A stretch of 42,989 nucleotides of DNA from a virus: positions 1 to 42,989 of IMG/VR virus record IMGVR_UViG_3300042868_004485; one strand, written 5' to 3'. A program made the translations under genes and the position numbers. Of this stretch, positions 1 through 42,989 are shown one piece after another (the first letter of the stretch is position 1; every line of letters starts with the position of its first letter). The notes under the pieces were generated by a model. That model worked only from the letters and a program-made list of their open reading frames with translations, had not been told where the DNA came from and did no database searches.

Positions 1-22
1 ACCTAGGTTCGTATATGCTCAC
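1..22 (-). CDS. 5' fragment of tail-completion gene
   Basis: The GTG start and first codons (MSIYEPR) of the tail-completion protein, whose full copy is at 42219-42635, are cut by the window edge. The GTG overlaps the TGA stop of the gp10-like gene, exactly as in the right-hand copy. This is a consequence of where the circle was opened, not a broken gene. Confidence 0.85.
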
Positions 23-376
23 GGTAGTACCTGCCTGATTGTGTCACGAACAATACGTGCCACATTGTCTTTCTGTTCTACCATTGCCTTGGTTAGGAAG
101 GGGTTACCGGGATACGCCACGATAGGTGCTTTGTGACCGTTATGCAGGAAGATGGCGTAATGGACGTCATTACCTACCCAGTTTGGTCCATGCGGATCAG
201 CAATGACTTCAGCTACAAACTTACTTACTTTACGCCCACGGATGCTTTGCACAAGTTTGCCAGATGCTATGTTTGTACCTGCGTGTCGTTTAGCACTCTG
301 CGCTACTTGTTGGGCGGCTGGTCGCAAGCCGGTAGAGACGCCACTCTTTATACTGAGTGACACTCCTCTAACGTTG
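1..376. repeat. Terminal direct repeat, left copy
   Basis: This stretch repeats at 42614-42989 with eight substitutions (left-copy positions 109, 121, 141, 160, 199, 286, 301 and 312/313) and no indels. It covers the start of the tail-completion gene and almost all of the gp10-like gene. Every difference is silent, since both copies encode the same residues. The late gene order continues logically across the join (gp10-like, then tail completion, then tail tube), so the repeat is best read as the overlap of a circular or circularly permuted genome assembled from two closely related variants. A true terminal duplication is the alternative. Confidence 0.9.
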
Positions 377-399
377 CTTGTGACTGTTACGTATTTCAT
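19..399 (-). CDS. HK97 gp10-like neck / head-tail joining protein
   Basis: This 126-residue protein has the pattern of the HK97-gp10 family: an N-terminal helix with many Ala/Gln (PAAQQVAQSAKRHAG), a central strand region (LVQSIRGRKV, AEVIADPHGPNWVGND), then the family-typical YAIFLHNGHKAPIVAYPGNPFL and a C-terminal helix (ARIVRDTIRQVLP). Family members sit in the neck between the head-closure protein and the tail. The ATG directly abuts the TAA of the upstream fibre gene. Its stop overlaps the GTG of the tail-completion gene across the contig join. In most siphoviruses this gene directly follows head closure, whereas here about 5.6 kb of membrane and fibre genes intervene. Confidence 0.8.
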   Translation of the reverse strand: MKYVTVTSNVRGVSLSIKSGVSTGLRPAAQQVAQSAKRHAGTNIASGKLVQSIRGRKVSKFVAEVIADPHGPNWVGNDVHYAIFLHNGHKAPIVAYPGNPFLTKAMVEQKDNVARIVRDTIRQVLP

Positions 400-1383
400 T
401 TATCCGCTACTTAACTGCACCAGGAATGGACCAAAGGTGGTTGTTACCGTATTCATTGTACGCTCTACAACGATTCTATATGTACCTGCTGTAGTAACAC
501 CTAGCGCTGTCCACGATAGGTTAGGTGTCCATCTGATTACACCACCGTCAGCATATGCAACCGTAGGCGTAATGTTATTGACTACCGCTGTACCAGCCTG
601 GTTCCTTACACGCATTACAAGTGTTGATCCACTAACCGATACGCTTCCACCGGATGAGTCAATAAGGACAATCTCGATGTTAGGAACAGTAGACAGGAAT
701 TGATTGACTTCCGTAATCAATCCTTCCGATGCGTTCTGCCTGATTAGGAACGGCCCTTGACGAAGCTGAATACGTGATGTGTCTGCACCAGTAGACACCT
801 TGGTGTCTAGGTAGTCACCAAAGGTCCCTGGTGTTGTGTGGTCAACTTTAAATTCATCCCATACTAACGTAGGAGTAGAATCAACCACGTTACGAGTCTC
901 GTTAATGACGCCACCAAATTCAGAAGCACTTGTGTAACCAGAGACCGAAGCTCCCCATACAGCAGTTGCTGTCTGCGCTGATGTCAGCCAAGAAGTCGCA
1001 GGGTCAAAGCCGGTCAACTGATACTCAAGCGATACTGGAGCCATACCAGATGCACCCTTGAGCATAACGACAGCGTGGTCTACGCCTGTGGCAAATACAG
1101 CATTAGGAATGTCAAAGCGATAGATGCCCGGCAGGTTGGTTGCGTCTACCTCAACCCATCCACCAGATGAATACGCACCGCTGACTGTTTGTGTGGCTAA
1201 TGTAATCTGTACTGCTGTACCACCTACTCCAGCAACTGGAGGTCGCACATAGTAAGCAGTGAAGCTCGCAGTATTGAAGGCAATACCCGTCTTACCGCCA
1301 CCTGTTGTACTTGCGCTATCCTGCACAAAGACATACTCGGAGCGGTTGGATGTGGCTTGCGCCTGTACGAATAACTTAGCCAC
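400..1383 (-). CDS. Fibre protein, C-terminal beta-sandwich part (paralogue of the 694-residue fibre C-half)
   Basis: This 327-residue protein is rich in Thr, Val, Ser and Gly and has no membrane segment. It aligns by eye to the C-terminal half of the gene at 2861-4945: shared elements include AYYVR, TQTxxGAxxSGG, LPGxYRxDxPNAxFAxG, a KGASG/RGASG element and a terminal TTTFGP strand. The YRxDxPNAxF pattern is common in phage tail-associated beta-sandwich modules (BppU-like). It starts with GTG 10 bases after a GGGGG run that can serve as ribosome binding site. It overlaps the preceding beta-helix gene by 8 bases. Its likely role is a trimeric fibre or receptor-binding part; the exact place on the virion is inferred. 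Confidence 0.6.
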   Translation of the reverse strand: MAKLFVQAQATSNRSEYVFVQDSASTTGGGKTGIAFNTASFTAYYVRPPVAGVGGTAVQITLATQTVSGAYSSGGWVEVDATNLPGIYRFDIPNAVFATGVDHAVVMLKGASGMAPVSLEYQLTGFDPATSWLTSAQTATAVWGASVSGYTSASEFGGVINETRNVVDSTPTLVWDEFKVDHTTPGTFGDYLDTKVSTGADTSRIQLRQGPFLIRQNASEGLITEVNQFLSTVPNIEIVLIDSSGGSVSVSGSTLVMRVRNQAGTAVVNNITPTVAYADGGVIRWTPNLSWTALGVTTAGTYRIVVERTMNTVTTTFGPFLVQLSSG

Positions 1384-2458
1384 GAATGCCCCCTGTCATG
1401 CCCGGATGCGTCAGCAGTCCGCCGCCGATTGTCTTGTATGTTCCTGCACCTGCATCTGGGTTTGGCCCAGTCCAAGCATTGCCGTAGAGGTCGGTAGCAG
1501 GTGCACCTGTGAGTGTTCCAAAGTTAGCATTTGGTGAGTTTAGGAACGATGTCAGTTGTGCAATGGTTGGCAATCCTTGTAATAGACTCTCGCCAATGTC
1601 CACGCCGATATCACCGACCGTAACACTTCCGGTGCCTACTGCCACGTTGCTTCGTGCGCTTGCTCCTAGCAGTCGATTGTAACTTTCAATGAGAGTTCCA
1701 AGAGTGCCACCGATGAGGTCATTAGAACAGTTTGCGGTTATACAGTTTGTGATTGTTGCAGGGAAAACCAGACTCTGACCACTTTGGTTAATTGCGAAGA
1801 GAGATACAAAGAATAAGCAGTTGAATACAGCGGTTTGACAAGACACTTGAACAACAGCCTGAGCGCAATGTCTAAATACAGAATTTTGGATTGATGTCGT
1901 ATCCTGTACACCACCACCAGTTAGTTGCAGTCCAATATTTCCACCGTGGAATATACATTGGTTAATTGTCAAACTCATAGCAGTTGATGCCGGACTGGTC
2001 ATAACAATTAAACTGCCGCTTGTATTACGATTGGAAAATGTGCACTTCTCAAATGTCCAGTTCTTCACTGTTGCAACATTTATTCCATATGGTGGATTGA
2101 ACTTAAAGTTTATGTTTGACCAATACATAAAATTCTTTGATGTTCCCGTAATCACGTGATTAGAGAACCCAGCGGCATTCAGTGCTGTGTTGTAGTTTGT
2201 GCAGATGACCTGCCCCGGTGTCACTCCCGGAAACTGTGTCGCTAAAGGGTCACCAGTTACGTAGGTGTTTGCTGTTGCACTAGTCATCAAAACATTAATA
2301 AGCGCAGAGTAGACACCCGGTGCAATGTAGACAGTATCACCGCTTGACATACCACTTGCACTAACTGCTTTAGCAACGGATGCCCACGCTTGGCCAGTGC
2401 CTGGACCAGTGCCTGTGTTGCTGTCGCTACCGTCTGTGCGAACGTAAAACGTAGCCAC
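1376..2458 (-). CDS. Right-handed beta-helix fibre/spike protein
   Basis: This 360-residue protein opens with FYVRTDGSDSNTGTG...AWASVAKAV...GDTVYIAPGVY, the usual entry of pectate-lyase-like parallel beta-helix proteins. It continues with short turns of the type NWTFEKCTF, LTINQCIFHGG and TSIQNSVFRHC, and ends GAPATDLYGNAWTGPNPDAGA. The same start, turns and end occur in the first half of the 694-residue protein at 2861-4945, so the two are paralogues. The GTG start overlaps the TAG of the preceding gene. Such folds act as receptor-binding or polysaccharide-degrading spikes; no catalytic residues could be assigned. Confidence 0.7.
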   Translation of the reverse strand: MATFYVRTDGSDSNTGTGPGTGQAWASVAKAVSASGMSSGDTVYIAPGVYSALINVLMTSATANTYVTGDPLATQFPGVTPGQVICTNYNTALNAAGFSNHVITGTSKNFMYWSNINFKFNPPYGINVATVKNWTFEKCTFSNRNTSGSLIVMTSPASTAMSLTINQCIFHGGNIGLQLTGGGVQDTTSIQNSVFRHCAQAVVQVSCQTAVFNCLFFVSLFAINQSGQSLVFPATITNCITANCSNDLIGGTLGTLIESYNRLLGASARSNVAVGTGSVTVGDIGVDIGESLLQGLPTIAQLTSFLNSPNANFGTLTGAPATDLYGNAWTGPNPDAGAGTYKTIGGGLLTHPGMTGGIRG

Positions 2459-2685
2459 TATTCAGCAGTCCCAGAAATGATTTCTTGTGCCATAATTACT
2501 GAGAACTGAGTGCTGTAGTTCTTCTGAAATTGTGCATCCTGTGTAGCCCACCATCCAAATATACTTGTACCACTTTCACCAAATGTACCAAGGATATTTC
2601 CATCATCATCAGTAATGTCACCAAATACAATCCAATCGCTAGGTGCATTAGGGTTAGGCTCTAAACGGTAGTTCTGGAGGTTCAC
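2458..2685 (-). CDS. Small fibre-cassette protein, copy 2
   Basis: This 75-residue protein of unknown fold contains SDWIVFGDITDDDGNILGTFG, then SIFGWWATQDAQFQKNYSTQFSVIMAQEII. The protein at 4945-5166 is a clear paralogue (DWRIFGDITDSDNNIIGTYG, SLFTWWLQQ, SYVIAQEIV). Each copy sits immediately upstream of a beta-helix fibre gene, which suggests a fixed partner role such as a fibre chaperone or attachment adaptor (inference). The GTG start overlaps the TGA of the preceding gene and GGAAGG lies upstream. The family is not recognised. Confidence 0.7.
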   Translation of the reverse strand: MNLQNYRLEPNPNAPSDWIVFGDITDDDGNILGTFGESGTSIFGWWATQDAQFQKNYSTQFSVIMAQEIISGTAE

Positions 2686-2864
2686 TTCTTGACCTTCCGC
2701 TTATCAATAGCAACCATCGCAAGGTCACGCAACTTCTCAAGGTCACCCACACTCATAAAGTCTAGATTGTCAGCAATCTGACTCAGAATCATAGCCTCAC
2801 CAAAAGGTATCTTGACTTCAGGGACGTTAGTAGTCTTCTTCAATAACTTACTTAGCCAGCTCAT
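2682..2864 (-). CDS. Small hypothetical protein
   Basis: This 60-residue protein has a basic amphipathic N-terminus (MSWLSKLLKKTT), a middle acidic helix (MSVGDLEKLRDLAMVAID) and a lysine-rich end. It overlaps the upstream 694-residue fibre gene and the downstream 75-residue gene by 4 bases each, so translation is coupled. It has no counterpart in the other fibre cassette. I do not recognise the family. Confidence 0.55.
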   Translation of the reverse strand: MSWLSKLLKKTTNVPEVKIPFGEAMILSQIADNLDFMSVGDLEKLRDLAMVAIDKRKVKK

Positions 2865-4945
2865 TGTGCTTGTACCCTTATCTGTAGTGGACCAAATGTT
2901 GTCGTCGTACCTGACACTGTTCGATCAATAAACAAACGATAGTTACCAACTGGACATCCGATAGCCAAGTAAGTGCCTGGACCTGTCCATCTAACGATTC
3001 CACCAGTACCGTATTCTACTGTTGGCGTACCAGTTTCTACCACAGTGCTGGCTACGTCTAAGATACGTAGTCCAAGCGTAGCACCCGTGACAGGTACTGA
3101 ATTGCCATCACCGTCTGTCAACTGCAACTCAAAGGAAGGTGTATCTGTTGTAAACACCTCAATGGTATCTACTGTTTCCGATCCTGTCTGCCGTAAGTCA
3201 AACGTACCAACGAACACGCGAGTAGATGCGCCACCAAGAAGGTTACTGTCAATGTAGTCCGTGCCGTTGTGAAGAAGAGCGCCTTTGAGCTCATCGGCTG
3301 CCGCTGTGCTGTTTACGACAGCATGTATGTTTGACTCAATATGGTTTGCAGTCCCAACGTTTACCAATCTATTATCTGCTACTGTCTTTAGTGTTCGTGC
3401 TCCAAACGTGGATGCTGTTACGTGCGATGTGTATGGTTCATCCCAGACCGCTGCGGCTGTCTGCGCTGCCGTCAAGCCACCACTTGAAAGTGTAACGGTC
3501 AAGACCGCGCCATTCGTGCCGCTTGCACCACGCACCACGATCGTGACATCAGATGCACCAGCGGCAAATGCGGCGTTAGGAACATCAAGCCGATACACGC
3601 CCGGCACGAGGGAGGACGATATCTCTGCAAAGCCACCAGAAGTCCACGCTCCTGTTGCTGTCTGCGTGACCAGCGTGATAGCCACCGGAGCCGCTTGGTT
3701 GCGGACGTAGTATGCCGCTAGACCAGTCGTGCTGAATGTCAACCCTGTAGCACCTAGGTAGAGCTCGATGCTTTGTGATGTGCTTGCTGGAGCGATTGTG
3801 ATTGTTGATGCGTTGCGCTCTGTTGGCACATATGCAGTGATGGATGACAGATTTCTGTATGTGACTGCTCCAGCGTCAGGTGTAGCTCCTGTCCACGCCA
3901 CACCAAACATATCGGTAGCAGGTGCACCAGAGGATACGCCGAATCCAGCGTTCACACTTCCAAACGTTGAACCAAAAGCATAAACAGAAGGCAGACCCAC
4001 CAGTGTTGTATATCCTAAATCAGTCCCATAAATACCGGCGGATGACGATGTCCCAGATGCTGTCACACCTGTTAGAGTAGCGTTTGGATATCGATTGTAT
4101 GTCTCAACCATTGCGCCTGATGTAGCGCAGTTTAAGAATCGACCAGCACCTAAATGCAAACAGTTTTTAATTTGAAATGGTGTTGTGTTATTCCATCCAT
4201 ACTCACATACGACTGTACCAACACCAGAACTTCCAGCGACAAATGTACAATTTGTCATACTTCCGCCTGTCGGGAATGTTGAACCAGCCGCTGGAGATGT
4301 ATACAGCGCATAAGGATATGTTTGATTATTTGGCACAAAAAATAAACAATCTGACCAACTTATACCTGCATCATAAGTGGTTGTATGTCTTGGATTATCA
4401 ATGAAGAAACAAGCAGCCGAATCAAAAATACATTTTGTTACAGTCAGATTTAAGGATGTTCCAGCAGTACCAGACATCGATATTGAGGCTGTTGTATTTG
4501 TAGGAGACCCTCCACCAGCCCTCATGCTTTGCGCGTAGCATTTATCAAACGTCCATCCATTACAGGTGGTGGCAATAATCACACGAATCTGATTTTGGAA
4601 AAAGATATTTGACCAGTAAAGGTTGTTTTTACTGGTTGCCGTTATAGGCGTACCTATAGACGTGCTTGATGTGTCACTACTAAAACCAGTAATACGAACT
4701 TCACCAGCTGCTACACCAGAGAACTGAGAAGCCGTCGGATCACCTGTAATGTAGGTTGTTGTGGAGTAAGTGCCACCAATAGTGACAGCCTCGCGATAAA
4801 CACCGGGAGCGATGTATAGCATGTCACCTGAGCCTATACCAGTGGCTCCGAGAGCCTTCTGTATAGTCTTCCACGCTTGACCAGATGCTGAACCAGTACC
4901 GGCGTTGCCATCATTGCCATCTGTTCTGACATAGTAAGTTGCCAT
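2861..4945 (-). CDS. Large fibre/spike protein: beta-helix fused to beta-sandwich
   Basis: This is a 694-residue protein with two halves. Residues 1 to about 360 form a parallel beta-helix module (YYVRTDGNDGNAGTG...GDMLYIAPGVYREAV, repeated short turns, closing GAPATDMFGVAWTGATPDAGA). Residues from about 375 form a Thr/Val-rich beta-sandwich module (AYYVRNQAAPV, PGVYRLDVPNAAFAAG, closing TTTFGPLQIRV). The halves match, respectively, the separate genes at 1376-2458 and 400-1383, so this gene is the fused form of a duplicated cassette. The TGATG overlap with the upstream 73-residue gene provides coupling, with GGAG as ribosome binding site. It is a candidate receptor-binding or depolymerase spike; the enzymatic function is unproven. 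Confidence 0.7.
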   Translation of the reverse strand: MATYYVRTDGNDGNAGTGSASGQAWKTIQKALGATGIGSGDMLYIAPGVYREAVTIGGTYSTTTYITGDPTASQFSGVAAGEVRITGFSSDTSSTSIGTPITATSKNNLYWSNIFFQNQIRVIIATTCNGWTFDKCYAQSMRAGGGSPTNTTASISMSGTAGTSLNLTVTKCIFDSAACFFIDNPRHTTTYDAGISWSDCLFFVPNNQTYPYALYTSPAAGSTFPTGGSMTNCTFVAGSSGVGTVVCEYGWNNTTPFQIKNCLHLGAGRFLNCATSGAMVETYNRYPNATLTGVTASGTSSSAGIYGTDLGYTTLVGLPSVYAFGSTFGSVNAGFGVSSGAPATDMFGVAWTGATPDAGAVTYRNLSSITAYVPTERNASTITIAPASTSQSIELYLGATGLTFSTTGLAAYYVRNQAAPVAITLVTQTATGAWTSGGFAEISSSLVPGVYRLDVPNAAFAAGASDVTIVVRGASGTNGAVLTVTLSSGGLTAAQTAAAVWDEPYTSHVTASTFGARTLKTVADNRLVNVGTANHIESNIHAVVNSTAAADELKGALLHNGTDYIDSNLLGGASTRVFVGTFDLRQTGSETVDTIEVFTTDTPSFELQLTDGDGNSVPVTGATLGLRILDVASTVVETGTPTVEYGTGGIVRWTGPGTYLAIGCPVGNYRLFIDRTVSGTTTTFGPLQIRVQAQ

Positions 4946-5166
4946 CAGTTAGCTCCAACGATTTCCTGTGCAATGACGTACGACATCTGAAGAACAAACC
5001 CGCGCTGTACTTCTTCCGACTGTTGAAGCCACCACGTAAACAAAGACGTGCCATCAACACCGTATGTGCCGATGATGTTATTGTCACTGTCGGTGATGTC
5101 ACCAAAGATACGCCAATCAGTGGATGGTGCAGGTTCCTTCACGACCGAGAAGTTTACAAAGTTCAT
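4945..5166 (-). CDS. Small fibre-cassette protein, copy 1
   Basis: This 73-residue protein is a paralogue of the one at 2458-2685: both have DWxxFGDITDxDxNIxGTxG, a tryptophan pair (FTWWLQQ) and a C-terminal VIAQEI helix. It lies directly upstream of the 694-residue fibre gene with a one-base stop/start overlap. The start has GGTGGGC just upstream and overlaps the previous gene by 4 bases. Its function is unknown; the conserved position suggests work with the adjacent fibre. Confidence 0.7.
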   Translation of the reverse strand: MNFVNFSVVKEPAPSTDWRIFGDITDSDNNIIGTYGVDGTSLFTWWLQQSEEVQRGFVLQMSYVIAQEIVGAN

Positions 5167-5417
5167 TTGCCCACCTTTAGTGCATTCATCTGCGTCCCGG
5201 AGAACGGCATCGTGAGGAACGCCAGCACACTACTTACCGCAGCGGAGACACCCGCCGCTACCGCCTTGCTGCCGTAGAGTGCCAGCACTGCGCCCAGCTC
5301 GGCAATGTCCTTCGCTTCGCTTGTCCTGATGCCATCACCGAACACGGAAGTAAAAGCAGCTACAAAAGCCACGATCACAACGACCACTAACCGCTTGATG
5401 CTTATCTGTAAATTCAT
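5163..5417 (-). CDS. Holin-like small membrane protein
   Basis: This 84-residue protein has two hydrophobic segments, about residues 9-27 (LVVVVIVAFVAAFTSVFG) and 43-70 (small-residue-rich, AVAAGVSAAVSSVLAFL), and a short basic tail. The size and topology fit two-TM holins, which form pores that release endolysin. The second segment resembles that of the 111-residue protein two genes upstream (RAGVPAVITAIIAFFI), so the pair may be holin and antiholin or duplicated holins. The endolysin candidate lies about 10 kb away on the other strand. Confidence 0.5.
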   Translation of the reverse strand: MNLQISIKRLVVVVIVAFVAAFTSVFGDGIRTSEAKDIAELGAVLALYGSKAVAAGVSAAVSSVLAFLTMPFSGTQMNALKVGK

Positions 5418-5641
5418 CTTGTGTTCATACGCCCTTCGATGTTCGACACACGGCTTTCTACTTTACCAAGCCGTGTTTCCATCTTTGCTGTATCTGACTT
5501 TATCTCTTGTGTGTCGCTACGCATATGACTCAACTGTTCATCCATACGGGCAAATCCCATTGCAGCTTGCACACCTGTCAACAAGATCGGAATCATTAAC
5601 GCCAACACCGCCACAATCAAATGCCAAACTTCAATATTCAT
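5414..5641 (-). CDS. Membrane-anchored coiled-coil protein (lysis cluster)
   Basis: This 75-residue protein has a single N-terminal membrane segment (about residues 5-28, WHLIVAVLALMIPILLTG) followed by a heptad-rich coiled coil (MDEQLSHMRSDTQEIKSDTAKM...RLGKVESRVSNIEGRM). This is the mirror arrangement of XhlA-type proteins and resembles small spanin-like or holin-accessory proteins. It overlaps both neighbours by 4 bases. A strong GGGGAAGGA lies upstream. A lysis role is inferred from the neighbours. Confidence 0.5.
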   Translation of the reverse strand: MNIEVWHLIVAVLALMIPILLTGVQAAMGFARMDEQLSHMRSDTQEIKSDTAKMETRLGKVESRVSNIEGRMNTR

Positions 5642-5973
5642 TGAACGTCCTTCCCCGCCGCCGTGTACCGGGAGAGTATCTGTGTCTCAATATCTTTACG
5701 TAGTTGTGTTTCTACTTCCGTAGTTACATCTCTTTTGAATGCAGGAAGGTTAGCGTCTTGTCGAATAAAGAATGCGATTATCGCCGTAATAACAGCAGGT
5801 ACACCTGCTCTCAATGCCTCAATGCTTGCAATACTAGCCACTTTGGCTACATGGCCGAACGTGCTATTATCGCTAATAGGCATGTTCTCCCATGCCGCAT
5901 TGAACGCAGGTAGAGCAGAAGCAAAGAAAGCCCCAACAATAACCCACCACAATCTACCGTAGGCAATGTTCAT
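5638..5973 (-). CDS. Holin-like membrane protein
   Basis: This 111-residue protein has hydrophobic segments near residues 9-27 (WWVIVGAFFASALPAFNAA) and 57-71 (VPAVITAIIAFFI) and a charged C-terminal helix (FKRDVTTEVETQLRKDIETQIL). The topology matches two-TM holins. It follows the head-closure gene with an ATGA overlap. It shares its second membrane segment pattern with the 84-residue protein at 5163-5417, so the two may be divergent duplicates. Confidence 0.45.
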   Translation of the reverse strand: MNIAYGRLWWVIVGAFFASALPAFNAAWENMPISDNSTFGHVAKVASIASIEALRAGVPAVITAIIAFFIRQDANLPAFKRDVTTEVETQLRKDIETQILSRYTAAGKDVQ

Positions 5974-6380
5974 GCTTTGCGTCTCTCAGCCTTGACGGTA
6001 ATAAAAATGGCGTCTGTTCGACCAGGGTCACTACCAGTAATAAGGTAGTCAACGTTGTTGACCCGTAATCTCTCGTACTGTGTAACCTGTGAATCAGCAG
6101 GAAGGATAATCTCTGCATCGTACAGAGGTTGTGTCTTCTTACCTGCAAACTCTTCGTTACGTGCCTGGCGTGGTAAACGCAAGCGGCAAGGGAATGTCTT
6201 GTATCCGCCTGGCGCCGGCACAAGTGTAAACTGTACGTTAGCGGATCCTATGCTTGTAGTAGGGCCAGTGTTTACCGGTCTTAGCGCATACGCCGTGTCA
6301 GTGAGCAGTCTAGCTTGCATCTGCACAGCCAAGTACTGAACAGCACGTTTACCCGGTGTAACTGGTATCACGGAACCCAC
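5970..6380 (-). CDS. Probable head-closure (neck) protein
   Basis: This 136-residue protein starts with GTG inside the 3' end of the connector gene. It has no membrane segment. Its beta-rich C-terminal half (AEIILPADSQVTQYERLRVNNVDYLITGSDPGRTDAIFITVKAERRK) is typical of head-closure / stopper proteins of the SPP1 gp16 kind, which seal the portal channel after packaging and form the tail-docking face. The assignment rests on that pattern plus its place directly after the connector; sequence identity to a named family was not established. Confidence 0.55.
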   Translation of the reverse strand: MGSVIPVTPGKRAVQYLAVQMQARLLTDTAYALRPVNTGPTTSIGSANVQFTLVPAPGGYKTFPCRLRLPRQARNEEFAGKKTQPLYDAEIILPADSQVTQYERLRVNNVDYLITGSDPGRTDAIFITVKAERRKA

Positions 6381-6844
6381 ATATCCATGAAGGTGTTAGA
6401 CATTCGCACACAGTGTGCATGTCTTTGTTGCAATTCAAGTTGCAACCATTCGTCACTAGTATTGATGTCGTTTACGCACTTCGCAGCCTTTAATGTCCAT
6501 GCTGCCTTTGCCATACCTGACAAGTCGTAGTTGTCAGATGGTGCGTCTCCTTCATCCTGCCAGTAACAAGTATTGTCAGTGACAACATAGCCCACCCTGC
6601 TTGCTCGCAAGGTAGGCCATGAAGGTTCAGTTGCTCCGGTAATGCCAGATTCTATACAACGGTAAAGTCTGTTACTGGTTGTTACACGGATGCGATAGTT
6701 GCCGTTAAAAGTGGTAGACGCAACCCAGTCGTTAGCAATCTTGTAACGGTTTACCAGCTGGACCAATTCGTCCGGTGATAAGACCGGATCAAGATTAGCG
6801 TCAGCGTATGTTGTCAACCAGTTGATTGCTTCTATTTGAGTCAC
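6368..6844 (-). CDS. Head-tail connector (adaptor) with inserted carbohydrate-binding-like module
   Basis: This is a 158-residue protein. The N-terminal helix (MTQIEAINWLTTYADANLDPVLSPDELVQLV) and C-terminal helices (GMAKAAWTLKAAKC...WLQLELQQRHAHCVRMSNTF) match the all-helical HK97 gp6/SPP1 gp15 connector layout. Between them sits about 60 residues with YRCIESGITGATEPSWPT ... VVTDNTCYWQDEG, a pattern frequent in small tail/chitin-binding-like beta modules of phages. It probably docks on the portal ring, with the module facing outward. It starts with GTG behind AGGCGG. Confidence 0.6.
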   Translation of the reverse strand: MTQIEAINWLTTYADANLDPVLSPDELVQLVNRYKIANDWVASTTFNGNYRIRVTTSNRLYRCIESGITGATEPSWPTLRASRVGYVVTDNTCYWQDEGDAPSDNYDLSGMAKAAWTLKAAKCVNDINTSDEWLQLELQQRHAHCVRMSNTFMDMWVP

Positions 6845-6858
6845 GTCTACCGCCTAAC

Positions 6859-7305
6859 TTACGATCCGCCGTTGAGGAAGATACCACCTTCGACAGTGGT
6901 TGCATCCTGCGTCACAGGAACCTGTGTTGCATTCCAGAGTTTTACATCAAGGAAGTCAACAGTAGCGTTCTGTGTTGCACGCGAAGTAACAATACGGAAG
7001 TAACGCTTCTTTGGCTTGTTAACCTCGAAGAAGATAATCTTGTTATCATCGGTGTCAGCAATAGTAACAGATCCACCAGTAACGTCTGTGAACGTAGTGT
7101 TGTCATCTGACCACTGAAGCTTTGCACTTGTAACAGCACCAGAGACAATTGCTCCAACTGCCATTTCAAAACAAATGTTGTTGAATCCAAGAACATCTGC
7201 GCTGTCGCTCGTAATAGCTGTAGAGCCAGCAGCCGCAACGAAGTTTGTACCGTCTGGCTTCATGCGGATGTGCTTGATCTCTTTTTGGATTTGGCGAAGA
7301 ACCAT
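6859..7305 (-). CDS. Probable capsid decoration / head structural protein
   Basis: This 148-residue beta-rich protein lacks Cys-rich, membrane or enzyme motifs. Strand-like stretches include ICFEMAVGAIVSGAVTSAKLQWSDD, KKRYFRIVTSRATQ and ATVDFLDVKLWNATQV. It follows the major capsid gene after a 45-base gap containing a stable hairpin, and it has a good AAGGATAA ribosome binding site. The position immediately after the capsid gene and the compact beta composition suggest a cement or decoration protein, but no named family was recognised. Confidence 0.5.
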   Translation of the reverse strand: MVLRQIQKEIKHIRMKPDGTNFVAAAGSTAITSDSADVLGFNNICFEMAVGAIVSGAVTSAKLQWSDDNTTFTDVTGGSVTIADTDDNKIIFFEVNKPKKRYFRIVTSRATQNATVDFLDVKLWNATQVPVTQDATTVEGGIFLNGGS

Positions 7306-7322
7306 AATCGTTATCCTTTCAT

Positions 7323-7347
7323 TTGGGGAGGTGTTACCCTCCCCATT
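7323..7347 (-). terminator. Hairpin after major capsid gene (attenuator or mRNA-stabilising stem)
   Basis: A perfect stem, TGGGGAGG pairing with CCTCCCCA across a six-base loop, lies between the capsid stop and the next gene. No U-run follows in the minus direction, so it is more likely a partial terminator or 3' stabiliser that lets capsid mRNA outnumber downstream message. Confidence 0.6.
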
Positions 7348-7350
7348 TCA

Positions 7351-8670
7351 CTAAGCAGATACCTTGTGAGCAATCAGCTTCCAGTTCTCTACTGGGCGTC
7401 CACCATGGCGGAATCGTCCAACGAGTCCAACCTTGTTGTTCTCAGCGTAGCGCTCAAGAAGAACCTGGATGGAGAGTCCAAGGCGATTGACCAAGTAGTA
7501 ACCAGACCAGTCACCAGAGATGACAGGATATGCGTTGGCTGCTACGTTAGGCATGAGTCCGCTGTACACAACAGGGTAGCCAAGAAGCGTGTCCACACGG
7601 CTACCAGCAAGACCGGAGTCTTGGTAACCATATGCAAACAGGTATCGAAGCTGTTGGTCTTTGAGTTTGTCAATAGTACGCTTCGTGCTGACACGGTTCA
7701 TAACAACACGGATGTTCTCGTTGTACTGTTCTGGCAGTGTGTCGATAAGATCAATAAGACCGTCGGCAGTCAGTGCAGAAGCAGAACCAGAGTTGACGAT
7801 ACGTGGTGCATCAGCCGTTCCGATTGCAGTCAGGATACCAAGTGGCTGGTTCACACCGGAACCACTAAGAATCATGCGATCACGCTCAAGAGCAATGGTC
7901 TCATCAAACTTGTCAGCAATCCATCCCTGAATGTCGATGGCCGAGTCTTCCAGCATGTTGCGGGTGATACGGCTTTTCATCATACCGGTGTAGACATCGA
8001 TACGAGTCTGACCAAAGAGGTCGGAGTCGTCTACAAGTCCTTCATCGGTTGCCGCTTGCTCACCGGTGTACGTGACACGGAAGCCAGTGGAGTAGATGTC
8101 GTTGCTGTCAACATAGTTGACCTTTGGCATCTCAACAGCATCACGGCTGGTAGAAAGCTGAGTAACGAGACCAGCAACACGGGTAGGTGTAGCCAAGCGG
8201 CTAACAACACGGTTGATGATTTCTGGTGTTACAAAGTAACCACCCTGTGGGTCAAGTCCAACTTCGAGGTCTTTACGAGCTGTTGCACCCATACCGGTAA
8301 TACCCTTACGAAGGTATTCATGGAATGCTTGCTTGTAACCATCACTGTTCATGTGTGACCAAACACTCTTGGTAAAGGTACCTTCACCAACTTGGTTCAC
8401 TTCCATGGCCTGACGGCTACGCTCTACGTCTGCATGACCAGCCTTAGCGTAATGGACGTTTCCAGGGATCTCGTTCGATGGCTCTGCGAACCACTTCTTC
8501 TCATCCTCTGCCGTCTTGATTGCTTCATACTGTGACTTGGCAACAACGATTGCATCGTTGATCGACTTAACCTTAGCCAGGTCGTCGCCACAGAAATCAG
8601 CCTTACCAAGAATCTGATCGCGTTCTGCCGACTTGGCTTTGATACCATCGACAATCTTGTTAAGATCCAT
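7351..8670 (-). CDS. Major capsid protein, HK97 fold
   Basis: This is a 439-residue protein. Residues 1 to about 120 are charged and helical (KSAERDQILGK, AIKTAEDEKKW), as expected of the delta/scaffold domain removed by the prohead protease. The mature part begins near PQGGYFVTPEIINRVV (about 141) and continues with LSTSRDAVEMPKV, ITRNMLEDSAIDIQGWIADKFDETIALERDRMILSGSGVNQPLGIL and a C-terminal YYLVNRLGLSIQVL, all typical of phage HK97-type capsid proteins. It has a strong AGGAGAG ribosome binding site. It is preceded by the protease/scaffold gene and followed by a stem-loop. Confidence 0.92.
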   Translation of the reverse strand: MDLNKIVDGIKAKSAERDQILGKADFCGDDLAKVKSINDAIVVAKSQYEAIKTAEDEKKWFAEPSNEIPGNVHYAKAGHADVERSRQAMEVNQVGEGTFTKSVWSHMNSDGYKQAFHEYLRKGITGMGATARKDLEVGLDPQGGYFVTPEIINRVVSRLATPTRVAGLVTQLSTSRDAVEMPKVNYVDSNDIYSTGFRVTYTGEQAATDEGLVDDSDLFGQTRIDVYTGMMKSRITRNMLEDSAIDIQGWIADKFDETIALERDRMILSGSGVNQPLGILTAIGTADAPRIVNSGSASALTADGLIDLIDTLPEQYNENIRVVMNRVSTKRTIDKLKDQQLRYLFAYGYQDSGLAGSRVDTLLGYPVVYSGLMPNVAANAYPVISGDWSGYYLVNRLGLSIQVLLERYAENNKVGLVGRFRHGGRPVENWKLIAHKVSA

Positions 8671-8681
8671 TTGATCTCTCC

Positions 8682-10058
8682 TTACTTGATTGATAGCTCA
8701 AAGATTGTGTTATCTAACTCAGCACTAGCCTTCAGAGCTTCCACCAATGCTGACTGTGATTCGGCTTTCGCGACATCCCGCTGCTTCCAGCCTTGTGATG
8801 CAATTATTTTTGCATCACTCTTCGAGAAACGCCCACTAGTGTGTAGCCACTTCTCAAAATCCCTGACCGTTGTCAAATCCACAGACTTGACTTGAGCCAT
8901 AAAGTCATCACCCATCGCATCAATATGCGAGACGAGAACCTTTGCTTTATCGGCAAACTCATCGAGTGCTTCACCGACCATCTCTGGTTCATCTGGGTTA
9001 CCAGCAATATACGACATTAGACGACCGAATAAAAGTTGAAGACCGTATAAAGACATCTCATCGTCAATACTACCGAGCATTCCGGTGTCTTCTTCTTCCT
9101 CTCCCATTTCGTCTTCTGGAATGCCTTCTTCTTCTTCTTCGTCTTCCATTTCGACTTTATGAGACATCTTCTCTTCTTCGTCGTCGTCTTCCATGTCGTC
9201 TGGATCATATGGACCATACATAGACTTGTTTTTCAGGATAGTAGTACGACATCGTTTGGCAAAAGCAAAACCTGGGTCACCGCCCCAAGCATCCCAAGCA
9301 ACTCTGCCTGGTGATGGAAAGCCGTCTTCACCACTACTAAATCCCTTGGCCTTCTTATCTACTTCATGCCTAGAGAAGAAGCTGTACATGCGCATGACAG
9401 TATCAGCTGAAAGAGATTCACCCTTTACAATCTGATTAGCACGCGCCCAACCTACTGCGGTTGCACCATCGTGTCCATCTTCACGCCAAGCAATAGCACG
9501 CTTTGCAGCAGCCTTCATAGCAGATGTAGGCTTGAACGTCTTCTCTTCTTTAATCATAGGCTCCATCAACGATTTCACCGGCATAACAGAGTTACGTGGT
9601 TCAGCTGGACATGGAGTCAGACTTGCTTCAGCGATAGGCCAGGAAAGAATCTGTTTACGATCAGCGCTCTTCTTAGAGTAAGCAACAAGATGAGGCGCCG
9701 CACCACTACTTAGGCCAAGTCTACCTTCCCTAAGTAGTTGGTTGACCTTAGCCATGTAACGGTTGCTGATGTCAATCTGTCCTTCATAGAACAAGCCGGC
9801 ATCGTCCATCTTTACCTTGCCGCGACCGATGACTTGATTACCAAAGACCTCAGTAAAACCATGACCGTAGTAGAGGTTCAAGTCAAACTCATCACCACTC
9901 TTGAGGGGACGCCCAAAATCGGTAGCAGCAGTAAAGTATTCGCCAGTCGTGTCATTAGCACTGCCTTGATTATCAAAGCGCACTAAGTAACCTGAAAAGC
10001 GTCCATCGGCAGATGCTTTTACTGCATCGCCTATCCAGCACAAGACTTCGTTATTCAT
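8682..10058 (-). CDS. Head maturation (prohead) protease with C-terminal scaffold-like extension
   Basis: This is a 458-residue protein. Residues 1-150 form a prohead serine protease domain: the probable catalytic His is in LYYGHG (about 66), Ser in RLGLSSGAAPH (117/118), and the following ILSWPIAEASLTPCPAEPRN is family-typical. Residues about 180-280 hold a second conserved module (AMKAAAKRAIAWR, SFFSRHEVDKKAKGF, GFPSPGRVAWDAWGGDPG) seen in many phage head-region proteins but of unknown role. Then comes a very acidic stretch (runs of D/E, about 296-335) and a helical tail, probably scaffold. ATGA overlap with the portal gene. It cleaves capsid delta domains inside the prohead. Confidence 0.8.
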   Translation of the reverse strand: MNNEVLCWIGDAVKASADGRFSGYLVRFDNQGSANDTTGEYFTAATDFGRPLKSGDEFDLNLYYGHGFTEVFGNQVIGRGKVKMDDAGLFYEGQIDISNRYMAKVNQLLREGRLGLSSGAAPHLVAYSKKSADRKQILSWPIAEASLTPCPAEPRNSVMPVKSLMEPMIKEEKTFKPTSAMKAAAKRAIAWREDGHDGATAVGWARANQIVKGESLSADTVMRMYSFFSRHEVDKKAKGFSSGEDGFPSPGRVAWDAWGGDPGFAFAKRCRTTILKNKSMYGPYDPDDMEDDDEEEKMSHKVEMEDEEEEEGIPEDEMGEEEEDTGMLGSIDDEMSLYGLQLLFGRLMSYIAGNPDEPEMVGEALDEFADKAKVLVSHIDAMGDDFMAQVKSVDLTTVRDFEKWLHTSGRFSKSDAKIIASQGWKQRDVAKAESQSALVEALKASAELDNTIFELSIK

Positions 10059-11494
10059 CTGCTTGATCCACCAACCTTTTCCAAGTCCGAAGGGGACGGA
10101 ATGTGTATCTCTTCACTAGCCTGTTGCCTACGTGATATATCCTCACCTCTAGGCTTTGTAGTCGCTAATGATGGGGTAACAACAGGTGCTTCTGTAGTTG
10201 CCAAGTAATCGGTACGAGCATCCACACTTTCAATGTCAGCTTGCATTGCTTCATGGAAGGACAACTCACGGCCAACTTCCTCACGTGCTTCGTCAACAGT
10301 AATGATTCCAGCAAGCACATCTGCTCTTGCTTCACGCCTAGAATCAAGCACATCAGACTTAAGCTCAAGGATACCTGACGTATCGTAGAACACCCATAAG
10401 TCTTCGCTGTCTGGGTACGTGCGCAACACCTTACGGGTCAACTCATAAGCAAACATCTTCATGAATGGGAGAATCCCACCACGCCATGACTGCTTAATAG
10501 ACTCCTGCTTGTTGTTGAACGTAGCACGCTGAACACCTGTCCAAAGACCAAGCGCCAACGGATCAAGACCAAGCGATGCAGGAATACGTGTTTCTGGCAT
10601 AGAACGAACATCGTTTAGCGCCATCTCATCCGGTTTGAATCCAAGTTGATGCATGTCAAGAGCACCAGGAATAAACCTAGGCTTACCCGGCTCACGAGAC
10701 ATCTTCTCTTGCAAGCGACGCGTCATGTTGTCAGCTTGCTCTGGAGTCATTGGGGCAGCCTGTTCGCCACCCTCCATCTTTAGAATCTTAGGAGTAAAGA
10801 CCACCGGAGGTACACCACCGGAGGAAGCGAGTCCAGCACTAAAGTCACTATATGAGTTATCTGTAATGATTTCTCTATACAAAGCTGCGAGAGGTGACAC
10901 ACCCTGTAAAGGTAAACGTTCATCGATTCCATACTTTATGTGGACGACGTCTTCCTTCATCAGCTTCATGTTGTTCCCAAAAGGGGAATACTCATAATGC
11001 TCAAGGTAACCATCGTCATTTGGGATAGGACGAATCCATCGTGCAGGAATCCACAATAGCCGAATAGGAGTACCTTCACGGTCACGAGTTACATAGATGT
11101 AGCCGTTACCCTTGCGGATCACATCAGTAATCACTGCCCAGATAAGTTGTGTTCCACCGTAATGGTCGTTAGGAAACTCAATAAGGTTTTCCAAAGGATG
11201 CTGTTTTTCAAGCCCTTTGTAGTTAACACCATCACGAGTGCCAACGGAAACAGGTGCTTGTTGCCAAGAAGTAGCAATGAAGTTTATACAGATGCTAACA
11301 ATAGCATTGTCGCGTCCTTCATTGGCTTGGGCTGGATCAAGTGTCCGGTAAGGACTAAGTAAGTCTGAGAATGACTGAAAGCCAGTGATGAACTGACCGT
11401 AGGCATATCGTGGCAAAGGCGTATCATCGCCAATGGACAACTCATTGTTTTTCTTGATACCGAGTCTATGTAATGCTTTATCCCAGAATGCCAT
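10055..11494 (-). CDS. Portal protein, HK97 family
   Basis: This 479-residue protein has the HK97-type portal layout: N-terminal AIVSICINFIATSWQQAPV, then LPGN-like HPLENLIEFPNDHYGGTQLIWAVITDVIRKGNGYIYV, IRLLWIPARWIRPI, DVVHIKYG, SPLAALYREI, and the C-terminal TGVQRATFNNKQESIKQSWRGGILPFMKMF with LTRKVLRTYPDSEDLWVFYDTS. It forms the dodecameric ring through which the terminase pumps DNA. It is preceded by an 80-base gap with a TATACT -10-like element and a GAGGCGG ribosome binding site. Its tail overlaps the protease gene by 4 bases. Confidence 0.92.
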   Translation of the reverse strand: MAFWDKALHRLGIKKNNELSIGDDTPLPRYAYGQFITGFQSFSDLLSPYRTLDPAQANEGRDNAIVSICINFIATSWQQAPVSVGTRDGVNYKGLEKQHPLENLIEFPNDHYGGTQLIWAVITDVIRKGNGYIYVTRDREGTPIRLLWIPARWIRPIPNDDGYLEHYEYSPFGNNMKLMKEDVVHIKYGIDERLPLQGVSPLAALYREIITDNSYSDFSAGLASSGGVPPVVFTPKILKMEGGEQAAPMTPEQADNMTRRLQEKMSREPGKPRFIPGALDMHQLGFKPDEMALNDVRSMPETRIPASLGLDPLALGLWTGVQRATFNNKQESIKQSWRGGILPFMKMFAYELTRKVLRTYPDSEDLWVFYDTSGILELKSDVLDSRREARADVLAGIITVDEAREEVGRELSFHEAMQADIESVDARTDYLATTEAPVVTPSLATTKPRGEDISRRQQASEEIHIPSPSDLEKVGGSSR

Positions 11495-11574
11495 GCCGCC
11501 TCACTAAAAAGTATACAGACCTATACAAAAGCCAATAGTAAATAAGGTAATCAACGTCAAGTCTATACACTTGC
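11495..11574 (-). promoter_or_regulatory. Probable promoter upstream of portal gene
   Basis: The gap between the large terminase stop and the portal start is AT-rich. It contains TATACT (11510-11515, minus strand), placed so that the transcript would begin about 8 bases before the portal start. The GTATA word recurs three times (GTATAGACTT, GTATAGGTCT, GTATACTT). No good -35 was found, so an activator or phage-specific factor may be needed. Confidence 0.4.
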
Positions 11575-13044
11575 TCAGAATACATCCCAATTCACACTAA
11601 CTTGCCTCTTTGTGGTTTCTTCAGCGAGCGTTGTGAATGCATCAGCCAAGGCGTCCACCATGTCATCGTGCCTTCCGTTAGGAAACATCTTCAATTCATC
11701 GACCAAGATACTATTCCATTCAGCCTTAATCATTCTGAAATGACCTTGGTTTACCTGTGAGGACATAGGGTCTGCTCTAATTGTTTTATCACCTGAGATA
11801 GCCTTGAACCGTAGTCTATGCCCAGACAACATACGAGTGATACTGGCAACAAGTGATTTACCTGCCGCTCCTGGGTCTTGTGGAAACCTTTGGATGGTCT
11901 CTTCCATGCCATCAACCATACACGTGACGCGTATCATCTCGTCACGCTCGTTGGTTGCTAACTGCTTACGGACTACATCTAAGATCCAGTAGTTGCCATC
12001 CTCACCAAGACCAACCAATACACCAACAGTAAAGTCACCCTTGCCCTTGGTAGATGCCAAGTCCCAACCACGTACCTGGGCTTTCATCTCTGGAGGATTA
12101 CCTTCAAGGATGTTGTCCGCAAGTATCATGTTTCCTTGTTGTGTTGACGGTCGCTGTTGATACTGACTATTCCAAACGCGCTCACTTACAGCAGATCGCA
12201 AGCCGGCTAACTCTTTGACGTCGTACCGTTCTGGCCACAACGCTTCACCGTACTTACGACCTAGTGGATCAACACCGTCTGTTGTGTCAGGTTCCGCCGT
12301 TGCTGAGAAGCTTACAATCTTCCATTGCTCACCAGCATGTTTCATCTCTTCAATAAGGCGCCCAGCCAAATCATCCTCATGCCATCTGGTCATAATTAGG
12401 ATAATGCGTCCACCAGGCTCAAGTCGTGTACGAAGCTTAGACTGATACCAACGCCATAGACTCTCACGTCTATCTTCTGTCCAGACTGCTTCTTCATCTG
12501 CTACCGGGTCGTCAATAAGGATTAGATCTGCTCCACGTCCGGTAATACCACCACCAACACCAGCGGCCCTGTACGTGGCTCTGTGCGCCCACAGGAGTGC
12601 CCACGTCTGTGCATTACGCTGGTCGGTGGCTAACTGACAATCAGGGAACACCGCAGCAAAGTCACGGTTACTCTGGATGGTGTCACGAACACTACGACTA
12701 AACTGTTCTGCTAGGTCGTTAGAGTACGAACAGTGAATGATGGTGCGTCGCGGATCTCTTCCAAGGAACCATGCAGGAAACTTCTCAGAGACTGTAGAAG
12801 ACTTCCAGTGTCTAGGCGGCATGAAGACCATAAGTCTATCGACGTGCCCACTCTCGACCAACTCAAGTTCCTTGGCAAGTATCTTCAGATGCCTAGCCTT
12901 ATACTGCTCGGCAGCTTTTCGGTCAATGAACCCTGCAAACTCTGTAAGGCTGATGCGTGCTGCATTGACTTTCTTGTCATAGGCACGTTTTGCTGCTTCC
13001 GCCATCAATGCAGATGTCGCGGCAGACTCTTGGATTTTATTCAA
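11575..13044 (-). CDS. Terminase large subunit
   Basis: This 489-residue packaging motor has an N-terminal ATPase with Walker A-like MPPRHWKSS (about 75-83), Walker B LILIDDP (about 174-180) and a coupling region IILIMTRWHEDD. The C-terminal RNase H-like nuclease has VRGWDLAST (D328), RFPQDPGAAGKS (D390) and NGRHDDMVDALADAF (D460/461, D464). The Walker A carries Trp where many relatives have Gly (PPRHGKS). The nuclease cuts concatemers and the ATPase fills the prohead. It overlaps the small subunit gene by 8 bases. Confidence 0.95.
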   Translation of the reverse strand: MNKIQESAATSALMAEAAKRAYDKKVNAARISLTEFAGFIDRKAAEQYKARHLKILAKELELVESGHVDRLMVFMPPRHWKSSTVSEKFPAWFLGRDPRRTIIHCSYSNDLAEQFSRSVRDTIQSNRDFAAVFPDCQLATDQRNAQTWALLWAHRATYRAAGVGGGITGRGADLILIDDPVADEEAVWTEDRRESLWRWYQSKLRTRLEPGGRIILIMTRWHEDDLAGRLIEEMKHAGEQWKIVSFSATAEPDTTDGVDPLGRKYGEALWPERYDVKELAGLRSAVSERVWNSQYQQRPSTQQGNMILADNILEGNPPEMKAQVRGWDLASTKGKGDFTVGVLVGLGEDGNYWILDVVRKQLATNERDEMIRVTCMVDGMEETIQRFPQDPGAAGKSLVASITRMLSGHRLRFKAISGDKTIRADPMSSQVNQGHFRMIKAEWNSILVDELKMFPNGRHDDMVDALADAFTTLAEETTKRQVSVNWDVF

Positions 13045-13564
13045 CTACTACTGCTTCCTCGATGACGTCTACCTCATCAGGTTTTGCCGCAATAAGATGC
13101 GCTTCAGCAAGAATCTCTTCTTGTGATAATCCATACTGCTCTGCAAGTACACGCCATGAGCCAGATGGGCCAATGCCAACATTCTCTGTGTTCTCACCCG
13201 CAAGAAGTAACCTAAGCTTGACCATCTTCTGTAGGTCATCGACAGTATCCAGCCGGATCTCACCACGAGTGAGATTTTGCTTCCACTGTTCAATCGTTTC
13301 GTCAATGATGTCAATATACGCAGCTTTAGCAACGGCAACAGATGCAACAGAAGACCGACTTAATTGAGCAGACACCTCAGCATCACGCTGAAGTGTCCTT
13401 GTTTCCCAACTGAAGTTACGTCGCCAACTGCGTACTGTCTGTACTGACACATGGTGCTTTTCAGATACCTTTTGAAGGTTCCTGTCTCTAGTGTCACCGA
13501 GACTGTAGTACGTTTCGAATGCTTCACGCTGAAGCAGGTTTTCGTTGGCAATGTGCTTAGACAT
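13037..13564 (-). CDS. Terminase small subunit
   Basis: This 175-residue protein has an N-terminal helix-turn-helix (NLQKVSEKHHVSVQTVRSWRRNFSWETRTLQRDAEVS), the DNA-recognition part of small terminases. A central helical oligomerisation region (AAYIDIIDETIEQWKQNLTRGEIRLDTVDDLQKMVKLRLLLAGE) and an acidic C-terminus follow. It sits just before the large subunit with an 8-base overlap, and its ATG overlaps the SSB stop (TTAATG). It recognises the packaging start site; no pac/cos site could be read from sequence. Confidence 0.85.
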   Translation of the reverse strand: MSKHIANENLLQREAFETYYSLGDTRDRNLQKVSEKHHVSVQTVRSWRRNFSWETRTLQRDAEVSAQLSRSSVASVAVAKAAYIDIIDETIEQWKQNLTRGEIRLDTVDDLQKMVKLRLLLAGENTENVGIGPSGSWRVLAEQYGLSQEEILAEAHLIAAKPDEVDVIEEAVVVE

Positions 13565-13941
13565 TAAGCGAACGGATCCTCAATGTCCGAGATGTTTACC
13601 GCTGGAGCGCCAGGCTCCGCATCACGTGTACCCTTTGTTAGCGGTGATACGTTAGCGACAACAATGTTGGTAAAGCGCTTTTGTGAACCATCCATTGCAG
13701 TAACGACATTGATTTCAATGCGTCCTGTAACTGCAACCAAACGTCCCTTTTCAAGATACTTACCTACGAATTCTGCTGTCTTACCCCATGCGACACAATC
13801 AAAGAAGTCAGTGGACTTCTCCTTGTCCTTCATGTAAGGACGATCTACAGCTACTGCAAAGTTGCATCTTGGCGTTGCTCCTGTCCCTACATAGGACGGG
13901 TCACGCGTTATTCTCCCCACTAGTGCTACTTGATTCATCAT
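13564..13941 (-). CDS. ssb: Single-stranded DNA-binding protein
   Basis: This 125-residue protein has an OB fold of the bacterial SSB type: NQVALVGRITRDPSYVGTGATPRCNFAVAVDRP, DFFDCVAWGKTAEFVGKYLEKGRLVAVTGRIEI and FTNIVVANVSPL. The C-terminal acidic tip is SDIEDPFA, close to but not the canonical DDIPF, so contact with host partner proteins may differ. It protects single strands during replication and recombination with the ERF annealing protein. It overlaps the DUF3310-like gene upstream. Confidence 0.93.
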   Translation of the reverse strand: MMNQVALVGRITRDPSYVGTGATPRCNFAVAVDRPYMKDKEKSTDFFDCVAWGKTAEFVGKYLEKGRLVAVTGRIEINVVTAMDGSQKRFTNIVVANVSPLTKGTRDAEPGAPAVNISDIEDPFA

Positions 13942-14191
13942 CTAATTCCACTAACTCTTTCAGCCGCCAAACGGCTTTCTTGATTTCTTCAGCCGCATCA
14001 TCACATCCAGTAAATTCCTTGGCTAAATACCAAATCGCCTTAGCCAAGTCCCCGTGATAAGTGCAACCGTCTTTTTGTCCACGGCGTTGGATGTACTTGA
14101 TTGCCGTAAACAGATACCTGCTCAATCCCCAAGAATCCGCTACGTCGGTTGGACGTAGCGAATACTTTTCGTAGTGACTGTTATCCTTCAC
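13901..14191 (-). CDS. DUF3310-like protein
   Basis: This is a 96-residue protein. The core HYEKYSLRPTDVADSWGLSRYLFTAIKYIQRRGQK followed by GDLAKAIWYLAKEF matches the DUF3310 pattern (N/T-A-x-KYIxRxGxK, then DLxKAIWYLxxE). Members are small phage proteins near nucleotide-metabolism or replication genes; their biochemical role is not established. The GTG start lies inside the 3' end of the upstream gene, and the stop overlaps ssb by 41 bases. Confidence 0.75.
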   Translation of the reverse strand: MKDNSHYEKYSLRPTDVADSWGLSRYLFTAIKYIQRRGQKDGCTYHGDLAKAIWYLAKEFTGCDDAAEEIKKAVWRLKELVELDDESSSTSGENNA

Positions 14192-14501
14192 TAGGAGTAG
14201 AAACCTTAGCCTTGCGTGGCTTAGGCACTTGAGGAATGTTCTCGTCTACAGGAGGAACCGCATCAATGTCAAACTCATGCACGGTTGTATGTGTTCCAGT
14301 AGCGTTCAGCTTTGTAAAGACCCAATCCTGAGCTTCTGACAACTTGGTAAATACTTCTTGACCAGCGTTTGTCTCATCGTAAACGTTGGCTACGAACGAT
14401 GAAGGGGAAATATGTACAATAGCCTTCATCTCTGATCCTACAAACAGACGAACAATGCGTTCAGCACCGTTGACTGTGTCAAACTGCCACACGGGTTCCA
14501 T
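14181..14501 (-). CDS. Hypothetical protein, first gene of leftward operon
   Basis: This 106-residue protein starts at ATG (MEPVWQFDTVNG) behind GGAGAAAGC; an upstream in-frame extension is discarded because it would cross the divergent promoter. The N-terminal two thirds look like small alternating strands (AERIVRLFVGSEMKAIVHISPSSFVANVYDE), then a helix (FTKLSEAQDWVFTKLNA) and a Pro/Lys-rich tail. It leads the ssb-terminase transcription unit. The family is not recognised. Confidence 0.65.
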   Translation of the reverse strand: MEPVWQFDTVNGAERIVRLFVGSEMKAIVHISPSSFVANVYDETNAGQEVFTKLSEAQDWVFTKLNATGTHTTVHEFDIDAVPPVDENIPQVPKPRKAKVSTPSEG

Positions 14502-14577
14502 GTGCTTTCTCCTAGTAACCGAGGTTGTTTTACTATACACTTTACGCATGCGTGACGCAAAAATAAGTAAACAACCT
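14502..14577. promoter_or_regulatory. Divergent promoter with inverted repeat
   Basis: This stretch separates the leftward terminase operon from the rightward block. The plus strand has TATACA at 14534-14539, eight bases before the ATG at 14548, which implies a nearly leaderless message. A near-perfect inverted repeat flanks it: AGGTTGTTTTACT (14522-14534) and AGTAAACAACCT (14566-14577), with one extra T in the left arm. A second dyad, ACGCATGCGT (14544-14553), sits over the start codon. These are plausible operators for a phage regulator controlling both directions. Confidence 0.5.
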
Positions 14578-15075
14578 AGTCTGCACGGGTACACAGCTAC
14601 TCAACCTATCTGCATGACTAAGGATATTACAGGGGCCGAAGATGACTTCGGAATATGGCCCAAGGAATACAAAACAGACGCGTACGTCAAAACATGTATC
14701 CGGCTTCCTGAGAGTCTGTTCGTAATGATAAAAGACCAAGGATTACACAAGTCAATCAGGCGCCTTATCCTGATTGCTAATCCTTTGTATGCTCATCACC
14801 TGATTACCCTAAATCCGTTGACTCAATTGAATAGAGTGCAGTTGCGTCAGGTTAGAGATGAAGCGCTAGCACTACAGTGCATGTCACTGATGATAGAAGC
14901 AAACCTACCTATGATGCGTGAGAACCTTAGCAAGACTATTGCAATGGCAGATCACATAGCAGATCAGCGGGATAACGAGCGGAAGCGGTTGCTACGTGAA
15001 GGGCGCCGGCAGCGTTTACTTGACTTACGGGCAAAAGGCAAACTGAATATACGAGGACGGACCAAGTCTCAATAA
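14548..15075 (+). CDS. Ribbon-helix-helix-like DNA-binding protein
   Basis: This 175-residue protein is counted from MRDAKISKQ; a second possible start is M at 14614. The stretch YVKTCIRLPESLFVMIKDQGLHKSIRRLIL resembles a ribbon-helix-helix module (strand, helix, turn, helix). The C-terminal half is a long amphipathic helix ending in a strongly basic region (DNERKRLLREGRRQRLLDLRAKGK). No Shine-Dalgarno is visible at either start, but a -10-like TATACA lies 8 bases before the first ATG. As first gene of the rightward block beside an inverted repeat, an autoregulatory role is plausible. Confidence 0.6.
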   Translation: MRDAKISKQPSLHGYTATQPICMTKDITGAEDDFGIWPKEYKTDAYVKTCIRLPESLFVMIKDQGLHKSIRRLILIANPLYAHHLITLNPLTQLNRVQLRQVRDEALALQCMSLMIEANLPMMRENLSKTIAMADHIADQRDNERKRLLREGRRQRLLDLRAKGKLNIRGRTKSQ

Positions 15076-15119
15076 ACAATATGCCCACGAATAAAACAAA
15101 TAAAACACAGGAGATAAAC

Positions 15120-15659
15120 ATGTCTAATAGACCTATCGCAATGCGAGCTATAGAGAACGCACGGCTAAACGTTGGTGTAAAAGAAGAAGGTAATAACGCG
15201 GGAGCCGCTGTCGAATCATACCTAGCATCGTGCAATCCATCTCTTCCTCCTGGCAATCCCTGGTGTGTTGCTGTTGTACGGTTTCGGCTGAAGCAAGCCG
15301 CAACACAACTAGGACTTACCTACGATGTGTCAATGCCGCGAACAGCGTATACACCTGACTACGTGCGATGGGCACAGAAGACAGGTAACTGGGTAAGCTT
15401 GACCGAAGCAAAGAACATGCCATTCAAAGTACGTCAAGGAGACTTGGTCTGCTTCTGGTTTTCTGCATTAAACAGGCATGCACATATGGGTGTCGTGGAT
15501 CGTCTTCGAGAAGATGGAACCGGGGTACTGACTATTGAAGGTAATACCTGTCCAGAAAACTTCTATGGCGATGAACGAGACGGCGACGGCTACTATCCAA
15601 AGGTGCGTGACTGGAGTGAGTTAGGTGTTCGTGGCGGATTCATCAAGTTAGATTTCTAA
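15120..15659 (+). CDS. CHAP-type endolysin
   Basis: This 179-residue protein is counted from MSNRPIAM because of the strong AGGAG seven bases upstream; the ATG at 15081 lacks one. The layout is of a CHAP/NlpC-like amidase or endopeptidase: catalytic Cys in GNPWCVAVVRF (C49), His in RHAHMGVVDR (H120 or H122) and a following acidic/amide residue in TIEGNT. There is no signal peptide or cell-wall-binding domain, so it needs a holin to reach the wall. Holin-like genes are about 10 kb away on the other strand. A virion-associated hydrolase is the alternative. Confidence 0.7.
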   Translation: MSNRPIAMRAIENARLNVGVKEEGNNAGAAVESYLASCNPSLPPGNPWCVAVVRFRLKQAATQLGLTYDVSMPRTAYTPDYVRWAQKTGNWVSLTEAKNMPFKVRQGDLVCFWFSALNRHAHMGVVDRLREDGTGVLTIEGNTCPENFYGDERDGDGYYPKVRDWSELGVRGGFIKLDF

Positions 15660-15720
15660 CATTGCGTTATTTCATAACACTGTTGTATGATTCCGTATCG
15701 TTTCTTTTAGGGGAAAACAT

Positions 15721-15933
15721 ATGAACAACCACGACAAACGCGCACAGGAGCTGCTTGAGTTAATCATTGCAGCTTCTTGTGAAGCAAAGTACCTGCGCTT
15801 CCATGGCCGCATAAACTCACGTATTGAAATGGAGTTAGATGATGCGGCTGGACTACTTAGGGTAGACACCGCAAACATCGCAAAAGAACAGAAAGATAAA
15901 CCATCCTTTCTCAGGAAGTTTGGTTTTCGCTAA
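15721..15933 (+). CDS. Small hypothetical protein before cytosine methyltransferase
   Basis: This 70-residue, mostly helical and charged protein (KRAQELLELIIAASCEAKYLRF, IEMELDDAAGLLRV) is preceded by AGGGGAAAACAT. Its TAA overlaps the ATG of the methyltransferase (TAATG), so the two are translationally coupled. It has no recognised domain; an accessory role for the methyltransferase is possible but unproven. Confidence 0.6.
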   Translation: MNNHDKRAQELLELIIAASCEAKYLRFHGRINSRIEMELDDAAGLLRVDTANIAKEQKDKPSFLRKFGFR

Positions 15934-17036
15934 TGCGCTATCTGAGCGTATGTAGCGGCATTGAAGCCGCAAGCGTTGCATGGGAGTCTCTTGGTTGGAC
16001 TCCTGTTGCTTTTTCAGAAATAGAAAAGTTTCCATCTAAGGTATTGGCGCACAGGTTTCCAAACGTCACTAACCTTGGAGATATGACACGTTATAAGGAG
16101 TGGAATATTGAAAGAGGTTCAGTTGACCTTATTGTCGGAGGAACACCCTGTCAAGCTTTCTCAATCGCAGGACTACGCAAAGGGCTTGACGATCCACGGG
16201 GAAATCTCGCACTCACTTTCATTGCAATGGTTGAACACTATAAACCCGAATGGGTCGTATGGGAAAACGTCCCCGGTGTTTTGTCAAGCAACGGAGGACG
16301 GGACTTTGGTTCCTTCCTTGGGGCGTTGGGGAACATCGGGTATGGGTTCGCATACAGAGTGCTTGACGCTCAGTACTTTGGAGTCCCCCAGCGAAGGCGT
16401 AGAGTCTTTGTTGTCGCACATTCTTCAGGGGACAGCAGACGTGCAGCAGAAGTATTATTTGAGCCAGAAAGCCTGCGAGGGGATACTCCGAAGAGCAGAA
16501 AAACGGGGCAAGACACTGCCCAATGCCTTACGACAGGCACTGGTTGCAGGTACGACCCAGACACCGAAACCTTGATACCTATGATGTATTCGGTTCGTGA
16601 AGATGCCAAGGCTAACAACTTCAGTGCCAATAAAAGTGATGTTGCAAACTGCATTCAGTCTATGCAACCAGCTACGACCAGCCATCATGCAATCAACTAC
16701 GTGGTTCATCCAGCCCATGCGTTCAAGATACGCGGTGTTGGGCATTACACCGGTACAAACGGCGGGGTAGCAAAGCCTGGAACCGGCGGCAGTGGTTACA
16801 TGGGGCAGGATGAAAAAGCCTACACTATCGCAACCTCACAGGATCAGCAGATAATGCACGGCATGACAGTACGGCGGCTAACACCCACCGAGTGTGAACG
16901 GCTTCAGGGTTTCCCAGATGGCTACACCGACATCATGCCAGATACTCCAGACGGACCAAGGTACAAGGCACTCGGTAACAGCATGGCTGTACCCGTCATG
17001 CGCTGGATAGGGGAAAGAATTAATGAACATAGCTAA
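15933..17036 (+). CDS. DNA (cytosine-5) methyltransferase
   Basis: This 367-residue, full-length C5 methyltransferase has motif I LSVCSGIEAASVAWESLGW, motif IV GGTPCQAFSIAG (catalytic Cys about 73), motif VI WENVPG (111-114), motif VIII QRRRRVFVVA (153-162), motif IX RRLTPTECERLQGFPDGY and motif X YKALGNSMAVPVMRWIG. The target-recognition region lies roughly at 185-305 and its site cannot be read. No restriction enzyme is nearby, so it is an orphan enzyme, probably shielding phage DNA from host restriction. Its end overlaps thyX by 14 bases. Confidence 0.93.
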   Translation: MRYLSVCSGIEAASVAWESLGWTPVAFSEIEKFPSKVLAHRFPNVTNLGDMTRYKEWNIERGSVDLIVGGTPCQAFSIAGLRKGLDDPRGNLALTFIAMVEHYKPEWVVWENVPGVLSSNGGRDFGSFLGALGNIGYGFAYRVLDAQYFGVPQRRRRVFVVAHSSGDSRRAAEVLFEPESLRGDTPKSRKTGQDTAQCLTTGTGCRYDPDTETLIPMMYSVREDAKANNFSANKSDVANCIQSMQPATTSHHAINYVVHPAHAFKIRGVGHYTGTNGGVAKPGTGGSGYMGQDEKAYTIATSQDQQIMHGMTVRRLTPTECERLQGFPDGYTDIMPDTPDGPRYKALGNSMAVPVMRWIGERINEHS

Positions 17037-17667
17037 ACTGGTAACGATTACGCCAGACGCAGAAGCACACATCGCCTACTGTGCTCGCGTGTCATCACCA
17101 AACCAAGAGAATCCAGAGATCACACGACTTCTCAAGTACTGCATTAACCACAAACACTGGAGCATATTTGAGATGGCACACATGGTTGTTGAAATAAAGA
17201 CGTCACGTGCTATTGCTGCTCAGATTCTTAGACATCGATCGTTTTCATTTCAGGAGTTTTCACAAAGATATGCTCCTGTACCATCAGAACCACCGCAGGT
17301 CATTGGGATGCAACGCCTTGCTGGCTCACACAACCGCCAATCAAGCTTGCCATTACCAGAGTGGGAAGAACTTACAGATCAACAACAATTAGTGCTTATT
17401 CGGGCAGATGACGTAGTCAAAAGTGCTTACACTGTGTACAACGACTTGTTGCAATCAGGGTTTGCCACAGAAACAGCACGAATGATTTTGCCTTTGGCAA
17501 CACCGACACGCATGTACATGGCTGGAAACATCCGAGATTGGTTGCACTACGTTGACTTGCGAATGCAAGACGATACACAACTTGAACACAGGAAGATCGC
17601 CGGCGACATCAAACTTATCATCGAAGAACAGCTGCCAACAATCTACGCAGCCATGTGGGGGAAATAA
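17023..17667 (+). CDS. thyX: Flavin-dependent thymidylate synthase ThyX
   Basis: This 214-residue protein has the ThyX signature RHRSFSFQEFSQRY (about 70-83). Further family stretches are HWSIFEMAHMVVEI and TRMYMAGNIRDWLHYVDLR. It makes dTMP from dUMP using methylenetetrahydrofolate and FAD. It sits between the cytosine methyltransferase and the dUTPase with overlaps on both sides, so the two nucleotide enzymes form a coupled dUTP-to-dTMP route that raises thymidine supply for phage DNA. Confidence 0.96.
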   Translation: MNIAKLVTITPDAEAHIAYCARVSSPNQENPEITRLLKYCINHKHWSIFEMAHMVVEIKTSRAIAAQILRHRSFSFQEFSQRYAPVPSEPPQVIGMQRLAGSHNRQSSLPLPEWEELTDQQQLVLIRADDVVKSAYTVYNDLLQSGFATETARMILPLATPTRMYMAGNIRDWLHYVDLRMQDDTQLEHRKIAGDIKLIIEEQLPTIYAAMWGK

Positions 17668-18092
17668 TGAACATCTTTGGATTAATCAACACTGACGAGA
17701 ATGTATTCTTGCCGGCACAACAGACAACACGGTCCGCTGGTTACGACCTACGAGCACGTATTACAGAACAACTGGTCATTCAGCCTGGTCAACGCACGTT
17801 AATTCCAACTGGCGTCTGTCTCACCAACGACATGCCAGATAACTACTTGCTTGCTGTGTGTAGTCGATCTGGCCTTGCAATCAACCATGGAATCTATGTG
17901 TTGAACGCACCAGGCATCATTGACGCTGACTTTGTAGGGCAAGAGATACAAGTCATCTTGGCTAACTGTGGATCCGAACCTGTTTACATCGCTCCACGGC
18001 TACGCATCGCTCAATGTGTACTCTTTGAACACAAAGGCCAAGTTGGAACCAATGAAACGCTACGCCTTGGCGGGTTTGGCAGCACGGGCTAG
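17667..18092 (+). CDS. dut: dUTP diphosphatase
   Basis: This 141-residue trimeric-type dUTPase has motif 1 SAGYDLRA (23-30), motif 2 CSRSGLAI (Cys where most have Pro), motif 3 NAPGIIDADFVGQ with the catalytic Asp, motif 4 RIAQCVLFE and motif 5 LGGFGSTG at the very end. It hydrolyses dUTP to dUMP, limiting uracil in DNA and feeding ThyX. The ATG overlaps the thyX stop (TAATG) behind GGGGAA. The last bases overlap the convergent phosphoesterase gene by 4. Confidence 0.95.
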   Translation: MNIFGLINTDENVFLPAQQTTRSAGYDLRARITEQLVIQPGQRTLIPTGVCLTNDMPDNYLLAVCSRSGLAINHGIYVLNAPGIIDADFVGQEIQVILANCGSEPVYIAPRLRIAQCVLFEHKGQVGTNETLRLGGFGSTG

Positions 18093-18979
18093 ATAGTAAG
18101 CTCACTATGCACTAAGCACTCACGTATATTCTTGTCGTGATAGTCTTCAACGTTTAGTTTCAGTATCATGCCACCTTTTGGTAACGCGCTTCCATCCATG
18201 AGCGCTCCGTAGTTATCCTTACGGCCATGTTCCAACAGGTGGCTTGGTGTTGTCCCAGTGTATGTATCCATGTAAGCACCGGTACGAACAGTCAACACAT
18301 CCTTCTGACAGACTCTATTCTCAGGTTTAAACTTACCCGGATTATAGACAATCTTAGAGTCCCTACCAGCTTGCTTGTTGTGTGTGTGTCCACGCCAGAT
18401 TGCATCGACGCCTTCTAGCCACATCTGAGCACGTGAGAATGTAATAGCTCCTTTAGTTACGGGGGCTCCGCCACCCGCACCATGATGGTAGTGGATTACA
18501 TAATGTCCAAACTTCTTCCCTAATCCATTGACGTCCATCCGAAGGTGTATGAACCCGTGATACCCACCGTAGTTGATAGACTTTCCGCTTTCCTTAGCAA
18601 GCAAGATGCACAGGTGCTTCACCGGCTCAATGTGGTGGAATCTCGCAACACTGTCGTCGTGGTTGCCATCACCTATCATCAGGATCCGATCAGCGTAGGG
18701 AGCCAGGATTTCATATGCCCAGCGGATAGACTCACCAATCATGTCGTCACCGGCGGTGAACATCCGTGGATGTAAGTTGTTTGCGCGGTAACGCTTTCTA
18801 TCACCAGGAAGGATAGCATCGAACACATCACCATTGATGGCGATCAAAGCGTCCTCAGCTTCCGCACGCTTCAATTCCTTTTCAATTAACTTGTAGTCTG
18901 TGTGCAGTGACCCGATGTGTAGATCGGACATCAGCGCAAGATTTAAGACGTTTCCACAGGAGTGCTCGATGACTGTCAT
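18089..18979 (-). CDS. Calcineurin-like metallophosphoesterase
   Basis: This 296-residue protein carries the metal-binding set of the calcineurin-like family: DLH (MSDLHIG, about 18-23), GD (INGDVFD, 50-51), GNHD (GDGNHDD, 103-109), a His (VIHYHHGAGGG) and GHTH (WRGHTHNK, 197-200). It could be a phosphodiesterase or nuclease acting on nucleic acids or nucleotides; the substrate is unknown. The start has no Shine-Dalgarno, but AATAAT at 18985-18990 lies five bases upstream, suggesting a leaderless message. It converges on dut. Confidence 0.85.
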   Translation of the reverse strand: MTVIEHSCGNVLNLALMSDLHIGSLHTDYKLIEKELKRAEAEDALIAINGDVFDAILPGDRKRYRANNLHPRMFTAGDDMIGESIRWAYEILAPYADRILMIGDGNHDDSVARFHHIEPVKHLCILLAKESGKSINYGGYHGFIHLRMDVNGLGKKFGHYVIHYHHGAGGGAPVTKGAITFSRAQMWLEGVDAIWRGHTHNKQAGRDSKIVYNPGKFKPENRVCQKDVLTVRTGAYMDTYTGTTPSHLLEHGRKDNYGALMDGSALPKGGMILKLNVEDYHDKNIRECLVHSELTI

Positions 18980-19072
18980 GCTTGATTATTGTCACAGGAT
19001 TTGGTGTTTGTAGTAACAACAGTCAAGGGCTAACAGGATGCAAGTATGTAGACTTGAACCACGCTATAGCAC

Positions 19073-19102
19073 AAAAAAAGGGCATCCGAAGATACCCTTG
19101 AG
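19073..19102 (-). terminator. Rho-independent terminator after the MuF-like gene
   Basis: On the minus strand, AAGGGTATC pairs with GATGCCCTT around a TTCG tetraloop (one C-A mismatch), followed by a run of seven T. It lies 15 bases beyond the stop of the MuF-like gene, so that gene is its own transcription unit. Confidence 0.85.
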
Positions 19103-19116
19103 ATTGGACATGAAGA

Positions 19117-20202
19117 CTAGGGAATGCCTTGCTCGCGCAAGACAGACAACGGAGTAATTCGGATAAGGTGGCCATACTCCGCTGTCTGCTCAATATATAT
19201 CATTCTCTCAAGTGGTAGTCCAGCTTCATACATGGCATACCTTCCTGGACCTAGGATGTCACGTAGGACGGAATCAGGCATCATGCCAATCAACTCATCC
19301 CTAGACATGTAGTCAGGCACTGCGCCGCCACGAACAGACGCATACTCCATCCAAGTCATAGTGATCGGCACAAGGATACAACGACACCGGGGATGAGATT
19401 CAAACTCATCGTTAGTAGCGTAGACTTTCCCGTGAAGCGTCAAGCATCCAACACACGTCTTGTTGTCAACGACAGCGACACGGCGATAACCCGTAACTAG
19501 CCCAGAGTTAAGTCTATTGATACTGGTAGCCACACGCCTTGTTGTAGCTTCGATTTCAGTAGTAGATATGTTCTCAAGCGCATTGTCAATGCTGTCTATG
19601 TATCCATTGATCTTCCTGACCCAGTCCTTGGCATCAAAGTCTTGTAGTGTAAAGTCATCAATCATGCCACGAAAAACGCGAGTAAGAGTATCTGCAGATG
19701 TTGCCTCAATGAGGTCTTGTAGGCTTTGTCCACCGTAACTATTACCGGTAGTGAACTCGTCCTTTGAAGGTCTCCGGATGTTAGGGCTACGAACACGAGC
19801 CGGCTTTGAACCCATGCTAAAAATAATGACGTTTGGGTACATCATCAAGGTAGCAGCAATGGCAGCTTCCTGACCATTTGTGACAATCTCAGTAACCTTA
19901 GACACGTACTGCTTGTGCTTTTCGTTGTCTTGTAGTAACTCAACGATTTCTTGGTAGTAACGTTCAGCCTGGAATGCAGTCACGTCAGGAAGTTGCATCA
20001 TGGCGAGGATGTCAATGATGCGGTCGTACACATCCACAAAGACGTTAGAGATGCGATCCTTAGCAGTCCACAGAACTGCGTCTACTTCTTCGCGATAGTA
20101 ACCAACAGCATTGTCATACTTGTTGACAGTCTCCTTGACTGCTCCTGTGTTGGCGTGATTACACTCATCACCACAAACGTATGCCATCCATCCATCGTCC
20201 AT
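19117..20202 (-). CDS. MuF-like minor head / head morphogenesis protein
   Basis: This 361-residue protein is counted from MDDGWMAYV because AGGAGA stands eight bases before it. The C-terminal third has the Mu protein F-like domain signature: RVAVVDNKTCVGCLTLHGKVY, then ESHPRCRCILVPI (the C-x2-C and HPxCRC pattern). The N-terminal part is helical. Members enter the prohead with the portal and are usually encoded next to it. Here it is 7.6 kb from the portal, beyond the rightward block, in a single-gene unit with its own terminator. The last residues (SVLREQGIP) show no extra toxin domain. Confidence 0.8.
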   Translation of the reverse strand: MDDGWMAYVCGDECNHANTGAVKETVNKYDNAVGYYREEVDAVLWTAKDRISNVFVDVYDRIIDILAMMQLPDVTAFQAERYYQEIVELLQDNEKHKQYVSKVTEIVTNGQEAAIAATLMMYPNVIIFSMGSKPARVRSPNIRRPSKDEFTTGNSYGGQSLQDLIEATSADTLTRVFRGMIDDFTLQDFDAKDWVRKINGYIDSIDNALENISTTEIEATTRRVATSINRLNSGLVTGYRRVAVVDNKTCVGCLTLHGKVYATNDEFESHPRCRCILVPITMTWMEYASVRGGAVPDYMSRDELIGMMPDSVLRDILGPGRYAMYEAGLPLERMIYIEQTAEYGHLIRITPLSVLREQGIP

Positions 20203-20288
20203 AAGAACATTCTCCTTGCTATACAAGCGCAACCTGTTATAGAATAGTGTAACGTATTTTGATGCTATCACGGCATATTAGGGGCAAT
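20203..20288. promoter_or_regulatory. Divergent promoter region
   Basis: This 86-base gap lies between the leftward MuF-like gene and the rightward small-protein cluster. Plus strand: TTGCTA, a 16-base spacer, then TATAGA; ribosome binding site AGGGGC lies before the ATG at 20289. The same stretch is a broken dyad (CTATA...TATAG arms), so it may also serve the minus strand or bind a regulator. Positions are tentative. Confidence 0.35.
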
Positions 20289-20513
20289 ATGACAGACAAA
20301 ACTCCACGCACCCGCAGGGATTACCTGTGGGCACATCAAGAAATCCTTGCTGGTCGCAAGGTCATGCGCTTTGAAGCTCGTTGGTTTGTACAGATGGTAG
20401 ACAAGCGCATGTGTACTTACCGTATTGACGGAGGCAACAACCGAGTATTCATCGGTATTACGACACTAAATTCAGCGGATCTTATGGCCCTTGATTGGGT
20501 TACATGCGAGTAA
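20289..20513 (+). CDS. DUF2829 / Tad2-like small protein
   Basis: This 74-residue protein is counted from MTDKTPRTRRDY because AGGGGC precedes it. It has the compact DUF2829 pattern: an opening helix and strand AHQEILAGRKVMRFEARWFVQM (compare ALxxGKKVxRxxW) and the closing NSADLMALDWVTCE (compare D-L-L-A-x-D-W-E). DUF2829 includes Tad2, which sequesters the cyclic signalling molecule of Thoeris defence. The same closing motif ends the protein at 20847-21275. The match is by pattern only, so an anti-Thoeris role is a hypothesis. Confidence 0.55.
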   Translation: MTDKTPRTRRDYLWAHQEILAGRKVMRFEARWFVQMVDKRMCTYRIDGGNNRVFIGITTLNSADLMALDWVTCE

Positions 20514-20544
20514 ATATATCTACAGGACAGAGGGAGATTGTTTT

Positions 20545-20847
20545 ATGACAAAGATATTTATACAAGATAACGGGTTTGACTTTCCATCGCATTGGCGGGA
20601 GACCTACGAAGTCTGCGACGATCGTGGATACGGCGCCAAAGTTGCTGAATATGAGCAAGTCATCATCGGTGCAGTCATCCAAGAGATGCGTAACGTCAAG
20701 CATGGCACACTGCAGCCAGAAGCACATCACCAGGCAATCCTTGACATGGTTAAGGATCTGATTGAAACAACGGTAGTAGACGAATGGCTGGAGGAGCTTA
20801 CACAAATCCTTAAAGACTTCAATTACGAGATTGCGTACGAAGACTAA
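20545..20847 (+). CDS. Small acidic hypothetical protein
   Basis: This 100-residue protein is counted from MTKIFIQDNG (AGGGAG upstream). It is acidic and mostly helical after residue 30 (VAEYEQVIIGAVIQEMRNV, QAILDMVKDLIETTVVDEWLEELTQILKDF). It lies between the two DUF2829-like genes, with a TAATG overlap to the second, so all three are probably made together. The family is not recognised; the size and acidity are compatible with an inhibitor, but nothing proves it. Confidence 0.6.
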   Translation: MTKIFIQDNGFDFPSHWRETYEVCDDRGYGAKVAEYEQVIIGAVIQEMRNVKHGTLQPEAHHQAILDMVKDLIETTVVDEWLEELTQILKDFNYEIAYED

Positions 20848-21275
20848 TGGATAAACGAAGAAAACTAACCCCTGAGCAGGCAGATGAAGTGCTTGCAATG
20901 GTTGACAAAGGCATGACGTTAGAGTCAGTTGGTAGGGCAATGGGTGTCAGTACTTCGCACGTCCAACGATTGCGAGCAACACACAACAAAGGTGAAGTTA
21001 AAGCTAAACCTACGTCTCTGTCTAGCTGTATGAAGTTTATTGCGAAAGGATTTCCGTTTAAGCGTGTTGGCTGGGATAACTACTTCTACTTCTATGACAC
21101 CGACAACTCCTGGTTCATAAAGTACAGGTATGTAAGTGACCACGGGGATGATTACGAAATCATTATGTATACGCTTGACTTGTCCCTGGAGTCATTGATG
21201 GCAAAGGACTGGGTTGTACTTACATGGGATGCAGTAAGTCATTTTCATGGATGCAACAAAAAGGTAGTCGAATGA
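20847..21275 (+). CDS. Helix-turn-helix fused to DUF2829 / Tad2-like domain
   Basis: This is a 142-residue protein. Residues 5-45 look like a helix-turn-helix (LTPEQADEVLAMVDKGMTLESVGRAMGVSTSHVQRLRATH). Residues about 60-128 match DUF2829: MKFIAKGFPFKRVGWDNYFYFYD (compare ALxxGKxVxRxGW) and LDLSLESLMAKDWVVLT (compare DLLAxDWExV). Such a fusion would join DNA binding to a possible ligand-binding fold of the Tad2 type, so the protein might regulate its operon in response to a nucleotide signal (inference). It overlaps the upstream stop (TAATG). Confidence 0.55.
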   Translation: MDKRRKLTPEQADEVLAMVDKGMTLESVGRAMGVSTSHVQRLRATHNKGEVKAKPTSLSSCMKFIAKGFPFKRVGWDNYFYFYDTDNSWFIKYRYVSDHGDDYEIIMYTLDLSLESLMAKDWVVLTWDAVSHFHGCNKKVVE

Positions 21276-21290
21276 CTAGGGAGTATATTT

Positions 21291-21536
21291 ATGATTAGTA
21301 TATTTACGGGAATACTAATTGGTATAGCAATCTGCTATGCAGGTAGTCTGATCTATGACATCGTCAAGTTTTACAACTTCAAGGCTTGGCTACGAATGAA
21401 AAATGTAGACATTGAAAGCATGGACAAAGAGGACATGCGTGCAGCCATGACAGCTTACAACCTACGTAAAGTACCCAACGTCATTGTCGAATTGATTCCA
21501 GATCCAGATAGCGTGGATGACAAGGAAGTAGAATAG
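21291..21536 (+). CDS. Small single-span membrane protein
   Basis: This 81-residue protein has one N-terminal membrane segment (residues about 3-25, IFTGILIGIAICYAGSLIYDIV) and an acidic cytoplasmic tail ending DSVDDKEVE. The ribosome binding site AGGGAG precedes ATG. It is the last gene of the 20.3-21.5 kb rightward cluster, directly followed by a long inverted repeat. Its function is unknown; it might place the cluster's action at the membrane. Confidence 0.6.
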   Translation: MISIFTGILIGIAICYAGSLIYDIVKFYNFKAWLRMKNVDIESMDKEDMRAAMTAYNLRKVPNVIVELIPDPDSVDDKEVE

Positions 21537-21539
21537 GCA

Positions 21540-21586
21540 TGGAGCCAGCACAATAACTTTGGATTGGTAATTGATGGCTGGCTCCA
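21540..21586. repeat. Perfect 10-bp inverted repeat after rightward cluster
   Basis: TGGAGCCAGC (21540-21549) and GCTGGCTCCA (21577-21586) are separated by 27 bases. The left arm starts four bases after a stop codon. There is no U-run, so it is probably a 3' stabilising stem or protein site; the true terminator is at 21669. Confidence 0.5.
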
Positions 21587-21668
21587 GTTGTAAAGAAATC
21601 CTTTATAACTTATACTTCGGATGGCAGGGAAACCTGACTACGTTTGAACAACAACTGCTCACAAAGAG

Positions 21669-21699
21669 AAAGACCATCGTTTGCCCGGTGGTCTTTTTT
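21669..21699 (+). terminator. Rho-independent terminator of the rightward cluster
   Basis: AAGACCATCG pairs with CGGTGGTCTT (one G-T wobble) around a six-base loop, and a run of six T closes the site on the plus strand. It lies between the convergent membrane-protein gene and adenine methyltransferase gene. Read the other way, the stem is followed by TTTCTCTTTG, so it may stop both. Confidence 0.85.
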
Positions 21700-21721
21700 G
21701 TGGGTGGTTCCATAACGGAAC

Positions 21722-22894
21722 CTACCTTTCCAACGCGTGCCTTATCCTAGCTTCAGCAATCTTGTAGTACTGCTCATCCATCTCGCAGCCAATGAAGTCA
21801 AACCCATCGAGCATAGCTGCTTTACCAGTAGTGCCGGAGCCCATGAATGGATCCAGTACTGTGCCACCAGGCTGTGTCACAAGACGACATAGGTAACCCA
21901 TAAGATCCACCGGTTTTACTGTAGGGTGGATGTTCCCATGCTCATCTAAGTCGCGATCCTTCTTCCCTGCCTTAGAACAGTAGAAGAAGCGTGCAGCGGA
22001 TCCCATAGAAGAGTCAGTTTGACCAGAGCGCACATAACCTGTAGGCTTACCGTCGTTATTGAAGTGCCTCGCACCATCGGTGCGAACCCATGAACCACCT
22101 TTGGTATTAGGGAACAGATCAAGCACCTGCTGCGATCCATCATGGATGAAGTTAGCTGGCCATCTACCTAACGGGTTAGCAGGGTTAGCACCGCTAAGGT
22201 CACTGCTGTTCTTCCAGCTGTTATCCATAACACCGCCACGCTGACGTATCTGGTCCACACCCTTAGACAGCTTCTCGTAGTCATCCGCATCCATAGGTAC
22301 ACGGCAAGCATCTATATTCATGCCGCCGGTCCCATACTCAAGCACATTCTTAGCAATAGTACCTATCAATGGTTTCCGGGCTACTGTGATCGGCTCCAGT
22401 GAAGGTTTAAGAGAACTACCCCAGCCTTCCCACTTCTTAGCATCATCTGACTTAGCCTCATACGGAGGCACAGGATTACTAGTAAGCTTATTCTCCTGAT
22501 TCACATCAGACGCCTGGTAACTACTAGCAGTAGGGATAGCCTTACCCCGATTACCATGACCATGCAACTTATCAATCGACACAGACACATTATGAGACTT
22601 AGGGAACCCACTCCCATAAACCCAAGCAATCATGTCCCGTATCTCAAAACCAGCATCCTCAATATTCACAGCCATACGATGCTGAGTACGAGTGCCAGCA
22701 AACGCTAACAAGTAACCACCAGGTTTCAACACACGTAAACACTCACGCCACACATCCACAGAAGGAACATCGTAGTCCCACTTCTTACCCATGAAACTCA
22801 AACCATAAGGAGGATCACACACAACACTATCAACACTACAATCCTCCAACAAACCCATCCCATCCAAACAATCCCCTAACAACAACCTATACAT
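21722..22894 (-). CDS. DNA methyltransferase, beta class (N6-adenine or N4-cytosine)
   Basis: This is a 390-residue protein. Motif IV DPPYGLSFMGKKWD (27-40) comes first, then the central target-recognition region (about 100-310), then motif I VLDPFMGSGTTGKAAM and FIGCEMDEQYYKIAEARI at the end. This order defines the beta class, and DPPY favours N6-adenine. No restriction nuclease is adjacent. With the C5 enzyme at 15933 it probably gives the phage DNA a double methylation shield. The start has a clear GGGGAG, and a 22-bp inverted repeat lies 50 bases upstream. A short stem GGTTCC/GGAACC overlaps its stop. Confidence 0.92.
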   Translation of the reverse strand: MYRLLLGDCLDGMGLLEDCSVDSVVCDPPYGLSFMGKKWDYDVPSVDVWRECLRVLKPGGYLLAFAGTRTQHRMAVNIEDAGFEIRDMIAWVYGSGFPKSHNVSVSIDKLHGHGNRGKAIPTASSYQASDVNQENKLTSNPVPPYEAKSDDAKKWEGWGSSLKPSLEPITVARKPLIGTIAKNVLEYGTGGMNIDACRVPMDADDYEKLSKGVDQIRQRGGVMDNSWKNSSDLSGANPANPLGRWPANFIHDGSQQVLDLFPNTKGGSWVRTDGARHFNNDGKPTGYVRSGQTDSSMGSAARFFYCSKAGKKDRDLDEHGNIHPTVKPVDLMGYLCRLVTQPGGTVLDPFMGSGTTGKAAMLDGFDFIGCEMDEQYYKIAEARIRHALER

Positions 22895-22945
22895 ATATCT
22901 CCCCTATACCCATACACATCAACCGACCCTTATACTAATTAGACT

Positions 22946-23013
22946 ATATATATACAAAGAAGTAAGATTTTTTAAGATGTATTTTTTAAACTCTTACTTC
23001 TTTGTATATATAT
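22946..23013. repeat. Perfect 22-bp inverted repeat, AT-rich
   Basis: The left arm at 22946-22967 and right arm at 22992-23013 are exact reverse complements (arm core TACAAAGAAGTAAGA). The 24-base spacer holds TTTTTTAA twice. It lies upstream of the adenine methyltransferase and can extrude as a cruciform. Candidate roles are a bidirectional terminator shielding the methyltransferase from the island, or an origin element. Confidence 0.75.
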
Positions 23014-23053
23014 TTAAATATATAAGGGACCCCAAAAGCTACGCAAGATGACA

Positions 23054-23095
23054 AACTGAAAATAGATCCAATATACATATCTATTTTTACCAGTT
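23054..23095. repeat. Bulged inverted repeat
   Basis: AACTG plus AAAATAGAT (23054-23067) pairs with ATCTATTTT, a three-base bulge, then CAGTT (23079-23095), across an 11-base loop. It sits 40 bases from the larger 22-bp inverted repeat; together they make a structured AT-rich patch typical of origins or regulatory loci. Confidence 0.55.
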
Positions 23096-23788
23096 GCCTC
23101 AGAGCTTGTGACATAACGACAGGAAGCGAAAGTGAGAAAATTGGTGTGTTACCTATTGCGATCGCGCGATTTCGTTTTTGTTACACTCCTCTTCTGTGTG
23201 ACATATGGAAATGGATGCATAACCGGCAGGGGCAGGTATTTACCAGATACGGGCATATTCGCGATCCTATTAACCGGGATAGCTGCAGGGAACCTTGAAT
23301 AAAGGAGTGGAATTATTACGTTATCTGCAGCATGTATAACGGCCGTTAGAGTACAAATTTAAGGAATTGAGAATGTTACACCTTGACTGTAGAAAATGAC
23401 GCTACACGCGAGATTCTAGGCATGTATGGCATGTAACCGGTTAGCAGGCATAACGGGCCCGTACGGGCGATATAGCGGCCCGTGCGGCTGCAGGTGGTGA
23501 TACGTGCAGCTGCATGCAGTCAAGGATATACACGCGCGCATTATGTCAAGGTGTAGCTGCATCATGTGAAGGATCGCGGGCATGCAGTCCAGGCGCGAGA
23601 TCGATAGCTGCACCTGGTGTGAACCTGGATAACAGGTAGCATGCGGGCCGTATCGTATCCAGGTACCACGGGCGGGCATTATCCAGGTATCGCATGCATG
23701 CCTAAATTAGGCGGGTTATACCGTGATAGCTGCAGCGGGCCAGTATCGGCATAATGGGCCGCGTACGGGCCGCTGTGGAGTCCAGGAT

Positions 23789-23812
23789 CGCGTACCCGGT
23801 TGCATGCTGCGG
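23789..23812 (+). repeat. 24-bp direct repeat flanking the island operon, left copy
   Basis: Identical over 24 bases to 26719-26742; the core is GTACCCGGTTGCATGCTGC. A shorter relative (GCGTACCCGGTTGC) occurs at about 24414, inside the operon. The outer pair encloses the whole seven-gene operon and its terminator, like borders of an inserted segment; the generally repetitive wording of the island is the alternative explanation. Confidence 0.6.
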
Positions 23813-23827
23813 AGAATATCGGCAGGC

Positions 23828-23856
23828 ATAAAAATACCCGCGTGGTATGCGCGGGT
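23828..23856 (-). terminator. Terminator of the island operon
   Basis: ACCCGCG (23836-23842) pairs with CGCGGGT (23850-23856) around a seven-base loop; on the minus strand the stem is followed by ATTTTTATG. It lies 25 bases after the last island gene. Confidence 0.8.
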
Positions 23857-23880
23857 TTAAGTGTCTGTTATCGGTTGCTG

Positions 23881-24138
23881 CTAGACTGTTATAATTCCGG
23901 GCCGCCCGTACACTCCGTCAAGGTGTATAGAGCGGCCGCGAATTTCTATCCTGCTATCACGGCCGATGCAGTCGCTACACGTGAATTCAGTACCGATGCA
24001 GTCCAGACACCGGGCCGTATCATATACGGCCGATATAGCGACCTTGTGTGATATGCGGGTTATACCATTCGGTGTAATTAACCGGATATAACGCGATCCT
24101 TTAATTAAGTCTATCGCCCGCGCAATTTCAGTTTTCAT
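23881..24138 (-). CDS. Small protein with two CxxC pairs
   Basis: This 85-residue protein is counted from MKTEIARAID (GGAG upstream); longer in-frame starts lie inside the preceding micro-gene. It contains RCLDCIGTEFTCSDCIGRD, i.e. C-x2-C, six residues, C-x2-C, which could bind zinc. Basic residues (SRYIRLITPNGITR, SRIEIRGR) surround it, so nucleic-acid contact is possible. It is the last gene of the island operon, just before the terminator. No known family was recognised. Confidence 0.6.
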   Translation of the reverse strand: MKTEIARAIDLIKGSRYIRLITPNGITRISHKVAISAVYDTARCLDCIGTEFTCSDCIGRDSRIEIRGRSIHLDGVYGRPGIITV

Positions 24139-24238
24139 TTCTAGACTCCAGTAATTCCAGGGCATGCCACAATTCATAGAATGCTACCGCGGCAAATGCC
24201 GCGATAGCTGCAACAATCGAACCAAGTAGAATTAGCAT
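24128..24238 (-). CDS. 36-residue predicted membrane micro-protein
   Basis: The translation starts MLILLGSIVAAIAAFAAVAF and ends YELWHALELLESRNEN. The first 20 residues are one uninterrupted hydrophobic span and the rest is a charged tail. Its ATG shares one base with the TGA of the upstream gene (TGATG), and its end overlaps the start of the downstream gene by 11 bases, the tight packing seen in translated operons. A GCGGCA/TGCCGC dyad lies inside. This is a plausible holin-like, toxin-like or regulatory peptide; expression is unproven. Confidence 0.5.
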   Translation of the reverse strand: MLILLGSIVAAIAAFAAVAFYELWHALELLESRNEN

Positions 24239-24483
24239 CAAAATACCTTAATCCATTTACCCGATACGAAATTCCATTTTTCTACCTGGAATGCTGCCAA
24301 TTCGGTAATTTGGAATTTGGCATTTTCCAGCAGATCGACAATTCCAGCGGCCCGCATTTGCGCGGTGATATCGTCGCGAATTTGCAGTGCATGCGCGAAA
24401 TTGTTCGCGTACCCGGTTGCTGCCGGCTGCAGCAGCGGCGAATTAGCGAGATGAATTACCACGTGTATATTCCCTGATTTCAT
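24238..24483 (-). CDS. Hypothetical island protein
   Basis: This 81-residue protein is preceded by a clear GGGGAAATT. The middle is a helix (FAHALQIRDDITAQMRAAGIVDLLENAKFQITEL) and it ends with VEKWNFVSGKWIKVF, a strand pair with aromatic residues. It has no membrane span, cysteines or known motif. Its position between two membrane-protein genes in a coupled operon suggests a shared function. Confidence 0.6.
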   Translation of the reverse strand: MKSGNIHVVIHLANSPLLQPAATGYANNFAHALQIRDDITAQMRAAGIVDLLENAKFQITELAAFQVEKWNFVSGKWIKVF

Positions 24484-24502
24484 AATTTCCCCATTCCCTA
24501 CC

Positions 24503-24688
24503 TTAAAGGTATAACAACCCGATTAAGTGCCGCACGATCAATACCGCTGCGACAATGCCGCACCCTTGAATACTTGCGATATAGCCGTAGTAGACTGCAC
24601 GGCCAGTATTTACCCTGCGGCGAAATACCAGAAATGCAGCGAGAAACAAACATTGTTGCATTATTGCAAATGCGATAATTGTATACAT
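24503..24688 (-). CDS. Small two-span membrane protein (island)
   Basis: This is a 61-residue protein with two hydrophobic spans, residues 4-22 (IIAFAIMQQCLFLAAFLVF) and 37-60 (IASIQGCGIVAAVLIVRHLIGLLYL), joined by a basic loop (RRRVNTGRAVYYG). AGGGGAAATT precedes the ATG. The topology is similar to holins, but this operon holds no lysis enzyme, so pore formation, toxin or sensor roles are equally open. Confidence 0.6.
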   Translation of the reverse strand: MYTIIAFAIMQQCLFLAAFLVFRRRVNTGRAVYYGYIASIQGCGIVAAVLIVRHLIGLLYL

Positions 24689-24704
24689 AATTTCCCCTAA
24701 ATCC

Positions 24705-25103
24705 TTAATTGTTGCGTGCGTTATATGCTGCTACCAGTGCAGCTTGACGGGCATTATATTCTGCAACGGCTGCAGCTTGACGCGCGTTATATTCTGCTAC
24801 CAGTGCAGCTTGACGGGTAGTGTATTCTGCTGCAGTCAATTTCGTTTTTACTGCAGCAGGTTTGATTTCTGCAGCGATTTCTACCGTGGTGGTTTGATTT
24901 GATTCTAGAATTGAATAAACCAATAGGATCGCGAGAAATGCCAAAATGATAACGCCACACACTGCGAACATGCCCGCCATAATATAATCAAATGACTGCG
25001 TAGTAGTATCAACTGGAGTCGATCCTACAATGTACGCATGACGGGCCGCGATCGCAGCGAGTGCCAATATAACAGATAACACGATAACTTTAATTGTTTT
25101 CAT
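24705..25103 (-). CDS. Membrane protein with 11-residue alanine-rich repeats (island)
   Basis: This 132-residue protein has an N-terminal span (5-22, KVIVLSVILALAAIAARHA), a second span (about 42-65, MAGMFAVCGVIILAFLAILLVYS), then a helical tail with three-plus copies of an 11-residue unit (AEYNARQAALV). The unit is also visible as a 33-base repeat in the DNA, so it grew by tandem duplication. Such undecad repeats form long right-handed coiled coils, here projecting from the membrane. A consensus promoter lies 30 bases upstream (25134-25162), so this gene can be transcribed apart from the first two. Confidence 0.6.
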   Translation of the reverse strand: MKTIKVIVLSVILALAAIAARHAYIVGSTPVDTTTQSFDYIMAGMFAVCGVIILAFLAILLVYSILESNQTTTVEIAAEIKPAAVKTKLTAAEYTTRQAALVAEYNARQAAAVAEYNARQAALVAAYNARNN

Positions 25104-25133
25104 AACTTTATACCCTGCCGGTTTGATGTCCCT

Positions 25134-25162
25134 TTATACATGCATGTATCCGGTTATGTCAA
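25134..25162 (-). promoter_or_regulatory. Consensus sigma70-type promoter inside the island
   Basis: TTGACA (25157-25162), a 17-base spacer, then GTATAA (25134-25139) on the minus strand, feeding the 132-residue membrane protein and downstream genes. The spacer contains the dyad TACATGCATGTA, which overlaps the -10 and is a possible operator. Confidence 0.7.
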
Positions 25163-25230
25163 TACATGCAGCTAATAATTAACTGCATGTATTTTTACCC
25201 GCGTACCAGGTTGCATGTATCCAGGTGCAG

Positions 25231-25998
25231 CTACACGGTTTTTAGGTGTAGCATTTTCTTTTTCCCTTGACCGTGCGCAGCAAATACAATTACATTTTTA
25301 CGCGCGTGTAATTTGCTATCCTGCATGCATAACCCGCACGCTTGACAATTAGCGGCCCGCCCGGTTTGCTCAGGACACGGGATCCCGGTATATTCCCCGT
25401 CAAGTTTATATGCGCGATCGTGCGTGTGCTCAGGTATCACGATAGCAGCGGCAAAACCGGCAGCATGCGCGGCCCGTACCTGCTGCATCGTTTCGCACGA
25501 TCTCAAAACCGATATGCGGCCCCAGCTATCGCGGCGTGTATCGCGTGCATGCGTGTATGTCCAGACGCGTACATTTTTACCCTTGACTGCACCACGTGCA
25601 ATGTATCGATCTGCAGCTGCAGATAGAATTTGCGCGGCCTTATTTGTACGCGCGTCCCCGACAACGTGCAGCCGCAGATCGCGGCGACCCGTCAAGGTAT
25701 CGATACCTGCAGCCTCAATTAATGCGATAGCTGCGGGTGATAGAGTCGCAAATTCTCGCGCGGCCTTATTTAGGCGGGCCGTAGTAAAACCCGCCATACC
25801 GGATTCAGCGTAACAACCCGCGCCCATATGCGGGCATGTAGGCGGGCATGATATCTGCGCAGTCCAGGTGCATGACACGGGCCCAATTTTATCGTTGTCT
25901 GATTTTTCTACTGCAGCGATCAAATCAGACATTTTTGTACCGTTGCGCGGCAGCATGTCAAGCGATCCCGAATTGTTTACCGTCGTTAGAGTTTTCAT
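25231..25998 (-). CDS. Gp88-like cysteine-rich protein
   Basis: This 255-residue protein is counted from MKTLTTVNNSG (GGGGAAATTAGGA upstream). It has the pattern of the phage gene product 88 family: NGTKMSDLIAAVEKSDNDKIGPVSCTWTAQISCPPTCPHMGAGCYAESG near the start (four clustered Cys plus one), a middle LRLHVVGDARTNKAAQIL...VRVWTYTHA, and a closing IPCPEQTGRAANCQACGLCMQD. The paired cysteine clusters suggest a metal or iron-sulphur site. The function of the family is unknown. It is second in the island operon, following the 180-residue orphan by 26 bases. Confidence 0.7.
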   Translation of the reverse strand: MKTLTTVNNSGSLDMLPRNGTKMSDLIAAVEKSDNDKIGPVSCTWTAQISCPPTCPHMGAGCYAESGMAGFTTARLNKAAREFATLSPAAIALIEAAGIDTLTGRRDLRLHVVGDARTNKAAQILSAAADRYIARGAVKGKNVRVWTYTHARDTRRDSWGRISVLRSCETMQQVRAAHAAGFAAAIVIPEHTHDRAYKLDGEYTGIPCPEQTGRAANCQACGLCMQDSKLHARKNVIVFAAHGQGKKKMLHLKTV

Positions 25999-26024
25999 TT
26001 TCCTAATTTCCCCATATACCAAAG

Positions 26025-26567
26025 TTAAGCGTATTCCCCAATTACGATGTCCCCGTAATAAACCCGGAATTTCACCCGGTAATTTTCGGTGCCGTTAATT
26101 GTTATCTGCAGCTGCATTTCATTGTCGATATGCAAATGTGCAGCGTCAATGCCTAATTCATAGGCGCGATCGCGTACAAATTCATAATCACCATTTTTGA
26201 TGTATTCAAATGCTGCATGCATTTCTTCGATCTCGCGCAATTCGAATTCATCGGATGCAGCATAGCAAACCGGTTTAACGCTGCAGTTTTCGTACATTTC
26301 ATGCACGATCGCGTCAATAGCATTTTTAACCATGCCGAAAATGTATGTGTGATAAGTATTGACATAATCACCGGCACGAAATGCTAACCTTGACGGGCAA
26401 ATGTATACTGCATCGGTGCAGCTGTTAATATACTTAATTGGTGCAGCATATGAAAACCAATTGTCATATACATGCTGCGTCAAGTCTATACCAGTGCACG
26501 CGCCACACTTGACTAATTCACCCGCCAATTCTCTAACATCGGCCCGCTCAAAAATTATAGGTTCCAT
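26025..26567 (-). CDS. Hypothetical protein, first gene of the island operon
   Basis: This 180-residue protein is counted from MEPIIFERADV because GGAGGT precedes it. It is acidic with mixed helix and strand (YENCSVKPVCYAASDEFELREIEEMHAAFEYIKNGDYEFV) and a beta-rich end (MQLQITINGTENYRVKFRVYYGDIVIGEYA). Seven cysteines are scattered without a clear zinc pattern. No family was recognised. It is the first gene after the strongest promoter of the island, so it is probably made early and in quantity. Confidence 0.65.
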   Translation of the reverse strand: MEPIIFERADVRELAGELVKCGACTGIDLTQHVYDNWFSYAAPIKYINSCTDAVYICPSRLAFRAGDYVNTYHTYIFGMVKNAIDAIVHEMYENCSVKPVCYAASDEFELREIEEMHAAFEYIKNGDYEFVRDRAYELGIDAAHLHIDNEMQLQITINGTENYRVKFRVYYGDIVIGEYA

Positions 26568-26596
26568 TGAATACCTCCGCTGTTTTGATGCTGCGT

Positions 26597-26624
26597 TATA
26601 TAGGCATGTTCGCGAATATGTCAA
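26597..26624 (-). promoter_or_regulatory. Main promoter of the island operon
   Basis: On the minus strand TTGACA (26619-26624) is followed after 16 bases by TATATA (26597-26602), with an alternative TATAAC two bases on. The transcript would start about 25 bases before the first ATG. The spacer holds the 8-base dyad TTCGCGAA, a possible repressor site. Confidence 0.75.
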
Positions 26625-26718
26625 GCGAGATAGAAAAAATAAGCTTGTTAACACAATTACAGCGTGATTTACTCGCGTTATGCATACCTATAAATTGCGG
26701 CCGCATATCCTAAATTCA

Positions 26719-26742
26719 CGCGTACCCGGTTGCATGCTGCGG
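26719..26742 (+). repeat. 24-bp direct repeat flanking the island operon, right copy
   Basis: Exact copy of 23789-23812 in the same orientation, 95 bases upstream of the operon promoter. The sequences beyond the 24 bases diverge on both sides. Confidence 0.6.
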
Positions 26743-26780
26743 GCATTTCTAACCCGTGCGTGCGATCCTAGCGGGCCGTT

Positions 26781-26818
26781 ATACCTGCAACCTGGATACC
26801 TGCAACCTGGATACCTGG
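26781..26818 (+). repeat. 15-bp tandem repeat, 2.5 copies
   Basis: The unit ATACCTGCAACCTGG is repeated exactly at 26781 and 26796, followed by a partial ATACCTGG. It is iteron-like in spacing but short; it lies in the gene-free right flank of the island. Confidence 0.7.
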
Positions 26819-27149
26819 ATAGCTGCAGCTGCACCACGGCCCGCTATATCTGCGGCATGTATCGCTGCATTATCGCTGCAGATCCCGACAAAAACGGCCT
26901 AGGGATCTCAGATAAAAACCCCTCGCGGACGCGCCAGCGCACATGCACGCACTCAATGCGACGCAGATGTAGAAGCGATCACACATCCCAGCACACACAC
27001 ATACATCCACACATACAACACATACACGGCGGGAATGTTTTACGTATCCCTCTGGCCCGCGAGGGAGCTGAGAGCGGCTCCCGTGTATTGCGATCGTTTC
27101 CTGTCCTGGCGTCTCGGTTGCTCGCATTCGTCCGTTTTGCAGATCCAAA

Positions 27150-27188
27150 CAAAAGGAAAAGCACGGCGGGCCAATTGCCTACCGTGCT
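27150..27188 (-). terminator. Rho-independent terminator ending the early operon
   Basis: AGCACGG (27182-27188 on the minus strand) pairs with CCGTGCT (27160-27166), the inner loop can add GGC/GCC, and TTTTCCTTTT follows. It lies 70 bases after the last gene of the leftward early block. Confidence 0.75.
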
Positions 27189-27229
27189 CTGTGTGTGTTG
27201 CGTACGCTCACTATGTACGTACACGCGCC

Positions 27230-27248
27230 TCCGTCCGTCCGTCCGTCC
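27230..27248. repeat. GTCC tetranucleotide repeat
   Basis: TCC followed by four GTCC units lies just beyond the stop of the zinc-ribbon orphan gene. A second GTCC x3 tract is at 27861-27872 on the other side of the same gene, so the gene is bracketed by the same microsatellite. Confidence 0.7.
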
Positions 27249-27257
27249 CTTTTCTTT

Positions 27258-27746
27258 TTACTGCTGCATCCAATTTTCTGCATGCTCACAATGTGCGATG
27301 AACCTACTCCATTCAGGTGGACAGGATCTACTTAGGAAAGTAGTAGCACGTTCACGGCGCCCGGTGATCGGTGCGTCAGCTTCCATATCCTCTGGGAGGA
27401 TGTGCCATGAATCGATGGACATGTCTGTAATACCGATGTGCGTTTCTTCCAGATTCCCGGTCGTATCATCGGTGACTAGAGTTACCAACCGAGCACGATC
27501 AAAGTACATGTACATCGGTGCGCGGCCGGTCGGGATAACAGAGTATCTAACCAGGATGGATCCTGACCACATCTTGCCCATTCCACTAAAGAATGTCTCA
27601 CGACCCGCATCCTGAAGCAACGCCTTGAGCTTCTCGTCATACGTGACAGGTTCTGGGTCACGATGTGGCTGCAATAACATGCACTCAATACACGTCCCGT
27701 TGTACAGCTGTGATGCTGGAATTCCGCACTTAGAACACTTTTCCAT
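27258..27746 (-). CDS. Hypothetical protein with N-terminal zinc-ribbon half
   Basis: This 162-residue protein is counted from MEKCSKCGIPA (GAGGG upstream). It opens with CSKCGIPASQLYNGTCIEC, a C-x2-C, 12 residues, C-x2-C zinc ribbon. The rest is beta-rich (ILVRYSVIPTGRAPMYMYFDRARLVTLVTDD) and ends with a helix (WSRFIAHCEHAENWMQQ). It is the last gene of the early block before a terminator, flanked by GTCC repeats. The family is unknown; DNA or RNA contact is plausible. Confidence 0.6.
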   Translation of the reverse strand: MEKCSKCGIPASQLYNGTCIECMLLQPHRDPEPVTYDEKLKALLQDAGRETFFSGMGKMWSGSILVRYSVIPTGRAPMYMYFDRARLVTLVTDDTTGNLEETHIGITDMSIDSWHILPEDMEADAPITGRRERATTFLSRSCPPEWSRFIAHCEHAENWMQQ

Positions 27747-27860
27747 GTCTATACCCTCTTTTGCGTCAACAAGTGTGACTACTAACTGTTTTTGTGTGTG
27801 AAGTGGACGTACACGATTTGTGCTCGATATTAGGATATGAGCGTTCCTCACATCGCATAC

Positions 27861-27872
27861 GTCCGTCCGTCC
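27861..27872. repeat. GTCC x3 repeat upstream of the zinc-ribbon gene
   Basis: Three GTCC units in the 162-base gap between the two last early genes. The gap otherwise holds only weak promoter-like matches (TTGACG on the minus strand, without a convincing -10). Confidence 0.5.
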
Positions 27873-27908
27873 CGTCAAGATAGCTGTTTGCTATACTTTG
27901 TGTGTCTT

Positions 27909-28379
27909 TTATTCAGTCCACTTTGGCAAATGGAAAGCATCTTCTTTCCGCCATCGTGTGTACATATCAGTGACGCTACGCATCACTTCCTGTTCCTCTG
28001 TAAGCTTCCACCAGACGTGTGAGTTTGGATCGTACTCATCTGCGGTGTACATCCAGATGCGCTCAAAGCCGTCGTTGGTTTCCCGTGAGACAGTGAAGCT
28101 GATGGTGTCTACAACACGCGTTCCATAGTTGAGGTGCGTGTCTACCGATACCTGTGTAAAGTGTACGTTTACTTCAACGAGAGCGTTTGTCGCTTCGTAC
28201 TTGCCATTCAAGTAGAAGCGTGCACTTATACTACACACGTGTTCAGCACCAGTAGTATTCATCTGTATCCAAGCGTCACTGACATACATGTCGTTTGTCT
28301 CGCGCTGATCCTTGATGATGTGCGTAAGTGTGCCTTGAATGCTTCCCGACTCTTCCCACATGTCCAGATACTTCTTCAT
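27909..28379 (-). CDS. Hypothetical early protein
   Basis: This 156-residue protein is counted from MKKYLDMWEESG, since AGGGGAA lies just upstream and a longer frame would run into the Xre-like gene. It is beta-rich (AWIQMNTTGAEHVCSISARFYLNGKYEATNALVEVNVHFTQV) with acidic and aromatic residues (EYDPNSHVWWKLTEEQEVM). It follows the Xre-like gene by two bases. No family was recognised. Confidence 0.6.
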   Translation of the reverse strand: MKKYLDMWEESGSIQGTLTHIIKDQRETNDMYVSDAWIQMNTTGAEHVCSISARFYLNGKYEATNALVEVNVHFTQVSVDTHLNYGTRVVDTISFTVSRETNDGFERIWMYTADEYDPNSHVWWKLTEEQEVMRSVTDMYTRWRKEDAFHLPKWTE

Positions 28380-28381
28380 CT

Positions 28382-28660
28382 CTATTCCCCTAACCCCTTG
28401 TGCTTTGCAATGATATGCGCGGCAGCTGCGATGTCTACATCCTTCAAACCAAACGTTTGAACCAAGGACAGTACTTCTTCCCCATACTGTGTCTTGATGT
28501 TCGCCACTAAGTACATCGCTGCACACTGATCAAACGTGACACCAGTAATCGTAGCGATTTCTCTAATGCGATTATGCGACGGCATATTCTTACCGGTTGC
28601 ATAACGTGAAGTGACAGATGCTTGAATACCAAGTGCAATAGCCAAATCATTGTTCGTCAT
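28382..28660 (-). CDS. Xre/Cro-type helix-turn-helix regulator
   Basis: This 92-residue protein has an N-terminal HTH typical of Cro/CI relatives (TNNDLAIALGIQASVTSRYATGKNMPSHNRIREIATITGVTFDQCAAMYL), then two short helices. It has a strong AGGAGGTAG ribosome binding site. It probably controls early promoters. No integrase or second repressor was found, so it does not by itself indicate lysogeny. Confidence 0.75.
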   Translation of the reverse strand: MTNNDLAIALGIQASVTSRYATGKNMPSHNRIREIATITGVTFDQCAAMYLVANIKTQYGEEVLSLVQTFGLKDVDIAAAAHIIAKHKGLGE

Positions 28661-28696
28661 ATCTACCTCCTTTAGCGGTAACCTAACACGCAGATA

Positions 28697-29131
28697 TTAC
28701 GACGATGTTTCTAAGATGTCAATACCATGTATGGATTTCATCAATTTCTTTTTGGTCTTGTAGGTCTGTGTCTTAAATCCTTTGACATCTTCCACTACTG
28801 TTTGATCGCCTTGCTGGTAGACAAAGTCAGCTATGTACACACCGTAAAAGATTCCCTGGTGCTCAAGCTTGTACCGTACCTGTCTTCTGAGATCCGTTAT
28901 GGCGCCAGCTTTGAGTAGTAGTAATAGGTCACCAAAGCGTTTGAATTCCATCTTGGAATCAAACATGCCATACTCCACGGAATACATGCGTTGGTTTCGA
29001 TACTTACTCTTTGCTGGTGGTGTACCCGCAAAACCAAAAGCACCGCATGCTTTGCAGTTGAGTACGAATGTACTATGCTGCGCTTGCTCTGCAATGCCTT
29101 CCGCTCCACACTTCTTACAACTTGCCTTCAT
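28697..29131 (-). CDS. DUF1064 nuclease-like protein with N-terminal zinc ribbon
   Basis: This 144-residue protein opens with CKKCGAEGIAEQAQHSTFVLNCKACGAFG, a four-Cys ribbon. The rest matches DUF1064: KYRNQRMYSVEYGMFDSKMEFKRFGDLLLLLKAGAITDLRRQVRYKL, YIADFVYQQGDQTVVEDVKGFKT. The E (SKMEFKR), D (IADFVY) and E-x-K (VEDVKG) are the usual PD-(D/E)xK positions, so it is probably a structure-specific endonuclease for replication or recombination intermediates. It fits next to the ERF pathway. Confidence 0.8.
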   Translation of the reverse strand: MKASCKKCGAEGIAEQAQHSTFVLNCKACGAFGFAGTPPAKSKYRNQRMYSVEYGMFDSKMEFKRFGDLLLLLKAGAITDLRRQVRYKLEHQGIFYGVYIADFVYQQGDQTVVEDVKGFKTQTYKTKKKLMKSIHGIDILETSS

Positions 29132-29456
29132 TCATCTCCTCGACGATGGATCCTGTCAGGATGTCTGGCTTTTGCTCTAGCCACCACTGTAACTCCTCCG
29201 GTGCATTTGCTTGCATATAGGCCCTCACAGACGCCCCGTGGAGCAGGAATATCTTCCCTATGCGCTCACCGGTCAAATGTCCACGATGTTTGTACACGCG
29301 TAGACTTTTTGGATTCATGCGAAGAAAAATGCCGGCGTCCTTGTAAGTCATCAAGTCATCCTGGATGCAGAGCTTGACACGCTTTCGTGCTTCGTCTTGA
29401 TATCCGCTGTACTCAGCAAGCGGATCGTACTTTAGTCTTCTTGCTTTCCACTTCAT
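29115..29456 (-). CDS. Excisionase/MerR-like helix-turn-helix protein
   Basis: This is a 113-residue protein. LMTYKDAGIFLRMNPKSLRVYKHRGHLTGERIGKIFLLHGASVRAYMQAN is a winged HTH of the excisionase (HTH_17) kind: helix, turn, recognition helix, basic wing, helix. An N-terminal basic stretch (KWKARRLKYDP) precedes it. Overlaps on both sides (4 and 17 bases) place it firmly in the replication operon. It is more likely an architectural or replication-related DNA binder than an excisionase, because no integrase is present. Confidence 0.65.
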   Translation of the reverse strand: MKWKARRLKYDPLAEYSGYQDEARKRVKLCIQDDLMTYKDAGIFLRMNPKSLRVYKHRGHLTGERIGKIFLLHGASVRAYMQANAPEELQWWLEQKPDILTGSIVEEMNEGKL

Positions 29457-29857
29457 GGCATTTTGTTCCCTGCCATTAAGTCTCTAAACTTCTGGCGGAA
29501 TTTCTCACGTGCACGTTCGGTCTCTTCCGGATGTGGCTCAATAAACATTGACGCTTCATAGACTCTGCGAGCAGCTTCATTTGCTGCACTGTGCTGCGCG
29601 GCTATTGTCTCGGCCCAGTCTTCAACCTCTTTTGGTGTAGGTCTAAACTTGCACTCTCGCCGAATCTTCATCTCTAGTTCGTTCAACCCTTTAGCGTTGT
29701 AAGGATCTGCCAATGAGCGACACGCCTGGGCATAAAGCTTGCAGTCTGTCTCATCTATCGCGACTCCCTGATAACGCGCCACGATAGGCACTATGCGGTC
29801 TACTACGTGCCGTATTGCTTCGACGTCAACACCACTCCGAGTAGCTATCTGTGTCAT
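29453..29857 (-). CDS. Probable helicase loader / replication accessory protein
   Basis: This 134-residue all-helical protein has the middle pattern ETDCKLYAQACRSLADPYNAKGLNELEMKIRRECKFRPTPKEVEDW, resembling helicase-loader families such as SPP1 G39P, where KFxPTPxE closes a helical N-domain. It follows the replication initiator with an ATGA overlap, the usual initiator-loader order. The ribosome binding site is GGAG. It would load the host helicase at the phage origin; a loose match, hence moderate confidence. Confidence 0.5.
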   Translation of the reverse strand: MTQIATRSGVDVEAIRHVVDRIVPIVARYQGVAIDETDCKLYAQACRSLADPYNAKGLNELEMKIRRECKFRPTPKEVEDWAETIAAQHSAANEAARRVYEASMFIEPHPEETERAREKFRQKFRDLMAGNKMP

Positions 29858-30675
29858 TTCATTTGCTCCAAAATGTTGTCACGGAATTGCAGTGCAATGT
29901 CCTGATTTGTTGTCCTCTTCACGTGCTGTGTTGTAGCACTCCCAGTAACCAAAGAATCCCACATTGAAACAAGTACTGTTGACTTGTGAGCGTTCTTTAA
30001 AACCCATGTATCGGATAGCCCGAAAAACGCCGATATAGAAGACTTTATAGTCTCGTCGGGTGTTTTCCCAATAACGCGCTTAAAGTGTCCCCCTAGAGCC
30101 GCTAGCGAGCCTGTAGGTGCATGTCCGTACTTCTCTGTCCATAGATCTACATACATAGATACGCAAAGCTTTGGTGTAAGAGTCTCGGTTGCTACTGCAA
30201 TCGAGGTATTTGTATTTAAATCTCTTATACATATATCTTTATCTGTATCTATCTTCTTCTTCTTAATTCTTAATTCTATACGCGTGGAATCTTCAGCGGA
30301 CTCCACAACGGATTCCACTGCGGATTCCGCTGCGGAATTGTTGCGTCTGGAAACTAAACTGGCCTTACGAGTACGATCATCAGCACGTCGTTTTTCGACG
30401 TAATCACGGCTCGTTTGCGTGTCCGTATAGCCCACAATTTCGTACTGCCAAGCATCCGTTTCGCGTACCAAATCAGACGCCAAAACCTCACCAAAGACTG
30501 CTTCAGGAACACGCATGCAGCTGGTAATTGTATCTACGTCCATAGAGTCCAGGCGCCCGTCTGTCAAGTGTTCACCTGAATAACAAAGGGCGTAGATGTA
30601 CCAGCGAAATGCATCGCTAGATAACCTACGCACAGCTTTATTCATTGGAAACTTACAATCCAATTTGACCCACAT
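29854..30675 (-). CDS. Replication initiator (replisome organiser-like)
   Basis: This 273-residue protein is counted from MWVKLDCKFP because AGGGGAAATT stands directly before it. The N-terminal 110 residues (RRLSSDAFRWYIYALCYSGEHLTDGRLDSMDVDTI...VFGEVLASDLVRETDAWQYEIVGY) form the winged-helix domain seen in phage replisome organisers. A low-complexity linker (AAESAVESVVESAEDS) and an RIKKKKI stretch follow, then a C-terminal helical domain. The phage origin is often inside or near this gene; no clear iterons were seen. With no polymerase or helicase encoded, host enzymes are probably recruited. Confidence 0.7.
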   Translation of the reverse strand: MWVKLDCKFPMNKAVRRLSSDAFRWYIYALCYSGEHLTDGRLDSMDVDTITSCMRVPEAVFGEVLASDLVRETDAWQYEIVGYTDTQTSRDYVEKRRADDRTRKASLVSRRNNSAAESAVESVVESAEDSTRIELRIKKKKIDTDKDICIRDLNTNTSIAVATETLTPKLCVSMYVDLWTEKYGHAPTGSLAALGGHFKRVIGKTPDETIKSSISAFFGLSDTWVLKNAHKSTVLVSMWDSLVTGSATTQHVKRTTNQDIALQFRDNILEQMK

Positions 30676-30725
30676 AATTTCCCCTTTGGTAATAATGAAC
30701 CCGGATGTTTCACCGGGTTGATTAT

Positions 30726-31085
30726 CTATCGCATCCGTGCAATGTCTAACATTGCGGATCTCAATACTGTCGTTAGTAGCCATCGTGGCTTCTTGCTATC
30801 ACAAAACGCTTGTAGTTGACTATGTGTAGTCTCCCCAAGGTTGATCTGCAATCGCTCCTCCCTACGGGTGATTGCACGCTTCTTGACTGGTTGTACGTGG
30901 CCGGCGATAAGTAGCTGTGCTGCCTCCCTAGCGAGCGCTGAGATGTACAATCCGCGACGCTCACCTGCCAGCTTGATAAACTCCAGCTCGTCCTTAGAGA
31001 ACCTAAGCATGAAGGACCGGTAGCCAATATTTAGCTTTGTCCCTGTACGTGTAGGTTTACGATTATGAAAGGCGTATTCAGCCAT
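30726..31085 (-). CDS. Ribbon-helix-helix-like early protein
   Basis: This 119-residue basic protein has RSFMLRFSKDELEFIKLAGERRGLYISALAREAAQLLIAG, which has the strand-helix-helix spacing of MetJ/Arc-type regulators. A second half (RLQINLGETTHSQLQAFCDSKKPRWLLTTVLRSAMLDIARM) repeats the pattern, so it may be a fused pair of RHH units. It overlaps the upstream gene by 8 bases. A DNA-binding regulator of early transcription is the likely role. Confidence 0.6.
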   Translation of the reverse strand: MAEYAFHNRKPTRTGTKLNIGYRSFMLRFSKDELEFIKLAGERRGLYISALAREAAQLLIAGHVQPVKKRAITRREERLQINLGETTHSQLQAFCDSKKPRWLLTTVLRSAMLDIARMR

Positions 31086-31350
31086 TAAACTTCTCTAGCT
31101 CCTTATATATACGAAAGGCCAAATGCCTTCGTCCCTCTGACCACTTACGAATGTCATGGTCAAAGTCGATGTGAGAGACAAAGTCTCCCTTCCATGCAAT
31201 CTTGATGCGACGCATGTAGTGTTCGTAATTACTTGGCGTCTCATTCATAAGAGTCAAGCCGTCCCAAGTAATGGGACGACTCCACCGCACAAACGATTGA
31301 TGCGAATCAAATTCCTCTTTCAGGAAATCGCGTATCACTTGTACTGTCAT
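31078..31350 (-). CDS. Hypothetical early protein
   Basis: This 90-residue protein is aromatic and basic (SFVRWSRPITWDGLTLMNETPSNYEHYMRRIKIAWKGD) with an amphipathic C-terminal helix (WSEGRRHLAFRIYKELEKF). ATGA overlap with the Gp157-like gene indicates coupling. The family is not recognised. Confidence 0.6.
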   Translation of the reverse strand: MTVQVIRDFLKEEFDSHQSFVRWSRPITWDGLTLMNETPSNYEHYMRRIKIAWKGDFVSHIDFDHDIRKWSEGRRHLAFRIYKELEKFNG

Positions 31351-31895
31351 AGTGTTTTGATCGCCATGCTTTCTTCCGCAGGGATAATCTCGAATGCGTC
31401 TGACTCAGCAGGGATATTCTCGATGTCCAGCTTTGAGATAAGGACTTTCTTCGACACAATGACTGCTTCTGGTACGTTTACTTCCGCCCAGGCTATTGCT
31501 TGCTGGTCATCCTTGATCGCAATGCGAGGATTCTTCTTACGGAATGCAACCGTGCCGTAGACACAACGGTATGTCTTTGTGCCACGTGCCAAGTTACCTT
31601 CGGCGACCATGCGAATCTCATCGTGGTGCTTGAGTTTGTACCAGTCAACGCGATCCTGCAATACACCAATCAGTTTGTTGGCATTCTCAATGATTGCACC
31701 AAGAGCAAGCTTCCTCGCTGCAAGGTCTGTTTCCATGTCCATGAGGTTAGCCATGTACTTCTCAAGGTCGTAAATGTTTTCTACCCTTGAGATGTACCGG
31801 TTAGACTCTGGAGACATCCCAATAATCTCACCTGTTTCTGCGTCCACTAACCAATCTCCTGAAACCTCTACTTGTTGAATACTTTGTTCGTCCAT
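31347..31895 (-). CDS. Siphovirus Gp157-like protein
   Basis: This 182-residue protein has the Gp157 layout: a long coiled N-terminal helix pair (YDLEKYMANLMDMETDLAARKLALGAIIENANKLIGVLQDRVDWYKLKH), then GTVAFRKKNPRIAI and a closing VSKKVLISKLD. Gp157 proteins are implicated in phage resistance to host nucleases or recombination functions; they often neighbour annealing proteins, as here with ERF. GGGGAATCA precedes ATG. Confidence 0.75.
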   Translation of the reverse strand: MDEQSIQQVEVSGDWLVDAETGEIIGMSPESNRYISRVENIYDLEKYMANLMDMETDLAARKLALGAIIENANKLIGVLQDRVDWYKLKHHDEIRMVAEGNLARGTKTYRCVYGTVAFRKKNPRIAIKDDQQAIAWAEVNVPEAVIVSKKVLISKLDIENIPAESDAFEIIPAEESMAIKTL

Positions 31896-32164
31896 TTGAT
31901 TCCCCTATCATCTTTCCAAGACAGCCTGTCTGCGCTCAGGACAAAAACCACGCCTACGAATTCCCCTGCGTGGTCACATCGCTGCACGACGACGAAGTCT
32001 GTTCCTTCGTACTGATGCCCAACAGTCTTAGCCCAAACAACCTCACCGCGCTGATTGCGATAACTAACAATGGTGTCATCGTAAATACGCTTCGGCAGTA
32101 GTGTAAATGCGCCAACAATAAATCCAAGCATAGAACAAAACAAACTTACGAGGACGTAACTCAT
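31868..32164 (-). CDS. Small membrane-anchored protein
   Basis: This 98-residue protein has one N-terminal hydrophobic span (3-25, YVLVSLFCSMLGFIVGAFTLL) followed by a beta-rich soluble part (DTIVSYRNQRGEVVWAKTVGHQYEGTDFVVVQRCDHAGEFVGVVFVL). It overlaps both ERF and the Gp157-like gene. Function unknown; possibly a membrane-localised early protein. Confidence 0.6.
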   Translation of the reverse strand: MSYVLVSLFCSMLGFIVGAFTLLPKRIYDDTIVSYRNQRGEVVWAKTVGHQYEGTDFVVVQRCDHAGEFVGVVFVLSADRLSWKDDRGIKWTNKVFNK

Positions 32165-32823
32165 TTTGCTTCCTGTAACTTCCTGAGTGCTAGTGCGTAG
32201 CCTTCGACAGATGGAATAGCTGAACCTGAGTATTGAAGGTAGATTTCCTTCTTGCGGTCCGTTGTAAGATCACCATACTTATCTTTGACTGCTACCCAAA
32301 ACTGCACGCTGACATCCTGTTTAGGTGCTTCGTACCGAGGTGCATGCTGAATCGTGGATGCGTTACCGTCGTCATCATCGTCCGTTGCAAGTGCAAGTAG
32401 ACTAGCCAAAGAAAACCTACGAGCGTAGGTCTGAGCAGCTCCAAGTCCGTGTGCATCAAACTTCGCAACAGGGACTATGCTGATAGATTCTATCCACTGG
32501 CCGGATAAATGTATACAACGAGATGCCGCCGTAATAGTGAAAACAGACGTCTCTTGAAACGTCTCAACCACTTCCGCTGTCTGCTCGTTATTAGCCTTGC
32601 GACGCATCGTGACGTTGTGTGTCGCACCTTCCGTTACCGTCTGCGTGATGAAACAACCGTTCCTCACCAGGATTGGACGAATGGTGTCAAGGATAGCATC
32701 CAGTGATGCATACTTACTCTTGAATGCTGGATTCTTCGAATCCTTTACAATCGCCCTTAACTCATTGTGGATACCAACGAGCGCCGGTGCGATTTGGTCT
32801 AACTGATCGCTTGTTCGCGTCAT
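32161..32823 (-). CDS. erf: ERF-family single-strand annealing protein
   Basis: This 220-residue protein is counted from MTRTSDQLD, behind GGAGGTTAGT. It carries the ERF core: LVGIHNELRAIVKDSKNPAFKSKYASLDAILDTIRPILVRNGCFITQ, then HGLGAAQTYARRFSLASLLALATDDDDDG. ERF proteins anneal complementary single strands, supporting recombination-dependent replication and genome circularisation. It heads the early operon under a near-consensus promoter, works naturally with the phage SSB and the DUF1064 nuclease, and ends overlapping the next gene by 4 bases. Confidence 0.9.
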   Translation of the reverse strand: MTRTSDQLDQIAPALVGIHNELRAIVKDSKNPAFKSKYASLDAILDTIRPILVRNGCFITQTVTEGATHNVTMRRKANNEQTAEVVETFQETSVFTITAASRCIHLSGQWIESISIVPVAKFDAHGLGAAQTYARRFSLASLLALATDDDDDGNASTIQHAPRYEAPKQDVSVQFWVAVKDKYGDLTTDRKKEIYLQYSGSAIPSVEGYALALRKLQEAK

Positions 32824-32828
32824 ACTAA

Positions 32829-32874
32829 CCTCCATATTGGAGGCATTATGTCACACGCTATGACGCATTGTCAA
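32829..32874 (-). promoter_or_regulatory. Early promoter with dyad at the transcription start
   Basis: TTGACA (32869-32874), an 18-base spacer, CATAAT (32845-32850), both on the minus strand. The predicted start (about 32838) falls inside the perfect dyad CCTCCATATTGGAGG (32829-32843), whose arm also supplies the GGAGG of the erf ribosome binding site. As the start bisects the dyad, a DNA operator is more likely than an RNA hairpin. Confidence 0.75.
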
Positions 32875-33100
32875 TATTAATGCGCTCTATCCTGATGCGT
32901 ATTCCAAGCAGCTTTGCTTGCTCGTGTCGGTTGTTTGTTCCGAGCGACTTAGATATACGGTACATATGCCATTCAAGTGTTCGTTCACTTTTCTTGAGCA
33001 CTTTACTCGCACCTTGAAAGCCAAGTTGTGTGACGGCTGCCCACACCCGCTTTTGTTGGCGAGTCAGTTCTTTTTGGGGCTTGGTCTCTTGGGTATTCAT
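32858..33100 (-). CDS. LuxR-type helix-turn-helix regulator
   Basis: This 80-residue protein is a bare C-terminal LuxR/GerE-like domain: ELTRQQKRVWAAVTQLGFQGASKVLKKSERTLEWHMYRISKSLGTNNRHEQAKLLG follows the LTxRExxV...TVxxHxxxIxxKLG...NRxxA scheme. The ATG at 33100 is preferred; a TTG at 33142 would add 14 residues. No Shine-Dalgarno stands before the ATG, but TATACA (33111-33116) does, so a short-leader transcript is likely. It ends over the erf promoter and may control it. Confidence 0.7.
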   Translation of the reverse strand: MNTQETKPQKELTRQQKRVWAAVTQLGFQGASKVLKKSERTLEWHMYRISKSLGTNNRHEQAKLLGIRIRIERINIDNAS

Positions 33101-33149
33101 ATCATTATTGTGTATACTATTTTTGCTACTTAATTTCCCCAATGTCCAG

Positions 33150-33181
33150 TAGTAACCCCGTCACCCCTAAGGCGGGGTTTT
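33150..33181. terminator. Hairpin between tail and early blocks
   Basis: AACCCCG (33154-33160) pairs with CGGGGTT (33173-33179) around a 12-base loop. The T-rich side (TTTTC) is on the plus strand; read from the tail genes on the minus strand it is a stem without a U-run. It lies directly after the last tail gene and probably marks the end of the late transcript. Confidence 0.55.
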
Positions 33182-36139
33182 CTATGTCAGGACTACTTCC
33201 CACGTAGCACCAAGGTCTGTTGATCTACAAACCTTCTTTGTTCCGCCAATATCAAAGATTGCGTAAAGCATTCCACCAAGGTGTGGATCGTAACTTGTGT
33301 CTACTACTAAACCTGCTTGGGGAGTAACGCTGTTAATAGTGCAGTTAGCGGCAGTAGTCCAAGTTGCTCCTAAGTCTCTGCTTTTTCTGTACTTGATGTT
33401 TCCTGGTGATCCACCCGAACCAGCATCGTAAATTACAATTAGCAAACCTCGGTTAGTGTCGCATTCAAATCCAGCTGTTCCAGCAGTCACAGTAAGTAGG
33501 TCTCCTTTGGTTGCACCATTGTCTGTTGTGTAACTAAGCGTATGAGATGTTGAACCCTTGATAAGAATAAAGATAAAGTCGCCGGTGTTGTCAGAGTCGC
33601 GAAGCTTCACAATGCTATCGGATGTTATATTCGTACCCGCTAACCGTTCCGTCAAAGGAGCATCCTGCAGGCGTACGTTTATCTTTGTTGCTTTGCCAAG
33701 CATTAGGAACCCTTTGGTCTTGTACGCTTCAATGGCAGAAAATAATTCTTGTAAAACGTCACGAAACCATGCCCGGTGACGATGACTAGTATGTAGGGGA
33801 TTAAGGTTTATACTTTTGGTCACGTAGTCAACGTGATGATTTACCTCACCGAGTCCATACGGAGCGCCCGTGTAATATCTACCTTCGGCATCTATCGTCG
33901 AATCTGTACCCCGGTTACTGTTATCACTAGTACGTATAAGGTCAACCGTCCCAGTAGTGACTATGTCTCCCGCTGTATCCAGAAGTCCACCGTGTGCAAT
34001 ACCGCGCAATAAAGACACGCCACCTAAATAAAGCGCAGAGTCTGTACCGCCATTGATGTCAAACGGATCATATAAGTCTGGTGGGAAATTCCCATTGATC
34101 TTGTCAAACAGTGTTTGCGCGGTAATGTTGCCGGTAACTTTATGTCCGTACGTGAAGTCTGTACCCGTAGTTGCGTTAGGCGTAAGTAAGGCGCCTCCAC
34201 CGTACAACCACGTAGCTAGGCCAGTATCGCCATTAAGGTAACAGTCACGAAGCGGTGGCTGTGAAGCGGCGCATGTTCCTCCACCAGGCTGTGCAACAGA
34301 TCGAGTCATAACCCAACCAGGATGTCTAACAATGCCGTCGTCAGAAGCGTTTACTTCAGCTGCGAGCTGTGCAACCGTCAACATAGACACAGCGTACGTT
34401 GTTACGCCTGTTCCTCCACCAACAGTCATTTGCCAATGTACGTCTGACTCTTCTTCATTCCTGCCATCGCGATCGTGTTGCCAAAATCTGCGTCCGTAGA
34501 AGTAAGTAGTTGTTCCTACTTCAGCAACAATAGATGCCGTCTTACGCTCAAATGCAGATGACACTGTGTCAGGAACATAAGTGGAATCTGTGTTGGTGTA
34601 CTTTAAAGTCGTAGTACCAATGTGTATTTGACCGCTAGACTTATGGATTCTTCGGCATGAAGTAACACCCCAGAACGCGCTATCAACGCTCTCCGAGCCA
34701 GCGAACGAGGTGCTGGCGGTATTCTTCCTTGGGTACGGATTATCCTTAGAATCTTTGTCAGGTATTGCTGCCAATGAGTGTGAGTCAGGAGAGCACAAGT
34801 CTAACGTAACTGTTGCGTAAGACGTTGTTGCTCCAATAACGTTCCAAGACTTAGTATTGCCATGGTAATCAGTTAACTCAATAACACCTGGTTCGTTAGT
34901 GCCACTGTTTGCTCTGACTTGTATATCTAAATACCGATATCCAGACATGCCTTCATAAGGTGAAAACAAACGATTGTTACCTGTACCAGAAATGGTACGG
35001 GTTGCACTTTCTACAACAGACCAACCATTGAAGCGCCATCCTCGAAACAAGACGCGTGTTGCTCCGTTGGTATTGTCATCACCGTTGGTTGTAAGCGACG
35101 ATCCAGACAATGCAGCCGATATCCATGCAGGAACGTCGTTCAATGATGTTGTCAGACTTCCGCTCCCTGCTACCGGATCTACTAGAGTTGTGTATGCGCT
35201 GTAGTCATTGAATGTGTCATTGCCGGCCCAGCTTCCAGATGTAGCAGTAACGTTTCGTGATCCGCCATCGTAGCCAGTAATCGCTACCGTAACGTTGTCA
35301 GGGTATGCACCATCCCACGCACGTATACGCCCAAACATGCCTACGTTTCGTGCTAGACATACCGTAGTGCTAATTGTTCCGGAGCCAGTAGTGTAAATAC
35401 CAAATACATCCTCGTCGCCTTCAAGTGACAAAGACCATTCAGTTGCATCCTGCATGCCTTTATTTTGTGCATGAGTAATGTCAGGCACTGTCGTGCCATT
35501 GACCTTTACATTGATTACACCAAAGTCATGTGTTTGTGGACCTGTGCAAAAACCTGTTGCACTCAGAGATGCCTTGTAGGTGGCTGTTTGCCTTGTGCTT
35601 GAAACTGTATTTGTGGCTGTTACTGTTGACCCACCAACAGATAAGCTACAGGTAGCAGTGCTACCAACTGTGCTTTTTTCGTACCAAGTGTAGGAGGTTT
35701 CCGCAGGAAATCTAGTTGGTGCCGCAGTAGTACTAAATGCAGTCTCGGCAATATCCCACAGTTTGTCTGTTCCAACACTTGCACTAAATGCGCCGGCGTA
35801 AGTAGCTGATGCATCAACGTAATAGGCGCTGGACGTACCACTTGCAATAGTAATCGTAGATGTCTGTGTCGCACCATGTCCATTATTGACTGTTACAACT
35901 GCACGCAGTTCCCATCCCCACGATGACAAACTAATTACGTACTTATATACATCTATCTGTAATTGACCACTAAAACCTAAGTGACCACTAAATGTAAAAC
36001 CAGTACGTTTATCTAAATACTGCTCATCCCATCCTGGAGGAGGAACCACAATGTTTCCGGGATTCTTAATCCTAACGGTCACATCTTGAGTGTGATCCAT
36101 TGCAAGAGTACTGGTACGCGTACCGTCAAGGTATGGCAT
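33182..36139 (-). CDS. Large tail spike/fibre protein with Asp-box repeats at the C-terminus
   Basis: This 985-residue, Thr/Ser/Gly-rich beta protein has no recognised domain in the first 800 residues. The C-terminus has Asp-box (BNR) units: KYRKSRDLGATWTT, KVCRSTDLGATWEV and a weaker SYTTDNGATKGD, each a turn of a beta-propeller as in sialidases and many phage tail proteins. It is the last tail gene, the usual place for host-recognition proteins. A glycan-binding or glycan-cleaving role is possible, but no catalytic arginine triad was identified. Confidence 0.65.
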   Translation of the reverse strand: MPYLDGTRTSTLAMDHTQDVTVRIKNPGNIVVPPPGWDEQYLDKRTGFTFSGHLGFSGQLQIDVYKYVISLSSWGWELRAVVTVNNGHGATQTSTITIASGTSSAYYVDASATYAGAFSASVGTDKLWDIAETAFSTTAAPTRFPAETSYTWYEKSTVGSTATCSLSVGGSTVTATNTVSSTRQTATYKASLSATGFCTGPQTHDFGVINVKVNGTTVPDITHAQNKGMQDATEWSLSLEGDEDVFGIYTTGSGTISTTVCLARNVGMFGRIRAWDGAYPDNVTVAITGYDGGSRNVTATSGSWAGNDTFNDYSAYTTLVDPVAGSGSLTTSLNDVPAWISAALSGSSLTTNGDDNTNGATRVLFRGWRFNGWSVVESATRTISGTGNNRLFSPYEGMSGYRYLDIQVRANSGTNEPGVIELTDYHGNTKSWNVIGATTSYATVTLDLCSPDSHSLAAIPDKDSKDNPYPRKNTASTSFAGSESVDSAFWGVTSCRRIHKSSGQIHIGTTTLKYTNTDSTYVPDTVSSAFERKTASIVAEVGTTTYFYGRRFWQHDRDGRNEEESDVHWQMTVGGGTGVTTYAVSMLTVAQLAAEVNASDDGIVRHPGWVMTRSVAQPGGGTCAASQPPLRDCYLNGDTGLATWLYGGGALLTPNATTGTDFTYGHKVTGNITAQTLFDKINGNFPPDLYDPFDINGGTDSALYLGGVSLLRGIAHGGLLDTAGDIVTTGTVDLIRTSDNSNRGTDSTIDAEGRYYTGAPYGLGEVNHHVDYVTKSINLNPLHTSHRHRAWFRDVLQELFSAIEAYKTKGFLMLGKATKINVRLQDAPLTERLAGTNITSDSIVKLRDSDNTGDFIFILIKGSTSHTLSYTTDNGATKGDLLTVTAGTAGFECDTNRGLLIVIYDAGSGGSPGNIKYRKSRDLGATWTTAANCTINSVTPQAGLVVDTSYDPHLGGMLYAIFDIGGTKKVCRSTDLGATWEVVLT

Positions 36140-36387
36140 TACGGTCTAGCCACATCCGGTCCACCAGCCATTGAATAACCGTCAAGGATATAAAACGCTC
36201 CGTTAGCATCCTGTTGTACGAAATTCCAGTTAGGAGATACATATACGGGAAGTTCATGGAAGGTAGAAACGTTAGCGTTCAATTCTCGCTCGCTGTTAAA
36301 ACCAACCGTTCCATTAATCTGACCAGTCATAAAAGATTGACGGCGAAACTCTTGCTGCTGCATGTCTATCTGTGTTCGAATATTCAT
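36139..36387 (-). CDS. Small tail-region hypothetical protein
   Basis: This 82-residue protein has an N-terminal Gln/Arg helix (NIRTQIDMQQQEFRRQSFMTGQ), then an aromatic part (FHELPVYVSPNWNFVQQDANGAFYILDGYSMAGG). It lies between the two largest tail genes, overlapping one by a base and separated from the other by one, so it is made with them. Function unknown; a tail-tip component by position. Confidence 0.6.
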   Translation of the reverse strand: MNIRTQIDMQQQEFRRQSFMTGQINGTVGFNSERELNANVSTFHELPVYVSPNWNFVQQDANGAFYILDGYSMAGGPDVARP

Positions 36388-36388
36388 A

Positions 36389-38764
36389 TTAATACACCGT
36401 ACTCACGTAGTTACTCTCACAGTTATATTCAACCTTCGGTGCAACGACACCACCGCTATCACGGCTGATCACGACCGTACGCCGCTTCATGTATAGGTCA
36501 TCGTAATCCGTGTCAACACCATTGACCATTAACATTCGACATCGAGCACCAGGCTGAAACCCATCAACATAGTAGAAAGAGCAAACCTTTAGTTGGAAGC
36601 GTCGTTGAGCCGCTGCATCGTACACACGCCTAGACATCTTTAGGATGTCTTCAGGTTGTATGTAGGGAACAAATATAGGCATTGAAGTAATGATGCGTCC
36701 AAGGTAATCAGGACTATTAGCATCAAATATACTTGCTCTGTTAATTAATGGATTAGCGGCTGGCACTCGTGCCGCGTCATTCTGTGCAGTCGTTGTCCCA
36801 ACACCATTTATGTAGTTTGTTTCTGGTGGTGACACAGTAAGTGAATAAACTTTTGGTGATTCACCTACGCAGATTTTATTCAGTGAAACATTGTGATCCG
36901 CTGGATTTGGTACAAACTTCCATATCGTTGCGGCATTGTAAGCAGGTTTTGCTTCCAATACCCATTTGTAATTGATTTGATCCCAACGTAAACGATATTC
37001 AACAAATTGCTTACGAAGTAACATCAACAGCTGGCGGATAATTTTGTCGCCACGATCACCGGTCTTTGTTCCATGTCTCCATGATTGGCCTCGTGGAGGA
37101 ACAGGGACAATAGTATTAATTGCATCCGCAGGTAGGTCTATTGTTGGAATCGCGTCGTATCCAGCCGCATTCAATACGTTGTTAATAGCAGACCCAATAT
37201 TAGTCCCATCAAATGCTGTGTGTAGGTATTGGTTAACTTCATTGAACCTACCAATTTCACTTGTTAGTTCCCACTCTGCTTCGTAGCGATATGCAAAGGA
37301 ATTACCTGCTGCGTTATCTAAGAACACATCACAAGATACTAACCTAGCCCATCCAGTCTGCTGTGTTACCCAAGTTGGTGTACCTGCATCCGGATCATCT
37401 GTACGTTCAATCTTATATGTCGTATCACCACGTTCAACAATAGTTATTTCATTTTGTGCAACGTGTGTTGCTTTTACGCGGCCGCCGCCATATGCCAGGT
37501 CGTCATCAAAAAACTCAAGATGACTGTACCTGTTGATCAACACTGGCGTAGTTGCACGCGTCACCCTAAGCTTGTCCCAACGCAGGTAGACACCGTAAAC
37601 CATTGGTGTGTAAATAGCGTTTGTTGTAGCCAGTTGTATTTTGTGTCTAAAGAATCTGTCTGTACCGATCGTGTATGTACCAATGTCTTGGTTTACTAAC
37701 TCTACAGTAGACGATGTTGCAGCATTTGTTTGGTATGCGCCAGTTGTATGACTGGCTGGTGATGTTGCCGGAATAAATCCTGGGTCATATACCTGTGTGA
37801 AGAACGAGTAACCAGCTGATCCTTCAGCTGACGTCTTATATCGGATTCTATGGATAGCAGTGTGATAAGTCAGGTTATTAAAGTCAGGATTAAAACCAAT
37901 CTCTAACTTACCTGCGTCAACAACGTATGGAACACCAGAGTCTGTACGAAGTGGTACCTGAACAAGTTTTCCTGCAATAGACTTTGAATCAGCCGCCGAC
38001 TTAAAACTCTTTTGTACTGTTGACTTAGTTGTGTGGTTTGTAATCAGTACGCCCATTTGAGGCACTGGAATAATAGACAGCGTTTGCCATTTACCAGTCA
38101 TCTCAGTAATAGACCCAATATCAAACGAATCTATTAATGTGGCAGTGGTGTAAATGCCAGAAACTGGATTGTCATACCAATAAACTGTGCACTTACCTGT
38201 GAAGTCTATGTGTATGCCAAGTTTTTCAATCGCAATAAACAAGCAGTTACGATACTTGTTTGTCATAACCTCTCGACTTGCTATCTTCCAGTTGATAACA
38301 AATCCCTCATCCCTAGACGTGTTTGCACCAGTAGCAGTCTGCATACCAATACGAATAGTGTCTAAAGGATATCCAGTAGTAGATATGTATTGAGGTATGT
38401 GAACAGCACCAGTCAATGTTGGCATAGTTTTTGTGCCAAGTGTAGGTGTCTCAGATGCTAGAAACTTACCGTTAAATGCAGGGTCCGATGTCTCAACATT
38501 CCCATGCCACATCAATTCCCAATATGGTTCATCTCTGGTAATAACAGACTCATCGTACCAATGAGTAGCCGTTGACCATTCTGCGGTTAAAAAGCTTGGC
38601 TTGAGCATTATCATCCCAGTGATAGGCTCTTGCCATACATGCTCAACGTTAGTAGGGCGGAAGTACTGCTGTATATTCGTACCAAACGGAGACTGTGCAA
38701 AACCTGGACGTTGCGTCATCCGGTTTTCTACATCAAAAGTAATGCGCCATTGCGGAATAGGCAT
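36389..38764 (-). CDS. Distal tail / tail-tip protein
   Basis: This 791-residue protein follows the tape measure with a one-base overlap, the usual place of distal tail and tail-associated proteins. The N-terminal part is beta-rich with many Trp/Tyr (EPYWELMWHGNVETSDPAF, WYDESVITRD). The C-terminal part (about 500-790) has RRVYDAAAQRRFQLKVCSFYYVDGFQPGARCRMLMVNGVD, resembling the hub-domain ends of tail-tip proteins. No peptidase motif was found. Role inferred from position, size and composition. Confidence 0.6.
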   Translation of the reverse strand: MPIPQWRITFDVENRMTQRPGFAQSPFGTNIQQYFRPTNVEHVWQEPITGMIMLKPSFLTAEWSTATHWYDESVITRDEPYWELMWHGNVETSDPAFNGKFLASETPTLGTKTMPTLTGAVHIPQYISTTGYPLDTIRIGMQTATGANTSRDEGFVINWKIASREVMTNKYRNCLFIAIEKLGIHIDFTGKCTVYWYDNPVSGIYTTATLIDSFDIGSITEMTGKWQTLSIIPVPQMGVLITNHTTKSTVQKSFKSAADSKSIAGKLVQVPLRTDSGVPYVVDAGKLEIGFNPDFNNLTYHTAIHRIRYKTSAEGSAGYSFFTQVYDPGFIPATSPASHTTGAYQTNAATSSTVELVNQDIGTYTIGTDRFFRHKIQLATTNAIYTPMVYGVYLRWDKLRVTRATTPVLINRYSHLEFFDDDLAYGGGRVKATHVAQNEITIVERGDTTYKIERTDDPDAGTPTWVTQQTGWARLVSCDVFLDNAAGNSFAYRYEAEWELTSEIGRFNEVNQYLHTAFDGTNIGSAINNVLNAAGYDAIPTIDLPADAINTIVPVPPRGQSWRHGTKTGDRGDKIIRQLLMLLRKQFVEYRLRWDQINYKWVLEAKPAYNAATIWKFVPNPADHNVSLNKICVGESPKVYSLTVSPPETNYINGVGTTTAQNDAARVPAANPLINRASIFDANSPDYLGRIITSMPIFVPYIQPEDILKMSRRVYDAAAQRRFQLKVCSFYYVDGFQPGARCRMLMVNGVDTDYDDLYMKRRTVVISRDSGGVVAPKVEYNCESNYVSTVY

Positions 38765-40713
38765 TATCCAATACCTACGTTCATCATGTTGTTCCTTGAC
38801 GCCATATACATCTCAAGCTCGATTGCAGACACCGCACCAGCACCACGTGGGCCGGCACCAATAATGCTAGATGCCAGTAACGTCATAGCGACGGTAGCGT
38901 TGTTTAGCGCCTTTGTGTTTTCGTCTATTGCTTTACTTGGTAAGTTGTTTGGGTCTGGTGATGTAAGGTATCCAGCGGCACCACCAATTAATGTTCCAGC
39001 AACCGTTCCAACTATGTTTCCAATACCGGGGAACAACGATCCAATCATTCCTCCAAGCATTGCGCCTGTTGCCGCACCGCCAAGAGCGTTTTGTAGTCGA
39101 GTGCTTTCAGCCAGAGCCTTTTGATTACCAATGTTGTTTGATTGCTGGTTTGCTAAACTTTGAGATGCAAGCACTCCACCTAGCATCAATCCACCAGTAA
39201 GTAAATTACCTGCCATGCCAGGATTCATATTAGACAAGAAGTTATTCACACCTGCATTCATTGCAGTCATTCTTGCTTGTATAGAAGACTTTACATTTTG
39301 CAAAGCTGTTGGAGGATTTAACTGTGGCCCTTGCATTGGATTTGGAATGAATTGCCCAGCCATGTTCATTGTATGAGTCTGTAAAAAAGAAGGACTCATA
39401 GGGCCGAATGGCATCATGCCCATTATCTGACCACCGGGATTCATCATCCTTGTTGCTGTTTGTGTTGCGGTGGCAACTTGTGTCGCAGTTGTAAATTGGT
39501 TTAAGCTTTGAACAAACTGACCTAAAGTTATAGATGCTTGCCCTAAAGCATTTTTCAAGTACCCAAACACAGACACAATCAATATCAAACCAGGTACGCC
39601 AAGGGCAGCACTGTTCAACTTACCTAACGTTGTAAAAACGTCAGCCAATAGATTTAATCCACCAAGTGCAACATTTAAACCTTGGCCACTTGTGCCCATC
39701 AATACCGACTGGGCGCCTTCAGAAACTCTTTGACTGACAGAAGGTAGACTTGTCCGACCAAGTGCTTCAGCGGATCCACCAGAAGAACGTGCCATGCCAG
39801 CAAGTAACTCTTCGACGCCTTTTGCACCACGACCGCTTAGTCGCGACTGTAAGAACATTGTGGCTTCTTGTTCGTTGCCAAATCTACGACCGGCCATAGA
39901 CTCTGCTGTTTGTCGTAATGGTGCACCTGTACGAACAAGGCCAAGCAAAGTGTCGGAATCCATAGCCCTTGGATTCATCCGCAACTTGGCAATAAACTCG
40001 GACAACTCAGCAAGCTCAGATGCGCCACCACCACTTGCTACTGTCGCATCAGCAAGAGTAGAAATCGTAGACATCAACTCAGCACCAGGCGTACCCATAG
40101 CAAGCATCTTGCGACCAATGCCGGCAACATCAGTAGCCGCAAACGGTGTCTTCATTGCAAAGTCTTGCAGCTGACCAGTAATCTCCGCTCCTTGCCTAGT
40201 GCTTCTCAAGGATGTACTGATTTGAGATTGGATCGTACCTAGGTTCGCTGCCATATTGAAACCAGTAACTGTTCCAACCATTTGGCCAATATCTTTAAGT
40301 CCATATATCGCGCTGTGAATAGCGCCGATAGCGTTTAGAATAGGACTCTTAAACCCAATAGCAAATGAGCTTCCTGCTGTTTGCCCTACTTGCGTCATGT
40401 TACCGGTGCTGCCTGTGCCACCTACACCTGCTGTAACAGTACGAAGGTTCTGCCGCATCTGTGCCATCTGCTGGGCTTGCTGTGCATTAGCCGCCGCAAA
40501 CGCAGATGCAAATGCGTTTCTTACACCACCACCGATTGCTTGATACTGTTGTTGAAAAGCAGTATTCAAAGCCGCATTTACAGAGGACGCCATGCCCGCA
40601 CCCATTCGATTGAACGAGCTTGTGGCACGGGACATAGCGTTGTTCAGTGAGGCTTCAAACCTTGTGACGTCTACATCAATAAGGATCTTAATGTCGCCGA
40701 GTTCTGTTGCCAC
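38764..40713 (-). CDS. Tail tape measure protein
   Basis: This is a 649-residue protein from a GTG start behind GAGGAG. The N-terminal 100 residues are Gln/Ala-rich coiled coil (SLNNAMSRATSSFNRMGAGM, FAAANAQQAQQMAQMRQNL). Then comes the TMP domain (GQLQDFAMKTPFAATDVAGIGRKMLAMG), and a hydrophobic patch (GLILIVSVFGYLKNALG) and a Gly-rich C-terminus (LFPGIGNIVGTVAGTLIGGAAGYL) that may insert in the host membrane. By the usual 0.15 nm per residue its length implies a tail of very roughly 100 nm. It starts within the 3' end of the frameshifted chaperone. Confidence 0.85.
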   Translation of the reverse strand: MATELGDIKILIDVDVTRFEASLNNAMSRATSSFNRMGAGMASSVNAALNTAFQQQYQAIGGGVRNAFASAFAAANAQQAQQMAQMRQNLRTVTAGVGGTGSTGNMTQVGQTAGSSFAIGFKSPILNAIGAIHSAIYGLKDIGQMVGTVTGFNMAANLGTIQSQISTSLRSTRQGAEITGQLQDFAMKTPFAATDVAGIGRKMLAMGTPGAELMSTISTLADATVASGGGASELAELSEFIAKLRMNPRAMDSDTLLGLVRTGAPLRQTAESMAGRRFGNEQEATMFLQSRLSGRGAKGVEELLAGMARSSGGSAEALGRTSLPSVSQRVSEGAQSVLMGTSGQGLNVALGGLNLLADVFTTLGKLNSAALGVPGLILIVSVFGYLKNALGQASITLGQFVQSLNQFTTATQVATATQTATRMMNPGGQIMGMMPFGPMSPSFLQTHTMNMAGQFIPNPMQGPQLNPPTALQNVKSSIQARMTAMNAGVNNFLSNMNPGMAGNLLTGGLMLGGVLASQSLANQQSNNIGNQKALAESTRLQNALGGAATGAMLGGMIGSLFPGIGNIVGTVAGTLIGGAAGYLTSPDPNNLPSKAIDENTKALNNATVAMTLLASSIIGAGPRGAGAVSAIELEMYMASRNNMMNVGIG

Positions 40714-41250
40714 TGAATTTCTCCTCGTTTTCTTTTTTCATCCGAGCGAACTCTTTTTGCTCCATCTGCTCTAATTCGATTAGATCAAGCAAAGCAAAGT
40801 ACGGGAGGTCAACCTCTAAAGGGTGTCTTCTCCAGTGCTTGGAGCACACTCGGACGATGAGTTTTTTAGGTCGTTAGGCTTCGACCCACGCACCTGACTC
40901 AAACCAGCAAAGGACTCGTTGAATGTGCGAAACAAGTAGTCAAAACAGTCCATGTGATTTTGAGCTACCCACAAGTAAAACAATGCAGTTGGCCATTCCT
41001 CAGAAGGTAATGGTTTTTCGTGCGCTGTTGCCATAGCACAAATGTCCATCGCTAGAGGAAAAGGAATGTCGGGATAACGCTTCGTTAATTCCTGAGCGTC
41101 CATACTAGATTGGTAAATCTGCGGAACACCTGGGCGACGCCAAGTAAGGATAACCTTATCGTCGTCTGTGCCAAGCCAGTCCGTCACATCTACTTCAACA
41201 GCGGGACGCTCATATTTCGGAGCGTTTTGTACAATGTCGCCTAATTTCAT
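40688..41250 (-). CDS. Tail assembly chaperone, -1 frameshift product (GT)
   Basis: Translation begins at 41250 as for the shorter chaperone. After the slippery A AAA AAC (40867-40861) a -1 shift opens 57 further codons: LIVRVCSKHWRRHPLEVDLPYFALLDLIELE...KKENEEKFSGNRTRRH, ending at TAA 40690-40688. The total is about 187 residues. The extension overlaps the tape measure start by 26 bases. This is the conserved G/GT arrangement of long-tailed phages, where a small share of ribosomes make the T extension that brings tail tube to the tape measure protein. Confidence 0.85.
40816..41250 (-). CDS. Tail assembly chaperone, unshifted product (G)
   Basis: This 144-residue protein has VEVDVTDWLGTDDDKVILTWRRPGVPQIYQ at the start, an all-helical middle (AMDICAMATAH, WPTALFYLWVAQNHMDCFDYLFRTFNESF) and a Ser/Glu-rich tail after the slippery site. 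It lies between the tail tube and tape measure genes, the standard place for G. It coats the tape measure during tail assembly and is absent from the finished virion. Confidence 0.8.
   Translation of the reverse strand: MKLGDIVQNAPKYERPAVEVDVTDWLGTDDDKVILTWRRPGVPQIYQSSMDAQELTKRYPDIPFPLAMDICAMATAHEKPLPSEEWPTALFYLWVAQNHMDCFDYLFRTFNESFAGLSQVRGSKPNDLKNSSSECAPSTGEDTL
40861..40867 (-). promoter_or_regulatory. Programmed -1 frameshift slippery site (A AAA AAC)
   Basis: Read on the minus strand, codons CTA AAA AAC contain the heptamer in the exact phase needed for -1 slippage. The -1 frame is open from here for 57 codons while the zero frame stops 14 codons on. Confidence 0.88.
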
Positions 41251-41268
41251 ATAGCCAGTTTACTATAC

Positions 41269-41739
41269 TTACGGAGGTGTTATTGCACCTGTCCAACCGG
41301 TTGTATCTGCCATGCCGTCAAGCTCAATGTCTTCAATCAGTGGATTACCTTGGTCAGTACTCATTCGAAAACTTCGAATAACTCCGACAAAGTCTTGGTA
41401 TGTAGCAAGCGCACCGTTGTTTTTGATACGCACGTAGCCAACATAACCAACCGGTGAATACACTGTGAGGCCACGAATAGCAGAGAGGTTTGATACGTTG
41501 TCCGCATTGTAAGTCGTTACCATGCGAAGGCGTACCATCTGTTGCCTATTGAAATAGCGACGCTTGATACCTGCTGCACCACCAGCATTGACGGAATCAA
41601 ACTCGTCGCTATATTCAACTGATCGGCTTACACCGATAATCTGACTATTGGTAGAAAATGTAGGTGCTGCCCCAGTAGGCGCGTATGGAAGTGCAGATAC
41701 CCAGATCTGTACAGCCATATCCTCCATAATTAAAGCCAT
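41269..41739 (-). CDS. Tail tube protein, copy 2
   Basis: This 156-residue protein is a clear paralogue of the neighbour at 41742-42209: both share MALI(M/L)EDM, SDEFDSVNAGGAxGIKRRYFNRxQM and RMSTDQGNPxIExxExDxMAD. The place between tail completion and the chaperones is that of the major tail protein. The three-base gap to the upstream copy shows they are co-translated. Either both form a heteromeric tube or one is a specialised initiator or terminator ring. It has no Ig-like extension. Confidence 0.65.
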   Translation of the reverse strand: MALIMEDMAVQIWVSALPYAPTGAAPTFSTNSQIIGVSRSVEYSDEFDSVNAGGAAGIKRRYFNRQQMVRLRMVTTYNADNVSNLSAIRGLTVYSPVGYVGYVRIKNNGALATYQDFVGVIRSFRMSTDQGNPLIEDIELDGMADTTGWTGAITPP

Positions 41740-41741
41740 AG

Positions 41742-42209
41742 TTAAGCTCCTTGACTAACTGAATAGGATCCCCAGTCAGCCATAAGGTCGATTTCCATCT
41801 CCTCAATCTGTGGGTTACCTTGGTCGGTAGACATACTCATGCGACGCATAACACCTTCATAGGTTCTGGCCGGTGTAAGCGTAGAGTTGTTCTTTACGGC
41901 AAGTCTAATGTTGTAAAGACCAAGTGTGTACGTTGCCAAGGCCTTAGCCTGTGGAAGGTTCAAGACGTTGAGTGCGTTGTAAGTAACAACACCACGGATG
42001 CGGATCATCTGGTTGCGGTTAAAGTACCGGCGCTTAATACCAGTAGCTCCACCAGCGTTGACTGAATCAAATTCATCAGAGATTTCAATTGATCGCGCAA
42101 CACCCAAATATGAATACGTTGCCGCACCTGTAAAGTTTGGTGCAGTACCGGGAGTATATGCATCACCAATTGAAAAGGTGATGCTCATATCCTCAAGAAT
42201 TAGTGCCAT
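41742..42209 (-). CDS. Tail tube protein, copy 1
   Basis: This 155-residue, beta-rich protein (TYNALNVLNLPQAKALATYTLGLYNIRLAVKNNS) carries the same SDEFDSVNAGGATGIKRRYFNRNQM and MSTDQGNPQIEEMEID blocks as the next gene. It is probably the tube-forming major tail protein, a hexameric ring stacked along the tape measure. It follows the tail-completion gene by 9 bases. Which of the two copies is the main tube protein cannot be told from sequence. Confidence 0.65.
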   Translation of the reverse strand: MALILEDMSITFSIGDAYTPGTAPNFTGAATYSYLGVARSIEISDEFDSVNAGGATGIKRRYFNRNQMIRIRGVVTYNALNVLNLPQAKALATYTLGLYNIRLAVKNNSTLTPARTYEGVMRRMSMSTDQGNPQIEEMEIDLMADWGSYSVSQGA

Positions 42210-42218
42210 CTGTTACTC

Positions 42219-42635
42219 CTATAAGTTACTGACGAATATTCGCCAGGTTCGTCCAACTGTACGCCAATATACTTGACCATCACCAACTTCGATTGTAGAT
42301 GGTACTACACCCGACGATCGGCATATTACGCGATACCCACTGTACGTCTCGTTTGCATTTATTAATGCAGTATCTATCACATCCATTGCGTTGTACATGT
42401 TGTCGTCGTCTACTCCAGCAAAACCAACGACCAACACGTGAAATTCAATAAATGCTCCTTGCCTGTGTCCAGCTTCTAGGTCATATCCACCAATCTCTTC
42501 AATGATGACATATGGACTTCTGGCATCCTGAACAGCCAAGTCTTGGTATACACCACTAACAAAATTCAATACTGTTGTGGCAGCAAGCTTACTATTAATC
42601 CACTGCCTTGCTAACCTAGGTTCGTATATGCTCAC
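42219..42635 (-). CDS. Tail completion / terminator protein
   Basis: This 138-residue protein has an N-terminal helix (LARQWINSKLAATTVLNFVSGVYQDLA), then PYVIIEEIGGYDLEAG, a central strand IEFHVLVVGF and a helix with DNMYNAMDVIDTALINA, ending in VYWRTVGRTWRIFVSNL. This follows tail terminators of the lambda gpU / DUF3168 type, which cap the tail tube and meet the neck. It starts with GTG overlapping the gp10-like stop. The place between gp10-like and tail tube genes supports it. Confidence 0.7.
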   Translation of the reverse strand: MSIYEPRLARQWINSKLAATTVLNFVSGVYQDLAVQDARSPYVIIEEIGGYDLEAGHRQGAFIEFHVLVVGFAGVDDDNMYNAMDVIDTALINANETYSGYRVICRSSGVVPSTIEVGDGQVYWRTVGRTWRIFVSNL

Positions 42636-42989
42636 GGTAGTACCTGCCTGATTGTGTCACGAACAATACGTGCCACATTGTCTTTCTGTTCTACCATTGC
42701 CTTGGTTAGGAAGGGGTTACCAGGATACGCCACAATAGGTGCTTTGTGACCGTTGTGCAGGAAGATGGCGTAGTGGACGTCATTACCTACCCAGTTTGGT
42801 CCATGCGGATCTGCAATGACTTCAGCTACAAACTTACTTACTTTACGCCCACGGATGCTTTGCACAAGTTTGCCAGATGCTATGTTTGTACCTGCGTGCC
42901 GTTTAGCACTCTGGGCTACTTGTTGTGCGGCTGGTCGCAAGCCGGTAGAGACGCCACTCTTTATACTGAGTGACACTCCTCTAACGTTG
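42614..42989. repeat. Terminal direct repeat, right copy
   Basis: Partner of positions 1-376, same orientation, eight substitutions and no gaps, all silent in the gp10-like reading frame. Confidence 0.9.
42632..42989 (-). CDS. HK97 gp10-like neck protein, second copy cut by the window edge
   Basis: The residues encoded are identical to those of the full gene at 19-399, but the first codons lie beyond the end of the window. If the ends are joined, only one gp10-like gene exists in the genome. Confidence 0.85.
   Translation of the reverse strand, partial: NVRGVSLSIKSGVSTGLRPAAQQVAQSAKRHAGTNIASGKLVQSIRGRKVSKFVAEVIADPHGPNWVGNDVHYAIFLHNGHKAPIVAYPGNPFLTKAMVEQKDNVARIVRDTIRQVLP

Follow-up and report, generated by a model that had tools for sequence, protein, structure and literature searches.

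An operon of an uncultured phage was found to encode two proteins with a predicted Tad2 fold, one of which carries an N-terminal helix-turn-helix (HTH) domain, and the same slot in related phages was found to hold two to five divergent Tad2-like ORFs. Tad2 is a small viral sponge for bacterial immune signals and occurs mostly as one copy per phage. The operon is read here, tentatively and as a serious possibility short of a probable one, as a compact, self-regulated anti-defence version of a variable Tad2-like array, in which the HTH-Tad2 protein would resemble an Acr-Aca fusion. The whole stretch of DNA analysed, referred to below as the window, is IMG/VR record IMGVR_UViG_3300042868_004485 (42,989 bases). 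The features of the operon are as follows.

20216..20275, + strand: conserved promoter or 5'-leader block, TTGCTA-N18-TAGAAT and then AGTGTAACGYATTTTGATGCTATCACGG, with a sigma70-like site
20289..20513, + strand: P1, a 74-aa stand-alone protein with a predicted Tad2 fold (AF2 model, structural matches, dN/dS)
20545..20847, + strand: acidic orphan of 100 aa (ORF), overlapping the next gene (TAATG)
20847..21275, + strand: HTH-Tad2 protein of 142 aa (ORF, Pfam, AF2 model)
20847..21002, + strand: N-terminal HTH domain of HTH-Tad2, residues 1-52 (Pfam and structure)
21003..21227, + strand: C-terminal Tad2-like domain of HTH-Tad2, residues 53-127 (structure; PF11195 in relatives)
21291..21536, + strand: small membrane protein of 81 aa, last gene of the operon, with the N-terminal hydrophobic helix MISIFTGILIGIAICYAGSLIYDIV read from the sequence
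21668..21699, + strand: intrinsic terminator with a 12-bp stem and a U run (fold -19.2 kcal/mol)

All four genes are on the + strand and are spaced as one operon, and the fold energy of the terminator was compared with that of shuffled sequences (z -5.0; 0 shuffles equally stable). An earlier sequence-only reading had placed an acidic orphan between the two Tad2-like genes and a membrane protein after them; both were present, the membrane-protein gene starting just beyond the end (21275) of the interval which that reading had marked. The four ORFs are true genes under purifying selection, because homologues with low dN/dS were found in other phage contigs. Relative to contig L004, dN and dS were 0.018 and 0.36 for P1, 0.029 and 0.36 for the acidic gene, 0.037 and 0.44 for HTH-Tad2, and 0.026 and 0.18 for the membrane-protein gene; dN/dS for P1 was about 0.05-0.13. 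The acidic gene is 71-100% identical among syntenic phages with the HTH-Tad2 fusion, and its product had no family match. In L002, L004, L012, L013, L014, and L038, too, the array ends with a homologue of the membrane protein.

Other observations were made across the window. DNA methyltransferases of C5-cytosine and N6/N4 type (15933-17036 and 21722-22894) bracket the accessory region with its ThyX-like gene (17023-17667), dUTPase, and calcineurin-like phosphoesterase. A convincing long ORF was seen on neither strand in 22900-24200 and 26660-27260, and Rfam gave 0 matches across the window. Between the two ends of the record (1-376 and 42614-42989) there are 8 mismatches in 376 bases (97.9% identity); although the record is classed as linear, this is probably a terminal repeat, or an overlap left by circular permutation of the genome, with variation between strains.

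Structural comparison was performed with AF2 models of both Tad2-like proteins (pLDDT 81 for P1 and 71 for HTH-Tad2). Ten of the best 11 structural matches of the P1 model were Tad2 entries (Z 6.5-7.7), the match to SptTad2 having a Z of 7.7 over 64 aligned residues at 2.7 A, and the next unrelated match had a Z of 4.0. Residues 1-49 of the HTH-Tad2 model matched the HTHs of Tc3, resolvase, and paired-domain proteins (Z about 7), and residues 53-127 matched SptTad2 (Z 6.9, 67 aligned, 2.3 A), SPO1 Tad2 (Z 6.4), HgmTad2/AcrIIA7 (Z 6.4), and ModTad2 (Z 6.3). By computation on these models, P1 was shown to have a predicted Tad2 fold and HTH-Tad2 to consist of an N-terminal HTH and a C-terminal predicted Tad2 fold. 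Z values of such size are modest taken alone, and the assignment was made because the matches are consistent and Z drops sharply to the next unrelated entry. The Pfam model HTH_23 matched the N-terminus of HTH-Tad2 (E 1.1e-4), below the Pfam cut-offs in the window; relatives matched HTH_7 with E values down to 3.7e-9, those of L008, L024, L025, and L029 above its cut-off. Two proposals of the sequence-only reading thus held: two Tad2/DUF2829-like genes are present, the models of both aligning best to solved Tad2 structures, and the second copy has an N-terminal HTH, on which Pfam and structure agree.

Membership in the Pfam family PF11195 (DUF2829; gathering cut-off 25 bits) was scored separately. 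Residues 61-124 of HTH-Tad2 gave 13.9 bits (E 0.08), below the cut-off, and P1 had no Pfam match and so did not reach it. Seven of the eight first-round relatives of HTH-Tad2 matched PF11195 (best E 5.8e-5), the more distant relatives scanned also matched it, mostly over about positions 4-72 of 73, and single array members in related phages scored 25.8-37.6 bits. As a PDB profile search with full-length HTH-Tad2 was dominated by HTH matches, the C-terminal domain was used alone instead; against all PDB sequences it gave four matches at E up to 10, all of them Tad2 (E 1-2). In hhalign comparisons with 12 canonical phage Tad2 domains, the HTH-linked domain aligned with a probability of 94% (E 9e-8) and the array members with 98% (E 1e-13); P1 reached 66% over just 15 residues. 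The window proteins are divergent relatives with the Tad2 fold and by cut-off are not PF11195 members, and a DUF2829 profile search, which the sequence-only reading had named as a check, gave a match below the cut-off for HTH-Tad2, no match for P1, and matches above the cut-off for homologues that occupy this slot in related phages. That reading had also called the genes twins. Their Tad2-style ends are alike beyond chance (DLMALDWV at the C-terminus of P1; GFPFKRVGW and SLMAKDWV in HTH-Tad2), but profile similarity between the two proteins resides mostly in the C-terminal DW motif, and they belong to a larger family as divergent members, not as close twins.

Related loci, all from uncultured phages, were retrieved through P1, HTH-Tad2, and the MuF-like gene that flanks them; the phages brought up by a scan from the methyltransferase side were mostly unrelated. 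The slot between the MuF-like head gene and the DNA methyltransferase was found to be an operon with two to five divergent Tad2-like ORFs, a variable array that the sequence-only reading had overlooked. Two such ORFs were counted in the window and in L002, three in L004, four each in L013, L026, and L038, and five each in L008, L012, L021, and the G007 phage (L132); P1 and the HTH fusion are counted in, and the profiles used derive in part from these very sequences. In independent scoring with PF11195, 18 of 20 related records matched, with up to five matches each and 11 records above the cut-off; 1 of 14 well-known control genomes matched. Across the interval from thyX to the methyltransferase, the genes that L004 and the window have in common show 93-100% identity, and still L004 has one additional Tad2-like ORF (5041-5265), placed after HTH-Tad2 and before the membrane gene; array content therefore turns over quickly. 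In L012, L013, and L038 the fusion is missing and a separate HTH-type ORF of 89 aa (Recombinase PF07508, 22.6 bits) stands directly before Tad2-like ORFs, so that every syntenic array examined has an HTH, fused or stand-alone. Inside the L012 array, between P1 and the next gene, lies a 145-aa ORF (L012:6222-6659) that by eye is like a GNAT-type acyltransferase.

Conserved-peptide scans found the HTH-Tad2 fusion in 16 further IMG/VR records, with identity down to 33-34%; besides the MuF-methyltransferase slot, it occupies two or more further contexts. An assembly or frameshift artefact was excluded as the source of the fusion by this recurrence. The arrangement had been described as not textbook, which is right, yet it is conserved. 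At the sensitivity of tblastn, neither the 50,697 phage records nor the 72,556 plasmid records searched yielded the fusion, its relatives were not found in the genome collection by two peptide-pattern scans, and a described HTH-Tad2 fusion was not found in the literature searched. The fusion was thus found here solely in IMG/VR, absence elsewhere being at limited sensitivity and not proof. Among the phage records, the nucleotide search gave 0 matches, as did tblastn with P1 and with the L024 fusion, and tblastn with HTH-Tad2 matched mainly the HTH part, in mycobacteriophages. Two candidates from these searches were rejected: Squirty gp62, which looks like two HTH motifs without a Tad2-like end, and a Megaera plasmid match, in which an HTH is present and a Tad2-like end is missing.

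Phages with several Tad2-like genes are already known; an HTH-fused Tad2 in arrays of up to five is a new arrangement at the search sensitivity used. Four PF11195 matches were counted in SpaA1, two of them adjacent, and four also in Lactobacillus phage Iacchus; in such phages the copies are scattered or paired and do not form one operon of up to five, and an HTH fusion was not seen in the multi-copy DUF2829 phages looked at. N-terminally extended phage Tad2 proteins (ECBP1, R01, Lb, Rg507, BS-TP1) had no HTH by Pfam. A 169-aa protein of Ruminococcus phage phiRg507T2_3 (gp19; L146:343-849) was observed to have two Tad2-like stretches in tandem. With the known PF11195 proteins (SPO1 gp34.65, ModTad2, SptTad2, and HgmTad2, which is AcrIIA7), the window proteins have in common the fold (Z 6-7.7), a start of the form helix-G-x-x-hydrophobic-R/K-x-x-W, a DLxAxDW end, and the setting of a small phage protein amid a cluster of small genes. 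They differ in scoring below the cut-off, in the HTH fused to one copy, and in the several divergent copies per operon of their relatives. Acb4 (PF13876) and other sponge genes cluster in the accessory region of SPO1-like phages (PMC11722364), a grouping like that of the small genes here, for which a sponge role is a candidate one; the Acb4 fold is unrelated, whereas the recognisable candidates in the window all belong to one fold family.

Pocket motifs were compared between 43 sequences of the branch studied and 12 canonical phage Tad2 sequences. The gcADPR pocket of Tad2 is built from helix alpha3, strand beta4, and the beta1-beta2, beta3-beta4, and beta4-alpha3 loops; for dinucleotides, binding depends on an insertion between beta2 and beta5 (PMC12043709). 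WNGK, after the first strand, was present in 0 of 43 branch sequences and 10 of 12 canonical ones, and W..S..D..A.DW, before the last helix, in 1 of 43 and 11 of 12; both window proteins are without either motif. By our own mapping, the two motifs would lie in the pocket-forming beta1-beta2 and beta4-alpha3 loops. Spacing from the first W to DW was mostly 35-54 residues in the branch and 53-74 in canonical Tad2, the HTH-Tad2/P1 branch being shortened between strands 2 and 3, i.e. after beta2. Binding of gcADPR is not to be assumed, because the signature motifs are missing and the stretch that follows beta2 is shorter, and gcADPR is not the predicted ligand on present evidence. A different ligand is possible, since the Tad2 family already uses gcADPR, His-ADPR, and cyclic dinucleotides (PMC12043709, PMC13299392). 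This variety, the fold in common with SPO1 Tad2, ModTad2, SptTad2, and HgmTad2, and the array relatives above the PF11195 cut-off are consistent with a view in line with the sequence-only reading, in which the array members are true messenger sponges (for Thoeris gcADPR or His-ADPR, or for CBASS dinucleotides) and the HTH is only an added regulator; the loss of both motifs and the mostly shorter spacing count against it, and we consider it unlikely, if still worth weighing. From that reading the predicted Tad2 fold of both proteins, the HTH fusion, and an operon of the type of anti-defence loci survive; the direct link to Thoeris and gcADPR is not supported.

The preferred reading, that of a self-regulated anti-defence array, takes in the regulatory features as well. 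From the computed fold, HTH fusion, operon layout, arrays, and conservation we infer an anti-defence role, autorepression, and ligand diversity. The promoter block at about 20216-20275 would start the four-gene operon and the terminator at 21668-21699 would close it; the array may be a cassette for anti-defence, in which the small molecules or host-defence partners bound differ from member to member and genes are swapped as hosts change. HTH-Tad2 would be an Aca-like autoregulator, its HTH binding the conserved block before P1 and so limiting a burst of early expression, and its Tad2 domain may provide oligomerisation and/or anti-defence or ligand-binding activity. The block (TTGCTATACAA...TGTTATAGAATAGTGTAACGYATTTTGATGCTATCACGG) is nearly invariant in nine phages, among which P1 identity falls to about 47%, and a single copy of its 30-nt core was found in each of 14 IMG/VR stretches, which all come from the same phage group; in the window the core occurs once. 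An HTH domain in a protein of the operon, as in Acr-Aca-type loci, was found in HTH-Tad2 by Pfam and structure. An HTH and an anti-defence domain are combined in one autorepressing protein in AcrIIA15 (PMC10901769) and in AcrIIA11, AcrIIA15, and AcrIF24 (PMC13131331). These resemble HTH-Tad2 in joining a DNA-binding HTH to a domain of anti-defence type, and the aca genes resemble the related loci in having stand-alone as well as fused versions of the HTH; they differ in that there is no known sequence relation, the partner domain here is Tad2-like and not a Cas inhibitor, and autorepression here is putative. Against the preferred reading stand the missing canonical motifs, the lack of any clear or convincing operator palindrome in a search ahead of P1, and the presence of the block also in phages with a stand-alone HTH in place of the fusion; the sigma70-like site, taken alone, is not above chance. 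Low dN/dS, the members tested giving no sign of positive selection, also counts against it, as does the setting: two methyltransferases, a dUTPase, and ThyX make an accessory or metabolic region, and none of them is a dedicated anti-defence marker.

A rather unlikely alternative is that the Tad2 fold serves phage regulation or protein-protein interaction outside defence, HTH-Tad2 being a DNA-binding regulator of the ordinary kind whose small second domain serves dimerisation. This agrees with the HTH and with PHROG 643 ("transcriptional regulator", 84 positions), which weakly matches SPO1 Tad2 (E 8e-4) and all eight HTH-Tad2 members (best E 0.0015); it leaves unexplained up to four divergent stand-alone copies per operon and their fast gain and loss. 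PHROG 643 may itself, judged from these profile matches, be an unrecognised Tad2-like family.

Somewhat more doubtful still is a one-component sensor, in which the Tad2 domain would bind a host immune messenger produced on infection and release or engage the HTH at the operon promoter, so that a diversified operon of Tad2-type sponges would be on only when defence fires. The order of N-terminal HTH and C-terminal ligand fold is typical of many one-component regulators, the fusion has been kept in the 16 further records and at least three genomic contexts, and the promoter block is strongly conserved; the pocket motifs, however, are lost, and a plain autorepressor works without a ligand. If true, this would be defence-triggered counter-defence.

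A role for P1 as a minor head or neck protein, unrelated to Tad2, is very improbable: the eleventh of its top matches, ranking alongside Tad2, is the phage 812 neck protein (8qkh chain s; Z 7.5, 72 residues), and a MuF-like head gene adjoins P1, but the other ten matches are all Tad2, P1 lies on the strand opposite to the structural genes and the same as the array, and its DLMAxDW end is common to P1 and the array. The neck-protein match is also noted for itself, as the Tad2 fold may exist in virion parts.

A conserved HTH fusion, and operons holding as many as five divergent Tad2-like ORFs, suggest either a set of proteins that bind different immune messengers or a regulator able to sense such messengers, and the array is a natural variant set ready for ligand screens. 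The loss of the pocket motifs means that the Tad2 fold reaches well beyond the gcADPR-binding set, so the label "Tad2-like" is not to be taken as "anti-Thoeris".
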